From contig CM020619.1 in assembly GCA_009829735.1 (NCBI GenBank), positions 23,585,554 to 23,649,553 of the forward strand: a stretch of DNA of 64,000 nucleotides. Direction: 5' to 3'. Every line of letters starts with the position of its first letter. Position 1 is the first letter of the stretch. Shown here in pieces: positions 1 through 64,000 of the stretch. The notes below the pieces were generated by a model. The model did not search any database and was not told the DNA's origin. It saw only the letters and a program-made list of their open reading frames with translations. The stretch is from Pyropia yezoensis (taxonomy: Eukaryota > Rhodophyta > Bangiophyceae > Bangiales > Bangiaceae). Made by a program: the position numbers and the translations under genes.

Positions 1-44
1 AGTTGCCTTTGACGCAAGCTGGGGTTGTCAACCCCGTGATGCAG

Positions 45-112
45 CCATCTCGAACCCCGAACTTCACGACCGCGAGTCGTGCGCGGTGCAACTGAGCCAC
101 TGAGACTCCCAA
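45..112 (-). other. tRNA-like sequence (decayed tRNA or SINE head)
   Basis: Read on the minus strand, positions 99-88 match a pol III A box (TGGCTCAGTTGC) and 56-48 match a B-box core (GGTTCGAGA). Between them lies an anticodon-arm-like hairpin with perfect CACGA/TCGTG arms and a 7-base loop starting C-T. The T stem and acceptor stem do not pair, so it is not a working tRNA. It may be a tRNA relic or the head of a tRNA-derived SINE. Confidence 0.3.
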
Positions 113-2479
113 GCACTAGCGGGTACGTACGCAGTATAATAGCCCAATTGCGTTTTGCTTTGGGATTGCTCATGTAAGTACTTGACCTGTGCCCTTTGTG
201 CGATCTCCCTGTTGCTCTGTTCGTGACCACGCAATGGGTGATGCCCCATGAGGCAGGCGGCGGAGACCACGCATCTCCATATGACGGGCCCAGCCAATCG
301 CATCCCTCCGATCTCCCCACCGAGAGCGTGGAGGGGAACGGGAGGCCGTCGGACGCCCTCAGTGAGCTGCGCGATGCTGTCTGCCGGCAATTTGGGCCGC
401 GGCCGACACGCCGCCGCCGTTATCGCCTGCTGGCGTCCGAGAACCCGTCGGCCGTTCGCCGTCGTGACCGCACCATTCCCGTGAGCCCACCCGCATGTGC
501 CAGCTCCTCGCCGCCCCATTTCCGTCGACTCACCCACATCACGAGCCGTCCCCCACATCTTCCCAGCGCACACCCCCTCCCCTTAGTCTTCCACGCTCCC
601 GTTTGTTCTTTCCACCACGTTATGTCGGCATCCATCGCGGGTGGCGGCCACCAGGCACCGCGACGCGGATCAACGTCGTACAACGGTATGTTATCGAGCG
701 TCGTGCGGGGTGGGGCTTCGAGGACGAGGCATGCGCTCTTCATGGCGTGCAGCGTGTCAGATGAGTTTTCGAGATGACGGACCACATCCTGACATGCGTC
801 AACGTGGGCTTTTTTTTTTTGTCGTTGTTTCGATAGTTTTTGGGTGTGTCATTCATAAATGCATGTGGTCTTGTTTCTTTTTTAACCATTGGCAGCCGGT
901 GCGCCCCATACGCCGCCCCCACCACCCAGTCGTCGAGCGGTCAGGGCGACGCCGGCCGGTCGGTTGGCTGCGCTCCCGCCTTCCCCGGCGCCACCACCTC
1001 CGCCGCCCCCCCCACCAAGTCGCGCCGCACTCAGGGCGACGCCGGACGGTCGGACGGTTGGGCTTCCGCCCACCCCGGCACGACCTCCACCGCCGCCGCC
1101 CCCACCGCGTCGTCAGACGCTCGGGGACACGCGCGCCGGTCGGTCGGCCGGGCCCGCTGGAGCCCTGGAGGGGCCGCAACAGCCACCCCCGCCACCAAGT
1201 CGGCGACCGCTCGGGGTGGTGCAGCCCGGTGGGTCAGCTGGGCCCCGCATTCCCCGACACGTATTCTGCCGGGGCGGAGCGGTGGGTCGAGCGCGGGTGC
1301 GGCGCCGAACTTCGTGGCGCCGGAGCTGGTGGCGCCGCCCCGGCCTGCTGGTGGAGACGCCCATGTCGTGCCGCACAGGGGCGGCAGGCGATGCCGGACG
1401 ATTGGGCGGGGGGGCTACTTCTGGGCTGGCGGCGTGCGGTCGGTTCCGGCACCAGGGCCAGTCATGCAAAAGATTCGAATTGCTCGAGACAGTCACCTCG
1501 GGTACCATCCCGGTAACAGACTGCGTCTTCTGCAGGCAGCGCGTCGTGCGGCTAAGCACCTGACACGTGGGGTGTCATTCACGCGGCAGACTAACGCCAG
1601 GATGGCACGTGCCATCGCGGCGCTGGAGGAGGAGCAGCCTGCGCTGCAGAGGTGCATCGGGTGTTGGGGGGCCTGTTCTCTTCTGTCCTCTCACTTGCGG
1701 AACGTGTCTGGGGATGTGATTGACGGGGGGGGAGGCGGGGAGGGTTCTCGTGACGTGCATGACTTGGGCGTGGGTAACGTCCGCCTTGTGCCCGTGCTGC
1801 TGCCCAGCGGGGGGGGGAGTTCTTCGTCGTTGGTGGAGAGGGTCGAAGGTGAGTTAGCGCGGCGTTTGTCACCGGGGGGGGGTCGTGAGCCGGGTGTGCA
1901 GGGGCAAGGGGTTGCGCTGGTTTCAGGGGGGCGGGAGGGGGAGGCCGGGACTGGCAGCGCAGGCGTCCGGGGACTGCCAGAGGGGGGAACTCGGACGCGA
2001 CGTGCGCCGATGGTGCAGGGACGTCTGTCGTCACGAGGCTCGGACGCGGTTGTCAGCCGGCAAGCCAACTTCTTGAATGCGATATAGCAACTTTACCAAT
2101 TATTGAGCTGCTTCCAAATCGAACTGGGAACTATAACTCTCATTGCACATCAGCGTAATGTGCGGATAATGTAACGTAAGAACGCGTTTTACACATCATC
2201 ACGTGTGATGTTACTGCCCACGCAAAAGCTGTACCATGGTCAACTATCACTCGCTATTTATACGATAACAACCATATGCATAATCTTGATTGTGTAGAGA
2301 CAACACTTATGTAGATCATTCTTGTCATAATCCGACCGCGTGGTAGTTTTGCTGACCAATATTGACTATACATGTCTGTGGCATGCTGTTGTTACAACCG
2401 TCAGTGGACCTCCAAGTCTCCCCGTGAGAGCGTCTCACAGCCAACCAGAGTCTCATCTGATCGCGGTTTCTCCAGGAGG
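113..2479. other. Region without a supported gene
   Basis: Open frames here are short or made of Pro/Ser/Arg low-complexity sequence, and I recognise no family. A degenerate tandem repeat lies at about 905-1265. The stretch from about 2080 to 2400 is AT-richer than its surroundings and looks intergenic. Confidence 0.5.
905..1265. repeat. Degenerate ~93-bp tandem repeat, about 4 units
   Basis: Units begin with a C-rich CCACCAAGTCG-like block, continue with a CAGGGCGACGCCGG-like block and end with a CCCCGGCACGACCTCC-like block. Four diverged copies can be aligned by eye. The period is divisible by three, which keeps several frames open without implying coding. Confidence 0.5.
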
Positions 2480-2674
2480 AAAGCGCGATATCGCGGAAGC
2501 AAGAACGCGAAATCGCGCTTTCTGACCCCTCCACAGCACCATTCCAGCAGGCCAGAGCCCCCGTGAACCTGCCAAGAGCACACCGAGAAGTGGGTGGGAA
2601 GTGCGTCTCTGCTAGTTTTGGGTGTGTCTTGGGGGTGGCCACCAGCCGTCCTGCTTTCCGCAATATCGCGCTTT
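2480..2674. repeat. Inverted-repeat hairpin with a third arm copy
   Basis: Arms at 2480-2495 (AAAGCGCGATATCGCG) and 2506-2521 (CGCGAAATCGCGCTTT) pair at 15 of 16 positions around a 10-base loop. A third, inverted copy lies at 2655-2674 with one mismatch to the extended 20-base arm. This may be a small non-autonomous element or a cruciform-forming site. Confidence 0.5.
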
Positions 2675-4335
2675 TTGTTCCCGTAGGGCGGCCGTGGCCG
2701 CGGCCGCGGCGGGTGAAGACAGACACGCAACCCGCGGGCGCCCGCACGCGCCGTGACATCGTCTGCGGTCGCTGGAGGCGTGGCGGCTCCCTCCACCGGC
2801 CAACCCGTGTCCGTCGACGTTTGCGGCGGGGGGTGGCGCGGGCGTCCCAACCCCTCACCGGCGGGGCGGGTGGGCCCCCCGTCCTGCCGCCACTACTCCC
2901 CCCGGGTGGGCGACAGCCACCACGCGGCAACGGTCGCCGCCGGTCCGAGTTGCCACAGCAGCCGCCGTCCCGTCGCGACTGCCGCTAATTACCAAAGCCA
3001 CCGTCACCACCACGCCTTCGGGGCGGCGGAGGCGTGGAATGAAGCAAGAGACGAAGAGAAGAGTCAGAGCCCGTCGCGGCCAAGGACCCAAGTCAAGGGT
3101 CCCAGTCTATTGTCATTGCCTGGATCATGTCATTCTGCCATGCCGCCCCGCCTCACATGCGTACCGCAGAAGGCCCAACCACCGAGTTGCGCCACGCCCT
3201 ACCGTTGTACCCCCCTCTCCTCCTCCACGCTTCTCTTGCCACAGACACGTCAAATTCCGCTGCGGCGCCTCTAAAACGGCGCTTTGCCGGGCCTCCTCGC
3301 CGGCATGGACAGCGCAAGCACCAGCCGGCTGCACGCCCACGAGCATCAGGGAGAGCTGGCCAAACTCCCGATCGAGTGGTAGGCACAGTGGCTCTCCGGG
3401 AGCGCCAGGCGGCGGCCGTTGCGAATCGCGTTGCTGCCGCTCCCGCTGCCGCCGCGGCAACATCACCTCCTCCCCCACAGCCCACGTCAACGCCATCCCA
3501 GATGTGCTCACTTTGCGAGTGCATACCAGGCGCTGACTGGGGGTGTGGGGGGGGGGGGGGTGGACGCGCGTCGGCGTGCACCTTCCCCGCCTTTGGTCGC
3601 TACGCGGCACGCGCGGCAACAGCAGCGGAAGCGGCAGCCGCGGCGGCCGTCGCGTCGGCCGGCGGTGCGCGCCAACCGCCGCCGCCCCCTGCCGCGGTGC
3701 CGGCGGATGCGCGTGCGCGCGCGCCCCCCCCCCCCCCCCCCACCCCCACCGCCGTTCACGCGAACGCGGGGTTGGTGGGGGCCACCCCGTGCGGCCGCGC
3801 TGTGCTGCCGCGCGCCTCCTGTGGGGCTGTGGGTGACCGCAGGGGGCCGACAGGGCGCAAGCCGCCGCCGGCATGGCCCCCCTGCCACCGCCCCCCCCCC
3901 CCTCCGCTTCGACGCCAACACCTGCGCCCACCCTTCCGCACCAGACGCCCCGCCCGACCTCCATCAATCCCTCTTTGCCCCTCCCGATCCCCGCCACGGC
4001 TCTCCCCTCCCCCCCACCCCCCCCGCCTTCCGCGCTCCCCCCCCTGGAGGGGTTGGAAGTGCAACGTGTTGTTCTCCCCCCGAACCCGCCTCCCTTCCAC
4101 CACTACATCGCGCGGCTATGGACGACAGCGACGGCGGCGGCTGGCGCAGCGGCAGCGGCAGCGGCAGCGGCGGCGGCGGAGACGGCGGCGGCGGCGCTCG
4201 GGGAGGGGGCGCCAGCGGCTGCTGCAGCGCGTGGGAAAGGGGCGGCGATGGCCATCGCGCTGGTGGCCGCTGCCACCGTCACCAGCGCCCAGCAGCCGCC
4301 ACCGTGTCGGCGACGGTCGATGCGGCATCCTTCAT
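2675..4335. other. GC-rich low-complexity region, no supported gene
   Basis: Long open frames on both strands here translate to Pro/Arg/Ala/Gly-rich sequence with no recognisable domain. CGG/GCC and C-run tracts explain the absence of stop codons. Poly-G and poly-C runs lie near 3544-3562 and 3722-3742. Confidence 0.5.
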
Positions 4336-4506
4336 TTAGGCGGCCGCCACCTTGGCCGTCTCCGCGGCGGCCTGCTTCCCCTTGACGTCCTTGATAGCCG
4401 CCCGGATGGCGTCCTCGGCAATCGTCGAGCAGTGGAGCTTCATCAGTGGCAGCCGCAGCTGCTTGGCAATGTCCCGGATCTTGATGCCCCCCGCCTCGGC
4501 GAGGCC
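4336..4506 (-). pseudogene. C-terminal fragment of iron-sulfur scaffold protein ISCU/IscU
   Basis: About 56 codons match the end of ISCU/IscU, the scaffold on which Fe-S clusters are assembled in mitochondria and bacteria. The motif IRDIAKQLRLP is followed by KLHCS, which carries the third conserved cluster-ligand Cys. Then come an AEDAIRAAIKD helix and a Lys/Ala-rich tail ending in TAA. The usual LPPVKLHCS is here LPLMKLHCS. Everything upstream is missing: the two N-terminal Cys motifs are not found, and homology stops where the palindromic repeat at 4514-4613 begins. It could be a last exon, but I see no partner exon within several kb, so a truncated copy is more likely. Confidence 0.7.
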
Positions 4507-4513
4507 CTTCGCA

Positions 4514-4613
4514 AGGCAGCGCGCTGCCCTGCCCAATATGGCGCCCCACGGGCGCTCCCATTGGGCAGGGCAGCGCGCTGCCCTGCCCAATACCACGCCC
4601 CGCGGGCGCTCCC
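4514..4613. repeat. Tandem copies of a palindromic element
   Basis: A perfect 32-bp palindrome occupies 4560-4591 (half-site ATTGGGCAGGGCAGCG). A partial copy lies at 4514-4536. Each copy is followed by a related spacer of the type AATACCACGCCCCGCGGGCG. The same 32-bp palindrome occurs at 13586-13617. The left copy directly abuts the ISCU fragment, so the repeat marks a breakpoint. Confidence 0.75.
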
Positions 4614-5219
4614 ATCGTCACCAGTCGCTTTTTTCCGCTCAGCCCCCGTGTCAACACCCTTGATACGGTTTTCCCGTGTCAGGCGTGGGCGATGAGATGG
4701 GCCTTGATGCATATCAGATTTCGCTCATCCTTGAACCCGTGAGCGAGGTGCTTCAGTCTCGAGTGGGATCTGCGCAACGCACTCTAATTGGGCCAAGCGG
4801 GACTGACCGTGGATCGCGAGAGAGGGGCCCCTTGACCCTCGCACGCCGCGACTCGACTCGCTGCCCTTCTCGTGAACGGCTCCTCTGGGCGACCCTCCTC
4901 GCCAACACCCCGCTCCACTCCCCACCCCCCCGCGCCCCCTCTCCATCGCAGAACGTTTCTGCCGCCCCCCTTAAAGCACCTCGGCCTTGTGGCGACCACC
5001 CAACGCCTGGCCTCGAAGAACCTGCTACGGTTGCGGCCGCCCTCCTGCTGAGGGGCGCCGCCGTCGGAGCAAGTATGGAGAGTGCTTTTTGACAGAATTC
5101 ACGGCGCAAGGCCTTTCCGGGGTGTTCCTGCAAGCTTTCACCAAGAAGAGGGTTGCTTGAGGGGAGATGAGGTGATCGAAAAGGAAAGAGCAACCGGCGA
5201 CTATCTCATCAGAGCAGGC
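4614..5219. other. Intergenic region, nothing recognised
   Basis: No conserved coding sequence is visible. This is the downstream flank of the minus-strand transposase; I could not find a terminal inverted repeat in it. Confidence 0.4.
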
Positions 5220-6876
5220 TCACTGCACTATGCCCTGCACTTGCCGACGCGCCGCACACCTACACCCCAACGGCCGTTTCCTACAACGGCGCACGCCCGC
5301 AGAAGGAAAAAAAGCGTTGAGCAGAAATCGTTGCTCGCTAAGAGCGGCACCCTCATGTCCCAGCTCTCCCGGCGTGGCGCCCACACCCCTACGGAGGATG
5401 AGGTCCGCAAAGTGGGGCACAACGTGCACAACGCGGAGGAGGTTCTCGACTGGCACCTTGGCCAACCGCACTTGGCGACAGCCGGTCTCCGAGTCTCCCT
5501 GCACCTCCCAGCGCAGCGGAGTGCACCCACGCGAGGAGAGCGGTCCCTCCTCGCCTTCTACTGGGATCAGCTGGGCCACCACCGCAAAGTCACAGTCCTC
5601 TTGTCGTATCAGGAGGAGAACCCGTCCAAAGTGCTCCGGCGCAGAGGGCAGAGAGTCAACGCTTCGGTATGCGACGTGGTCGTGCCACGGCGCCCCGCGG
5701 TAGTTGGGCGACGCCCGCACAAGGTACCGCTCATCACAGCGGCCGGGCGTGCGGGCAGTGAAGTGCAAATGCGAAGGGACGCGGACTTCGTCGCCGCTGT
5801 CTAACCTCAGCAGGGGGCCAGTGTCCCCCAAGCCAGGCTGCGCCGCCAAGTCAGCCACAGCAGCTGCGGAAAGAGGGGCACCCACCGGTCCGAGCTGACG
5901 GTCGGCGGCAGCAGCTGGGTTGAGCTCTGCGCCCTCAGAGGCGGCTGCAGCACCGCCGCGCCCGTAGACGGCAGGAGAAGGCACGACAACCGCGCCAGTG
6001 CCGTCGTCCGTATCTTCCTCCACACTCTCTCCGTCGGCGTCATAGCCGTCCGCGTTCGATGCGGCAGTAGCAGCGCCTGAAGCCTGCCCAGCGCGCACAG
6101 CCTTGTTGCGCCGACTGATGACGCGCAAGCCGCTGGCGTGGCGGACAAGCTGGCGCATGTAGCCACTGCTGCTCTTGTTAGTCCTGGGGTAGTACCTCTT
6201 GTCCTCCTTGTGCTCCTGCTCGTTGGTGCTGGTGTCGCCGTTGAGGATGTTCCCATGCAGACGCACAGCGTCAAGGAGGTGGCACAACAGCTTATGTACC
6301 TTGGTGGTGTGGAGAGGCCCCAGGATCGGGGTCACGTAGCGCAAGACGAATGTTTGAGCCTGCGTGGCAAGCTCCTCCTCCTCACGCATCGTCATCGGTG
6401 TGACAGTAGCGACGCCCAGCTTCCGCGTGATACGCCCGACGAGCAATGCGTACTCTGCGAACATAGCAGTGATGGCCGCATGTGGAGGGGTGTCAGGGAA
6501 GGCTTCCCGATAGGCAGCCCAGTCCAAGCGTGCGTGAGACTGCGCCGCTTTCTTGTCCTCCTTATCGGCCCCGACTTTGGCGGCAGCACGCCCAGGCTCA
6601 TCGTTTTCTGCACTTGGCGTGTCGTCCCCGCCACCGTCTTCCCCAAGAATATTTTGAAGGAAAGACTGCGCCTGGCCGCCGGAAGTGCCAGAGTCACCCG
6701 CGTCCGCATCGGTTGAGTCGGGGACCTCCACGTCCGACGCCGTGTCAGCTACCTTCCCCTGCTTGGGTTTACCGCGGTCAAACAGGCCGTCGAACAGGAA
6801 AGGGAGGACCCAAACTCCCAGTCGCTGCTCACGGCCTGTAATGGTCGATTGCTTGTCTTTGCTGGACAGTATGTAC
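5220..6876 (-). CDS. Transposase block 5: C-terminal domain
   Basis: It starts after a CTACAG acceptor with YILSSKDKQSTITGREQRLG. An acidic linker and a DWAAYREAFPDTPPHA segment follow. Next is a conserved block, VHKLLCHLLDAVRLHGNI then STNEQEHKEDKRYYPRTNK, resembling the DUF4218-like part of Tnp2 proteins. The last third (FGRVLLLIRQEDCDFAVVAQ, then LLRVVHVVPHFADL) matches the C-terminal beta-rich domain of the same families. The open frame runs to 5220 without a break, which makes this the best-preserved part of the transposon. Confidence 0.65.
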
Positions 6877-7076
6877 CTGTAGAAGATGGAGGATACAAAA
6901 AGAGAACGAAAGAACAGTGAAAAGTGAGAAGAGCAAGTGGTCAGCAGCGGCGTCCGCGCCTGTCGCAGAAGTGCAGGCCCACGCAGCAGCTCGGCCGGCA
7001 GTGCAGCAATGAGAGAGTCACTCAGTCGTATATAAACTTACGGTGATGTGCGAGACGCCCTGCATCGGCTACCCAC

Positions 7077-7204
7077 GTACGCCCGTTCCCCTCGGCGTAA
7101 GTAGCAATCAACGAGCCGCACAGGGGCACGTAGCCAGCACAAAGCGACGGGAAGATGTCGATCAATCGGTGCACCAGCAACCGGGTGACTCCCAAGTCAA
7201 GAAT
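7077..7204 (-). CDS. Transposase block 4
   Basis: A short exon between a TGTCAG acceptor (7205) and a GT donor at 7076-7075. It encodes ILDLGVTRLLVHRLIDIFPS and a Cys-containing tail. Both neighbouring introns are short (144 and 200 bp), and joining the blocks preserves the frame on both sides. Confidence 0.55.
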
Positions 7205-7348
7205 CTGACAGGATGCAAGCGTAAGGTACAGACCAGGTGTGGAAGGCCAGTCAGCAATCATATCTAGGAGCAACAGAGCGACACAGCAAGGGGAGAAGCG
7301 AGCACGGGAAAGAACAAAACGATCAAAACGATCATGCGCCCAACTTAC

Positions 7349-7932
7349 ATGTAGGACGTCAAAGCCGATGATCTTGTACAGCAGGAACGGCGCCGTGGTC
7401 AAGCCCGCCATGGCAGCCAACGCCGGCAGGTAGCTGTTCATACTGACAGCCTTCTCCATTTGCAGGCGGCGCTGCCTTTCTCGGCCTTGCTGCAGCAGAC
7501 CAAATGCTTGTAGCTGCTTGTGCAACGTGTTGAGTAATGTCCGCTGCTTAAAGGTGAGCGCCGCGGGAGACGCCATGGACGCCTGGGGGGCCATGCAAGC
7601 GGAGCACGGGTGGGCGCACTGGCCTGGCTTAAGACAGGGGATGGCTCTTTCCTCCGGCTGGTCGCACAGGTACATCAGCACACGTGGGAAGCCGAGCAGC
7701 TCCCGTCCATCGGCGTCCACGAACTGTACGCCAGTGTGACTGGCTTCGACGAGATCCCGCAGTGCGAGGAAGAGAACGCGTTGCATCACCGCAATACGAA
7801 GACAGCGCGACCGCTCCGCACCCCCCTTCCCTTTCTTTGTGGCTACGGAGGGCACGTAAGCCACAGTTATCCACTCGTACTCGTCCGTCTCCACGTTGAC
7901 AACGCGGATACGCACAGGATACAGCTTGTGCG
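7349..7932 (-). CDS. Transposase block 3: catalytic-region core
   Basis: It follows a CTTCAG acceptor at 7933. It begins HKLYPVRIRVVNVETDEY and contains the hallmark CDQPEERAIPCLKPGQC followed by a second Cys pair (HPCSAC), typical of Plavaka/CACTA transposases. A helical stretch and a conserved LLYKIIGFDVLH end the block. It stops at a good GTAAGT donor at 7348. Confidence 0.65.
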
Positions 7933-8129
7933 CTGAAGGGGCAGACAAGAGAAGGACAGGACAGACGCACAACAAACAGAAAAAAGCAGATAGCCCATTA
8001 TCATCCGCGTGAAGTCGACCATGGTCACAGCCAAAAGGACCAGCAGTTCACTTATACACTAGACCATCCACGGCGCGCTCCGACTCAAGCCCTCTCCACG
8101 TCATGTGATGTGACAGCACAGCAACGTAC

Positions 8130-8600
8130 CGCCAGACCACGAAAGGACAACACTGTCGCTGTAGACGTAGATAGCAATAATAAAAGCCTCTGATCCATAA
8201 GAGGCCACCACCTCTGCCTCGCAGGCGCGGAAGGCGTCGCCGTCCAACGTGTCTTCGCGCAAGTCGGTGTGTTGAGCCGGCATCCCGTCGCCACTCCACA
8301 GGCGCAACTTCTTGCCCGACCTCAACCTCTTGAGCGCCTCCCGCAGGGAGCTCCGGAAGAACGCCTCGAAGGTAACACCCGACTCCTCGATAGCGCAAGC
8401 CATCCACCCTTCATCGATGACCGCCTTGTCAATATCGTCCGCAATGGCCTGACGAAAATAAGTGCAGACTTGAACGATTGACGCAGCGGCACACTTGTAT
8501 CGTCGTCGTCTGCCGCCTCAGGTGCCGTCCGCTCCCACAAACGAAGGAACACGTACAACTTCGTCCGCAGCTCATTCGACAGGTTGGCGTCGCACACAAA
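8130..8600 (-). pseudogene. Transposase block 2, frameshifted
   Basis: Coding from 8600 starts with a helical segment (SNELRTKLYVFLRLWERT) and loses frame after a run of Asp codons near 8500-8515. It resumes one base out of phase as YFRQAIADDIDKAVIDEGW and continues to IYVYSDSVVLSWSGG. The last motif resembles the conserved segment before the catalytic region in Plavaka-type transposases. The block ends at a GTACGT splice donor (8129). Confidence 0.55.
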
Positions 8601-9221
8601 CTATTGTAGGGCACGCAGGCGCTCGCTGTTGAACTGCCCAGGCCGTGCCCGCTTGCGCGCGCGGACAAGCGGCACAGCCCGCTCCGTGTCCATAAACTTC
8701 TCAAAGAACAAGCGAACCCGACTCACCAGTGCTAGGGCATCGTCGTCTGGCTCCACAGCAGTGGCTGGCTGCGCGTCAACAGCTCGCGCACCACCGCCAC
8801 GCGGTCGAACCGCTGGTGGGGTGGGGCAAGCATCCACAATTTCCAAAGCCAGGGCGAGGAGGGCGTCTGTGTCTGCGTCGCCGGTCGTTTCGGCAGGGGC
8901 ATTGCTGAGCCGATCGCCGCTCTCGTCACCACCACCTTCGCCACTGCCTCGTCGACGGCCGGACAGCGTCGCGCCACCGCCAGCCCTGCTTCCAGAGGTC
9001 CCTCTGAGATCTGCCCCGGGCGGGGAGGCACCACCGGCAGCAGCATCAACAGGTAGAGCGGAGCTTCCGGGCCCACTTCCATCAGGGGGTCGCGACGGCC
9101 ACCGTGAAAACTTCGTCCTGTTGTGCGTCCGCAGATGGTAGGAAAGGTTGCCGCGGTTGGGGAGAACGCGACGACAAATCATGCATTGTAGCTCGTTGCG
9201 AGTGGGGGGGACATCGGACAT
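8601..9221 (-). CDS. Transposase block 1: C2H2 zinc finger N-terminus
   Basis: The start ATG at 9221 is chosen because the zinc finger follows within 12 residues and the sequence upstream is not protein-like. The finger has the form C-x2-C-x12-H-x3-H (CMICRRVLPNRGNLSYHLRTH region) and probably binds the element's own DNA ends. A Ser/Gly/Asp-rich linker follows, then a charged helical segment. The block ends at an in-frame TAG (8601-8603). Translation beyond that stop continues the same protein (FVCDANLSNELRTK), so the stop is probably a nonsense change. Confidence 0.6.
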   Translation of the reverse strand: MSDVPPTRNELQCMICRRVLPNRGNLSYHLRTHNRTKFSRWPSRPPDGSGPGSSALPVDAAAGGASPPGADLRGTSGSRAGGGATLSGRRRGSGEGGGDESGDRLSNAPAETTGDADTDALLALALEIVDACPTPPAVRPRGGGARAVDAQPATAVEPDDDALALVSRVRLFFEKFMDTERAVPLVRARKRARPGQFNSERLRALQ

Positions 9222-11054
9222 GGTCGTGTGAGAGAGCGATCCACAGACTTTGGCGGTGCCGCCGGTGCCCCTCGCTTGCAAACCCCTCCAAGTGCTCGCC
9301 ACCAACCTCTTTCAAGCCAGCCAGGCGGCCCACGGAGCGTCACAACAGACACAACATGCAAGCTCCGGCCCGTACGGGTCTCCAACGGGCCACCTCTCCC
9401 AGCCCTGCCGATGTCCGGATAAATATATCTTCCCGGTGTCCTCCCAAAAATTCTCCTGGGCCTGGCGCAGTCAGAGATATTCGAAGCGCTACAAAGGGTC
9501 GAACATGTGTCAATGTACCCCAGAAAGGCGCAAGACACCTCTGCAAAGCGGAGCGTCAGGAAAAAACCCAAGCAATGCACCCCACGCATGCCGAGGCCCT
9601 TCCCGCAAGAGGCCCTGGGGCCACCATCCCGAGTATCGTTGCGTCGCAATCCCTCCACTCGCACATACATAAAACCAGCGCGAGCCATATCGCCGCGGCG
9701 GAGAGCCTCGCAGGTGCCAAGCAGCTGAACGGGTGGTTGGCGGCGCAGCAGCGCAGCGAGCAAACGAGCACCTGAGCGGGAGAGGACCCTGCAAGTTGTG
9801 CGGCGGCAGTGCAGCAAAGGCTGGCGTGGACATCCCCAGGCGTCGCCCGTGGCGACAAGGGGATTGTGCGTAGTGTCTCTCGGCTTGACAGGCCATGCTT
9901 CACGGCCGCGTGGGAGCGCGGCATGCGCGAGTGCGGCGCAACACTGTCGAGGTGTTGGGCGCGACACAGGCGAGATTGAATACAAGCGTATCTCGTGACG
10001 CGAAACGTCAATTCGTAACTTTTCTCCAAATACTTCGTTGAGCCGGTCGCCAAGTTGATCCCATTCCACGTAAAAGTTCACAGAACGAGACTGTTGTGTG
10101 GCCCCTGTTGGTGGGGCTCCCCACAATCGGGCCTGCTTTGAGGCTCCCAAGACCAGTTGAGCGGCACCTTGTGTGCAGGCAGGACAACTTCTTCCAACGC
10201 GCCGACCGGCGAATGACTTGTGTTGTAGTGTCAGCACGCTTGCGAGTATTGTTCCCAACAATCCGTATGTCCTCGCTTGGCTGCCTGAGCAATCCTGCCG
10301 AAACCGCAGCACCTCCTCGGGCTTTCCCTTCTCCCCCACTCCAGCACCCTCTCCGCGGCAGTGGTGTCCTCTTGATGTCTACGAATCGTGGCAGCAGATT
10401 TTCCGCGCTCTCGCGCAGCCATCTGCGGCGGACGCCTCCGGGCACGACGAGCGTAGATCCTCATTGTTGTCAGTGTGCCCCCCGGCTTCACACACGGGGA
10501 CCCTCCTTTCTCGTCCTCCCCTCGCCGTCGACCCTGGCAAGCATCCGTGCTGATTTTCGTCGCGCCTGTGCACTTCCCCGGGCTCGGGGAGCGTGCTCGC
10601 TCCGCCATGGAGCCGCACGGTCAACCACTGGCTCTCCTGTCTTCGGCATCTCCCCCTGGGATTGCCTTCGCTTCGAGTGTCTCGGAGGAAGGAGGGCACC
10701 GTGGGGTGCCGTGTGCGATGGAGTGGCTTGGGTGAGTGAGTGCTTCGAGCATGGCGAGATATGTCTGCGACCCAAGTGGGCTGAGGTGTGTGTGCGTCGA
10801 GAGCCGCTCTGGCTCGGGGGGTTACCTCTCTCTGGGCGGGGATGTGGTCTCCGAGCCGAGCGCGGTGCATGTCGGGGGGTATAAGACTGTTGCCTCGGTA
10901 TCCGCAGCTGTCTGACTCCATCGCTCATTACCCTCGTCGCCTGCTTCTCCACCTCTCTCGTATCTTCTGGTGCTCCCGACCACTGCATCGATCCCGCCTT
11001 CCACCCTATCCCCTCCTTTGCATGCATTTGACCCGTTAAAGAACCTTCGAGACG
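9222..11054. other. Intergenic region, no supported gene
   Basis: It separates the minus-strand transposase from the plus-strand gene at 11055. Frames of several hundred codons exist, but they read as Arg/Cys/Ser-rich sequence with no domain and overlap each other. Promoters for both neighbours should lie here; I see no convincing TATA box. Confidence 0.45.
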
Positions 11055-12942
11055 ATGCCGCGTGCGAAGCGCCCTGCGACACCGATTGGCGGTGCCCGAA
11101 ATGCCGCACGCCGCCGCGTGGGCCTGCAGGCGACCAACCAGGCGGACCCGTCGCCGGGCACAGCAGGCGGGGAGCCGGAAAGCTTCGTAGTCGTCCCAGC
11201 GCCCGCTCCAAGCGGGAATGCTCAGGGCCACGCGGCCGTGGTGGCTGCGGGTGGCATGGGCACCACGCCCCGCCCCCCGGTGCAACGCATGTCGGCGCGT
11301 GCAGCCGGCCGCCGAAAGGGCAGGCAGGCGGCCCTCGGTAATGTACCGAGCGTGAATGGTGGCTCGTCCGCAGCCAATGTCAACGTCGCTCCTGTTCCGG
11401 GCTTGGTCGTGCGGCCCATGATGCCCGACACGGGTTCTTCTTCGTCGGCAGCGGGGTCACGCCGGACCCAGACTACTCTATCAACCGGCATTGCCGCTGC
11501 GGGCGTGGCTGCCGACGCAGCGGACTCTGCTGGTCTTCCGTCCATTGCCGGGGGATATTCTGGTGGCACAGCCCCTGGGGGGCCGTGGCGGCGGCGCCCT
11601 CTCAGCCTATCACGACCGCGCCGTCTGTTGGCATGGCGGGTTGCATTGGTGGGGCGGACGTGGTGGCCGTGCCCGTCCAGCCCGAAGCGCCGGCGCTGTC
11701 GAACGGCATGGCTGGTCCGGGTACTGCGGTGGCCGCGGGATGCGCACCATCAGCTCCCTCTGCCCCAGGGCCGTCGGGTGGCGCCGCGCGCCCGACCGCT
11801 GCATCCGCCTCGGTCGAGACGCCTACAACGCCGGCGTCTGCTGATCCCTCGAGTACCGCGCCGGGAACGCCCGCGCGGAGCACCACCGTCTTGACGGACG
11901 CAGTGGCCCGCGGCACGGGTCCGCTGTGCGCCCAGCTGAACGGCGTCACCCGTGCTCTTGAGGAGCTAACGGAGGCAGTCAACCAGCTGCGGTTGGGCCA
12001 CGAAGCCCTCGCGCGCGGCCATGAGCGCGTCATTCTTTCCATGGCTTTGATGCGCAGTGACAACGTCAAGGCGTTTGAGATTCTCGATTCAAGATGGACC
12101 TCCTGCGCGCATCCCCGGGCGTCGGCACGGCGACGCCGTCTGCGCTTAGTATCATCGAGAAGATCATGGAGATCAAGTGCCTAGTACGGGGCCACCAGGT
12201 TGAGCGAACGGGCAAGACGACGCGCAGCGGGGACGTCTGCCTCAGCGCTGCTCGTAGCTTGAAGGAGTACGTGTCGGTGACCGCCGGCTTCCTTGGGGTG
12301 GATGAGGCCGAGGCGTCGGACTGGCTGCAGTCTTACGTCGACATGCCGACGCGCAAGGACCCCTCTGTGGTGAAGCGCATTCGTCGGAGCGCTCCCGTTG
12401 CTCGCGTCAAGGCCCACTGCATCTACCAGTGGAAGGATATCGTCATTGCGGCGTACTTCGCGGCTATTGGGCTCCCCCGTGACGCTGTTGCGGCCCAGCA
12501 GGCTCTCCAGCTGCTCTCAGACATGGCCTACCTTCTTTCTGTGCGTGGTTTTCCAGCCATGCTTTGCGCCCTGGAAGCGCTGCTGCTGCACCAGGGTGCC
12601 GGCTTCCGCATTGTCGAGCCCATCTCGGCGGGTGACCGTAAGGTCATCCACTGCACGCTGGGTCACGTGGCCCTCGTAACCTCCTTTGTGCGCCACGTCC
12701 TGGAGGTGATAGCGGGCTTGCGACCGGCGCGCGGGGGGGTCGGGGAGGGTATCTTCGACGTATGGGTGCTGGAGCTTCCTCGCGTAGACGGCGTGCTCCC
12801 GCATGACGACGAGGAGCACGCTGGGCTGCGCCTTGTAGAAGGCACCGACCCCTGCCGCGGGCAGGTGCCGAAGGATGGTGAGGAGGGACCCGCCGACCTA
12901 GTTGAGCCTGCCGGTAACGGCAGTGGTGACGCTGACGTTTAA
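11055..12942 (+). pseudogene. Unknown protein, frame broken twice
   Basis: Three overlapping frames read as one protein of about 620 residues. An Ala/Gly/Pro/Ser-rich N-terminus starts MPRAKRPATPIGG. A predicted coiled coil follows (LEELTEAVNQLRLGHEAL, near 11960-12010). The C-terminal part is helical and well ordered (IIEKIMEIKCLVRGHQVERT to about 12720). One shift falls in a G run near 11578, the other near 12085-12093. Each needs one base, so sequencing error or a recent mutation would explain them. I do not recognise the family. The acidic tail (EEGPADLVEPAGNGSGDADV) ends at TAA. Confidence 0.5.
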
Positions 12943-13882
12943 GCGTCCCGTGTGTGAGTGGCGTGGGCGTTTGAAGGAGGCGTACGCCTTCGTGTCCTGT
13001 TTGAGAGGCGACGACCACGTCTTCTTCTTTGGGTCGTGGTCGCGCACCCTTGTTCACCCGCGCTCTATCTCTTGCCAGTGTGGTTTTTTTTGCCCTGCCG
13101 CGTGTCTGTGTCTTCGTCGTGAGTGTGTGTGTGCTGTGTTGTGTGCCATTCGGTGGGGCCGCCAGACTCTATCGGTAGGGCGCACGACGCTCTACCGGCA
13201 GGGACGGGCACCCCGCGCTGCTGGTAGAGGCCGGCACCGGACGCTAGCAGTAGGGGCCGGGGACGTTGTATTGACGGCTGCCGTACGGCAGACGCCCACA
13301 GGAGAGGTGTCTAGAGCGTGCTGGGGCGTGTGATTCTCATATAGAAGAGGCTCATGGGAACAGTGTTTTCATCGGGCTGGCGCACGTCATGCTCCCATAA
13401 AATATTGCCTTTCCATTGGTGGCACGGGACGTGATCAGGAGTGCATCTCGTGTTACCGTCTCCCGTGACGTCTCAGCTGAATCCGCATCAGGCCGTATCA
13501 ATTTCCCCTCACTGATGGGTTTCTCGTGGCGCTCAAGTTTGCGCTCGGATTACCCGAACTGAGCGCAGAAAGGCAATTGGTGACGATTGGGCAGGGCAGC
13601 GCGCTGCCCTGCCCAATACCGCGCCCCTTAGGCGCGCGGCAGGCAGGCGGTAGTAGCCCGTCTTTATGTGCCTTGGGTCGACCATTCTCTAAACAGTCGA
13701 CCACTCTACAGGGCCGTGAGCTGCGATCTGGCCACCCCGAGCGGCTCTTTTTCTCTCTTCCGAACGCCATGTTTTGCACGGACCGGAGCCTGTTCTCGGC
13801 CGACGCCCCGCCCTCCCGTAGGTACTAGTAGCCTCCTCCCTCACGCGTACTGTTCGACCGCATGCCTCACAACGCCGCACGC
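12943..13882. other. Intergenic region with palindrome, no supported gene
   Basis: It holds several GGTAG/CTACC motifs between 13160 and 13260 and the 32-bp palindrome at 13586-13617. No protein-like frame is recognisable. Confidence 0.45.
13586..13617. repeat. Perfect 32-bp palindrome, dispersed copy
   Basis: Identical over all 32 bases to the palindrome at 4560-4591, 9 kb away. The flanking CGCGCCCCTTAGGCGCG is related to the spacer next to the first copy. Identity inside the palindrome with divergence outside suggests a mobile or recently copied short element. Confidence 0.75.
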
Positions 13883-14150
13883 GGATGCATGGCGACTTGC
13901 CCCTCCCCATCCTCCCCCCTCCCTCTCCTCGCCTCCTCGTGCAGCCACCTGCAGGGGCAGGGTGTCCCCCGGCAACCGACGGCCGGATGCATGGCGACTT
14001 GCCCCTCCCCATCCTCCCCCCTCCCTCTCCTCGCCTCCTCGTGCAGCCACCTGCAGGGGACAGTGTCCCCCAGCAACCGACGGCCGGATGCATGGCGACT
14101 TGCCCCTCGCTATCCCCGCCTCCCTCTCCTCGCCTCCTCGTGCACGGATG
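13883..14150. repeat. Tandem repeat, ~101-bp unit, 2.6 copies
   Basis: Units starting GGATGCATGGCGACTTGCCC lie at 13883, 13985 and 14086, with few differences. Each carries a CTGCAGGGG block and a pyrimidine-rich block. The third copy is incomplete. Confidence 0.75.
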
Positions 14151-14576
14151 GTTTGTCGCGGCCCCCTCCTATGCAGCCTCCGAGTGGCCCCTAGGCTCCC
14201 CACGCGTCCCGCCTGACCAGAAAGAATGCCGCGCGCATGCGCCACCGTCCGCCGTCGTCACCTACCAGGAAACCTTTCACGACTTCTGCTCCTCCCGTCG
14301 CCCCCTCCAACGGTACTCCCCTCACCGCCTCGTCCACCATGTCTGTGCCTCGGAAGCGGGACCCCGAGGAACGTGCAAGAGGCATTGAGCGGGCCAAAGT
14401 GCGGCGCCTGGAGCGCAAGGCTGCCGCCGCGGCTCTGGCAAGACGACGAACGGCGGCCGTGGCCGTGACGACGCCGCCAACGACTTCGACCAGGCACCAC
14501 GTTCCAGTCCCTGGCTAGCAGCCATCCCGTCCCAGCCTCTGGCCGCCGCCCCCCGCCGCACTTTGGCCGCCCCCCC

Positions 14577-15010
14577 CCGACTTGACCCTGCGTTGGCGTC
14601 GTGAGTGCCCCCGCCAAGTGGGGTGGGTGGTGGAGTAGCTGGTCCTGCGCCCCCCCCTCGACTTGCCCCTGCGTTGGCGTGTGGTGTGCCCTCGCCAAGT
14701 GGGGTGGGGGGTGCGGTTGCTGGCCCAGCGCCCCCCCCCCGACTTGCCCCTACCCTGGCATGGGAAATGTGGCCATCCGATGGGGGGGGGGGTGCGGTTG
14801 CTGGTGCTGCCCCCCCTCCCCGACTTGCCCCTGCCCTGGCATGGGGGGCGCCGCCGTCCAGTGGGGTGGAGGGTGGGGTATCTCGTACTGCCACCCACCC
14901 CGGCTGTGTCTCAGCCCTTACGTGGGGGGCGCCGCCGTCCAGTGGGGTGGGGGTTGAGGTAGCGGTTGCTGTTGTCCCCCACCCCGGATATGCATCTGCC
15001 CTTACGTGGA
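14577..15010. repeat. Diverged tandem repeat, ~80-bp unit, about 6 copies
   Basis: A CCCCGACTTGCCCCTGC-like core recurs at about 14578, 14660, 14740, 14820, 14899 and 14982. It alternates with GGGGTGGGGGGTGCGGTTGC-like G-rich blocks. Apparent long open frames through it on both strands are a by-product of the repeat. Confidence 0.65.
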
Positions 15011-15074
15011 GGGCGCCGCCGCAAAGTGGGGTGGGGGGCGGGGTAGCTGTTGCTGCCCCCCCCTTCCCCCCCAA

Positions 15075-15650
15075 CCTCCCCGGCGGTGCTGACGTCGCTG
15101 CCAGCGGTGCCCCCCCCCCCCCCCCCGAACTCCCCGGCGGAGCTGATGTTGCTGCTGGCGGTGCTCTTCCCCCCCCCCCCGACCTCCCCGGCGGTGCTGA
15201 TGTCGCTGCCGGCGGTGCCCCCCTCCCCCCCCCCGACCTCCCCGGTGGTGCTGATGTCGCTGCCGGCGGTGCCCCCCCCCCCCCCCCGACCTTCCCGGCG
15301 GTGCTGATGTCGCTGCTGGCGGTGCCCCCCCCCCCCCCCCGACCTCCCCGGCGGTGCTGATGTCGCTGCTGGCGGTGCTCCCCCCCCCCCCCCGACCTCC
15401 CCGGCGGTGCTGATGTCGCTGCTGGCGGTGCTCCCCCCCCCCCCCCCGACCTCCCCGGCGGTGCTGATGTCGCTGCTGGCGGTGCTCCCCCCCCCCCCCC
15501 CGACCTCCTCTGCGGTGCTGATGTCGCTGCTGGCGGTGCTCCCCCCCCCCCCCCCGACCTCCCCGCCGGTGCTGATGTCGCTGCTGGCGGTGCTCCCCCC
15601 CTCCCCCCCGACCTCCCCGGCAGTGCTGATGTCGCTGCCGGCGGTGCGGC
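15075..15650. repeat. C-rich minisatellite, 53-54-bp unit, about 11 copies
   Basis: The core GGTGCTGATGTCGCTGCTGG recurs every 53-54 bases. A C tract of variable length (about 9-17) and a GACCTCCCCGGC block separate the copies. The minus strand therefore has regularly spaced G tracts that could form G-quadruplexes. The array ends about 30 bases before the nuclease-like frame at 15679. Confidence 0.8.
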
Positions 15651-15678
15651 CTCCCCTCGTCCCTCACCGTGTGTTCGC

Positions 15679-16734
15679 GTGCTATGTCCGGGGCCGTGGA
15701 GTGCGGTCGTGCATGGGCGCCGCGCGGAGGCGCTGTCTACATGCGAGGACTGGCACAGGTGGGTGAGCGGCGTCGCCCAGGCAGCTGTCGCGGAGCAGCG
15801 AGAGGTGCTTGAACGACAAGGGGAGGCGGCGGCGGTGGCCGACGCCAATGCGGCAGACCACGCCGCGGGGGCGGGATATACCGCATCGGTCTACCTGATC
15901 ATCAACGGCGACGGCGACACCTACGTGGGCCAAGCCGTGTACGCAAAGACGCGCGAGGCAGCATGCAACGCGCGCTTCCTCAGCCGCATGCACGGCGGGA
16001 AACCGAAGTTTGACAAGGACCTGGCGGCTGATGAGGCGGAGTCGCCTGGCACGTGGGTGCTTGTACCTCTCCTGGAGGTCAGCGAGGTCCGGGGTAAGGT
16101 CATCTTGCAGGCCATCGCTGATGCAATGGAGAACGCGGTTTGGCGCCGTGGTTTGTTGTGCGGTTGGTCTCTGCGCAACCGCAGCGCGCCGGCGCTCCGA
16201 GACGTGCACGGAGGCGCTGCGCGCGATGCCTCTTCATGGTCGGCGCAGCAGCAGGCACTTTTAGCACACCTGGCCGAGCACGGCGACGTCATCGTCGGAT
16301 CCGACGCGCATGACGCGCAGTACGGCCAGGGCAGGGCACTTGGCGCGGCTGTATATGCACTACGGCTCCGCGGGCCCACTCGCGTGGACCCGCTCCGGCG
16401 GGCGTGGCTGGATGCCCTCGGGTGGGACTGGCGCGTCACGCTGGACGCTGTGAGGGAGCGCAATGCGCACCAGCGGCACTGCAACCTCGTTGCCGATGTG
16501 ATCGCCTTTGTGCGCCGGCACGGCAGAGTGCCTGACGCGACGCGCGGAAGCAAGACCAACGCAGCGTACTACGCGGAACGTTTGCTGAGGAACTGGATGA
16601 CGAACATCACCAGAAGGGAGGGTTGGAGTGAGCCGCACGTAGCCGTTCTGGACGCGGCGTGGCGCGCGGCCACAAGAGGAAGTCGGTTCCCGCGTTCGTT
16701 GTTGTGGAAGCACGGCCTCCAGCCGAAAATATGA
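15679..16734 (+). CDS. GIY-YIG-like nuclease with helicase-associated-like C-terminus
   Basis: A 351-codon frame. Residues 71-74 (VYLI) and 82-84 (YVG in DTYVGQA) fit the GIY and YIG strands of GIY-YIG endonucleases. R92 and E151 (AMENAVWRRG) sit where the catalytic Arg and metal-binding Glu are expected. The C-terminal part (about 235-325) has a W...L...R...HG.VP...W pattern resembling the helicase-associated (HA) domain repeats of eukaryotic algae. Together they suggest a DNA-cutting protein of a mobile element or a repair enzyme. No ATG precedes the nuclease motif in this frame: it opens with GTG close to the minisatellite, so the true start or a 5' exon is unknown. Confidence 0.6.
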   Translation: MLCPGPWSAVVHGRRAEALSTCEDWHRWVSGVAQAAVAEQREVLERQGEAAAVADANAADHAAGAGYTASVYLIINGDGDTYVGQAVYAKTREAACNARFLSRMHGGKPKFDKDLAADEAESPGTWVLVPLLEVSEVRGKVILQAIADAMENAVWRRGLLCGWSLRNRSAPALRDVHGGAARDASSWSAQQQALLAHLAEHGDVIVGSDAHDAQYGQGRALGAAVYALRLRGPTRVDPLRRAWLDALGWDWRVTLDAVRERNAHQRHCNLVADVIAFVRRHGRVPDATRGSKTNAAYYAERLLRNWMTNITRREGWSEPHVAVLDAAWRAATRGSRFPRSLLWKHGLQPKI

Positions 16735-16739
16735 CGGAG

Positions 16740-18620
16740 GAGCACATCTGCCCGGCGGCGGCGGTGGCGGCCGCCACCGCCTCGGCGGGGGTGGCCGGGA
16801 CCACCCCCGGCGGCGCCGCCGCGGCGGCCGCATGGCGCCACGCCACCATTGCGGGGGCGGCAGCGACAGCGGCGGCGGTGGGGGCGGGGGCGGCGGCGCC
16901 GGCGGCGGGTGGGGGGAGGGGGAGGTCTGCCCCCACCACTGCGTCAGCTGCTGGGGTGCACCAGAGGGCGTCGGCGGCGGTGGTGATGGTGGTGACCACG
17001 ACGGTAATGGTGTACGAGGTGTTGGCTATGACGGCGTTGGCGACGGTGGTGGTGGTGGTGGTGGTGGGGGTGGTGGGGGTGGGGGGGGGCGGGGACGTAG
17101 GTTGCCTCGTGGCCTGTCGGCCGCCTTGGCTGCTGATGTCGGGGCAGACGCGCCCCGAGGCGCACGGCGCCGCGTGACGGCGGTGAGGGGGGGATGGCGC
17201 GGCGGCAGTGGCGGCGGCAGCCGCGGGGGAGGCAGTGCCGACGGAGGCGGCCGGCGTTCGTCCGCCGGCGGCGTGGGGCCCCCATCAGGGGGCCCGCTGA
17301 CGTTGCCGGGACTGGCCGCCGCCGCCGCAGCCGCCGCCGCCGCCGCTGCCGTTGCCGCCGACCCTGTCTCGCCCGCGGCTGGCGCCGCAGCCGCGGCCTC
17401 CCTCACGTCCGCCGCTGGTGGAGCGCCGCCGTCCGCTCCGGCGGGGGTACACCGACGGTGGCTGCCGCCCCCCCCCCCGTCCCCCCCCGCCTCGCGCTCG
17501 GCGGAGCAGGCGGAACCGGCGGCGCCCGCCGCCGCAACAGCAACCGCCGCAGTAGCAATAGCAGCAGCAGCAGCCGCTGCGCTCGCCGCCCTCCCTCCTG
17601 TCCCGGCGGCGGCTCCCCTGCTCGCGGCTTCGCGCCCCCCCCCCCCCCCCACCGCGCAGCAGCCTGCCCGGCGTGTTGCCGTCGCGCAGGCTGGCGGCGA
17701 CACAGGCCGCCGCGTGGCCGACGGCGCGTGGGCGGCCGCCGCTGCGGGCGCGGCGGCCGCGTGGGAGCAAGCACAGGTGGAGCGCCTGGCCGCTGCCACT
17801 ACGGCGGCCGCGGCGGTGACGGCAACGACGGCGGTGGCGGCGGCGGCGTCGGCGGAAGCGGCGGCAGCTGCGGGAGCGGGGGGGGGGGGGGGGGGGGGGG
17901 GGGTGGCGGCAGCGTTGGCGCCTGCTGGGGTGGAGAGGGGAGGAAGGCGGGGAGGAGGTTGGGGGGAGGGGGAGGTTACCACATCCACCGACGCCTTGTC
18001 GGCAACGGCTTCTTCAACGGCAACCGCAGGGCGGGAGGTGCACGGCGCCCCATCGGCAGCCGCTGCGGGGCAGCAGCAAGACGGGGCTCAAGGTGGACGA
18101 GGGGGCACCCCTCTGGCTTCCACCGCTGCTCTTCCAGCACCCCTGTCACCACTGCCACCGTAATTGTTGCTTCCGGTGGCGCAGGCGCTGCCACGGGCGC
18201 CGCCGCCGCTGTCACTGCCACTGCTGCCGTCTGCGCCAGCAGCACGTTTGCCGGTCGACCACGGGGGGGAGAGTCGGGTGTCAACGCCAGTGGTCGCGCC
18301 AGGCGCGGGTGCGGCAGCGACGGCAGCGCCGCCGGTAGATGCCGCTCCGGCGACGACGGCGGTGTGTAGCACAATAGGTATCCACTGCACGTCCACTCTC
18401 AGGGAACACTCACCAAGGGGGATCGGCACCAACGTCACCGGGAGGCCAAGGATGCTGTCCTTGGAGCGCAAGCCACGGGACCACGATGGGAGCCCAAATG
18501 GGAGGGGTTTGTTGTTTTACCTTGGCCGGCGGTGGATTCGCCGCCGGCCCCCTCGTTATAAACCCTCGGAGACACTACTAACTACCCTCCACCCCAAGAT
18601 GCAAGTCCCTCTGGTCATAC
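16740..18620. other. Low-complexity GC-rich region
   Basis: GCC/GCG/GGC trinucleotide tracts and G or C runs (for example about 17879-17902) keep several frames open on both strands. The translations are poly-Ala, poly-Gly or poly-Pro without domains. A perfect 9-bp inverted repeat lies at 18524-18532/18541-18549. I cannot support a gene here. Confidence 0.45.
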
Positions 18621-19195
18621 GTAACTTGTAGATACCGTGACCAGTACGGACTCCCAAATTGAAAGTTAAGGGTTAGAAGTAGCCCCCCTAATATAGGTCA
18701 CAATACGGCCAACCATATTGCTACATATCCCCCCCTTAGATTCGGCCCGTCCTCGGGTCGAGTTGCATTCGGGTTTCCGAATGTAAGTGGGTCGCGTGAC
18801 CGTTTACCAGTCGGGTGGGGCTTTGCGCCCTGTCGCGACAGACACCCCTTTTCGAGGTTGTCTGAGGGGGGTGCCCCCGTTTGTGTGGTACACACACGAT
18901 CCGTTTTCCAGACCATTGCATTCTCGATGCGGGTTTCTGTTCACGACCCCCGTTTCCGAGGGGTGGTGCAAGCGGATCTGCCACCAGGCGTCTCGTGGTA
19001 GGGGGGCCCCTCTCGCGGGACGACTGAGTGGGTGGCGGGGGCTGCCCGCGTTGCGTGGGGGCGGTTGGGGGTGACCCCCCTTGATTACCCCGTGTGGGGG
19101 GGGCGTGGCCCCGATCCATGTGCCTGGGTGGAGCGTCCTCGTAGCTCGGCTGGCGCGGGTCGTCCCGCGCTGCCGTATCGCTCGTGCTGAGCTGT

Positions 19196-19208
19196 GGGGT
19201 TATAAGCG
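19196..19208 (+). promoter_or_regulatory. Possible TATA box of the 19314 gene
   Basis: GGTTATAAGCG lies about 110 bases before the ATG at 19314, in otherwise GC-rich DNA. This is a composition-based guess. Confidence 0.3.
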
Positions 19209-19313
19209 CGGGTGCCCGCGCTTCCCTAGCTCGTCCGCGCGAGCGTTCCTTGTACCGGGTCGAGCCGGCTGCGGCTTTTTGGCACGGGGCGCCCCTGCTA
19301 CCCCGGCTCCACC

Positions 19314-21686
19314 ATGTCGGACCCCCAGGGACCCGGGGGCGAGGACGACCTCCTGCTTGAGGAGGAGGAGGAGGTGATGCAAGACGACGTTCCCGTCTCT
19401 GCCACCGCTGCCGAGTGCTTCTTGGCGAGCTCGTCGGAGGACGAAGGCGACCGGGTAGCCGTTCGTGTGGCCCCGGAAGGCGCGCCAGGCGGATTGTCGT
19501 CCGTGTGCAGCGGCACGACGGCTCCGTCGGGTGGCGGTCAACCGCATGTAGCGGCTGCCCCTACTCCTACTCCTCCGGCGACCCGGATAGCTCCTGCCGC
19601 CGGTGCCGGCGGGGCTCTACCTGAAGACGGCGCAGCCGGTGTGTCGGGCGGTCGCGGTGGCACTCCGGCCGGGACGGCGGGTCAAGACGGCGCGGGTGCC
19701 CGCCCGGTTGGTGGTATGTCCGTGGGTGCGGGTAACGGGTCTGCCCCCTCCGTTCCCGTGGTGCCCACGTCGGGCCCGGGTGGCGGCGATGCTCTGCTCG
19801 CCGTGCCGCGGGCGATTGGTGGTCAAGACGTGTCTTCCCCGATGGCGGTGGACTCCGGGAGCTACTCCGGGCGGGCGCCCGCCCTTCTTCTTCCTCCTCG
19901 GCCCCGTGCGCCTACGGCACCGGCCCATTTGCCGGTGGGGCTTCCCCTGGCGCCCCCGATTCTTCTTGGTCCTGCCCGGGTTGCCCCGTTGAGTGGCGGC
20001 GTCGCCTTGGTGGCGGGTCAACCCTCTATGTCGATGTCCGACTTGGTGGCTCGGGTTCGAGGCCCCACCGTGCAGGAGTCCATGGACTCCGCTGGGCGGA
20101 TGAGGGTGGACTTTCACCAGCCGCGTCACCGTGGAGGGTCCTCCCGGCGTGTCAAGTTGGACCCGAGTTGGGAGCGGGAGTTGGTGCGGCTGGTCAACCA
20201 GCCGAACGCGGTCCGGGTGGAACATCATTGGGTCCTGAGTCAGCCGGACGAACGGCATGCGCAGCTCTGGCGCACCCGGGTGGGGCGGGGTGAAGTCTCC
20301 ATCGACCCCGCCTTCGGGGTATGCGACTTGGTTGCCCCCGCGTTGCCGCGGGAGGTTGACTACCCGGCTAGTGCTCGGGGGGTTGCGGCGGCGGCGGAGC
20401 CGGTGGCATTTGGGGAGACGGTGGGCGATACCGGCCGGTATCCCGGGTTTGAGTACTTCCCGGGAGTATCCCCGCATCTGACGTTGACGGCTCCATACCC
20501 GCCTATGGCGGGGTTGAAGTCGGCGTCTAGCTGGCGACGCAACCATGGTGTCATGGCGGATGCGTCCCGCGCCGATATAACGTGTGCGTTGGAGACCGGT
20601 AACGGTCGCGCGCCGGTGTACACTCCCGTGCGCCCGCCTCTGTGGCAGGAGGGGTAGGAACCCGCCCCTGCTTTCCGGTTTGACACCGGCTCCTGTCTCC
20701 GATTTTTCGGGAGTGTGTTGGCATCTCGGCCGGTCCACCCGTTGCAGGGGACCTTCACCCTTGAGGTTACCCTCGGGCAGGCTTCCTCCTTCTTGCGGTC
20801 CGTCCGCCGGCAGGGGCGCCTGTTTCATCTTCCGACGGGTGTCCGTCGGCATATCGGGCAGCTGGGCGTAGACATGATAGCTGCCAAGACCGGGTTGGCC
20901 CGGGAGTTCGAGGCCCTGCTGGCCGTTCACGATGCCGTGAACTGGGCTGGGGTGTTGACCCTTCCCCCGTACCGGGACCCGCAGGCTGGGGCTGCCCCCT
21001 TGCCTCGTCACTCGTTGCGTATCCGGCGTACTCAGCCGGGTGAGCCCAACTGCCGTGGGTGGGCGTCCACCGAGGCTGCTCCTGACCTGGGTATTCCAAT
21101 GGTTATCCATGACCCTCTTCAGATCCTCGCCCCGTGGTTCGGTAACCCGATACCGATGGCGGTTGGCCGCCGTCCCCAAGAGTGGGACTCTGCGGGTGGG
21201 GAGCGTGAGGTGTCCCGTCGTCGGGCGGAGCCCCGCCGGGTTTACGGTGGAGCCCCTTCAGTGGGGTCCTACCGGGCCTCGTATCAGGCGCCACCAGCTC
21301 CGGTGGTAGCCGTGTTGCCTCCGGTGGCTCGTCTGGCTGCGCCAGTGTCACCTTCCGCCCCTGTCATGCGTGACGGGGGTCCCCGACTATGGTACGAGGG
21401 CGTTGACGCCCTCATTGCCCACGAGATGCGGGAGGGTCTCTCTGTTAGCTGGGGGGATATCCCCCAAGGTGCTGCGCTGGTCGGTTCTGCGCGTTGCTTT
21501 GGTGGCGTGTTGGACCGCCTCCAGACAGCTCTGGTCGACGTGGAGGCTGGCCGCAGCACCCTCGTCCAGCTATGCACCGAGGTAACTCGGGCGATTGACC
21601 GTCGCGAGATTGCCGACCGGTGGAGCATGGAGGTGTACGCGTTTACGCGTGAGTGGCCTCCCTCGGGCAGTGGGTCTACCCACTGA
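19314..21686 (+). CDS. Unknown protein A, one in-frame TAG
   Basis: One frame of 791 codons broken only by TAG at 20655-20657. The N-terminus is acidic (LLLEEEEEVMQDDV), followed by a Gly/Pro/Ala-rich linker to about residue 230. Ordered segments follow, including WERELVRLVNQP and YPGFEYFPGVSPHL. After the stop comes an ordered domain (GRLFHLPTGVRRHIGQLGVD), a second Pro-rich linker, and a C-terminal helical domain (VLDRLQTALVDVEAGRST). The last domain aligns by eye with the end of protein B at 22638-24755. I do not recognise the family. Both proteins lie beside gypsy remnants on the opposite strand and may be element-borne. The stop could be a mutation or a readthrough site. Confidence 0.5.
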
Positions 21687-22637
21687 GGAGTGCTATTGTT
21701 TGTGAGGGAGAGGGATCCGGTGACCCTTATGGTGGCCGGGTAGTAGTGAGTATAAACTCATCCCCCGCTGGGGCGTTTACATGATACCGATGCCTGCCTT
21801 TGGGGAGTACCCCGTCTGACTTAGCCGTGGCCTGCCTCGGTTCTTTCTCACGCCCCTCAACCCATCCTGGTTGGTTAATACTCATGAATGTTGTGGTATA
21901 AAACTCGATCCTCTCAGACACGTGTCAATATCCCTCGGGGGAAAGGGACAGGTAACACAGAAGGGGGAACTACGAGAATGGTATACCTGTTGCCTCACGT
22001 GCCTGCTCGCAGAGCAAACAGATACGCACGGTAGTGCACACGGGGAAGAGGAAAGCAAACGCGCAGTTGTCTTTTTCCTGAGGGCGCGGGCCAAGGGCGC
22101 CTCGCTGTCCCTCTTAACGTGCATCTGGGGGAGCCTCAGCACGTTGGCCAGGTAGCCCCCCCATAACCCCGAGTGGCCCCGACCCGAGTCTAACCTCGTC
22201 AGGTCCGGGGCCACTATCACTACTAATTCTAGTCCCACTCACTAATCTCACACTCAATTTCTCTCAAATCAAGTCCCTCACAAGTATGCAAAAACCCATC
22301 AGAAATCCCTCTCTCACGTAGTCCACCGCATCCCAGTGCCGGGCACGGGCCACGGCCGCCAACCATCACCACACGGCGGGCGTGTTCTGGCACCTGGTGC
22401 CCTCTCGTTGTAGTCCCGGGTCGGCGCCAAGTCGGGGCCAGGGATGCTACATAGCTCCCTCCCTAGTCCGGCACGTCCTCGGGCCGAACCAGGTGCCACC
22501 GTGCACAGCCTCGAGCACGTCCACACCGGTGCCGAGGTCGAGCGTCTTCACCCCGGTCACGATCACCTGCTCCGATTCTGTCCCCCCCCCCTCTCTCCTT
22601 CACCTTGGCCATCTCGTTCCCCCGGAGTCTGGACGTC
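21687..22637. other. Spacer with possible LTR remnant
   Basis: AT-richer than the surrounding DNA. A boundary motif, GCTACATAG then CCCTCCC then CGTCCTCGGGCCGA at about 22448-22485, resembles GCTACATA then CCCCCCC then CGTCCTCGGGTCGA at 18718-18760. Both could be the end of an LTR plus polypurine tract of minus-strand retrotransposons. No paired LTR was found, so this is unproven. Confidence 0.3.
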
Positions 22638-24755
22638 ATGTCCAGTTCAGAGATCCAAGCTGGGCCCGTGGTTCCGGCGGCGAGTGTTGCGGAGGAGAAC
22701 TCGGGTAGTCGCGCCCCTCTCCTACCTCCGGTTCCTCGGGTGTCGGTGTCGGCGCCGGTTGCCACGGCGGGGACGGATCGGGTTCCCCCGGCTTCTGCGT
22801 TGCACCCGGTCGAGACCCCCCCGGTGGGTCTCCCGGAGATGCTTCTTGGGCAGGATCCTTTGGCGGGCCGGCGCTACTCCACGGTGGTCGGCAACGCCAG
22901 CGCGGCCCAGTGCCAACAGGATTGCTTGGACACCTGGCGCAAGGAACTCCAGCGCGGGGTCCTAACCGAGATGGACAAGACTCGTCTTCATACGGCGGAC
23001 CAGATGCGCCTGGCACAAGACCGCTCCCAGAGCTTCTCGGGTTCCTCTTGGGTTGCTCGTCTGGAGGATCTCCCCGTCCCGCTGGTGCTGGATCTACCCT
23101 TGACCGAGCGTCGCGTGTCCGCGTCCGTTCTCCGGTGGCCAGAGGAGGAAGGGTAGGTCCACCGGGCGCTTAAGGTCTGGGACGAGGCGCTCAAAGGGTC
23201 GGGGAGCCTGAACTGCGATCCCCGTCCGAGCATGGTCGCTCTGGAGCCGCCTTTCCTGACCCGGAAATACTCCAAGTTGTCGCCGGCACGGGAGCAAGGT
23301 GAGCGACGCGGGCGTCAGCGTGACATCCTCGTGAGCTGCAACCATCTGGAGTTCTGGAAGCTTGACAACGCTAACCGGGCGGCGTACTACCCCAAGGTCA
23401 TCCCGCAGCAGCAGGAAATCGAGATCCCGGTCGAGTTTGCTCCATCCAGCATCCCCTTCACCTGGTACTTCTTGGACGCCTTGACCCAGGCTTCCATCAA
23501 GGGCTTCTTCCACTCGATCCCGTACATGATGTACACCTCCGAGATGACGGTCGTGGCGGCCAACCACTGGCTCCACGAGGTCTTGGTGTCCAACCGGCTT
23601 TGAATTCTCCCCGACCTCCTGATGGTCTGGATTGTCGACAAGTTGACCGTCGACTTCCTGTGCAGCCAGGACGAGGAGTACAAGGAGCTCTTCCAGGCGA
23701 TGATTGACTTCCGGCGTCGGCTGCCGGTGCATGATCGGAGCTTCTTGAACGCGATCGCCGACCAGAACAGCCCGCGTCGGGATGGCTCCGGTTGGGTGCA
23801 GGTTGTCTACCAGTCTTCTCCGGCCAAGGTGCAGCTAGCGACACCCCTGCCGGCGTGGCCGCAGCTAGGCAGCTTTCCTGCTCCGGTCGCCCTCGATCTT
23901 CTGCCAACTGGGCCGAAGGTGCAAGAGTTGGGATGGGCCGCGGCGGTCGGTCGGGCGTCTGCGGCGGCTCCGCTTGCTCCTGTTGCACCTGTCGTCCCGG
24001 TGGCTTCGCGTGGACCGTCGCCGGCGCGTTTTCGTTCCGCTCCGTCTGTGCCGGTGCTTCAAGCTCCTCCGGCACCGCGCTTGTCTGCAGCGAGTCTGGG
24101 GGTGGCCGTGCGGTCGCCGACTACTCCGGCCGTTCTACCTCGGGCGCCTTCTTCAAACGTCGGCGGCCCTGTGCCTCCGCTGGAGTTGGGGACTCCGGCT
24201 TCTGGGGCTGTTGTGGACCGTCCGGTAGTGGCATCCTCGGGGCGGTTCGAGATCCCGGCGCCGACTCTGCGCCTTACCCGCTTCCGGGTGCCTGACTGGT
24301 ACCTGAACCAAGGTGGCCCGACATGCGACCAGTACGACGTCGGTATGATTGAAGACCAGCTGGGTCGTCTTCCGGTGCAGGTTGAAGGCGTCGGGTCTTC
24401 CCTGGTGCTGGGTACTTACGCCAGCGTCTTGAAGAACGTGGTTGACCGGGTGCTTGCTTGCGCGGACAGCGGCCAGATGTCGGACAGCCCGGTGGTTGGC
24501 GAACTTCTGGCGACTTTGACGCGGCATGGCTTAACCCAGCAGTGGTCAAAGACCTTCACTGGCTTCCAGGGGCGCCGACAGGCACATCTGGATGAGCGGG
24601 AGCGCCCGGCAACTACCGGTACTACTGCGATGGCGTCATACCTGGATGCGCCTCGCCCACCGCACTACGTCATCCCGCCTTCCTCCGGTTCCCGTCGTGC
24701 CGCGGAGGCAGGGCTGGAGGACGCTCCCGCGGCACAGCGTCCGCGCCGGGAGTAG
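22638..24755 (+). CDS. Unknown protein B, two in-frame stops
   Basis: The ATG at 22638 starts MSSSEIQAGP. One frame of about 706 codons is broken by TAG at 23154-23156 and TGA at 23601-23603. Sequence on both sides of each stop reads as ordered protein (RDILVSCNHLEFWKLDNANR; FHSIPYMMYTSEMTVVAANH; EYKELFQAMIDFRRRLPVHD). A Pro/Ala/Ser-rich linker leads to a C-terminal helical domain (VLKNVVDRVLACADSGQM) that aligns with the end of protein A. It ends 145 bases from the end of the minus-strand element 1 pol. Plant gypsy elements of the Tat lineage carry antisense ORFs between integrase and the 3' LTR, and this could be such an ORF. Function unknown. Confidence 0.5.
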
Positions 24756-24900
24756 GACTTGGAGGCAAGGAGGGAGAGAGTCTTGGGAGAAGGGAGGAGG
24801 GAAGAGGCGGAGAGAAGGGTTGCTCGAGCGGGTGCTTGTTTTCCTTGATTGTTCCATGCTTGCATTGCGTGTTTTCCTTGATATGCCCGTTCCCTTCTTC

Positions 24901-26758
24901 TCAATCCTCTTGTTCCGCGTCCGTTACGGGTGAGCTCGGCTCGTCCCGTGGGTCTTGATCAGCCCCTTCCTCCTGGTCCTCCTCCGAGTCCGACTCCAGG
25001 ATCTTGCCGGCTCTGGCCACCGGAGTGCCCTCAATCCCGTTCCGTCGCGTGTAGGCGCAGACGCCCGCGATTGGTAGCCGGTTTGAGGGTTCCCAGGTAT
25101 CATCTGCCGGGTTAAAACCGAACCAGCATACTCGCAGGTACAAGCGCCCGTCTCTTCAGGCATGGTCGACAAACTTGACGTAGACATATTCCCGGCCTTC
25201 TTCTTGGGATAGCCAGGGTACTGCGGCCCGCTTGCGCCGGGTCAAGTCCCGTTTGCTTGGCGGTGGAGCTCGGGTGACATGGTCGCTGCTCACCCGGTAC
25301 GGGGAGCCATCCACGTTTAGAAGGAAGGTCCAGCCATCCGTACTTAGGATCTCATATGGTCCATCCGTCTTAGAGTCCAGCTTCCCCCGGGTCTTGCTAT
25401 GGTTGTCCACAAAAACCCAGTCGCCACCACCCAGTTCCTTGTTCTTTTCCCGGAATCCCTTGTCATAGTCCCGCTTGTATCGCTCCTGGGTCTTTGAGAT
25501 TGACTCCTTGACTCTGGGGAGCAGGAGCTTCAGTTGTTCCAGGAACTCATCCTTGGCCTTGGGACCTGACTTCAATGCAGGCTGGAGACCGTCTGGTATT
25601 CTTTACAGGGAGAAGTTGGTCAGCCGCCTTGGGGTGACAAAGTCGAGTGGAGCGACCCCCGTTGTCCGGTGAGCTCGGGAGTTGTAGGCTAGAGTGAGGA
25701 CAGCCAGGAGCTCATCCCAGTCTTCTTGGTGCTCCTCCACGTAGTGCCGTAGCATATCCACTAGGGTCCGGTTGAATCGTTCCACCTGGCCGTTCGTTTG
25801 CGGGTGGTACGTCGTGGTGAACAAGTTCTTGATGCCCATCAGGTCACAGACTCCTTGGAAGAACAGGGATGCAAACTGGGGGCCATTGTCTGTTAAGACG
25901 GAGTCTGGAGGGCCGTAGGCAGAGATCCAGTACTCGCAGAAGGCTGACGTGACATCCAGAGCTGTAATGGTCCTCAGCGGGATTGCTCGAGTGAACTTGA
26001 AGAACCGGTCACAAATGATGAGCAGGTATATGTTGCCGCTGGATGTTTCAGGTAGGGGCCCCAGGATGTCCATGCTTAAGCTTGCAAAGGGCTCCGCCGC
26101 CGGGAATAGGCGTAGCTTAGAAGTCTTCTTCCTCTGGGACAACCGGTTCCTTGCACAAGAAACACAAGCCTCCAGGTGCTTATGGACGTCGCTGGCCATG
26201 GTTTCCCAGTAGTAATGTCGTCGCATTGAAGCATACATCCGATTGATACCAGGATGTCCGACCTGGGGAGACGAGTGCTCCAGGCGTAGGATGTCAGCTC
26301 GCGGACTTCGGGGTACGTAGACTTGAGTTGCCCCATCGAAGGATGACACTCGTACCAGGAGTCCATCTGTAGACTCGGAGAAACGCCTGTTCCGGTTCAG
26401 GTCCATTTGGTGGCGAAGCTCCAAGCATTGAGGATCCGTCAGTTGTGCCTCCAGCATCCGGTGAATGGTCACCGGTTGATGAGCTTCAGGTGTCTCATAC
26501 AGGGAAGCATGCCAGCCACGTCCAACATTCGGGAGGATGAAGCAAGGTATTTCCTCCGGAATAGGACCGGTGTCGGCTGCAGGAGTCTGCAGCCGGGACA
26601 TGGTGTCGGCGCAGTGGTGCTCCCTCCCTGCTCTGGTGCACACATTGTACTTGAACTCCGAAAGGCGTAAGCGCCACCGGGCGACCCTTCCTTGGCTGCT
26701 GTCCATACATAGCAGACACCTTAGGCTGGCGTGGTCCGTCCGGATGAGGAACTCTTGT
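24901..26758 (-). pseudogene. Element 1 pol, distal part: RNase H end, integrase, chromodomain
   Basis: The end of RNase H (REHHCADTMSRL) is followed by an integrase zinc-binding domain with His-His-Cys-Cys pattern (HSSPQVGHPGINRM... then CVSCARN). The catalytic core follows: D in LSMDILGPLPE, D in VLTDNGPQF, E in NGQVERFNRTL. A TAA at 25603-25605 interrupts the frame at LTNFSL, and a TGA at 25156-25158 interrupts it again just before a chromodomain (YLRVCWFGFNPADDTWEP). Downstream coding sense is kept in the same frame, so both are point nonsense changes. The element is not autonomous. Confidence 0.8.
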
Positions 26759-27679
26759 TGTGAGGACCCACCTAAAACCGGGGAGCCCTCAACGTACTCG
26801 TGGGGGTGTCAGCGGGCCCTGCGAGCCAATGGGGCGGCGAGGCACGGGGAAGAGGACGGTGGTCTCGACGGGGGTGGATCTGGGGAAGAAGATGGGCGCG
26901 ACGTCGGTGGGGATCGAGGGTACAAAAGGTAAACAGTGTCTTTGGTCTGTGTCTGTGGTTGCCCCTCTCGTCTCCCCCGGTGGCGCCGACATCCACGCAC
27001 TATATACTCGGGTTGGGGCACCCGAGGTGCCCCAAAGCATGCGTTTCCCCATCGCACCGCCGGTAGGCACAGAACGGTCCAAAACAAAGCATGTCTCTCA
27101 GAACAAAGCATGGGCGGGCGTGCGCACTAAAGGAGTGCAGCCCCAGTTTGCCCGAAACGAAGGAGGTCCCGTGGATGGCGCCCAGCGCGCCCCACCAGCC
27201 GGCTCCACACGCCCGTCGGCCAGAAGGTCCGACTGGCTGTAAGGGCCAGCAAGGCTAAGTTCAATCAATCCAAAAAGCCGGCGAGCGAGTCATATCGCAC
27301 TCAGCCGCCAGCGAGGATGTGCGGTGTCCTCAGTGTCGGTGAGTCATGTGACTGGTCCTTGATGCCAGCTTTCAAGCAGCGCAGAGAATAATATTCAGGC
27401 AGCACAGACGGGGATGTCCGCCCGTGGTTGGTGGACGATGTCACTCGCTCCTCGCTGTCGAGTTTCGACGTCCATGACAGTGTTCCGACAGTGCGTTGAC
27501 GGCGGCTTTCGTGCGGTCGGCCGACGTCCGCAAAATGTCAAGGATACAGCGTGGTGTCGCCCAGGGTAGTGGGGAATTGATGTGTCTTGGGGGGAGTTAT
27601 CGGGGCCGGACATGTAAGGAGAGGTCCCAGTCCATATCCCCTGGGTTCCGGGTGGGGATGTAAGGGGCAAATCCTTACA
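26759..27679 (-). repeat. Element 2 3' LTR
   Basis: Ends TGTGAGGACC on the left and ATCCTTACA on the right. It contains a TATA-like CTATATAC at 27000-27007 next to a perfect stem-loop at 27013-27035 (TTGGGGCACC, loop CGA). It differs from the other LTR at about eight sites, four of them within the first 75 bases. Confidence 0.92.
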
Positions 27680-27693
27680 CCTCCCCCCCCTTA
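27680..27693 (-). other. Element 2 polypurine tract
   Basis: On the minus strand AAGGGGGGGGAGG directly abuts the 3' LTR, the position and composition expected for the plus-strand primer of an LTR retrotransposon. It overlaps the end of pol by a few bases. Confidence 0.8.
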
Positions 27694-29712
27694 GGACGCG
27701 CGTCGAAGAAAGGCGTCTAAAACTTCAGGGGCGTTCACAAGGTCTTGCTTTGTCAGCGAAGAGTTCTTGCTGATGTCGCAGCCTTTCCATTTGACGAGGT
27801 ACTGCAGTCGTCCACGGCGCTTTCGTGACCGTATAATGGAGTCCACTTCATACTCGACCGAGCCATCCGGAAATGCAACCGGGGGTGGAACGGGAGGAAG
27901 TCGACCATACGGATCAGCGCGGTACGGCTTCAGGAGGCTGGCATGGAAGGCGTTGTGAACTTTGCGATCGAGGACAGCTTGAGGAAGATCGAGACGGATC
28001 GTGACGTCATTGATGCTCTCCGTGAATTTGTAGGGTCCGGAGTATTTGGGCATCAGCTTACGAGCGCCTTGAAAAGCGTCGGGCAAGAGGTTCTTGGTGC
28101 TGAGGAGTACGTGGTCGCCCACAGCGATTGTGCATGGTCGGCGATGACGGTTTGCGTACGCCGCGCGCGTCTCATTGACGCTCTTGATGGCGGCGATAGC
28201 CGTCTTTTGAGCATCGTGGAGGCTGCATAGCCAATCCGACACAGCAGGAAGATTTGAGTCCCTGCTGTCGAGGATGTCCATAGGCACGGTCCTTGGTTCA
28301 AACCCGTAGTTCAAGAAAAATGGAGAGTACGTGGTTACGGCATTAGGTGACCGGTTGTACGCAACTTCCGCGCCAACGAGGAAAAGATTCCAGTCGCCTT
28401 GATGATGGTTGACGAAGTTTCTGAGGATTTCTTTAATTTTCTTGTTCATAATCTCAGTTTGGCCGTCCGTCTGCGGGTGGTAGGCCGATGAGGCTTTGAT
28501 CTTGACCTTGAGGATCTTTGTCAGTGACCGCCAGAAGTTGGAGAAAAAGATGGGGTCGCGGTCACAGACGACTTCTTGAGGTAGGCCGTGGTTGCGATAG
28601 ACGTGATCGTGGTAAAGCTGAGCTGTGACCGGCGCTGTACATTCCGGCTTCATTGGTGCCAGGCGAATCATCTTGGTGAGTCGGTCAACAACGACATAAA
28701 TGCCGTTGTGGCCTCGTGGTGTCAGTGGCAGTGGGGTGATAAAGTCCATGGAGACACTTGCCCATCTTTGGCTTGGGGGTTCGAGTGGTTTGAGATGACC
28801 CAGAGGTGAATGAGTGCTAGCCTTGTTCCGCTGGCACGAATCACATGATTGTACGTATCTTTGGATGTCCTGCCGCATAGACTTCCAGTAGTAATTGGAA
28901 GCAACGGCCTTGGTGGTTTTCTTCACTCCCATGTGCCCTTGGCACGGGACGTCGTGGTAGTCGTGGAGGAGTCTTTGGCGTAGAGTACCAGCGGGGATGC
29001 ACGTACGGTCACCTGGTTTCAACAACCTCATATGAAACCGGTAGGGAGATACCGTGACCTTGGCTAGGTCGGCAAATTCGGGGCCCGCTTTGTACTCTTG
29101 TTCTATGGTGGCAAGGTCTTGACCACTTTGGTTGATGGTCATGAGGTTGTTGAGTTCAGTTTTCTTGAGGGTTTCGTCAATGGTCTTGGTCAGCACTCGA
29201 CTAAGGAGATCTTGGTTGGGTTCGTGCTTGTCAGGGGCATCTTGGGGTTGCCTGGAAAGGGCATCAGCTACGGCGTTGGAGATGCCTTTGATCGGGACAA
29301 TCTTGAACTGGAATTGGTCCAGAAGTTCAAGCCACTTGACTTGGCGGTCGTTCAGCCTTTCTTGGGTTCGCAGGTATCTCAGGGACTCGTGGTCGGTATG
29401 GACCTCAAAGGGTCTTCCGTGGAGGTAGCAGCGCCAGTGCCGGATGGCTTGGACCACTGCAAGCAGCTCACGTTCGCGGATGCTGTAGCGTTGTTCGTGG
29501 ATATTCAAGGTCAGGGAGAAGAACGCCACTGGACGCCGCCCCTTTCCGTCGTCTTGTTCGAGGACTGCGCCAATAGCATACCCGCTGTCATCAGTAGACA
29601 CGTAGATGGGATATCGTTTGTCAAACGGCCTTAGTACCGGTGCACTTGTTGTCAGAGTCCGCAGCTGCTCGAAGACTTTTTGGGCGTCCGGCGTCCACTC
29701 AAAGTCGACCTC
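27691..29712 (-). CDS. Element 2 pol, distal part: RNase H, integrase, chromodomain
   Basis: RNase H begins near [18 protein letters not shown] and includes the ERELLAVV and [10 protein letters not shown] motifs. The integrase zinc domain follows ([13 protein letters not shown], then SCDSCQRNK). The core has D in [11 protein letters not shown] in VCDRDPIF and E in [11 protein letters not shown]-terminal chromodomain ([12 protein letters not shown]) has lost the usual TWEP motif, replaced by NSSLT. The frame is open throughout. It joins the RT frame only after a shift in a G run near 29708-29714. Confidence 0.9.
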
Positions 29713-31206
29713 CCCCGTTCAACCTCGTAAGAGGGGTAGCAACTGCGGCCATTCCCTTGATAAATCGGCGATAGAAGTTGACCATACCGAAAAAGGACTG
29801 CACGTCCTTCTTGCTCATGGGGGTTGCCCACGTCCGAATGGCTTGGACCTTCTGGTCCTCCATGGAAAAGCCTGCGTCAGATATGACGTGGCCGAGGTAA
29901 TCGACAGTGGTTCGAGCGAATTGGCACTTACTTGCCTTGGCGTAAAGCTTGTGGTCTCGTAGCTTGGCCAGGGTTTTTCTCAGGTGCTTGAGATGATCCT
30001 CGTAGGTTTCGCTGTAGACCAAAATGTCGTCTAAGTGGACGCAGATGAAGTCGTACAGGTAGGGTCTGAACACATCGTTCATCAAGTTCATGAAGACTGC
30101 GGGAGCGTTCGTCAGTCCGAAGGGTAGCACAGTAAACTCGTAGAATCCATACTTGGTCCGGAACGCCGTCAATGGGATGGTGTCAGGGTCCAGCCGGATC
30201 TGGTGGTAGCCAGACCGGAGGTCAATCTTCGTGAAATACTTGGCCTTTCGTAGTTGATCAAAGATGTCATCGATACGTGGTAGAGGATACGCATTCTTGA
30301 TGGTGGCCTTGTTCAATGCTCGGTAGTCGATGCACATCCGCCAGCCGCCGTCCTTCTTCGCCGCAAATAGAACGGAGGAGCCCCACGGTGAGGCACTTGG
30401 CTGGATGAATCCCTTCCGAATCAGGGTCGCAAGTTGCGTCTTGAGTTCATCGAGTTCCCACTCGGAGAGGCGGTAAATACCGCTGCGACGTGGTTCAGCG
30501 TCGTGGGTCAGCTTGATGCTAAACTTGTGACTACGCTCGGGAGGGAGTCCGTCCGGGAGCTCAGCCGGGAAGACGTCAGCGTACTCCTTGAGAATCTGTT
30601 GGACTTCATTTTTGTCTTCAGCTTCTCCCATAATGATGGAGTTGATGTCAAAGCTGCTTGAGGGGTCTTCAGACTGCAGGTAGATGGCGAATACAGGGGT
30701 CCTTTGGATGAGGTCACGTGCGAGTCGTTGCCGGCTAATGAGGCCCTCCGGTTTCTTGAGGGAGGCGGTGATAGAAATATTCTTGTGGTTGAACTTAAAG
30801 GATATCTTGTTCTTCTTGTTGTTGATCTTGGCGCCCTTGTCATCGCGCCATTTCTGACCGAGGATAACGTCGTACGCACTGAGGTCGCATACGGCGAACC
30901 GTAGTCGTTCTTGGTAAAGGCCGATGTGAATCTCTAAGGGTTCAATGGTTTCAGCGAGTACATGGGAACGTCCATCGGGCATGTTTGCCGCGAAGTCCGT
31001 TTCAGTGGTCTTGACATTCAGGGTTTTCATGAGGCGCCTGGAGACGACGTTGATGGGAGACCCGTCGTCGAACAGCACCTTTACAACATGGCCATTGACA
31101 GAAGCAGTAGAAAGCAGTAGCCCGAGACGCGGGCCTTCAAAGGATGAAGATTTGTTTTCCGGAACCAAAGGAGCATCTTTCACCGTTGTTGACGACGGTT
31201 GCTGCT
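29699..31206 (-). CDS. Element 2 pol, proximal part: protease and reverse transcriptase
   Basis: Protease: [13 protein letters not shown], where the usual D-S/T-G triad is D-D-G, and ILGQKW near its end. [49 protein letters not shown] and the catalytic box [10 protein letters not shown], with His instead of Tyr before LDD. The frame lies at -1 relative to gag and overlaps its end, so a Gag-Pol fusion by -1 frameshift is plausible. No classic slippery heptamer was recognised. Near 29710 the frame runs off ([10 protein letters not shown] then stop); one G more would continue it. Confidence 0.88.
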
Positions 31207-32085
31207 TCAGTTCCGCTGGCCTCTTGGGCAGTCCTTTGCCAGGTGCCCCTTTTCGCGACAGCGGAGGCAGAGTCCCTCGCGCATACAGCGCTGGCGCTCC
31301 TCGGGCGTGAGCTTCTCGACCTTGATGCTGGAAATATCCATGAGGACGACACCCGTCGCAGACGGCTTCCCAGAGGTGCTGCTGAGGTTGTTCGTGAAGC
31401 GCGAGGCTCCAGCCTTGGCAGCTTCTACGCGCAGGGCGTCTGTCATTAGAGGCTCGAGTTCAGTGTAGTTCTTGAGGCACAGTGCCTGCCAGATGTCCCG
31501 CTTCAGACCTCGCGTGTAGCGGTCAATCTTTTCCGCTTCAGTGATGTCTGGGATGTCCACGACGACGCTCAAGAAAGTCTTGTTAAACGTCCCGACGTCC
31601 TTAATCTGTCGCCATGCGTGCAGCTTGTCCCGTGCCGCCTGCGTCTTGCTCAGGGGACTGAAGCGCCGGATGAGTGCAGCACGGAAGGCGTCCCAGCTCG
31701 AAACGTCTGTAGTCTGACTATAGGTATGCCACCAGTTGAACGCTTCTCCATCAAGATAGGTGCAAGCGACACGACACGCTTCGGCGGGTTCACTCAGCCG
31801 GACGTAGGAGTCCATGTGGGAGCACCACGCTTCAATGGTCCCGGGTTTGCCAGAGAAAAGCCCGGGCTTGTTCGGCCGCGCGGGTTTTGCGTTCAAGCGG
31901 GCTGCTTTCGCCTTGGTCTCGGCGAGCTGCTGCTTCGTGTCTTCCAATTCCACCTTGTGTGCCTCGAGCTCGTCACGCATTTGCGTCACAAATGTCGTAA
32001 GCTGATTCCATGCCTCGACACTGGGGGTGCCGGATGCCGACCCAGAAGTGACCGGGGTCCCGCCAGCAATACTCGAGGGGTCCAT
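31207..32085 (-). CDS. gag: Element 2 gag
   Basis: 292 codons from ATG at 32085 ([12 protein letters not shown]). A coiled coil at about residues 35-65 ([20 protein letters not shown]) precedes the capsid-like retrotransposon gag domain, which has [27 protein letters not shown] and [14 protein letters not shown]. The C-terminus holds one zinc knuckle, [14 protein letters not shown] (C-x2-C-x4-H-x4-C), that binds the element's RNA. It ends QRN, and pol overlaps it in the -1 frame. No internal break is seen. Confidence 0.9.
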
Positions 32086-32428
32086 CGTATCCAGGAGTTA
32101 ACTCCAGGAGTCCCAATTTCACAGGACAGAGCGACCTGGACTTACACGAAGTGCCCAGTCGAACTCCGGATAGATTTGTGTAAGAAATTTGGTCAAGCAA
32201 CGTAATGGCGCGCGACAATTGGTCAAGTGCCGAGGGAGCGCCGTGACGAGATCAAGAGCGTGCAACACTATTTCGTTAAATCCAATCACAAGCAAATCGC
32301 TCGAGGGCGCGCAATCGGATTTTTGGTCGGCCTCCGCGCTCGGGCCCGAGTCGGTCTCGTCGGATTCTCACGCGGGGGGGAGATCAGAGGGGGAAAATCG
32401 GGCTCCCGCGGTACATCAATGGAGGTTG

Positions 32429-33172
32429 TCAATCGGTGCCCCGCGCCAGCTGGCGGTGGTACGCCTTGCCACGCAAGTGGCTTTCAAATTGAACCACCGA
32501 GTCAAATTCACGCCCACAGGGATCGCAGCGTGGGAGAGTGGAAGGGCGGTTGACAGTATTGCGATGCCGACGTGAGTTGCGATGGTCGCGCAACACCGAT
32601 AGGCTGTTGCACGTCACACCGCAGGGCTTACACTGGTGTGTGCCCAGTGGGATGCGGCGGGCCTTGGCGATTCGGCGCTGTTCGCGCTGTTCCACCGCCC
32701 GCGCGGTGGTCGGCTTAATGTGCCCAATCAGCGGGGGGGGCGGCGCGATGAAACGGCGCGCCGGCTCCTGCTGGGGTAGCAGCAGGCGCCGGTTCGTCCG
32801 GGCCGCTGTACCCGCCGAGGCGGGGCCCTTGCCCTTGCCCGAGAGGGGGGGCTTGGGGGCGGTCCGCCCCAGTAGGGATAGGTGCGGGGGGGCCGCCTGG
32901 GTGGAGGTGGAGAAGGCGCCCGCCGGGGGGCTGCGTGCCCCCGGGTGGTGGTGCCCTCCCACGGGGCCGCGTGCCGACGGACTGCCTCGTGCCGACGAGC
33001 CGCGCGCTGTACCAGCGCCGCGGATCGTCGGGGGTGCGCGGGTCGTCGGGGGTGCGCGGGTCTCAGGGTTTCCACGTGACGTGGCCACCGTGTTGCGGGC
33101 CGTCGTGCCGGAGGATGCCGACGCGGCCGCCACAGCCGAGGAAGAATATTCGGAACCTGATTTGGAACTCAC
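32429..33172 (-). CDS. Element 2 extra ORF with two U1-type zinc fingers
   Basis: An open frame on the element's sense strand between the 5' LTR and gag. The first 170 codons are Thr/Arg/Pro/Ala-rich. Then come two fingers of the C-x2-C-x12-H-x5-H type (CKPCGVTCNSLSVLRDHRNS..H and CDPCGREFDSVVQFESHLRG..H), separated by about 10 residues. This spacing is that of U1-C/matrin/JAZ fingers, which bind RNA or DNA-RNA. The frame has no ATG: it opens with GTG three codons after TGA, right after a CCCAG that could be a splice acceptor. It may be made from a spliced mRNA. Ty3/gypsy elements do not normally carry such an ORF. Confidence 0.65.
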   Translation of the reverse strand: MSSKSGSEYSSSAVAAASASSGTTARNTVATSRGNPETRAPPTTRAPPTIRGAGTARGSSARGSPSARGPVGGHHHPGARSPPAGAFSTSTQAAPPHLSLLGRTAPKPPLSGKGKGPASAGTAARTNRRLLLPQQEPARRFIAPPPPLIGHIKPTTARAVEQREQRRIAKARRIPLGTHQCKPCGVTCNSLSVLRDHRNSRRHRNTVNRPSTLPRCDPCGREFDSVVQFESHLRGKAYHRQLARGTD

Positions 33173-33408
33173 TGGGATTCAACAATCGGTTGACCAAAAA
33201 GAAAAATTCCGTGACATCAAGCGCGATGGCAGTGTCAGGGAAATATTCTTTCGGTGTGATTCGTGGAACCCACTGCGTTCGTATTACAATGCCCGTGGCA
33301 AGCCGAACGCAGGGGGCAACACGACGTCACAATCGCAGGGAGGTCCAAATCACGCACGGAATCGCAGTCACCGCCAAGTAGAAAGTCGAACAATCGGAAG
33401 CTACCACA
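33173..33408 (-). other. Element 2 leader with primer-binding site region
   Basis: On the minus strand the sequence after the 5' LTR reads TG then TGGTAGCTTCCGATTG. TGG at this position is typical of a tRNA primer-binding site (complement of CCA), but the matching tRNA was not identified. Confidence 0.45.
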
Positions 33409-34329
33409 TGTGAGGACCCACCTAAAACCGGGGAGCCCTCAACGTACTCGTGGGGATGTCAGCGGGTCCTGCGAGCCATTGGGGCGGCGGGGCACGGGGA
33501 AGAGGACGGTGGTCTCGACGGGGGTGGATCTGGGGAAGAAGATGGGCGCGACGTCGGTGGGGATCGAGGGTACAAAAGGTAAACAGTGTCTTTGGTCTGT
33601 GTCTGTGGTTGCCCCTCTCGTCTCCCCCGGTGGCGCCGACATCCACGCACTATATACTCGGGTTGGGGCACCCGAGGTGCCCCAAAGCATGCGTTTCCCC
33701 ATCGCACCGCCGGTAGGCACAGAACGGTCCAAAACAAAGCATGTCTCTCAGAACAAAGCATGGGCGGGCGTGCGCACTAAAGGAGTGCAGCCCCAGTTTG
33801 CCCGAAACGAAGGAGGTCCCGTGGATGGCGCCCAGCGCGCCCCACCAGCCGGCTCCACACGCCCGTCGGCCAGAAGGTCCGACTGGCTGTAAGGGCCAGC
33901 AAGGCCAAATTCAATCAATCCAAAAAGCCGGCGAGCGAGTCATATCGCACTCAGCCGCCAGCGAGGATGTGCGGTGTCCTCAGTGTCGGTGAGTCATGTG
34001 ACTGGTCCTTGATGCCAGCTTTCAAGCAGCGCAGAGAATAATATTCAGGCAGCACAGACGGGGATGTCCGCCCGTGGTTGGTGGACGATGTCACTCGCTC
34101 CTCGCTGTCGAGTTTCGACGTCCATGACAGTGTTCCGACAGTGCGTTGACGGCGGCTTTCGTGCGGTCGGCCGACGTCCGCAAAATGTCAAGGATACAGC
34201 GTGGTGTCGCCCAGGGTAGTGGGGAATTGATGTGTCTTGGGGGGAGTTATCGGGGCCGGACATGTAAGGAGAGGTCCCAGTCCATATCCCCTGGGTTCCG
34301 GGTGGGGATTTAAGGGGCGAATCCTTACA
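33409..34329 (-). repeat. Element 2 5' LTR
   Basis: Same length and termini as the 3' LTR. On the minus strand the TATA-like box (33650-33657) would drive transcription of element 2. A perfect stem-loop lies immediately upstream of it at 33663-33685. Confidence 0.92.
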
Positions 34330-35839
34330 CTTGTCCTTCAAGATATGGACGTAACAGGAAGCAAGCCCACACGACCGCCAAGCACTCGCGCTCCGTCGTG
34401 GAATAATTCTTCTCGGCTGGAGTTAGGACGCGACTGTAGTAGCCTATCGGGAGGAAGTGCCCATCAGGTTGCTGCTGGAGTAGTGAGCACCCCACCAGGA
34501 CGCCAAAGGCATCAGTCTCCAGAACAAACTGGCCCTCCCGCTTGGGTAACGCCAGTACTGGAGTGGTGGTCAGGCGCTTCTTGAGCTCTTCGAAGGCCGC
34601 GGTCTGCTTCTCGTCGAACACCGGGAGTTGTGCGGGAAGCTTCTTGCTTGTGAGCTTGGTCAATGGCCGGGCAATCAGAGCATAGTCCCGTACGAGCCGG
34701 CGGTAGACGTTGCACATACCCAGGAAGCTCTTGAGTTCCGTCTGGGTTTTAGGTTGCCGTGCATGCCGGAGGGCCTTGATGTTCTTCTCATTGACTCGGA
34801 GCTCCCCCGGACTCAGCACGTGCCCCAGGTACTCCACCTCAGTCTCAAACAGGTGGCACTTCTCGGCCTTGAGGGTAACTTCAGCCTTGGATAGGAGGGC
34901 CAGGACCTCTCGAAGGTGCTCCAGGTGCTCCGCTGGGGTCTTGGAGAAAACTATAATGTCGTCCAGGTAGACCAAAGATGTTCTCCACCTTAGCCCCGAC
35001 AGGATGATGTCGATGGCTCTTTGGAAGGTGGCCGGAGCATTAGTGAGACCAAAAGGAAGACGCTTGCACCGGAATAGTCCCAGGTGGCACGTGAAGGTGG
35101 TCTTGTCCTTGTCCTCGTCAGCCAGAGGGATCTGCCAGTAACCGGCATTACAATCCAGCGTCGAGAAGAGGGTGGCATCACCAAGAAAGTCGATGCAATC
35201 ATCCATCCGGGGTATCGGGTATACATCCTTGACGGTCATCTCGTTCAGGCGCCTGTAGTCAACGCAGAAACGGAAGTGACCGCCAGGTTTCGGGACGACT
35301 ACCACCGGGAAGGCCCACTCGCCATCAGACGGCTCGATAACATCCATCTTGAGCATCTTGTTAACCTGCTTCTCAATCTCATCCCGGCGATGAGGTCCAG
35401 CCCGGTATGGTTGCAGGTGTACTGGCTTAGCTTCCGGCTTGAGTTGAATCCGGTGTAGAGTGGCGTCCATCTTGCCCAGCTCTCCCGACCACAGGTGCCG
35501 ATACTCCTGGAGAAGCTTCTCCAGTGCCTCCTTCAAGTTGGGAGGGACATTTTCTTGTTTGACCTTCGGCATCTCGGGTGGTGCTTGTTCGGGCTTCGGA
35601 GTAGCGCTGCCAGCCTGCTCTTGTTTCGGAGGTACGTCTAAGGCCGTCAAGTTGGATGCCAGCTCTTGTTGCAGGTTCAAGAGGTCTTCCTTGCTCATAG
35701 CACGGGCGGACCCCCGGTAAGGCTCTGCTGTACCAACTCGGGTGCCCTTGGCGAGGTTTATTGGCTTCCGGCTCACGTTGACGATTAGCACCGAGAACGG
35801 GGTGTGCCTTTTTACCTTCTTGTGATGTCCGTGGGCCAA
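34330..35839 (-). CDS. Element 1 pol, proximal part: reverse transcriptase and RNase H start
   Basis: An N-terminal segment (KGTRVGTAEPYRG) and a Lys/Glu-rich linker precede RT, which has [46 protein letters not shown] and the canonical LVYLDDIIVFS. RNase H begins at VLETDAFGVLVGCSLLQQQ and is cut after PYLEG by element 2. Up to that cut the frame is open without error. The ordered part of the frame continues above 35839 towards 35870. Confidence 0.88.
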
Positions 35840-35867
35840 GTGTAACCGGTGTTTCGCCAGAAGCTCC

Positions 35868-36578
35868 TTACGTCCGTAGATCAGGCATTGACCTGCAATC
35901 CGGGTCGTTACTTGAACCTTGGTCTCCGAGCATGGTTGCCCTGTTCAGCCTGCCGACTGCTTTACGCATGGAGTCCGCGTCAGCGTAGTTGGACAGGAGC
36001 CAGTTGACCGCCTCCGGATAACTCCCAACGGTACGCCCGACAATGTGTCCGGCAGAGTCTGGTAGAACCATTGCAAACCGCTGTTCCGCTTCTCCGGTCA
36101 TGAAGTTAACTGTGGCAGTATTGACCCCCACGTAGGGGGGCAACACGTGCCATGCAAGGGGCGGCAGGCCACTAGCCTGATCCGTTCCTCCCCCTGCATT
36201 TGGGTCCATATTCCCTAAGTTTGGGATAGTTAGCTTAGTAGTAAATCCAACTTGGAATTGAGGGTTTTCTGCATTTATCGTCTTGAATTTTCGTGTGGCC
36301 CAGTGGGCAGGTGCTGGGGTGGGAGATTCTGAGTGGCGAGATTCTGAGTGGACCCTGGGGGGATAAGGGGAGGGACAGCGGGGCTTGGCCCTGCGTCCCC
36401 GTCCCGACCAAGAAACTGTTGGACCACACACCATCTTCTTGTTTGTTGGTGGGGGGTTTGCCCCACAACAGGGACAGAGTGTGTGCGACTTGCACTTCTT
36501 CCGGTTCCCCCGACACGGGAGGCAGCCCTTGCACACCGCCCCAACTTGGGTGCCGTGTGTGCGAGTGGTTTTTGCCAC
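35868..36578 (-). CDS. Unknown ORF, Cys-rich upstream part; possible element 1 gag remnant
   Basis: The first ATG that leads into ordered sequence is 36209 (MDPNAGGGTDQASG). The protein then reads ALVLP-type helical sequence (YPEAVNWLLSNYADADSMRK). Upstream the same frame is Cys-rich (CKGCLPCRGNRKKCKSHTLC, then PCCG). An adjacent frame offers CCSTKCGKNHSH, so a zinc-binding region may be frameshifted here. It directly precedes element 1 pol but lacks the usual gag domain, knuckle and protease. It may be a truncated gag or an unrelated ORF between two head-to-head elements. Confidence 0.35.
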   Translation of the reverse strand: MAKTTRTHGTQVGAVCKGCLPCRGNRKKCKSHTLCPCCGANPPPTNKKMVCGPTVSWSGRGRRAKPRCPSPYPPRVHSESRHSESPTPAPAHWATRKFKTINAENPQFQVGFTTKLTIPNLGNMDPNAGGGTDQASGLPPLAWHVLPPYVGVNTATVNFMTGEAEQRFAMVLPDSAGHIVGRTVGSYPEAVNWLLSNYADADSMRKAVGRLNRATMLGDQGSSNDPDCRSMPDLRT

Positions 36579-36698
36579 ATTTGGTGGAGCAGCAGGGGAC
36601 AGAGGTAAACTTTACCTCCGGGTGCACCCGGGTGTAGGGGGCCCTCTGTCTCAGAGGAACGGTGGACTTGGACCGTGTCATACGGATCGTTAGCCAAC

Positions 36699-38645
36699 AT
36701 GGCTAGCTCGGACCCCCCGTCGTCCGGGGAGTACACGGGTGACGCACGTACTTCAGTGCCTTTGAATACTGGTGAGACACAGGTGGGCTTACCTGGGGTC
36801 GCAGAGGGACTGGAGGTCCCTCAAGCCAGCAGGACTGGAAGTGCGGGCGGGCAACAGGCCACCCCGACTCAGTCGGGAGTTCACTCGGGTGACACTTCTG
36901 ATGTGGGTGGGCCGAAGTCTGGCCACCGCGTGGTATACTCAACGGGAACGTCCCAAGGGGTGAGGACTGTCCCCGCGGGTTCCACTCGGGTTGGAGCCAA
37001 CTTTGGCATGGAGCCGTCGCCAACTAGGCTTTCGGAGGACGGCGGACCTCCGTTGGTCGGCGATGGGCTTGCGCCCACGCCCCCGGTTGAGACCCCTGAG
37101 GAACGTGGTTACCCCTCAGGTGGACTCCCGGAGGCGGACCGAGACTCAACTGGAGTCGTCAATCCACTCCTCGCGGAAACTGTCCGTCGGGAGGCGACCA
37201 ATGTGTTGCGGCAGACTTTGCCGGACCTGGTGGTCACGATGACGAATACTATTCTGAATCAGATTGTGGCGAGTTTGCCAGATGGCCTTAATGTCCAGAC
37301 CGGATTGGGGCTTTCGAGCCCGCAGGCGCAGGGGGTGTCCCCCCTGACGCCTATCTCGGGTCGCCCCGAACAGGGGGCGACCCCTGTGACTCCCTACGAG
37401 GGAGCCACACCATACTCGGTGGGGCGTACGCCCTTCATGGGGGAGTTCCCCCCGACAACACCGGCGGCTACACCAAGCGCGCCGCGCCGGACTACAGGTA
37501 CTGAGGGTGAACTTACCCCAGTGCCACAGCGGCTGTTCCCTCAACGTGAGGTGCCGCCCAAGATCCAGGTAGCCAACCCGGTCTACCAGAGGATCTTTGA
37601 CTGTGAGACCTACGCCCTCCACAACAAGTCGGTGGCGTATGGTCCTGACCAGGCCCGAGCCATGGGCCGTGCCAAAAAGAATGCACTTCACTCTTTTGGG
37701 CACAAAGCGGAGTGGGATGGAACTCCCCCCCTCCGTGTCTTTGAGTTCCTACGTCGCTTCACAAAAGCCTGTGACGACAATGCCATAAGTGAAGGCATGG
37801 CTTTTTACATGCTACAGGAGTTTACGAAGGGAGACCTGCGGACAGAACTTATGTCCGTCATGCCCAGCTCCTCAAGTGGAGGCGCTGGGGAGGTGACGTC
37901 CTATTTGGAGCTCGTCAACTGGTTGTTGCGGGCCATGGTTGATGAAGCGGCGTTGGCTTCCCAAGTCGAGGAGTTCACGCAAGCCCATCAGGAAGAGGCG
38001 AAGGACGAGTTGTCCTTTGCGGAGCGCGTTCGTAAGCTCAACAATCTTTGTGGGTTTCTTCATCCACAAGCTGTGGTGAAGAGTCGGTTTGTGGAGGGAC
38101 TCCATTGGTCAGTCCGGATGGAGACCCGGGAGCATAACACTGCCCGGGCGACCCTGGCCGAGTTGGCAAGGTTCGCCTACCGCAGAGGCGAGGCCTACCG
38201 CAAGATGCGGGAGGAACAACGCCAGGAGCGTCAGGCCGAGTTGGCCAAGGAACGGGAGGAGGCGCGCCAGGCCAGAGAGTTGAGAGAGGCGCGCCGAATC
38301 CGCAAGGAGAGGGTGGTAGCTGCCGTGGGAACTTCCCAAGGTATCTCTTCGTCTTCCCCAGTTGGGAAGACCCCTCCGGGAGCTGACCATCGGTGTTGGA
38401 ACTGCAACTCCGATGGACACTGGGCATATGATTGCCCCAAGTTGAGTAAACGCATCCAACAACTTGTTAGGAATGCGAGTAAGAGGTCGGCTACGAACGA
38501 AGTACGTTCACGCCGCGAGGGTGGGTCTCGACCGGTAGTGGCGGTCGCCACACCCTCGGCGGAGGGGGCGAACACGTCGTCCTCGGACTCGTCGTCTTCC
38601 CCTTCGCCCTCAGATTCGGACGCCAAGTCGGCGGGAAACGAATGA
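36699..38645 (+). CDS. gag: Element 3 gag
   Basis: ATG at 36699 (MASSDPPSSGEYTG) gives 648 codons. A long disordered Gly/Pro/Thr-rich N-terminus is followed by the capsid-like region (about 300-500; FLRRFTKACDDNAISEGMAF, FAERVRKLNNLCGFL) and a highly charged helix of Arg/Glu/Ala (about 510-550). One zinc knuckle follows, CWNCNSDGHWAYDC (C-x2-C-x4-H-x4-C). The tail is Ser/Asp-rich. Its stop overlaps the next ATG as ATGA, an arrangement seen in termination-reinitiation or -1 frameshift coupling. Confidence 0.85.
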   Translation: MASSDPPSSGEYTGDARTSVPLNTGETQVGLPGVAEGLEVPQASRTGSAGGQQATPTQSGVHSGDTSDVGGPKSGHRVVYSTGTSQGVRTVPAGSTRVGANFGMEPSPTRLSEDGGPPLVGDGLAPTPPVETPEERGYPSGGLPEADRDSTGVVNPLLAETVRREATNVLRQTLPDLVVTMTNTILNQIVASLPDGLNVQTGLGLSSPQAQGVSPLTPISGRPEQGATPVTPYEGATPYSVGRTPFMGEFPPTTPAATPSAPRRTTGTEGELTPVPQRLFPQREVPPKIQVANPVYQRIFDCETYALHNKSVAYGPDQARAMGRAKKNALHSFGHKAEWDGTPPLRVFEFLRRFTKACDDNAISEGMAFYMLQEFTKGDLRTELMSVMPSSSSGGAGEVTSYLELVNWLLRAMVDEAALASQVEEFTQAHQEEAKDELSFAERVRKLNNLCGFLHPQAVVKSRFVEGLHWSVRMETREHNTARATLAELARFAYRRGEAYRKMREEQRQERQAELAKEREEARQARELREARRIRKERVVAAVGTSQGISSSSPVGKTPPGADHRCWNCNSDGHWAYDCPKLSKRIQQLVRNASKRSATNEVRSRREGGSRPVVAVATPSAEGANTSSSDSSSSPSPSDSDAKSAGNE

Positions 38646-39148
38646 CCGTTGGAGCTGGTCGTCCGAAGCTCACAACGGTCGCCTCGGCCAAGTGGGCCAA
38701 AAGGACGAATCAACCGTGTCGGATACTGCGGCGACCTAAGGGGGTCCGCCCACCTCGGGTAGGACTCCCCAAGAACGTAAACCCACGTCGGGTCATCGCG
38801 GTGCTGACGGGTGAGAACTTCCAGGTGGCTGGACGGGTGCAACTTGCCCCCGGCCGCGCCTGTTGTGCCCGTATCGTACTTGATACCGGGTCAGGAGCCT
38901 TCTTGATACGCAAGTCGCTATTACCAAAGGAGATGAGGCTCCAATGCTGGAAGTCTAAAGCTGACCACCTGATTGATATCAATGGTGGGGTACTTCCCAT
39001 CGTTGGTGCCGTGACCCTACCAACTCGGTTGGGGACCCATGAGGTCGACGTGACCTATGGTGTAGTTGAGAGTATATCGGTACCCCTGCTTCTGGGTACC
39101 CCTTATGTCGTAACACATGTGCCTTTGATTTGTGGCCCTGAGTACTGA
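38642..39148 (+). CDS. Element 3 aspartic protease
   Basis: 168 codons, with the active-site motif IVLDTGSGAFLI at about residues 80-91 and LLLGTPYVV at 148-156 as the second-lobe motif. It processes the Gag-Pol polyprotein. It is followed by TGA (39146-39148) in the same frame as the RT ORF, so RT is cut off from protease by a single in-frame stop unless read through. Confidence 0.85.
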   Translation: MTVGAGRPKLTTVASAKWAKRTNQPCRILRRPKGVRPPRVGLPKNVNPRRVIAVLTGENFQVAGRVQLAPGRACCARIVLDTGSGAFLIRKSLLPKEMRLQCWKSKADHLIDINGGVLPIVGAVTLPTRLGTHEVDVTYGVVESISVPLLLGTPYVVTHVPLICGPEY

Positions 39149-39151
39149 GTC

Positions 39152-41662
39152 ATGTTGATGAATGGGGAGACTATCCCCATCCTTGGTAAGGGAAAGTCTG
39201 TGGCTCCTGTGACAGTCTCACAGTCGAAGCCTGTTTGTTCTGTGAGGGAAGGGTTTACTGCTACCCTGCGTTTAGCCCGTAAAGTCATGTTGCCCCCCAA
39301 CTCGGTGGCGCACGTGGATGTTGTAACTGATTATGCGGGGAACGGGTTGGTGCACCCTAACCCCCGTCTTGCTCGCAAGCACCAAGTGCATGTTGCCCTT
39401 GGCACGATGGACTCCAAAGCCGGAGTCCCGTGGAGGATCCAGGTGATGAACCTGAGCTCGTCGCCCAAGTTCTTCAAGTCGGGGGCCAAGTTCGGCTATA
39501 TCGACCAAGACGAGGGACCCGTAGTAGCGGTCACCCTCAACGCGGGCGCAAGTAGCGACCCGAAGTCCGAAAAGGAGAAGCATCAAGCCAAGTCGGCCGC
39601 CTCTCCTCGGCCCCATGTGAACATGGAGGGTGTTCCACCCAGGTTGAGGGTTCAAGTTGAACGCCTCTTGGACCAATATCACAAGTTGTGGGATGGTCAA
39701 TTGGGACTCATGAGAGCTACCCAACACCGGATCGCGTTGAAACCCGGTGCACCCCCTATACGCCAACAACCGTATAGGGGAGGACCCCGTTCAAGGGCCC
39801 TCGTTAAGGAGCAAGTTGCTCGCATGGAGGCCCTCGATGTGATCGAGGCCAGCAACGCCGAGTGGGCGAGTCCGGTGGTTATCGTCCCCAAAGTTGATGG
39901 GACCCCCCGGTTCTGTATCGACTACCGTAAGCTCAACGAGAGCACGGTGAAGGACAGTTATCCCCTACCTAGGATGGACGACTGTCTGGACTCTCTGGGG
40001 GAGGCAAACGTGTTCTCTACCCTGGACTGTAACGCGGGGTACTGGCAAATTCCCATTGCCCCGGAGGACAGGCATAAAACTACCTTTACCTGTCACTGTG
40101 GTACCTACCAGTGCAAGCGTCTACCGTTTGGCCTGTGTAACGCGCCGGCAACTTTCCAGCGCATGGACATGATTCTGGCCGGAGTACGGTGGCAGATCTG
40201 TCTCGTGTACCTAGACGATATCATTGTGTTCTCCCGAAGTCCGGAAGAACACATTGGCCATCTTGGCCAGGTGTTCAAGCTACTTGCTGACGCCGGTGTG
40301 TCACTGAAGGCGAGTAAGTGCCACCTCTTCACTCAAGAGGTGGAATACTTGGGACATGTTGTCCGTCCGGGGCGTCTCAGTGTCAACGAGAAAAACTTGA
40401 GGGCCATCCGTAAGGCTCAGTACCCCCGGACCCAGACCCAGATGAGGAGCTTCCTCGGGATGTGTAACGTGTACCGACGTTTCACCAAGGGCTTCGCCAA
40501 GGTGGCGAAGCCGTTGAATGAGTTAGTAAGCTCAACGCTACCGAAGAACCAGCCTCCCCCAAGTCGGGTGGAGCAGGAATCCTTTGAGACTCTTCGGGAC
40601 CTTCTGCTGAAGCCCCCTATCCTGGCTATTCCCAGGTTGGGAGGCCACTACATCCTGGATGTGGACGCTAGCTACGACCAACTTGGTTGTGTGTTGCTTC
40701 AGCAGCAGCCGGACAAGGAGTACTTGCCGGTGGGATACTTCAGCAAGGGGCTAAACTCGGCCGAGAAGAACTACGGAGTCACCGAGTTGGAAGGACTCGC
40801 AGTGGTGTGGGCGGTGACGTCACTTCGTCACTACCTAGAGGGTGAGAAGTTCCTCATCCGCTGTGACCACCGCGCGTTGCAGTTCATCTTCAAGACGGAC
40901 TGTACGAACACTCGTCTCAACCGGTGGAGGGTGCGACTTGCACCCTTCAACTTTGATATTGAGTACCGACCTGGCAGGCAACATGCCCTTGCCGACGGCC
41001 TCTCTCGGGTACCTACCGAGGGACTGGACACCACCCCAGTCGATGAGGACATCCCCATCGTGGGGGTAGTCACGCGCTCGGGTCAGGCGTTGAACCCCGA
41101 GGCGCCAGGGAACAAGAAGTACTTGCCCCTGTCCCTGGACGAGGTGGTGAAGGCCCAGGCCGAGGATCCCTTCTGCAAGTCGCAGAGGGATACACTGGAT
41201 ACAGTGGCGGAGACGCGGTTCTTTCTGGGAGACGATGGCCTCCTCATGAGGAGGGGGGTATTCCAGGGGACCGAACAACTTGTCGTCCCCGCATCCCTCA
41301 AGGACAGTATCCTTGAGAGGGAGCACAACGCTCCACCGGGTGGACACCTGGGGTCTAGTAAACTGTACCAGACCCTGAGGACCAGGTACTACTGGCCGTC
41401 CATGGTGGTGGACATCTACAGTTGGGTGGCTGCCTGCACAAGTTGTGCACAGAACCGTCTGATGGAACGGCGGCCTACTACGGCTATGCTATTGTTCCCG
41501 GCCAAGGAGCCCTTCGCCGCGTTGGCGATGGACATCCTTGGGCCACTGCCAGTGACCGAGGAGGGCAACCAGTACCTCCTGGTCATCTGTGATTCACGAA
41601 ACTTACGCGAGCGATCCCACTGGCAGAGATCACGGCCATGTCGGTCGTGTCAGCCTTCCTAG
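39152..41662 (+). CDS. pol: Element 3 RT, RNase H and integrase (N-terminal part)
   Basis: RT: CIDYRKLNESTVKDSYPLPR, STLDCNAGYWQIPI, LPFGLCNAPATF, LVYLDDIIVFS. RNase H: LDVDASYDQLGCVLLQQQ, VTELEGLAVVWA, RCDHRALQFIF. The integrase zinc domain is REHNAPPGGHLG then ACTSCAQNR, and the first core Asp lies in LAMDILGPLPV. One residue is missing between FQR and MDMIL compared with element 1. Near 41592 the frame is lost after VICD; a deletion of about 4 bases explains the shift. The wrong frame runs to 41662. Confidence 0.9.
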   Translation: MLMNGETIPILGKGKSVAPVTVSQSKPVCSVREGFTATLRLARKVMLPPNSVAHVDVVTDYAGNGLVHPNPRLARKHQVHVALGTMDSKAGVPWRIQVMNLSSSPKFFKSGAKFGYIDQDEGPVVAVTLNAGASSDPKSEKEKHQAKSAASPRPHVNMEGVPPRLRVQVERLLDQYHKLWDGQLGLMRATQHRIALKPGAPPIRQQPYRGGPRSRALVKEQVARMEALDVIEASNAEWASPVVIVPKVDGTPRFCIDYRKLNESTVKDSYPLPRMDDCLDSLGEANVFSTLDCNAGYWQIPIAPEDRHKTTFTCHCGTYQCKRLPFGLCNAPATFQRMDMILAGVRWQICLVYLDDIIVFSRSPEEHIGHLGQVFKLLADAGVSLKASKCHLFTQEVEYLGHVVRPGRLSVNEKNLRAIRKAQYPRTQTQMRSFLGMCNVYRRFTKGFAKVAKPLNELVSSTLPKNQPPPSRVEQESFETLRDLLLKPPILAIPRLGGHYILDVDASYDQLGCVLLQQQPDKEYLPVGYFSKGLNSAEKNYGVTELEGLAVVWAVTSLRHYLEGEKFLIRCDHRALQFIFKTDCTNTRLNRWRVRLAPFNFDIEYRPGRQHALADGLSRVPTEGLDTTPVDEDIPIVGVVTRSGQALNPEAPGNKKYLPLSLDEVVKAQAEDPFCKSQRDTLDTVAETRFFLGDDGLLMRRGVFQGTEQLVVPASLKDSILEREHNAPPGGHLGSSKLYQTLRTRYYWPSMVVDIYSWVAACTSCAQNRLMERRPTTAMLLFPAKEPFAALAMDILGPLPVTEEGNQYLLVICDSRNLRERSHWQRSRPCRSCQPS

Positions 41663-41745
41663 ATCACTGGGTTGCCGCGTATGGCATTCCGGATAGTACA
41701 CTATCGGACAATGGACCGCAATTTGCGTCTGTACTGGTTCAGGGA
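41600..41745 (+). pseudogene. Element 3 integrase continuation after frameshift
   Basis: In the shifted frame the sequence reads TKLTRAIPLAEITAMSVVSA and later LSDNGPQFASVLVQG, which carries the second catalytic Asp of integrase. The third catalytic residue and any LTR would lie inside the gap. Confidence 0.8.
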
Positions 41746-42245
41746 NNNNNNNNNNNNNNNNNNNNNNNNNNNNNNNNNNNNNNNNNNNNNNNNNNNNNNN
41801 NNNNNNNNNNNNNNNNNNNNNNNNNNNNNNNNNNNNNNNNNNNNNNNNNNNNNNNNNNNNNNNNNNNNNNNNNNNNNNNNNNNNNNNNNNNNNNNNNNNN
41901 NNNNNNNNNNNNNNNNNNNNNNNNNNNNNNNNNNNNNNNNNNNNNNNNNNNNNNNNNNNNNNNNNNNNNNNNNNNNNNNNNNNNNNNNNNNNNNNNNNNN
42001 NNNNNNNNNNNNNNNNNNNNNNNNNNNNNNNNNNNNNNNNNNNNNNNNNNNNNNNNNNNNNNNNNNNNNNNNNNNNNNNNNNNNNNNNNNNNNNNNNNNN
42101 NNNNNNNNNNNNNNNNNNNNNNNNNNNNNNNNNNNNNNNNNNNNNNNNNNNNNNNNNNNNNNNNNNNNNNNNNNNNNNNNNNNNNNNNNNNNNNNNNNNN
42201 NNNNNNNNNNNNNNNNNNNNNNNNNNNNNNNNNNNNNNNNNNNNN
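41746..42245. other. Assembly gap, 500 N
   Basis: Exactly 500 undetermined bases, a conventional placeholder for an unknown length. The 3' end of element 3 is expected here. Sequence right of the gap shows no retrotransposon homology. Confidence 0.99.
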
Positions 42246-43835
42246 AGTCAGCACCACCACCCCCGATTCGAGGAGTGCGCGGCCGAGGCGATCCAGCTGT
42301 GCCCGGCTCGCCGTGATGGCCTTCCCGGCATCACCCAGGTGACGCCCTCGGAGCACGGCGTCGTCGTCAGCGTGTGCCAGGCGGCGGGACGGCCGCGACC
42401 CACGCAAACACACCCCATGCCCCCTCTCCCCACAAAGCCTGACGTATTTATATATTAAATAGCACCCCCCCCCCCCCCTCCCCTGCCTTCACTCTTCTCG
42501 CGTCGTTCTCCTCGATTCATCTGCGACAGGTGCCCGAGGAAGGCGCACGCCGACGGCGCCATCGAACACCGTTCATAAGATGGCGCTCCCTCCTCACCCC
42601 CTTAGCGCTCCCTCTCCATCTCATTGTATGACTCCGCTCAAGTGCTCCTTCTGGAGGTCCAAAACCGTGAGTCCGACACGCCGCTCCCTTCACCGCATGC
42701 CAGATAGATATCTACATTGCGAGCAAAAAAAAAGCTAAATCTATAAATCTTTTCAGATGTGACGGGAAGCTCTAATCGAAATTCAAAAGCATCCATAATC
42801 AAATCACAAATCGCGAATGTGCATGGCACCCGAGCCGACATGAACGGGAGGGCTGCTCAATGGGTAATGTGGACCTGACAAATTGTGACACCATGCCAGA
42901 GATGTTAAGTGACTTCAATTATATTACAATCACGTTGATTTTATATGATTAAATCACTTAAAATCACACGTGTTTGAATGTAATCACTTAGAGCTTCTCA
43001 CAGTGGCCCCACCAGGTGCTACACATCTCTGACGTGCTCCACGCCGACGTTGCCGACGTCGGCAGACTGCCGGTGTGCCAACCCCCGCCCTCTCTCGTCC
43101 TCCTGACGTCGCCGCACCGCGGTGGGCGGTTGCGCTTCCCCACCACCCCCAGCGGAGACCACCCCATGACGAGCCTGTCTCGGCGGCACCTCCTGGCCGA
43201 GACAGCCTTTCTCCTGGCATGGTGGCCGCCACGCCACCGGTTGACGCACGGACCGAGCCTGCGACAGACGCCCGACCTCTCTTGTCGCGTAAAGCGCGGG
43301 CATCGAAGTACATCGGACCGATTAGAGTAGAAATCGGTCTCCATGATTGCAATCAATATAAATCGCGTCAGACCGTTTAAAATCAAGGGTTGATTATAAT
43401 CACATTTTTAGTCGACCCAAACTGAATTAAATCACACCTCTGCACGATGCTTAATCGGTCGTCAATTGGGCTAGCGCGCCCCGCCTCGAGACGTGACGGC
43501 TTTTTTCTTTGGCTTTGTGGCTCGGCAGGTGTCCCGATGGCGAGTCATACCCCCCCCTACGGTACTGTATGGCTTTTGGCTCCTTGGTGGAGATGCTTTC
43601 AGGCGTCAACGGGGCGCGGTCAGGCATCGAGGTGGAGTCCTCTGCCCCATGGGGCCTCTGGGGGGGGGGGGGGCTAATGTCGGCAGCCGCGTTCGGCCGG
43701 GGCTGCGCCCTGCCCGAGACAGGCCTTTTGCTATATTATTGTTTGCGCGTGCCTAGCACGAGGTCACATCGTTGCCCGCTGAGCTTCTTGGCGACCAACA
43801 GCCCAGTTCGGCCGCATACGTAGGGCGCTTGGGGT
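42246..43835. other. Intergenic region with two AT-rich islands
   Basis: A short minus-strand frame (ASRAQLDRLGRALLESG) ends in the gap and might be an exon edge, but it is too short to call. Two AT-rich islands with repeated AATCAC motifs lie at about 42900-42990 and 43337-43440, around GC-rich DNA. A perfect 8-bp inverted repeat lies at 43316-43323/43332-43339. I find no supported gene. Confidence 0.45.
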
Positions 43836-44801
43836 GTGCCCGACGCGAAACCCACTTCTGACCGATACGCTGGCACCGTGCGGAGCGACCGACCGACGAC
43901 CACCAAGGTCGGCGACCCCCTGTTCCTGGTCGCACCGCTGGGCTCTTCTTGCGCACACCTGGTGGCTCGTGTAAGGTCTCCAGAAAGCCACTGCCTTCTT
44001 CACCACGTTCTCGCCGAATCACTCAGTCCCCCACCCCGCCTTGAACGCCCTCCTGTGCTTCGTGACCGTGTGCACGCACGGCGCGTCGTGCCCTCCGCCC
44101 CCCCCCTTCGCACCGTTGCGAAATGCAGGCTCGTGGCAGGCGCACCCCCGGGGGGGCTGCCGGTTCTTCTTCTGCCCCCGTCACTCGTAGGCCGATGGTC
44201 CTCCCTGACCGATGAGGAGGGGTGGCGCGCCCTCTCACGCCCTTTTGCTGGCCGCCTGCGGCTGCTACCTCCTGCGGGTATCAGCCGCCGCTTCAAGGAC
44301 GCGCGGAAACGCATTTTCGGGCGGGGTGAGGAGGACTTTGCCGAGGTGGACGTGTGGCTCCAAAGTGGCTTGCACTACTCGATAGTCACGCGGGGGCAGC
44401 GGGCGGCGGCGGCGCCCATACCTGGGCAGCCCTTGCCGTCAAGGGCGGACGACCACCTTGAAGGATTTCGTTTCGTGCCGCTTCGCCGCGATGGCGCGGA
44501 CGGGGCCCCCCATTTCGACGTTCTTGTGCACCCCTTACAAAAGCCGCGACGCGCCGCCGTCGGTGACGACCAGTGGGTGGTGGAGGTGTATTGCCCTCCC
44601 TCGGAAATTGCCGTCACCTTCGTGGCTCGCAATGAGAAGGAGGCGAGAGAGTGGGAGCGACAGCTGGCGATGCGCGCCACCCCGCTGACGGTGGTGTGGT
44701 CCGCGCTTTTTGGCATCGGCGGTACGAGTGGCCACGGGTCAGGGGGGCCGTCCACGCATCCGTCTGGGGGGTCGGATTTCGGCGCTGATGGCCAAGCTTG
44801 A
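43836..44801 (+). CDS. ORF with possible PH-like domain, upstream of the NLR gene
   Basis: An open frame without an ATG before its last 30 codons, so a 5' exon or non-ATG start would be needed. The second half reads as ordered protein: GISRRFKDARKRIFGRGEED, then VEVYCPPSEIAVTFVARNEK, then EAREWERQLAM. The last strand plus the helix containing W resembles the end of a pleckstrin-homology domain. It overlaps the ATG at 44788 by 14 bases in another frame. It may be the N-terminal part of the NLR protein, joined by a splice or a sequencing shift, or a separate gene. I cannot decide between these. Confidence 0.4.
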   Translation: MPDAKPTSDRYAGTVRSDRPTTTKVGDPLFLVAPLGSSCAHLVARVRSPESHCLLHHVLAESLSPPPRLERPPVLRDRVHARRVVPSAPPLRTVAKCRLVAGAPPGGLPVLLLPPSLVGRWSSLTDEEGWRALSRPFAGRLRLLPPAGISRRFKDARKRIFGRGEEDFAEVDVWLQSGLHYSIVTRGQRAAAAPIPGQPLPSRADDHLEGFRFVPLRRDGADGAPHFDVLVHPLQKPRRAAVGDDQWVVEVYCPPSEIAVTFVARNEKEAREWERQLAMRATPLTVVWSALFGIGGTSGHGSGGPSTHPSGGSDFGADGQA

Positions 44802-45497
44802 GGACCTGTTGTCAAAGGATGTGATCACAGGCGCGGCGGAGGTGGTCACCGCCGTGGCGCACGAGGCCGCTTACGACCTGGCGGTCGCGGCAGGGCCGCT
44901 CGCGGCGTTTGCGGTGAGCATGCTGTGTTCGGCCGCGCGCGTGTGCGCCGCGACTTGCCGGGCAGGTCACGTGGCAGCTAAGCTGCAGGAAGAGGCAGGA
45001 GCGCTCTCCGAAGTGGTGCGCAATTTCCTACTTCCTGCGGTTGTCAACCTGAAAGATGCGCGGCAGCACTGTGCACCTGGGCTGGTAGGCCAGGTGCGCG
45101 AGGTGGCCGCCGACCTGGACGCCCTCACCGGCCGACTTCTGCATGTGGCATTGTCGCGCCTGGCCGGCGCGAAGGAGGCGCTTGCGGCGCGCGGTGGGGT
45201 CGACGACGGGTCGTTGGGGCGCGAGCTATCTGCATGCAAGGAGGCGGTGGACGGCCTGATGAACACCGCCACACTGGCCCAAGTCACCGCGCAGTTATCG
45301 ACGGCCAACAAGGACACAGCGCAATTGCTTCAAGACAAGGCCGCAGAGGTAGCCGTGCCCCCCGTGCCCGACCGCATTGTCGCCAGGTGGGACGACAACA
45401 GTGCCGACCAGCCATGGTGTAAGCTGCTAGCGGTGGTGCTTCGCCCCCCCCTGCGTCTGGGGGCGGCACCCGAGCGTGCATTGCCAGCACACATGGG
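44788..45497 (+). CDS. NLR-like protein, N-terminal helical domain
   Basis: ATG at 44788 starts MAKLEDLLSKDVITGAAEVV. About 200 residues of Ala/Leu/Val-rich amphipathic helices follow, including CAATCRAGHVAAKLQEEAGA, LQDKAAEV and a long helix around residues 95-135. The pattern recalls four-helix-bundle signalling or membrane-active domains found before NB-ARC modules (HeLo, RPW8, MLKL type). That assignment is inference from shape only. The frame reaches the P-loop and there loses phase by one base (GCACACATGGGATGGGGGG region, 45488-45502). It continues in the 45498 frame. Confidence 0.65.
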
Positions 45498-48400
45498 ATG
45501 GGGGGGGTGGGCAAGACTGTCGTCTGCCAGCTGGTAGCAGAGCGGGCGGCGCTGAGTGACCGCTACGAGCACGGCGTGTTCTGGGTCAAGCTGGGCCAGG
45601 CAGCGGGTGATGTCGAGGCGATGTATGGCATGCTGGCGGTTGCTACTGTGGTGGCCCAAGAAAAGGTCACGGCGCCAGACGTGGACGTGGCTGCCAAGAA
45701 ACTGCGGGAGAAACTGCTGAGCAAGGCATGCCTGGTGGTCGTGGACGACTGCTGGGACCAGCGCCTGGTCCGGCTCTTTGTAAATGCCGTAAACGATGCG
45801 GCGTGCAGCCGCTGCACGATGCTGTTCTCGACGAGAGATGCACGCATTGCCGACATCGTGGAGGACCGCTCCTGCCGTGTGCAGGTCCGGTTGATGGACG
45901 ACGAGCTGGGACGTGCGGTGCTGCGTTCGCATGCCATGCGGGATGGGCAGCTGTTTCGGGAACCGGCGACCGAGGCCGACAAAGCGGGGCTGGCTCTGAT
46001 GCTCACGGTTGCGGCGGGGCTCCCCCTGGCGTTGGGCGTACTCGGCGCGATTGTGCGGAAAACGGAGAATTGGGCGGCCACGGCTGCGGACCTGCAGGGC
46101 GCGCTGGACGATCAGCCGGATTCCATGGACAAGAAGCACAAATCGCTGTCGGCATGCTTCACAGTCGGCTACGACCAGCTGGCCGCCGGCGACCCGCGGC
46201 CTGACCTACGCAAAGATCGTTTCCGCGCGCTCTGCGTCTTGTCCAAGCAGGAGTTTGTGCCACCGTCGACGCTCTCAGCGCTGTGGGACCTGGACCCGGC
46301 GAGTGCTGAAGCGGAAGCGCGCGAGATGGGCCACATGGCCATGGCAACCGTGCGGGAGGAGGCCGGCCGTCTGCATCTGGGACTCCATGACTTGCTCATC
46401 GACTGGATTAAAGACAAGCTGGTGACGGGGTCGGAGCGCGAGATATACCACAAGAAGCTCGTTGATGGGTATGAACGCCGCCTTGGCCTTTGCCGCTCGG
46501 ATTTTGGCGCGTCATCAACCGTCCAGTGCCGGCCATGGTGGAACTTGGAGGCTGCTGGTGACCGGTACATTAAGAACACCCTGTGCCGCCACTTGCACGC
46601 CGGTGGCCCGGCCTCGCAGAGGGAGCTGGAGGCTCTGCTGTGGGACTGGCGCTGGATTGAGTGGCGCTTGCGGGATGGTGGCTCCCCGGGGTTTGCCTAT
46701 AGGACGGACTGTCACATCGCGGGGGGGGCGTCGATCCAGCGTCTTCGCAAGATCGTGGTCGGGGCGGTGGCGGTGTCGTTTTCGATGGGCGTTTCGGCGG
46801 TCAGGCAGGTCGCGTTTGAGCTGTCTGAGCGGTTGCGAGTGGCCGCTGGTACTGCAGAGGATTGCGCGTCGCGGCAGCTGAGACTGGCCGCCAAGCGATC
46901 CTTATGTTACCCATCGATCGAGCTCCTTCGAGCTGGTAGCCTCGACGAGCCTCGCGAAGTCAGTATCCTCGCAGGTCATGAGATGGCTGTCAACTGTACC
47001 TGTACTCTGCGAGACACTAGAGGCAGGACCATCTTGGTGTCCGGGTCGTCCGACAACACGCTACGGGTGTGGGACGTGACGCGGGACGAAGAGCTGGCAG
47101 TGCTGGAGGGCCACACGGACTATGTCATGTGCGTGTGCGTCGTGGATGTGCCGGGCGCGGCGGGCGGGGGCGAAACGGTGCAGCGGGTGGTGTCGGGGTC
47201 GGACGACGAGACGCTGCGGGTGTGGGACGTGGAGGAGGGCAAGCAGCTGGCGGTGCTGGAGGGCCACGCGGACGACGTCATCTGCGTGTGCGTGGTGGAT
47301 GTGCCGGGCGCGGCGGGCGGGGGCGGGACGGTGCAGCGGGTGGTGTCGGGGTCGGGCGACAAGACGCTGCGGGTGTGGGACGTGAAAGAGGGCAAGCAGC
47401 TGGCGGTGCTGGAGGGCCACGCGGACGACGTCACCTGCGTGTGCGTGGTGGATGTGCCGGGCGCGGCGGGCGGGGGCGGGACGGTGCAGCGGGTGGTGTC
47501 GGGGTCGCACGACAAGACGCTGCGGGTGTGGGACGTGGAGGAAGGCAAGCAGCTGGCGGTGCTGGAGGGCCACACGGGCTGGGTCATGTGCGTGTGCGTG
47601 GTGGATGTGCCGGGCGCGGCGGGCGGGGGCGGGACGGTGCAGCGGGTGGTGTCGGGGTCGGTCGACGGGACGCTGCGGGTGTGGGACGTGGAGGAGGGCA
47701 AGCAGCTGGCGGTGCTGGAGGGCCACATGGGCATGGTCAGGTGTGTGTGCGTGGTGGATATGCCGGGCGCGGCGGGCGAGGGCGGGACGGTGCAGCGGGT
47801 GGTGTCGGGGTCGGACGACAAGACGCTGCGGGTGTGGGACGTGGAGGAGGGCAAGCAGCTGGCGGTGCTGGTGGGCCGCACGAATTTGGTCACCTGCGTG
47901 AGCGTGGTGGATGTCCCGGGCGCGGCGGGTGGGAGCGGGACGGTGCAGCGGGTGGTGTCGGGGTCGTTCGACAAGACGCTGCGGGTGTGGGACGTGACGC
48001 GGGACGAAGAGCTGGCGGTGCTGGAGGGCCACACGGACGACGTCACCTGCGTGTTCGTGGTGAATGTGCCGGGCGCGGCGGGCGGGGGCGGGACGGTGCA
48101 GCGGGTGGTGTCGGCGTCGCACGACAAGACGCTGCGGGTGTGGGACGTGGAGGAGGGCAAGCAGCTGGCGGTGCTGGAGGGCCACACGGGCTGGGTCATG
48201 TGCGTGTGCGTGGTGGATGTGCCGGGCGCGGCGGGCGGGGGCGGGACGGTGCAGCGGGTGGTGTCGGGGTCGGGCGACAAGACGCTGCGGGTGTGGGACG
48301 TGGAGGAAGGCAAGCAGCTGGCGGTGCTGGAGGGCCACACGGGCTGGGTCATGTGCGTGTGCGTGGTGGATGTGCCGGGCGCGGCGGGCGGGGGCGGGAC

Positions 48401-49184
48401 GGTGCAGCGGGTGGTGTCGGGGTCGGTCGACGGGACGCTGCGGGTGTGGGACGTGGAGGAGGGCAAGCAGCTGGCGGTGCTGGAGGGCCACATGGGCATG
48501 GTCAGGTGTGTGTGCGTGGTGGATGTGCCGGGCGCGGCGGGCGAGGGCGGGACGGTGCAGCGGGTGGTGTCGGGGTCGGACGACGAGACGCTGCGGGTGT
48601 GGGACGTGGAGGAAGGCAAGCAGCTGGCGGTGCTGGAGGGCCACACGGGCTGGGTCATGTGCGTGTGCGTCGTGGATGTGCCGGGCGCGGCGGGCGGGGG
48701 CGGGACGGTGCAGCGGGTGGTGTCGGGGTCGGTCGACGGGACGCTGCGGGTGTGGGACGTGGAGGAGGGCAAGCAGCTGGCGGTGCTGGAGGGCCACGCG
48801 GACGACGTCACCTGCGTGTGCGTCGTGGATGTGCCGGGTGCGGCGGGCGGGGGCGGGACGGTGCAGCGGGTGGTGTCGGGGTCGGGCGACAATACGCTGC
48901 GGGTGTGGGAGATTAGTGCGGCTGGCGGAGCTAGTCTTTCCTCGTCCATGAATCTGTCTGGGCAGCCCGTCATGATCTGTCGTGCACGTTGTGTGACGAG
49001 GTCTGCCGTTCTTGTCACCACCGTACTGGGGGCGCTGTATCTGGCGGACTGTGTGGAGGGTCTGTTTTTTTCTTTAGCTTGCCCTGCTCCAGTGGCCGTC
49101 GCGCATCCTCTTGGCATGGGTCGCTTAGTGCTCGGCGCGAAGACTGGCGCCATGCACTGGGCTCGGGGTGCGTTTGAGTTCTAG
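45498..49184 (+). CDS. NB-ARC ATPase with WD40 repeats (NLR/NWD-type receptor)
   Basis: 1,228 codons. NB-ARC: P-loop MGGVGKT at the very start, Walker B LVVVDDCWD (79-87), RNBS-B-like CTMLFSTRD (106-114), GLPLAL (174-179) and an MHD-like HLGLHDLLIDW motif near 305. A linker of about 150 residues follows, then 13 WD40 units (46962-48929) and an 80-residue tail that may form a 14th blade. Fourteen blades would make two seven-bladed propellers. Such STAND proteins sense a ligand with the repeats and oligomerise through NB-ARC to trigger defence or cell death. The start at MGG is an artefact of a 1-base shift; the real N-terminus is the preceding helical frame from 44788, giving about 1,465 residues. 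Confidence 0.85.
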   Translation: MGGVGKTVVCQLVAERAALSDRYEHGVFWVKLGQAAGDVEAMYGMLAVATVVAQEKVTAPDVDVAAKKLREKLLSKACLVVVDDCWDQRLVRLFVNAVNDAACSRCTMLFSTRDARIADIVEDRSCRVQVRLMDDELGRAVLRSHAMRDGQLFREPATEADKAGLALMLTVAAGLPLALGVLGAIVRKTENWAATAADLQGALDDQPDSMDKKHKSLSACFTVGYDQLAAGDPRPDLRKDRFRALCVLSKQEFVPPSTLSALWDLDPASAEAEAREMGHMAMATVREEAGRLHLGLHDLLIDWIKDKLVTGSEREIYHKKLVDGYERRLGLCRSDFGASSTVQCRPWWNLEAAGDRYIKNTLCRHLHAGGPASQRELEALLWDWRWIEWRLRDGGSPGFAYRTDCHIAGGASIQRLRKIVVGAVAVSFSMGVSAVRQVAFELSERLRVAAGTAEDCASRQLRLAAKRSLCYPSIELLRAGSLDEPREVSILAGHEMAVNCTCTLRDTRGRTILVSGSSDNTLRVWDVTRDEELAVLEGHTDYVMCVCVVDVPGAAGGGETVQRVVSGSDDETLRVWDVEEGKQLAVLEGHADDVICVCVVDVPGAAGGGGTVQRVVSGSGDKTLRVWDVKEGKQLAVLEGHADDVTCVCVVDVPGAAGGGGTVQRVVSGSHDKTLRVWDVEEGKQLAVLEGHTGWVMCVCVVDVPGAAGGGGTVQRVVSGSVDGTLRVWDVEEGKQLAVLEGHMGMVRCVCVVDMPGAAGEGGTVQRVVSGSDDKTLRVWDVEEGKQLAVLVGRTNLVTCVSVVDVPGAAGGSGTVQRVVSGSFDKTLRVWDVTRDEELAVLEGHTDDVTCVFVVNVPGAAGGGGTVQRVVSASHDKTLRVWDVEEGKQLAVLEGHTGWVMCVCVVDVPGAAGGGGTVQRVVSGSGDKTLRVWDVEEGKQLAVLEGHTGWVMCVCVVDVPGAAGGGGTVQRVVSGSVDGTLRVWDVEEGKQLAVLEGHMGMVRCVCVVDVPGAAGEGGTVQRVVSGSDDETLRVWDVEEGKQLAVLEGHTGWVMCVCVVDVPGAAGGGGTVQRVVSGSVDGTLRVWDVEEGKQLAVLEGHADDVTCVCVVDVPGAAGGGGTVQRVVSGSGDNTLRVWEISAAGGASLSSSMNLSGQPVMICRARCVTRSAVLVTTVLGALYLADCVEGLFFSLACPAPVAVAHPLGMGRLVLGAKTGAMHWARGAFEF
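47094..48929 (+). repeat. Twelve 153-bp WD40-coding units, near identical
   Basis: Each unit encodes 51 residues from LAVLEGH to GKQ or DEE. Units differ almost only at residues 8-10, 12, 37 and 39. Because 153 is divisible by three, two long frames on the opposite strand stay open through the array; they are not genes. Such an array is expected to recombine and to be hard to assemble, so copy number may be wrong. Confidence 0.93.
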
Positions 49185-50628
49185 ATGGAGCCCCCCCTGG
49201 TGGCGGCAGCCCGCAGTGGCGGCAAGCGCGTCTACGAGCTGCCCCAGTGAGGTCAGCGGTGCGGCGGTTGCGGCCACTTTGTCACCACCCCGGGGGAGCG
49301 CCTTTGCATGCTCCGTCGGCAGAGGGATTCTGTCGCGTCCCCTCAACCGGACTAGGGGGAGCGTGCGTGCGGTCGGGACGGTGGCGGCGGCAGCGGCAGC
49401 CGACGAAACTCTGCTGCCGACGCAGGGGGCACGCCGCTGCGTTGCGTGGGTGGCGGTGCGTGGGAGCCCCCCGCGCCGCAGGCGCTGCGCATGCGGCGTC
49501 CCGCAGCACAGTGACGTGGCCACAACGCGGTACGTGACGTGCGGCACGCTTCGGCGGCAAGTCAAGCCGGACGAGGCGCAGCGGTTATTGTCACGCCCAC
49601 ACTCCTTTGCTTGGCGGGCGGTGGCAACCACATCGACTTGTTTATTGACTTGTTATGACGCTTCTTCCTTCTCTTGTGCACCCTCTGTCGTTCCTTCCGC
49701 TCGTGGCAGCGGCGGGTGCTCCCCACTCCCGCGGCGGAAGCCGCCGCGTGTGGGGTGGGGTTCCCATCAGGGGATCACCCCCCCCCCCGCCAATCCGCGC
49801 CCCACCCCCTCACCTCTCCGCCACTACATACGCCAGTCAGCCAGCGTGACCTCCACAACGATGTCCCCCCCCCAGCTGCCAACCCCCCCCCCCCCTCCCG
49901 CCCCACCTTCCCCCGTGCCACGGCAGTGGACGCAGATCCACCAGCGCCGGCCGGCGGGCGCACCCCTTCCCCCCCCCACCCGCACCACGCGCGCCGCGCG
50001 GCGGCCGGCCGTGTCGCGTCGACTCCATCGCACCGGGGCGGGGGGGCCTGCGGCGCGTTGCCTCTTGATACAGCCCCGCCCAGGCACGGCAGCCAAGTTC
50101 CCCCTGCTCCACCGCCGCCCGCAGGCGTGCGGCGGCCCCGTCAGGGGACGCCCCGGGCGCGCGCGGCGAGGCCCCCCACGGCGGGGGTGGCGGCGGCCGT
50201 GCCGCGACGCGCCGCGCGCCCCCCCCCCCCCGATTGCCGCCGCGCCAGCACGGGGGCCCGCGCGTCAACGGTAGCGGCCCGGCCGCGGCTGACGCGGGTG
50301 GCACAGCCGCGCGGCCACACCGCCGCGAGCGGTCGGGTGAGGACGTGCGCCCCTCGCGGTGCGGCCGCCGCATGCACGCCACGGGGGTGGTTTCGGGGCG
50401 GAGCACGACAGCCGGGGCGGGGGAGCCGCCGCGGCGCCCCCCCCCCTTCCACGCGCTCGGGCCAGCCCGTAGACGGCCGCCCACTGGCCGCCACCCGCCG
50501 CGATTCGCCCCCGGTGGCCGCGCCGTCTACCGGGATGGACGGGTCCACCCCCATCGGCGCCGCGCGTAGCGCCAGTGGGGGGGCGCGCGCGTTACGCGCA
50601 AGGCCACTTCCGGCTGCCGTCTCGACAA

Positions 50629-50664
50629 ACCAACCAACCAACCAACCAACCAACCAACCAACAA
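50629..50664. repeat. (ACCA)n microsatellite
   Basis: About nine units of AACC/CCAA, followed by interrupted copies to about 50720. Confidence 0.85.
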
Positions 50665-50799
50665 AGCGGCCAACCGACCAACCGGCCAACAAAACCAACC
50701 AACCGACCAACAACCAGACGGACACGCAATGGCAGTCAAGAGCGCACGGCCTGCAGGGCACCCACCGAGAGTTGGCATACCAAAAGACAGCCGCGGGCA

Positions 50800-51340
50800 A
50801 CAGAAAAGGAACAAAAGGGGGAGCGGCGCAGGGGTGGCGCCCCGCCCCTGGCAATGCATGGCGGTGGCCTACGCTCGCGGCGACGCCCCCGCGGCGAGCA
50901 CACCCCGTCCACCTCCCCCGTGGCAACGCCCGCCGCTACCGCCCGCACAGCAGCCCGTCCCGCATCAGCGTCTGGATTATCAACGTACGTGACGTGGCAA
51001 CCCACCGACGGAAAAGGGAGGGCGCGTCCGCCCCCGGCTGTGACAATGAACTGCAAGAGCCCCCGCCGGACGGCACACAAGAAATCACAGCGGTGGAACG
51101 ACCACTGGGGGAGGATAGGGCGCCGGCACAGGCGCGCGGCAGCGACAGCACAGGGCAGCAAAGCGGAGAAGGGGGGAGTAGGCGGCCGCCGCCGCCGCCC
51201 CCCCCGCATGGAAATGCATCGCCGTGGTCCACGACGCGGCGACACCCCTGCGGCGAGCACACCCCGTCCCCCCCCCCCGTGGCAACGCCCGCCGCTGCCG
51301 CCCGCACAGCAGCCCGTCCCGCATCGGCGCCTTTATGAAT
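50800..51340. repeat. Pair of diverged direct repeats, ~180 bp each
   Basis: The block GCGGCGAGCACACCCCGTCC...GTGGCAACGCCCGCCGCT...CACAGCAGCCCGTCCCGCAT occurs at about 50895-50967 and again at about 51252-51324, with related flanks and AATGCAT upstream of both. Copies differ by scattered substitutions and C-run length. Confidence 0.7.
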
Positions 51341-51573
51341 TGACGTCCGCGGCCACTAACCAGCACGGAGTGCCCGTCCGACCGCACCAGGGCAGCCTCT
51401 GCTGAGCCCACCAGGGCCCCACCGAGGCAGCGACTGGTGAGCCGACCAGGGCCCCCCCGACAAGTGCACAAGGATGACCGGCGGTGGCCCACTTTTGGGG
51501 TGAGGGAGCGCCGTTCCGGGCGCGCGACAGCGACAGCACCGGGCAGCAACAGGGGGCACAGGGGGAGCAGGCA

Positions 51574-51621
<48 letters not shown>

Positions 51622-52420
51622 GCCTCCCGCCCCCGACGGCACCCATCCCCGTGGCCGCAGGAGCAGCCGACGCCGCCGCCGCTGCAGCGGCGGCGCCCCG
51701 CGGGGGCCACCCGCCGCTTGGTGTGGCGCGGCGGCGCGTGGCGGGAGGGAGGCGGGACCGCGGGTGGGCGGCACAGCGGGGGGGGAGCGCAGGGGGGGGG
51801 AGCGCAGGGGGGGGGGGGGGTGGCCGCCCACGGACAGCGTCGCCCGTCGCCGCCGCCGGGGCCGCGGCCGCGCCGTGCGGCGGCGGCACGGCGGTGGAGG
51901 CCCAAAGTGTAGGTGGGCGGCACAGAGACAGGCGGGGGGGGGGAATGCACGGACAAAGCGGCCAGGAGCGGGCGGACAGACGGGGAGGAGGGAGAGCCCG
52001 GGGAGGGAGGGGGTACGCGAGGGGGGGGAGGGTGCGCGCTCGGCGGCCGGCGGCGGCGGCAGCCCCCCCCCGCGCGCGGCGCGCGGCGCGTCCGCAGCGC
52101 CCGCGGCGTGGTCGCGGCCGCGGCAGCGGCGGAAGGAGCTGCTTGCGGCCAGCGGTAGGTAGGAGCAGCGTCAGGCGGGCGGCGGCGCCGACAACGGCGG
52201 CCAGCGCTTGCGTCGCCCCATACGTACGCCCCCGCGGCGGGGAGGCGGGAGAGGGCGGCGCCCGACCCGACCGCCGCCGCCGTCGCCACGCCGGCAGTCA
52301 CCGGGGGGGGGACCACTGCCGCGGCGGCGGCGGACAGGCGGCCGTCCGCGTCGGCCACGTGCACGCCCGCCGCGTCGCTGCCGCTGTCGCGGCTGGGGCA
52401 GCTGCCCCTGTGGCGGCCCC

Positions 52421-52460
<40 letters not shown>

Positions 52461-52525
52461 GCCGCCGCCGCTGCCGCCGCCCGTTCCCATCGAGCCGGCG
52501 ATGCTGCCGCGGGCGGCGGCGGACT

Positions 52526-53144
52526 TCACTCCACCTTCACCACCCCCCCCCCCACCACCTCCTCCTCCATCACCCCCTCCTGCTCCTCCTCCTCCTCCTC
52601 TTCCTCTTCCTCCTCCTCCACCCACCCCCCCCCCCCCCGCCGCCCTGGCCCGAGGCCATGACCATCGGCATCAGCACAAAGACGTCCATGGAGCCCACCA
52701 CCACCGCCGCCGGCGCGCCGCGGTGGAACACCACGGGCGTCACCGCCGCCCCCAACCGTCGCGCACGCACCGCGGTGGCCGCGGCGGTCACGCCCAGGGC
52801 GGTCAGCCCCGCGGCGCCGACGCCGCGGCGGGAGGCCAGCAGGGTGCCCCCCCCCAGCGGCCGCGCGCAGTTGGCCAGCGCCACCCCCCACGGCGGGCAC
52901 CATCGCGGCGAGCGCCACGCCCTGCAGCAGCAGCGGCGGGAAGTGCCCCGCGGCGGGGGCAAACATGTCGTCCGGGTCGCGCGTCGCGTGCACGCCGGCC
53001 GGCCAGCGCGCCATACGCCTCGCCCGCGGCAAAGCCGCTGACCGCGCTCGCGCTCGTACGCGGGGGTGACGGCGGCGAAGAAGGCGGCGTCGAGGCCCCG
53101 CAGCACCGACGACAGGACGACAGGGCGCTGGTGGCCACGCACGG

Positions 53145-53177
<33 letters not shown>

Positions 53178-54330
53178 CGTCGCCCGCCGCGGCCGCTGCC
53201 GCCGCAAGGTCGTCGACGGCGCCGGCATACGCGGCCAAGGCGGCGGCGGTGACGGCGCCGCCGCCGCGGCCTGGCACCTCCAGCGCCCAGTCCCCCCCGT
53301 CCCGTGAGGCCACCACCGTCCGCAGCGCTCCCACGGCGGTGACGCGGAGAAGCACGTCCAGCTCAATGGCGCCCGCCATGGCCGACGGGTGGGCAGCGAT
53401 GCCGTCCCAGCCGAGGCAGCGCTGCTTGCGCCGACCCGGCCGCGCACGCCGCGGCCGATACGTTGGCGGTAGAGCCCAGCTCCAGCGCCCGTGCCGGCAA
53501 GTCGGCAATCATGGCGTCGTCCATGTTGAGGAAGCGGGGGCGCCAGGCGCTGCCCCAGGTGGCAAACCGCGGGGCCGTCACGTCGTGGAGCTCCGCAAGG
53601 ACCGCGTCAATGGCAAAGCCGTCGGGGGGGGGGGCGGGGCAACCGACAACGGTGGGGTGGGGATGACCACCACGGGGGACGCCCCGCCGCCACCGTCGAC
53701 GACCGGCGGGGGCGGCGGCCCAAGGGGGTCCGTCATCTCTGACGGCGCGAGCGCGCGGAGCACGTCCAACAGCCCATCAAACGCGCAACAATAGGGTGCG
53801 GGCCCATGGCGGCGTCGGCGGGGCTGACACACCCTGTCCGCAACGCGTTGACCGCCGCGGCCACCCCGCTCGAGGGCCACCAGCTGCGGGGGGTAGCCGA
53901 GGGGCCGCCCCTCGGCACAGCACTCGAGCGCGCTCTACCGCACGCACGGGTAGGTGGGGATGCCCCCCAAGGCGGGGAGGGGCTCCGGCGCCACGGCCAC
54001 GTCGTCCGTAGCGTTGGGGACACAGGGCCCCGCGGGGTGCTCCCCAGCCGTCCGGTTGAGCGCCACCAGCGCGCCCTTGTCCGCCAGGCACCGCGTCAGC
54101 GCGCCATACGCATACGACTGAAAGGGGAGGCGGGCGAGCCAGCCGAGCACCCCGTCCACGACCTCCCCAGGGCGGCCGTACGCGGGGGGAACCGGCGGGC
54201 GGTCAACACAGGCCGTCGAAGGGGCAACGTCCGGGCGCTGCCGGTGCGCGTCACCGCCCCCACCCGACACGTTGTGGCAGGCGACGGTGGAGAGGGCGAG
54301 GAGCGCCTCCAGGCCTGCCCACGACGCGGC
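52526..54330 (-). CDS. Possible gene of unknown function, frames broken
   Basis: Several minus-strand segments look protein-like but lie in different frames separated by G/C runs. The first (about 54330-53935) has LEALLALSTVACHNV, LPFQSYAYGALTRCLADKGA and LVALNR. The latter weakly resembles the P-Q-x-Y...L...LA.KG.LV start of DUF1350-type alpha/beta hydrolases. Others are FDGLLDVLRALAPSEMTDPL, FATWGSAWRPRFLNMDDAMI, PVVLSSVLRGLDAAFFAAVT and a hydrophobic FPPLLLQGVALAAMVPAVGG. Introns or homopolymer errors could link them. Function not assigned. Confidence 0.3.
53148..53174. repeat. G homopolymer, about 27 bases
   Basis: An uninterrupted G run of roughly 27 bases, likely of uncertain length in the assembly and able to form G-quadruplex structures. 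It lies inside the broken minus-strand frame and can by itself explain one frame change. Confidence 0.8.
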
Positions 54331-54765
54331 CGACGACGCGGCCGGGTCGCCGCCGCGGCGGGGGGGGCTGGGGCGTGGCGCCGACGGGCGCGACCGCCCC
54401 AGCAGACGCGACCGCGACCGCCCCAGCAGACGCGACCGCGACCGCCAGCTGCCCAGCCGTTGCCGGTGAAGAGGCGGGTGTAGGGGCGGTGCTCGGCGTC
54501 GGGGCGGTCCCAGCGGGCGTGCCACACGGCCGACGAGCAGGGGCGGGGGGGGGGGTGGCGCGCCAAGCCCGCGGCAGCGGTGGCGGCAAGCTGGAGGCCC
54601 CCAAGAAAAGCCCTGCGGCCATAGCCAACGCACCGCCGCGGGGGCGGCAGAGGAAACAGGGGCAGGAGTGGGGGCACGGCGGAGGGGGGGGGGGGGGGGG
54701 ACGCGTGCGCCCTTCTGTGTTTTTCCAGGCTCAAACAGGCTCGGGAAAGGGTGTCTCGGGACAAC

Positions 54766-54850
54766 AGTCAGACCTGTCACGAACGTCTGATCTGTCACGA
54801 AAGCCAGACCTGTCATTCAGACCTCTCACGAAAGTCAGATCTGTCATGAA
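54766..54850. repeat. Short tandem repeat, ~19-bp unit, in a divergent promoter region
   Basis: CAGACCTGTCACGAA-type units repeat about five times with small changes (CAGATCTGTCACGAA, CAGACCTCTCACGAA, CAGATCTGTCATGAA). They lie between the minus-strand candidate gene ending upstream at 54330 and the plus-strand candidate at 55012. The composition is much less GC-rich than its surroundings. Confidence 0.6.
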
Positions 54851-55011
54851 AGTCCGCTGGTGGGGGGCCCACCGACGCCGCCACGTGTGCCGTGCCCTGC
54901 TACGGAGCCGTGCCCGGCCACGGTGACGGGTCAAGTGCTGGCACCGCCGTCGTGGGAAGTACAAGCGATCGAATTTTTTTCGTGTTGTAAACACAAGACA
55001 GTACACCACTC

Positions 55012-57387
55012 GTGGCGCAGATGATCACTGCCCGTGCGGAATCACCTCGCGCGATATGCATATCCGATATCTTAACGCTGCCCTCTGAGCCGGACCGAGT
55101 CAGGGGGGCCACCCTTCCACTTTTGGCCCCTCTGTGGCTGCCTGGCCGCCCCCCGCGACAGAGCGAGCCCGGGCTCCCCCAACTCCCGGGAGTAGGTAGG
55201 GGTATCCCTATATCGCGGCGCGTGCTGGACGAGGGCGCTCCCCGACGCAACCCCAGAGTGGCGGCGGAAGCGTCTCCGCCACGCCCCGCTCCGCCCCGCC
55301 CCGCCCCGCCCCGCCCCGCCCCGCCCCGCGGACCCGCCATCCTCCTCCCCTTTCGCCAGACTCGGGGCATCGACGCGGGCTCCGTTGCCATTGCCGGCGC
55401 CGCCGTCGCGGCCCGCGGCATTCGCCACCACCGACGCTGCCGGTGGCAGTCGTCGCCGTCGTCGCTGCCCGTGGCCGTCGTCGCCGCCGTCGCCGGCTGT
55501 GGCAGTCGTCGCCGCCGTCGCCGGCTGTGGCAGTCGTCGCCGCCGTCGCCGCCGCTGTCACCTTTGCCGCCATCCTTATCACCGCTGCCGCGGCTACCCC
55601 GCGACCCCCCACCCCCGCCGCCGGGTATGCGCGACACCGCCAGTGCTCGCGTCGGCGTACTGTTGGCCCCCGTCCCCCTGCAGCGGTGGGGGGCCGCCGC
55701 CGCCACCCCCCCCCACGCATCGTGCGTTGCGACCGCCACTGGCCCAGCGGCGGTGCGGCGGCCGACCTGCATGGCGCCGCCGCTGCCGCCGCCGCGCGCC
55801 GGCACCGTGGCCGCCGCCGCCGCCGTCGCCGCCGCGCCCGACACGGCGGCGTGGCCGCCGCCGCCGTCTGTGCGTGGTCCTCCCGCCCCTACCCGCCCGC
55901 GGGGCGGGGGGGGGGGGGGCAAGGGCGGTCCGTCGCCGCTGACGTCCCGCGATGCTGAGCTTGGCGGCGGTGGCGGCGGTGGTGGCGGCGCTGTTGCTCT
56001 TGTCGACGCTGCCGATGCGGTGGACGCGATTGTGTCCAGTGACGACGCGGACGGCGGTGGGGACACCGTGGACGATGCCAGCAGCACCCACCTGTCGGAT
56101 GTGAGCGTGGACAGCTTGTGGGGGGCGTGCGGCAGCACCGCCGCCACCACCGCCACCGTCAACGCCACCACCAACGCCAACGCCAACGCCAACGCCAGCG
56201 CTAATGCCTCTACTACTGCCCCCGCCGCCGCCACTGCCGTCGTTCCCTGGCCGGGCGGGGCGGTGTCAAAACGCTCCCCCACTCCGGCCGTCGAAGTGGC
56301 TGTGGACCCAGGCGGGATACATGCCCACCCACCCCCTCCCACCCCCCCGCCCCCCCCGCCGCCGCCGCGGAGGTCCCCCGCGGTCACCACCCTTTACCGC
56401 ACGCTAGCCCGCACGGCGATTGCGGTGGTGTACGACATTGCCTCGTCGCCCCGGCCACCCGGCGCGTCGTCCTCCCTCGCGGCGCTCGTCGGGGGACGCC
56501 ACGGCCGCGGCAGCAGCGGCAGCAGCAGCGACGGCGGCGGCGGAGCCGGTGGCGGTGCAGCAGCCGAGGCGGCGGCAAGTGCGGCGGCGTGGGCGGCCGC
56601 CCTCGGCGGGGTTGGGGCGCCCAAGGAGCGCGCCCGGGTGGCCAAGGTACTCGCCGAGGCAGCACTGGACGAGATGCTCCCGCCGGCGCCCGGCGGCGGG
56701 CTCCCCCGCCGGGCGGTCGAAGCGCTCGTGCCCATTTCCCTCTCCTCGTTGCTGCTGCTGCTGGCGCGTCGGGCGGGGCGGTCGGCGGCGGCGGCTGCCG
56801 CGGCCGCCGCCGCGTCGGCGGCCGCGGCGGCCACCGCGTCGGCGGCTACCGCTGCCGCCGCGTCCGCGTCGGCCGTGACGGCCACGACAACGGCGGCGGC
56901 GGCGGCGGCTGCGGCCGCCGCGTCCGCCGCCACGGCGGGCGCCCGCGCCGCCGTTGGCCGGCCGGCGGGGTCGTCCCCCCCCCGCGCGTGGCGCGGCGCC
57001 GCGGCGACCGCCGCGGCGGTTGTAGCGTACCGCACCGCCCGGCAGGCCATGATCTGCCGCCTCTTCTTCCCCGTCGGAAGCGCCGCGTACCTTGCGGTCA
57101 CGGCCGTTGGGGTGGTGTGCTGCTTTTTCCGCGAGTCCCTCCTGTCCGCGGGGGACCTGCTGCGGCTGCGTCGGTGGGGGCGCCACTGGGACGCGGCGCA
57201 GGGGGTGGGGGCGCTCGCCCGGTCCGCCGCGTATACGGCGGCGTGGGCGCTGCCGGTGGGGCAGCTGTGGGGGAGGGGCCTCGCGGGGGGGGGGGGGGGG
57301 GCCAAGCGCCGCCGCTGCCACGCCCGCAAGCTCCTCTTTGCCACTGCATGCTGGGTGGCCGCGGCGGTGGGCAATGCAGAGGGCTAG
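55012..57387 (+). CDS. Possible low-complexity protein with hydrophobic C-terminus
   Basis: An open frame of 791 codons, Pro/Ala/Gly-rich for most of its length. More ordered parts are VALVDAADAVDAIVSSDDAD (about residues 325-345), TLYRTLARTAIAVVYDIASS, VAKVLAEAALDEML, RAVEALVPISLSSLLLLLAR, and a likely membrane segment (AAYLAVTAVGVVCCFF) near 695. ATG choice is uncertain; coding may start well downstream. No family recognised. The long poly-Ala tract and the poly-G near 57288 make frame integrity doubtful. Confidence 0.35.
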   Translation: MAQMITARAESPRAICISDILTLPSEPDRVRGATLPLLAPLWLPGRPPRQSEPGLPQLPGVGRGIPISRRVLDEGAPRRNPRVAAEASPPRPAPPRPAPPRPAPPRGPAILLPFRQTRGIDAGSVAIAGAAVAARGIRHHRRCRWQSSPSSLPVAVVAAVAGCGSRRRRRRLWQSSPPSPPLSPLPPSLSPLPRLPRDPPPPPPGMRDTASARVGVLLAPVPLQRWGAAAATPPHASCVATATGPAAVRRPTCMAPPLPPPRAGTVAAAAAVAAAPDTAAWPPPPSVRGPPAPTRPRGGGGGGKGGPSPLTSRDAELGGGGGGGGGAVALVDAADAVDAIVSSDDADGGGDTVDDASSTHLSDVSVDSLWGACGSTAATTATVNATTNANANANASANASTTAPAAATAVVPWPGGAVSKRSPTPAVEVAVDPGGIHAHPPPPTPPPPPPPPRRSPAVTTLYRTLARTAIAVVYDIASSPRPPGASSSLAALVGGRHGRGSSGSSSDGGGGAGGGAAAEAAASAAAWAAALGGVGAPKERARVAKVLAEAALDEMLPPAPGGGLPRRAVEALVPISLSSLLLLLARRAGRSAAAAAAAAAASAAAAATASAATAAAASASAVTATTTAAAAAAAAAASAATAGARAAVGRPAGSSPPRAWRGAAATAAAVVAYRTARQAMICRLFFPVGSAAYLAVTAVGVVCCFFRESLLSAGDLLRLRRWGRHWDAAQGVGALARSAAYTAAWALPVGQLWGRGLAGGGGGAKRRRCHARKLLFATACWVAAAVGNAEG
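55285..55327. repeat. (CCCCG)n pentanucleotide repeat
   Basis: About eight units of CCCCG/CGCCC; the opposite strand is a potential G-quadruplex former. In the plus frame it encodes a Pro/Ala/Arg repeat. Confidence 0.85.
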
Positions 57388-57998
57388 TCCACCCCGTCGG
57401 TTGTGCGGGGGGGGGGGGGGGGGCTGGCAGGCAGGCGACCGCGACCCGCGTTTACTTTTTCGTGGCTACGGGTGCGGCGGCCAGCCCCCGCTGCGAGTTA
57501 CCCCCCTCACCTCCGCGGGGGCTCTCCAGCGCATGCAGGTTGTTTGCTGTGGGATGTTGTTCTTCTGTTATTTCTTTTTTTTTTCCGTATCTCGTCGCGC
57601 GTGTCCCCTCTCACCTCTGCACGAGTGCGCTGTCAAGTTGGGCGGGTGCCTGGGCGGCTTGCCCATGCGGCCGCGGCGCGTGCTAACCGGCCATGGGGCC
57701 GGGTCACCCCTTCCAACTGCGGGCGCGGGCCGAGCCGCCAGGCGCGCGCGGCCGCGGCGCTCCCACGCATCTTGGTCCCCACGCGGCCGACTGGATAAGG
57801 TCAGTGACGAAAGCGTTGTCCCTGCTCTCTCCACCCCCAAAATCCAGCCAGCCCCCGTCGGGGCCCAACGACAGCGTCTGTCAAACTCCGTCTCTGCACC
57901 AAACGCAGGCGCCGCAACCCCGCCCTTCCCCCGCCCCCCCGCCCCCCCCGCCCCCCACATCCGCCCATGCCCCCACCTCCATCCCCCCCCCCCCCATT
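57388..57998. other. Spacer between convergent genes
   Basis: Downstream of both the plus-strand candidate and the minus-strand HflX gene. G runs at 57408-57423 and T-rich DNA near 57560-57585. No gene supported. Confidence 0.5.
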
Positions 57999-60098
57999 TC
58001 AGGCGCGCTTCTTGGCAATCGCCACCCAGTCCTCCTCCTCAGCCTCGACCGGTGGCGCCTCCTCCCCCGGCGCCAACACCAGAAACCGTTCCAGCCGCGC
58101 GTACACGTCGGCGGGCACCCGCCCCTCCACGTACGTGCCGTCGGGGCCGTACTCGGTCACCTCCACGGTGCCCCGGTCGTGGACGGCCGTCACCAGCTCC
58201 CCGTGCGTGTAGGGGATGCGCGCCGCGACGGGGCGGAGGACAGAGCGGAGGACGTCCCCGAGCGTCGTCGACAGCTCGTCCAGGCCCGCACCGGTGAGCG
58301 CCGAGATGGCCACCACCGGGGGGGGGGAAGCTGGCGTGAGGGGGGGCGCCGCCTCGCCGCTTTCTGCCTCGGCGTCAGAGACGTCGTCGTCTGCGTCATT
58401 GTCGGCACGGTCGGGCGCTGGGCCCGGCATGGACGCCGCCAACTCGGCCGAGACCTCAGCAACCAGCGCCTCGACGGGGTTCACGTCACCCGCGGCAACG
58501 GCCCGAGGCGCACCGTCGCCAGAAGAGGCGCCCGCCAAGGCTGGTACCCCTTTGTCCTCAGCTGCATCCTCCGTTGCCGACAGCAGGTCCGTCTTGTTGA
58601 GCACCACCACCGTCGGCTTGTCCGCCGCCCCCAGCTCGGCCAGGATCTTGTTCACCGCCGCGATCTGCACGCCCCGCACCACCCGGCCGAGGCTGCCGTC
58701 CACCACGTGGACAATGACATCCGCGGCGGTAACCTCCTCCAGGGTGGCGGTAAACGCGGCGGCCAGCTGGGTGGGGAGCTTTTGAATAAAGCCCACCGTA
58801 TCTGTGACGAGTACCTCCACGCCGCTATGGCCGCTGCCCCCGTCGGCAGCGTCCTCATTGGCGGTAGCCCCCGCCGCCGCCGCCGCCGCCGCCGCGGGCG
58901 CAACCGCAGCCCCGTCAGCGGCGTTCCCCCCCTCCACGCCCAGCAGGCGCGCCTTGCGGGTCGTCGGGTCGAGCGTCGCAAACAGCTGGTCCGCCACCCC
59001 CCCCACCGCGGCGGTGAGGCCCTCCATGAGGCTGCTCTTGCCCGCGTTGGTGTAGCCCACCAGCGCAACGACCATGAGCCCTCCCTTGCGCCGCTTCTCC
59101 CGCGCCCGCCCCCGGTGCGCGCGGAGGCGCTCGATGGACCGCCGCAGCCGGGCGACGCGCTCCCCAATGAGCCGGCGGTCCACCTCGAGCTGCGTCTCGC
59201 CGGGCCCCCGCAGGCCCACCCCGCCCGCCCCCGACTGGCGCTCCAGGTGCGTCCACATGCGCGTCAGCCGCGGGAGGCGGTACTGGTAAAGGGCCAGCTC
59301 CGTCTGCAGCGCCCCCTCCCGGCTCCCCGCGTGCTGCGCGAAAATGTCCAGGATGAGTGCCGTTCGGTCGAGCACCTTGATGCCCCCCGCCTCCCCCCCA
59401 AACGCGGCTTCGAGTGTCCGCTGCTGGGCGGGGGTCAGCTCGTCATCAAAGATGGCGGTGCACGCGCCCGAGGCGTTGAGGAGGGACCGCACCTCGGTGA
59501 CCTTGCCCGTCCCAATGTACGAGCCCGTCAGGGGCGCCTGTAGGCGCTGGTAGGTGGAGCCGACCACCGCCATCCCCGCCGTCTCGGCGAGGCGCCCCAG
59601 CTCGGCGAGCGACGCCTCAATGGCGAGGCGGGAGGTGGACGCCGAGCCGCCCCCGTACCGAGCCGCCAGCCCCGACCGCCGGAGGATGTCCACCCCCACC
59701 AGCACACACGCCTCAATACCCCGGCTGCTCGTCCGCAGGCGCGACCCGTAATGCGCCGCGGGGGGGGCGCCCGGCACGGCGGGGGGGGTGTTGTTTGTCT
59801 CCGTGTCACGGTCCGTCACGGGCGGCGGCGCCGCCGACGCGAGCGCATCGGTGTAGCCCGCGGGGGGGTAGTCGTCCACGTCGGTCGCCCACGCGTCGGC
59901 GGCGGCTGCCGCCGCGTCGGCCGCGTCCATGTCGGCCGTGTCCCATCCAGCGGCCGGCTCTGCGTCGTCGCCGCCCTCGTCGTCGTCGACAAACGCGCCA
60001 ACCTCCCCATCCTCACCCACCTCGCGGGCGTCCCCTCCCCCCTCCGCCCACGGTGGCACCCCGTTGGCCGCCGACCCCGCCGCCGCCGCCGCCCCCAC
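57999..60098 (-). CDS. hflX: HflX-type ribosome-associated GTPase, probably plastid or mitochondrial
   Basis: About 700 codons without a break. The HflX N-terminal domain spans about residues 155-290, with GSYIGTGKVTEV and FDDELTPAQQRTLE, then the linker helix GLRGPGETQLEVDRRLI (295-311). G domain: G1 GYTNAGKSSL (348-357), G2 FATLDPTTR (373-381), G3 DTVGFIQKLP (433-442), G4 NKTD (501-504) and G5 SALTG near 600. HflX binds the 50S subunit and rescues stalled or hibernating ribosomes. Compared with bacterial HflX there are Ala-rich insertions between G2 and G3 and an acidic insertion between G4 and G5. The frame stays open above 60098 to a long G run, so the true start lies upstream. Confidence 0.92.
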   Translation of the reverse strand: MGAAAAAGSAANGVPPWAEGGGDAREVGEDGEVGAFVDDDEGGDDAEPAAGWDTADMDAADAAAAAADAWATDVDDYPPAGYTDALASAAPPPVTDRDTETNNTPPAVPGAPPAAHYGSRLRTSSRGIEACVLVGVDILRRSGLAARYGGGSASTSRLAIEASLAELGRLAETAGMAVVGSTYQRLQAPLTGSYIGTGKVTEVRSLLNASGACTAIFDDELTPAQQRTLEAAFGGEAGGIKVLDRTALILDIFAQHAGSREGALQTELALYQYRLPRLTRMWTHLERQSGAGGVGLRGPGETQLEVDRRLIGERVARLRRSIERLRAHRGRAREKRRKGGLMVVALVGYTNAGKSSLMEGLTAAVGGVADQLFATLDPTTRKARLLGVEGGNAADGAAVAPAAAAAAAAGATANEDAADGGSGHSGVEVLVTDTVGFIQKLPTQLAAAFTATLEEVTAADVIVHVVDGSLGRVVRGVQIAAVNKILAELGAADKPTVVVLNKTDLLSATEDAAEDKGVPALAGASSGDGAPRAVAAGDVNPVEALVAEVSAELAASMPGPAPDRADNDADDDVSDAEAESGEAAPPLTPASPPPVVAISALTGAGLDELSTTLGDVLRSVLRPVAARIPYTHGELVTAVHDRGTVEVTEYGPDGTYVEGRVPADVYARLERFLVLAPGEEAPPVEAEEEDWVAIAKKRA

Positions 60099-60520
60099 CT
60101 CCCCCGACGCGGCAGCAGAGACGGTGAGGCCCGCGTCGCCATACTCGGCCGGGTCAATAAAACCGAGGCCACCGCCGCCGTCCCCATCCCCCCCCCCCCC
60201 CCCCCCCCACCGATGCCGTCGCCACCACCAGCGTCAGCTCCGTGGCCAGCCGTGCCCGCCCGCCCCGGCCGACCAGGCCGTAGCCGCGCCTCGACTGCCA
60301 CCCGCCGCCGCGGGGGGGCCCCCGCGGCGGGGACCCCCCCTCCACCCCCACCCCCCACCCCACTGCCGCCGCCGCCGCGGTCACTGCCACCGCAGCCACT
60401 GCCGACGCGGCGGGTGGCGCCCGCCGGCCACGACCCTGGCACGAGCCGAAGCCCCGGTAGGGGTGCCGCCACAAACGCGGACGGCCCGCCCCCCTCCCCG
60501 CCGGCGCCTGCTGGCATCAT
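60099..60520 (-). other. Probable HflX N-terminal extension (transit peptide region)
   Basis: In frame with HflX the sequence continues upstream as LGFIDPAEYGDAGLTVSAAA up to a G run at about 60189-60208. Beyond it, in another frame, an ATG at 60520 gives MMPAGAGGEGGGPSAFVAAP followed by Arg/Gly/Ala-rich sequence. AFV-A-P near the N-terminus is common in red algal plastid transit peptides. Two homopolymer shifts would be needed to join it. Confidence 0.4.
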
Positions 60521-63500
60521 CACACACGTCTGAACGTGCAAAGGGAGAGTCTTGGGACGCAGCAGCCGAGGCCAGAACAGCAGCGGCAGCAGCAGCAGCC
60601 AGCCGCACCAGCAGCGGCAACAGCAGCCGCACCAGCCGCAGCCACACCAGAAGCCTGGAGAGGAGCGGCAACAGCAGCTGCAGCGTATAGAACAGGTGGC
60701 AGAGGCAGAGGCGGCAGTGGCGGGCAGCGGCTGCTCCTTGGAGCGGAGGCGGCCGGAAAAGAGGGAAGAGGGGGGGGGGGGAAGGGGTGAGCGGCAGCGG
60801 GAGCCGCTGACTGCCCACGCGGCGCGCGCCGGGAAACGACAACGGGGAGGAAGGAGCGGCTGGTCAGCGTCGGGACGGGGGGGAGAGGGGGGGCGCGTCG
60901 CCAGGCGGCCGCGGCGTGGCGGGGAGGGCGGGAGCGCGCGGGGCAATGGCCAGTCGACACCGAGTGGAGGCTCTCATCGGGCTGGTGAACGCGGGCGAGC
61001 CCGATGGGCTGCGCGGGAGAGCCACCCCACTTTTTTCGACGAGCAGCATCACGGAGTTTGAACCTGCCCTTGGATTCGACTGTGAAGTCCCTCAAAAGAA
61101 GGAAGTACCACGTATGAAGGACGCGGGTGATTTGACCCATCGCTGGCGTGAGTGTCGGGTTGTTCGTGCTTCTTGCCTGCGAAGCCAGCCCGCGACGGGA
61201 AGTGGCCGCCCGTGGGCGGCGGGTAGTGGAGGTGCGGGAAGGTGGTGGAGGTGGGGCGAGCCAGCTGGGCCGTCGGCCGGCTAAAGGTCGAAAGACTTTG
61301 GGGAGCAGAGAATGAAGAAGGGGGGTAGAGCGGCGGTTGTGGCGTTCCACAGCGTGAGGAATGTGGGCGGCGGTGAGGAGGTGGTGGATCGAGACGGAGG
61401 GTCCTTTGCCACATCCGCAGAAAAGTCGCTGATGGTAACACCTAAAGTGGTGTTTTAAAGGAGCTGCGCAGGACCACCCTGTCAACGTCCCTGTCTTCGG
61501 CGGACTGCGGCAAGGGTGGCCAACCTGCCGCCGGGGGTGGGAGCTTGTGAGCGAGCGCCGGGTGGTGGCTGGTGCGCTGCCTGGTGGGCCAAGCCGCCAT
61601 CCCCGCCGCCGCCACCACCACCGCCGCCGCCACTACTACCACCGCCGTGGCGCCCACCACCGCTACCCCGCGGTTGTACTGGCTCCTTCCTCGCCGTGCT
61701 CTGACTCGCGCGTGGCGAGGTGCCGCTACCCGCCTTGAGGTGCGTACATGCAAAAAAAGTTCAAGCAGTATGGACACCAGGCCGAGAGGGGGGTGCGGTC
61801 CGGGGTACGAGCTGCGAAAAGACGGGGACGGTCGCGGCGCCAACGACCCGACGGGGCCGCCCCTTTCTGCGTGCTCCGTAGCGCGCGCGTGCGGCTAGAG
61901 CCGCTGGCGCACCCGCCCAGTGCGAGGCGGGCACCACGGCCGACGGCAGGGCGGTCTCTGGCCGCCCAACTCCGTCCCGCTGGTACTGTCCATCTGTGGT
62001 GCCTTCAGGCACGCCTGGCGGCCGGCGCCCCACGACGCCGACGCCGACCGCGATGCCGACCGCGGTAGTTGCGACTGCCTTCGCAGCACCCCGCCCGCCG
62101 CGGTGTCGCCGCCGCGGTGGTCACGGACGTTGGCGCGTGCACCACGCAAGCTCCCGGCTGGATCGCTTCGCCGCGACGGCTCACCTCAAGATCCGGCAGG
62201 GCCTCCCCTCGATTGTGCCTGTGAGCGGTGTTTTTTTGCTGCATATGACTACATTTTAGGCGCAGATCCGATGCGGTGAGGGGGGGGGCACGCCTAGTTA
62301 AGAGGGCGTTTCTTGTGCAGCCTGGGTTTCACGGTCTTCCTCGTCTCCTCATTGGCCGACGAAGATCAATTCGATCGCTGTGAGAGACAATTCTTTCACC
62401 GCATTGGCTCAAGAGCGAGGTGTCACAGCATTTTATTCCTTTGGACCTGAAAAAGTCGAAGAATGCACACGTGTTCACCAGCACCCGTTGTCGCGGCAGT
62501 GTGGGGCAGGTGAGAATAGAAAAGAATGGAAAAGAACGCCAAGCAAAGAGTCAACCGTTCCTCAAAGAACGGATGCTGGAACCACGCACCACACCATGAA
62601 GGCCACCCTCCCCTCCTCATCCACTCTCGCAGCGTCCAAAGCCCCCGACCCTCGTCCGGCGCACGCCCCAAAGGCTCACTACCCGTCACACACTCGGGGT
62701 TGGCGCGGTCAAACAGGGGTGGGCCCGGCGCAGGGGGCGTCTTTTCACGCCTCGGGGGAGGTGCGGTCCCCCCATGACTGTGACTCTACCACCTGTGGCG
62801 GATGTACGGTCCTCTGCATCTCGGAGGCTTTTCGACCCTCATAGTACACCTGCAGACGCTTCCCCGGGGCATCTCAGAGATGTCTGATAATGCCCGGGGT
62901 AACAGCGACAGGAATGCGGCTATTGATGGGGGAAGGGCTGTCACCTTCAGATCCCGGCGGGGGGGGTGATGAAGGGGGAGGCGTCAAGGCGACGGGAGGA
63001 GGGGGGGGAGGGGTGGAAATGTCGTGCACGGGGTGTGGTAGATTCAAACGCGGGGACACACTCATGCGCAAGATCCCGGCGGCCGCGTCACCGGGGCTGC
63101 GCCCGGCCGTCCCTCACGGTGCGCGTGGCGTGGGCTGAGAATTGGGGTCATGAAAAAAACCCCAATTTTCTTCTCAGCCACTCACAGGGCTGCACGCTTC
63201 TGTGAAAAGGCTGGTGTAAAGAAACCAAGGCTGCACACCTCAACTAGGCGTGGGGGGGGGTGGCCGGGGGATCCTCCCGGGCGGGGGCAGGGCAAGGCAC
63301 GCCGTGGCTTACACTATTTTAGAGCGCGCGGCGGATTCTGGTGGTGGCAACGGGAATCTTGGCCTTGTCCGCTCGTCGAATATACGGCTCACCCGGGGAG
63401 CCGGTGCTTATGGATGGGTTCGCGGTGTGCGGGGCGGGTGCGCCTGCTCGCGGCCGCGCCTCTGCTGTGGGCCGCCGCCGCCCCCCGTTTGGGTCGAAGC

Positions 63501-63537
63501 GTGCGCGGGGATGCGCTGTGCGGAGGCAGGGCGTGTA
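60521..63537. other. Intergenic region, no supported gene
   Basis: CAG/CAGCAGC-rich stretch near 60575-60690, mixed unique sequence after 61000, homopurine patches. Frames are short or low-complexity and no domain is recognised. Confidence 0.45.
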
Positions 63538-64000
63538 TCATTCTTCCTGGATACGACGGGGGGTATCATCCCCTCGCATGATGCGGCGGTGGCGGGCCAT
63601 CTCTCCACAGCGCTGCCGCATGTGTTCCCCTGCAAAACCATCCCCCCTCACCCCCTGCCAGATGACTCGGGCATACGGCCCGCCGGTGGGGCTGCGGGAC
63701 ACCGGGAGGTCATGACTGAACAACACCCGGGGCGCCTCCATTCCTATTCCCGCCATCATCCTCGACTCGGGCCGCACCACCCCCCCCAACCCCACAGCCT
63801 CACCAGCCCATCCCCGTCGCTGCCTCCGCCCACCCCGCCCACCACCATTGGTCATGAAGAAGGTCAACACCCCCCACCCAGCGCCGGCACCGACGCCGCC
63901 GCCGCCGCCGCCGCCGCTGCCGCTGCCGCCGCTGCCGACCGGCATGTTGCCGTCGCCGCGTCCACCGCGGTCGCCGCCGCTGTGGCAGCCGCCGCTGTCG
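63538..64000 (-). CDS. Possible C-terminal exon of an unknown gene, running off the window
   Basis: A minus-strand frame ends at 63538. Its last 80 codons look ordered (SRMMAGIGMEAPRVLFSHDL, then GGPYARVIWQGVRGDGFAGE, then HMRQRCGEMARHRRIMRG). Upstream it becomes Gly/Ala-rich and leaves the window. Family not recognised. Confidence 0.3.
   Translation of the reverse strand, partial: DSGGCHSGGDRGGRGDGNMPVGSGGSGSGGGGGGGVGAGAGWGVLTFFMTNGGGRGGRRQRRGWAGEAVGLGGVVRPESRMMAGIGMEAPRVLFSHDLPVSRSPTGGPYARVIWQGVRGDGFAGEHMRQRCGEMARHRRIMRGDDTPRRIQEE

Follow-up and report, generated by a model that had tools for sequence, protein, structure and literature searches.

What kind of gene in a red alga carries a run of almost identical WD40 repeats, and why do the repeats differ mainly at a handful of residues? 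We addressed this question for a locus of Pyropia yezoensis within a stretch of 64,000 nucleotides (the window; assembly GCA_009829735.1, contig CM020619.1, positions 23,585,554 to 23,649,553 of the forward strand). Our preferred reading, to which we give a probability of about 70%, is that the locus is a STAND/NLR-type receptor gene with a single reading frame, that its array is homogenised within the locus, and that its contact positions are kept different by selection; immune or self/non-self recognition would be its likeliest use.

Organization of the gene

The features of the gene are collected in Table 1. A P-loop NB-ARC domain (Pfam PF00931, 85.2 bits, residues 20–245 of the frame) is followed by a repeat sensor, that is, the arrangement that characterizes NLR/STAND proteins. 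The uninterrupted frame is identical to P0002 across 1228 residues; P0002 is probably another version of the same assembly. Positions 454–859 of the family profile A1 match APAF1 residues 150–519 (E 1.4e-35 for the whole sequence, in two stretches).

Table 1. Features of the gene, in window coordinates
Feature	Position	Strand	Description
N-terminal PH-like domain	44195..44771	+	frame of 43824–44801
Helical region with hydrophobic stretch	44788..45435	+	separate reading frame from the PH part
Uninterrupted frame	45423..49184	+	1253 codons and stop; NB-ARC, helical region after it, WD40 array
NB-ARC nucleotide-binding domain	45480..46157	+	P-loop GMGGVGKT; Pfam PF00931
Post-NB-ARC region, similar to the APAF1 segment to residue 519	46158..46960	+	family profile A1
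First WD40 unit, divergent, 45 aa	46968..47102	+	translation
Twelve homogenised 51-aa WD40 units	47103..48938	+	variable residues 5, 6, 7, 9, 34, 36 in each unit
Two cryptic C-terminal blades	48939..49181	+	strands at residues 665–743, AlphaFold2 model

The N-terminal part is split in the window by three frame breaks, all before the P-loop, so the window copy could be damaged; the likely ATG of the PH-like frame (at 44195, chosen by eye) is followed immediately 3' by one frame break. In P0001, from a short-read assembly, the N-terminal part lies in one continuous frame, and its residues 181–437 match window positions 44737–45507 with 91% identity (tblastn). Used as a genome query, positions 44809–45390 find 17 places, and these are the 17 NB-ARC+WD40 loci.

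A fold search places a PH fold at the N-terminus, and the PH domain filled the results when the helical region was sought; Foldseek on the N-terminal part gave no match at E 0.001 or less. Helices are present in the N-terminal helical region of the model of one paralogue (L038), and the region has a hydrophobic stretch in all 15 members (mean hydropathy at least 1.78 over 19 residues); we regard it as a candidate signalling or execution domain. With these 15 members as queries, the matches returned by Pfam were weak and scattered (best E 0.0043), NACHT_N being touched by a single member at 0.72, and comparison of the region with PDB sequences gave no match below E 0.25. No HET domain is listed by Pfam for the window N-terminal frames, or at E up to 5 for the 15 helical-region and 11 PH-region members; for the same frames and members, Pfam lists no CARD.

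A WD40 array homogenised within its locus

Tandem Repeats Finder reports a repeat at 47035–48910 with a period of 153, 12.3 copies, 91% matches and 0% indels. The initial annotation had described twelve 51-residue units that are almost identical; their number and strict register stand, and the mean pairwise identity over codons 1–42 is 91.8% for DNA and 85.0% for protein, but unit 6 stands distinctly further from the rest, with 21 of its 153 bases off the consensus, and unit 12 leaves the repeat after residue 41, at the end of the array. Half of the unit pairs (33/66) share at least 85% protein identity, and the twelve include 11 distinct units by DNA and 10 by protein. These per-unit figures, like the column shares and pN/pS values given below for this array, come from 12 of its 13 units. 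A PADLOC match to HEAT-ARM_XIII falls inside the WD40 repeats and was given no weight.

The units are most similar to units of their own gene: by nearest neighbour, this holds for 12 of 13 units in the window array and for 88 of 92 in L014, L015, L033, L034, L037 and L038 together (left out were partial units and L010, which nearly duplicates L011 and contains a run of Ns). L036 is the exception, with 0/5 units closest to their own gene, and exchange across loci, of which there is otherwise little sign, is possible between L036 and L033. A genome search with unit 4 returned at least 121 matches, including the 12 in its own array; beyond it, the best-scoring match is 77% identical over 137 of 153 bases, another reaches 78% over 125 bases, and those with 82–89% identity extend over at most 93 bases. 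On the basis of this search with one unit, we set aside donor cassettes elsewhere in the genome as a source of the units. These comparisons support homogenisation mainly within loci, the window array included.

In the window array, halves of units appear in different combinations, that is, TGW-M occurs with V.G and with G.K, MGM-R with D.K and with D.E, and ADD-T with H.K and with G.N. Between homogenised arrays, units at the same position are about as similar as units at other positions (0.902 and 0.900 for L033/L034; 0.904 and 0.888 for L034/L036; 0.762 and 0.756 for L037/L038), whereas positional homology is kept in the diverged pair L009/L013 (0.865 vs 0.71–0.73). This shuffling of half-units and loss of positional homology suggest continuing exchange.

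Variation at four positions of each blade

Counting from the motif LEGH, the residues that the initial annotation had singled out (8, 9, 10, 12, 37 and 39) become 5, 6, 7, 9, 34 and 36; as it had claimed, variation is concentrated there, with 77% of the nonsynonymous differences in 6 of 42 columns. Positions 7, 9, 34 and 36 form 10% of the columns and hold 60% of the nonsynonymous differences among the twelve units, and none of 100000 random four-column sets reaches the observed sum (11 of the 12 homogenised units). At these four positions pN is 0.497, whereas pS across the remaining 36 codons is 0.045, which gives a ratio of 11.3 (bootstrap 7.4–22.7); third codon positions are biased to G/C, which may lower pS. 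Once a 9-aa insertion is allowed for, the four positions correspond to codons 7, 9, 25 and 27 of the Podospora anserina repeats, the codons for which positive selection has been described in fungal HET-D/HET-E (PMC1805685). The earlier proposal that the array diversifies at WD40 positions selected in HET-D/HET-E is thus borne out.

The same pattern is found in seven of the eight strongly homogenised WD40 arrays of the genome (L036 had too few units), all of them NB-ARC receptor-type arrays. The units used were 11/13 for the window array, 13/13 for L014, 25/27 for L015, 13/15 for L033, 13/15 for L034, 13/14 for L037 and 7/12 for L038. In 7/7 arrays the four positions hold 31–57% of the nonsynonymous differences, and pN at the four exceeds pS in the rest, about two- to elevenfold (permutation P 0.0005 or less); the same places vary at unit lengths of 47, 51 and 54. 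A simple alignment effect behind the variable columns was set aside on the basis of the permutations in the seven arrays. Two arrays qualify this picture: L015 has a pN/pS of 0.60 inside the four codons, and L014 is invariant at one of these positions (D+1).

An AlphaFold2 model of the array contains about 15 WD40 blades; ring matches suggest 8 and then 7 blades (pTM 0.57), a placement of rings unsupported by the two-ring relatives (Apaf-1 and 2ymu), which superpose at an rmsd of 17.6 or more (for Apaf-1 19.8 or more; 19.8 over 548 for the whole array on 3shf). Buried variable positions would have spoken against the reading of the initial annotation; judged from the strands of the model, however, these residues are located in or beside the d-a and b-c loops, so this objection does not apply.

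The gene family in the genome

Homogenised WD40 or TPR arrays occur at 15 of 32 NB-ARC loci, with homogenised WD40 arrays at seven loci besides the window, and the 17 NB-ARC+WD40 paralogues have differing residues at the contact positions. In the TPR arrays, pN at the top six positions exceeds pS in the rest in 8 of 9 analysed (it is below it in L026; L021 yielded no units), an excess biased upward because the six were picked post hoc. A single NACHT match is listed in the genome (C3:17266086). A protein query of three units retrieved 1011 proteins, and the 120 listed are all at most 58% identical; none of them entered the analysis.

NB-ARC+WD40 and NB-ARC+TPR genes have been described in P. 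yezoensis and multicellular red algae (PMC6928737; PMC8307928) and very likely belong to the same families; three NB-ARC+WD40 transcripts, which may or may not include that of the window gene, increase by a factor of over 1.5 during red rot disease (PMC6928737). The sections of these two papers at hand deal with domain content and expression, and neither homogenised arrays nor variation at contact positions appears in them. The gene family is already known, and such a mode of evolution was not found in the portions of the red-alga literature that we located.

Relation to known systems

HET-E/HET-D/HET-R of P. anserina are the closest in their sensor: according to the sections consulted, near-identical WD40 units lie C-terminal to the NOD (PMC1805685; PMC12222747), the variable positions are the same four, near V8 and the b-c loop D (D26) (PMC1805685), and published models have two propellers with cryptic divergent end blades (PMC1805685; PMC12222747), as does our model for the end blades. 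However, the NOD is NB-ARC here and NACHT in the fungal proteins, the N-terminus is a PH fold and helical region in place of the HET domain, the 51-aa units carry a 9-aa insertion, and the host is a red alga; also, HNWD genes evolve in concert within and between loci and differ in repeat number among strains, whereas signs of exchange between loci are few in the window family. Membership of the HNWD family was set aside because the NOD matches NB-ARC instead of NACHT and Pfam lists no HET match, and the likeness claimed initially holds for the sensor but not for the family.

Fungal NLRs whose WD40, ANK or TPR repeats are highly conserved internally are similar in that one genome holds several homogenised repeat types varying at few positions (PMC4986451, in part); here only WD40 and TPR arrays are found, with other N-termini and a non-fungal host. 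Highly repetitive propellers (e.g., 2ymu) also have consecutive near-identical blades, but the available parts of a survey of them concern amplification, with 84% of the eukaryotic sequences from two fungal phyla (PMC9218822). Brown algal NB-ARC-TPR and LRR-ROCO genes are likewise candidates for immune receptors in algae, and their repeat sensors, too, are shuffled; brown algae shuffle single-repeat exons (PMC11378527, in part), whereas in the window gene tandem units would be exchanged inside a single long frame.

The window protein shares with APAF1 an NB-ARC domain, the region behind it and, according to the model, an extended WD40 part with some 15 blades. In Apaf-1, the propellers have 7 and 8 blades, about 15 in all, and the blades are divergent from one another. 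The window protein differs in having no CARD listed by Pfam and a PH fold at its N-terminus.

Alternative explanations

The array might be a recently amplified beta-propeller, that is, one blade copied many times, with the differences reflecting relaxed drift at exposed loops and not receptor diversification. Single blades are reported to give rise to new propellers by amplification all the time, and one fungal example has 15 blades, modelled as 7+8 (PMC9218822, in part); also, constraint is lowest at exposed loop positions, and our comparison spans receptor-type arrays, not ordinary WD40 genes. However, drift alone should not raise pN at four positions two- to elevenfold above the synonymous background in every array tested; the same places vary at three unit lengths, and the shuffled half-units and lost positional homology indicate ongoing exchange. 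We consider this explanation unlikely, although it deserves some weight. The protein might also regulate programmed cell death in the manner of APAF1, or be a scaffold, with variable contacts that serve several endogenous partners; in favour of this, APAF1 is the NB-ARC protein of solved structure that is listed for the family profile, and the number of blades is similar. Variable contact positions would not be favoured if the ligand were endogenous and conserved, and both the 17 paralogues with different contact residues and the lack of a CARD among the Pfam matches argue against this role, to which we give little credence.

Still less probable is that faulty assembly produced the array or the N-terminal breaks, or that the window copy is a decaying gene. 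The three breaks, compared with one continuous frame in P0001, would fit such an explanation, as would the presence of only three WD40 units in P0001. We read the latter, however, as a collapse in the short-read assembly; such arrays are reported to be left unreconstructed by short reads and resolved by long reads (PMC12222747, in part). Random error would bring indels and scattered changes; instead, the NB-ARC domain and array are open across 1253 codons, and the seven further WD40 loci also have homogenised arrays.

Proposed mechanism and implications

A selected, locally homogenised receptor remains our preferred reading, and the initial proposal of a fast-evolving receptor in an alga is sustained as to the NB-ARC receptor architecture, the within-locus homogenisation and the algal host. 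In the mechanism that we propose, the rings would grip a ligand with their d-a/b-c loop face, the NB-ARC domain would switch and oligomerise, and the PH and helical regions may act at the membrane. Judging from one genome, units would be copied, deleted and shuffled inside the locus to give a uniform scaffold, selection would keep the four contact positions of each blade different, and mutation with recombination of half-units would create new binding surfaces. A broader proposition, that red algae independently built fungus-like, self-renewing NLR sensors (WD40 and TPR, with contacts renewed within loci) for non-self recognition, including cell fusion/allorecognition and pathogens, is speculative and, in our view, unlikely as it stands.

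Highly conserved repeats amounted to 0.4% in green plants and 0.8% in animals in one survey (PMC4986451, in part), and fungal receptors with near-identical WD40 units have so far been a case apart. Short-read assemblies of P. yezoensis may collapse its most variable receptor genes, and this crop alga gains a set of candidate receptors. The same sensor logic and the same four residues in a seaweed, with another NOD and N-terminus, suggest that this solution has been reached more than once.

The window gene

The window gene has a receptor-like architecture, that is, an uninterrupted frame with an NB-ARC domain that ends with a WD40 array (table below); Pfam matches 13 WD40 stretches in this frame. 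The initial annotation described consecutive 51-residue WD40 units, and these are real: translation places twelve in register after a divergent unit, and the DNA repeat has 0 indels in Tandem Repeats Finder (TRF).

Features of the window (C2:23585554-23649553; total genome 107,475,971 bases)
Feature	Position	Strand	Detail	Source
Uninterrupted frame ending with WD40 array	45423-49184	+	1253 codons	
NB-ARC	residues 20-245 of the frame		85 bits	Pfam
Divergent unit	starts 46968	+	45 residues	translation
Twelve-unit array	47103-48938		51-residue units	translation
DNA repeat	47035-48910		153-base period, 12.3 copies, 91% matches	TRF
Retroelement-like frame	39149-41662		resembles a Ty3/gypsy-type polyprotein, with motifs similar to those of integrase and reverse transcriptase	by eye
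Run of Ns after retroelement-like frame	ends ~42245			

A search with the NB-ARC region returned 19 proteins. P0001 and P0002 are the window gene, P0004 is locus L013 (100%) and P0006 is locus L038 (98%). P0003, which ends ahead of the array, is 88% identical to the window gene and has no closer relative among the 17 NB-ARC+WD40 loci in the genome. P0005 and P0007 are <50% identical to all 17, so they are probably from other organisms; the remaining twelve (one from Bradyrhizobium) are ≤30% identical. A profile search added 13 proteins, each covering ≤37% of the query, although its reach is limited, as it missed P0005, itself a query member.

P0001 (a cluster of three member sequences, their source taken as short-read assemblies) is a single unbroken protein; its residues 417-1012 are 99% identical to the window frame, and its start lies upstream of that frame. 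Its upstream parts map to 44211-44771 and 44737-45507, each out of frame with the next, and its first five residues, read by eye, fit a third frame at ATG 44195; compared with P0001, the window has three frame breaks 5' of the P-loop, within 44195-45507. Because the remainder of the gene is open, decay seems a less likely cause than assembly error. Only three WD40 units are present in P0001; we read this as a probable short-read collapse, as described for such arrays in Podospora (PMC12222747).

A genome-wide receptor family

The P. yezoensis genome contains 32 NB-ARC matches, 17 of them followed by WD40 units. A search with the helical region of the window gene finds 17 matches, which coincide with these 17 loci, and the PH region of the gene matches 15 of them at full length and two partially; a PH-region relative at C1:16983745-16984266 (G000) has no NB-ARC match. 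TRF identifies homogenised arrays (period 126 to 162 or 276, >4 copies, ≥85% matches) at 15 of the 32 loci. The WD40 array noted initially is confirmed, and it belongs to a set found across the genome. Eight are WD40 arrays (window, L014, L015, L033, L034, L036, L037, L038), three have 46-residue units (L020, L021 and, at double period, L022) and four have 42-residue units (L023, L024, L027, L028). For each of the last two kinds, the one array checked with Pfam is TPR (L018, itself 81% in TRF, and L023); the TPR-type arrays also have recurrent variable positions (in the 42-residue unit, e.g., 13, 23, 30 and 36/37).

L015 has 27 WD40 units, ~2x the usual number, across more than one reading frame. 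One receptor gene occurs in two nearly identical copies, L010 and L011, on C2 and C3; the copy on C2 has broken frames and a stretch of Ns, and the pair is possibly an assembly duplicate. WD40 units at 141-base spacing in a 1294-codon frame (G000 C1:36370945-36371977), absent from the NB-ARC matches, are a possible orphan array.

Excess nonsynonymous change at four positions

In the window array, positions 7, 9, 34 and 36, numbered from the LEGH motif (10% of columns), hold 60% of the nonsynonymous differences; adding positions 5 and 6, also described as variable in the initial annotation (there numbered 8 and 9), raises this to 77%. For the four positions pN is 0.497 vs a pS of 0.045 in the other 36 codons (where pN is 0.026), a ratio of 11.3 (bootstrap range 7.4-22.7), although such ratios may be overestimated if pS is depressed by G/C bias at third positions. 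Strong positive selection in P. anserina acts on codons 7, 9, 25 and 27, which lie on either side of the conserved codons 8 and 26 (PMC1805685); the algal unit has nine extra residues between the two variable pairs, so algal 34 and 36 correspond to 25 and 27.

Nonsynonymous change in seven homogenised WD40 arrays (11 of 12 window units)
Array	pN(four)/pS(rest)	Nonsynonymous differences in the four
window	0.492/0.055	54%
L014	0.340/0.049	41%
L015	0.329/0.110	52%
L033	0.381/0.040	57%
L034	0.348/0.148	48%
L037	0.593/0.065	55%
L038	0.391/0.171	31%

Inside the four codons pN/pS exceeds 1 in six of the seven arrays (exception L015, 0.60). In L014 the D+1 position, one of the four, shows no variation, and several other columns are equally variable in L038.

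Exchange between units

Half-units recombine in the window array: in three cases one first half is paired with differing second halves. In the homogenised pair L033/L034 (NB-ARC parts 88% identical), unit likeness is 0.902 at the same position vs 0.900 at other positions; in the diverged pair L009/L013, same-position units stand out (0.865 vs 0.71-0.73). Of the 13 window units, 12 have their nearest neighbour within their own gene, as do 88 of 92 units in the six other long homogenised arrays. Homogenisation seems to occur mainly within a locus, unlike in Podospora, because the best-scoring match to window unit 4 outside its own array is only 77% identical. L036 is contrary: all five of its units have their nearest neighbour in L033 and none in L036 itself, whereas its NB-ARC is closer to L034 (0.95) than to L033 (0.87). 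Exchange within this cluster (C2:1.53-1.93 Mb) is possible.

Interpretation

NB-ARC+WD40 and NB-ARC+TPR transcripts are known in P. yezoensis, three of the former being up >1.5-fold upon infection (PMC6928737), and two NB-ARC families have been noted in multicellular red algae (PMC8307928). Searching literature on red-algal and algal NB-ARC, WD40, TPR and NLR proteins (mostly titles and the starts of abstracts, with few subscription journals), we found no report from red algae of arrays that are homogenised or of contact positions under selection, nor do passages of PMC6928737, PMC8891106, PMC11378527 and PMC8307928 describe them.

The gene's architecture, the uniformity of its units, the location of the variable positions and the surplus of nonsynonymous change are established here. 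The likeliest reading is that the window gene encodes a fast-diversifying intracellular receptor. The variable positions would form the ligand face of the WD40 array, NB-ARC would provide switching, and the protein may act at the membrane, with a putative immune or self/non-self role.
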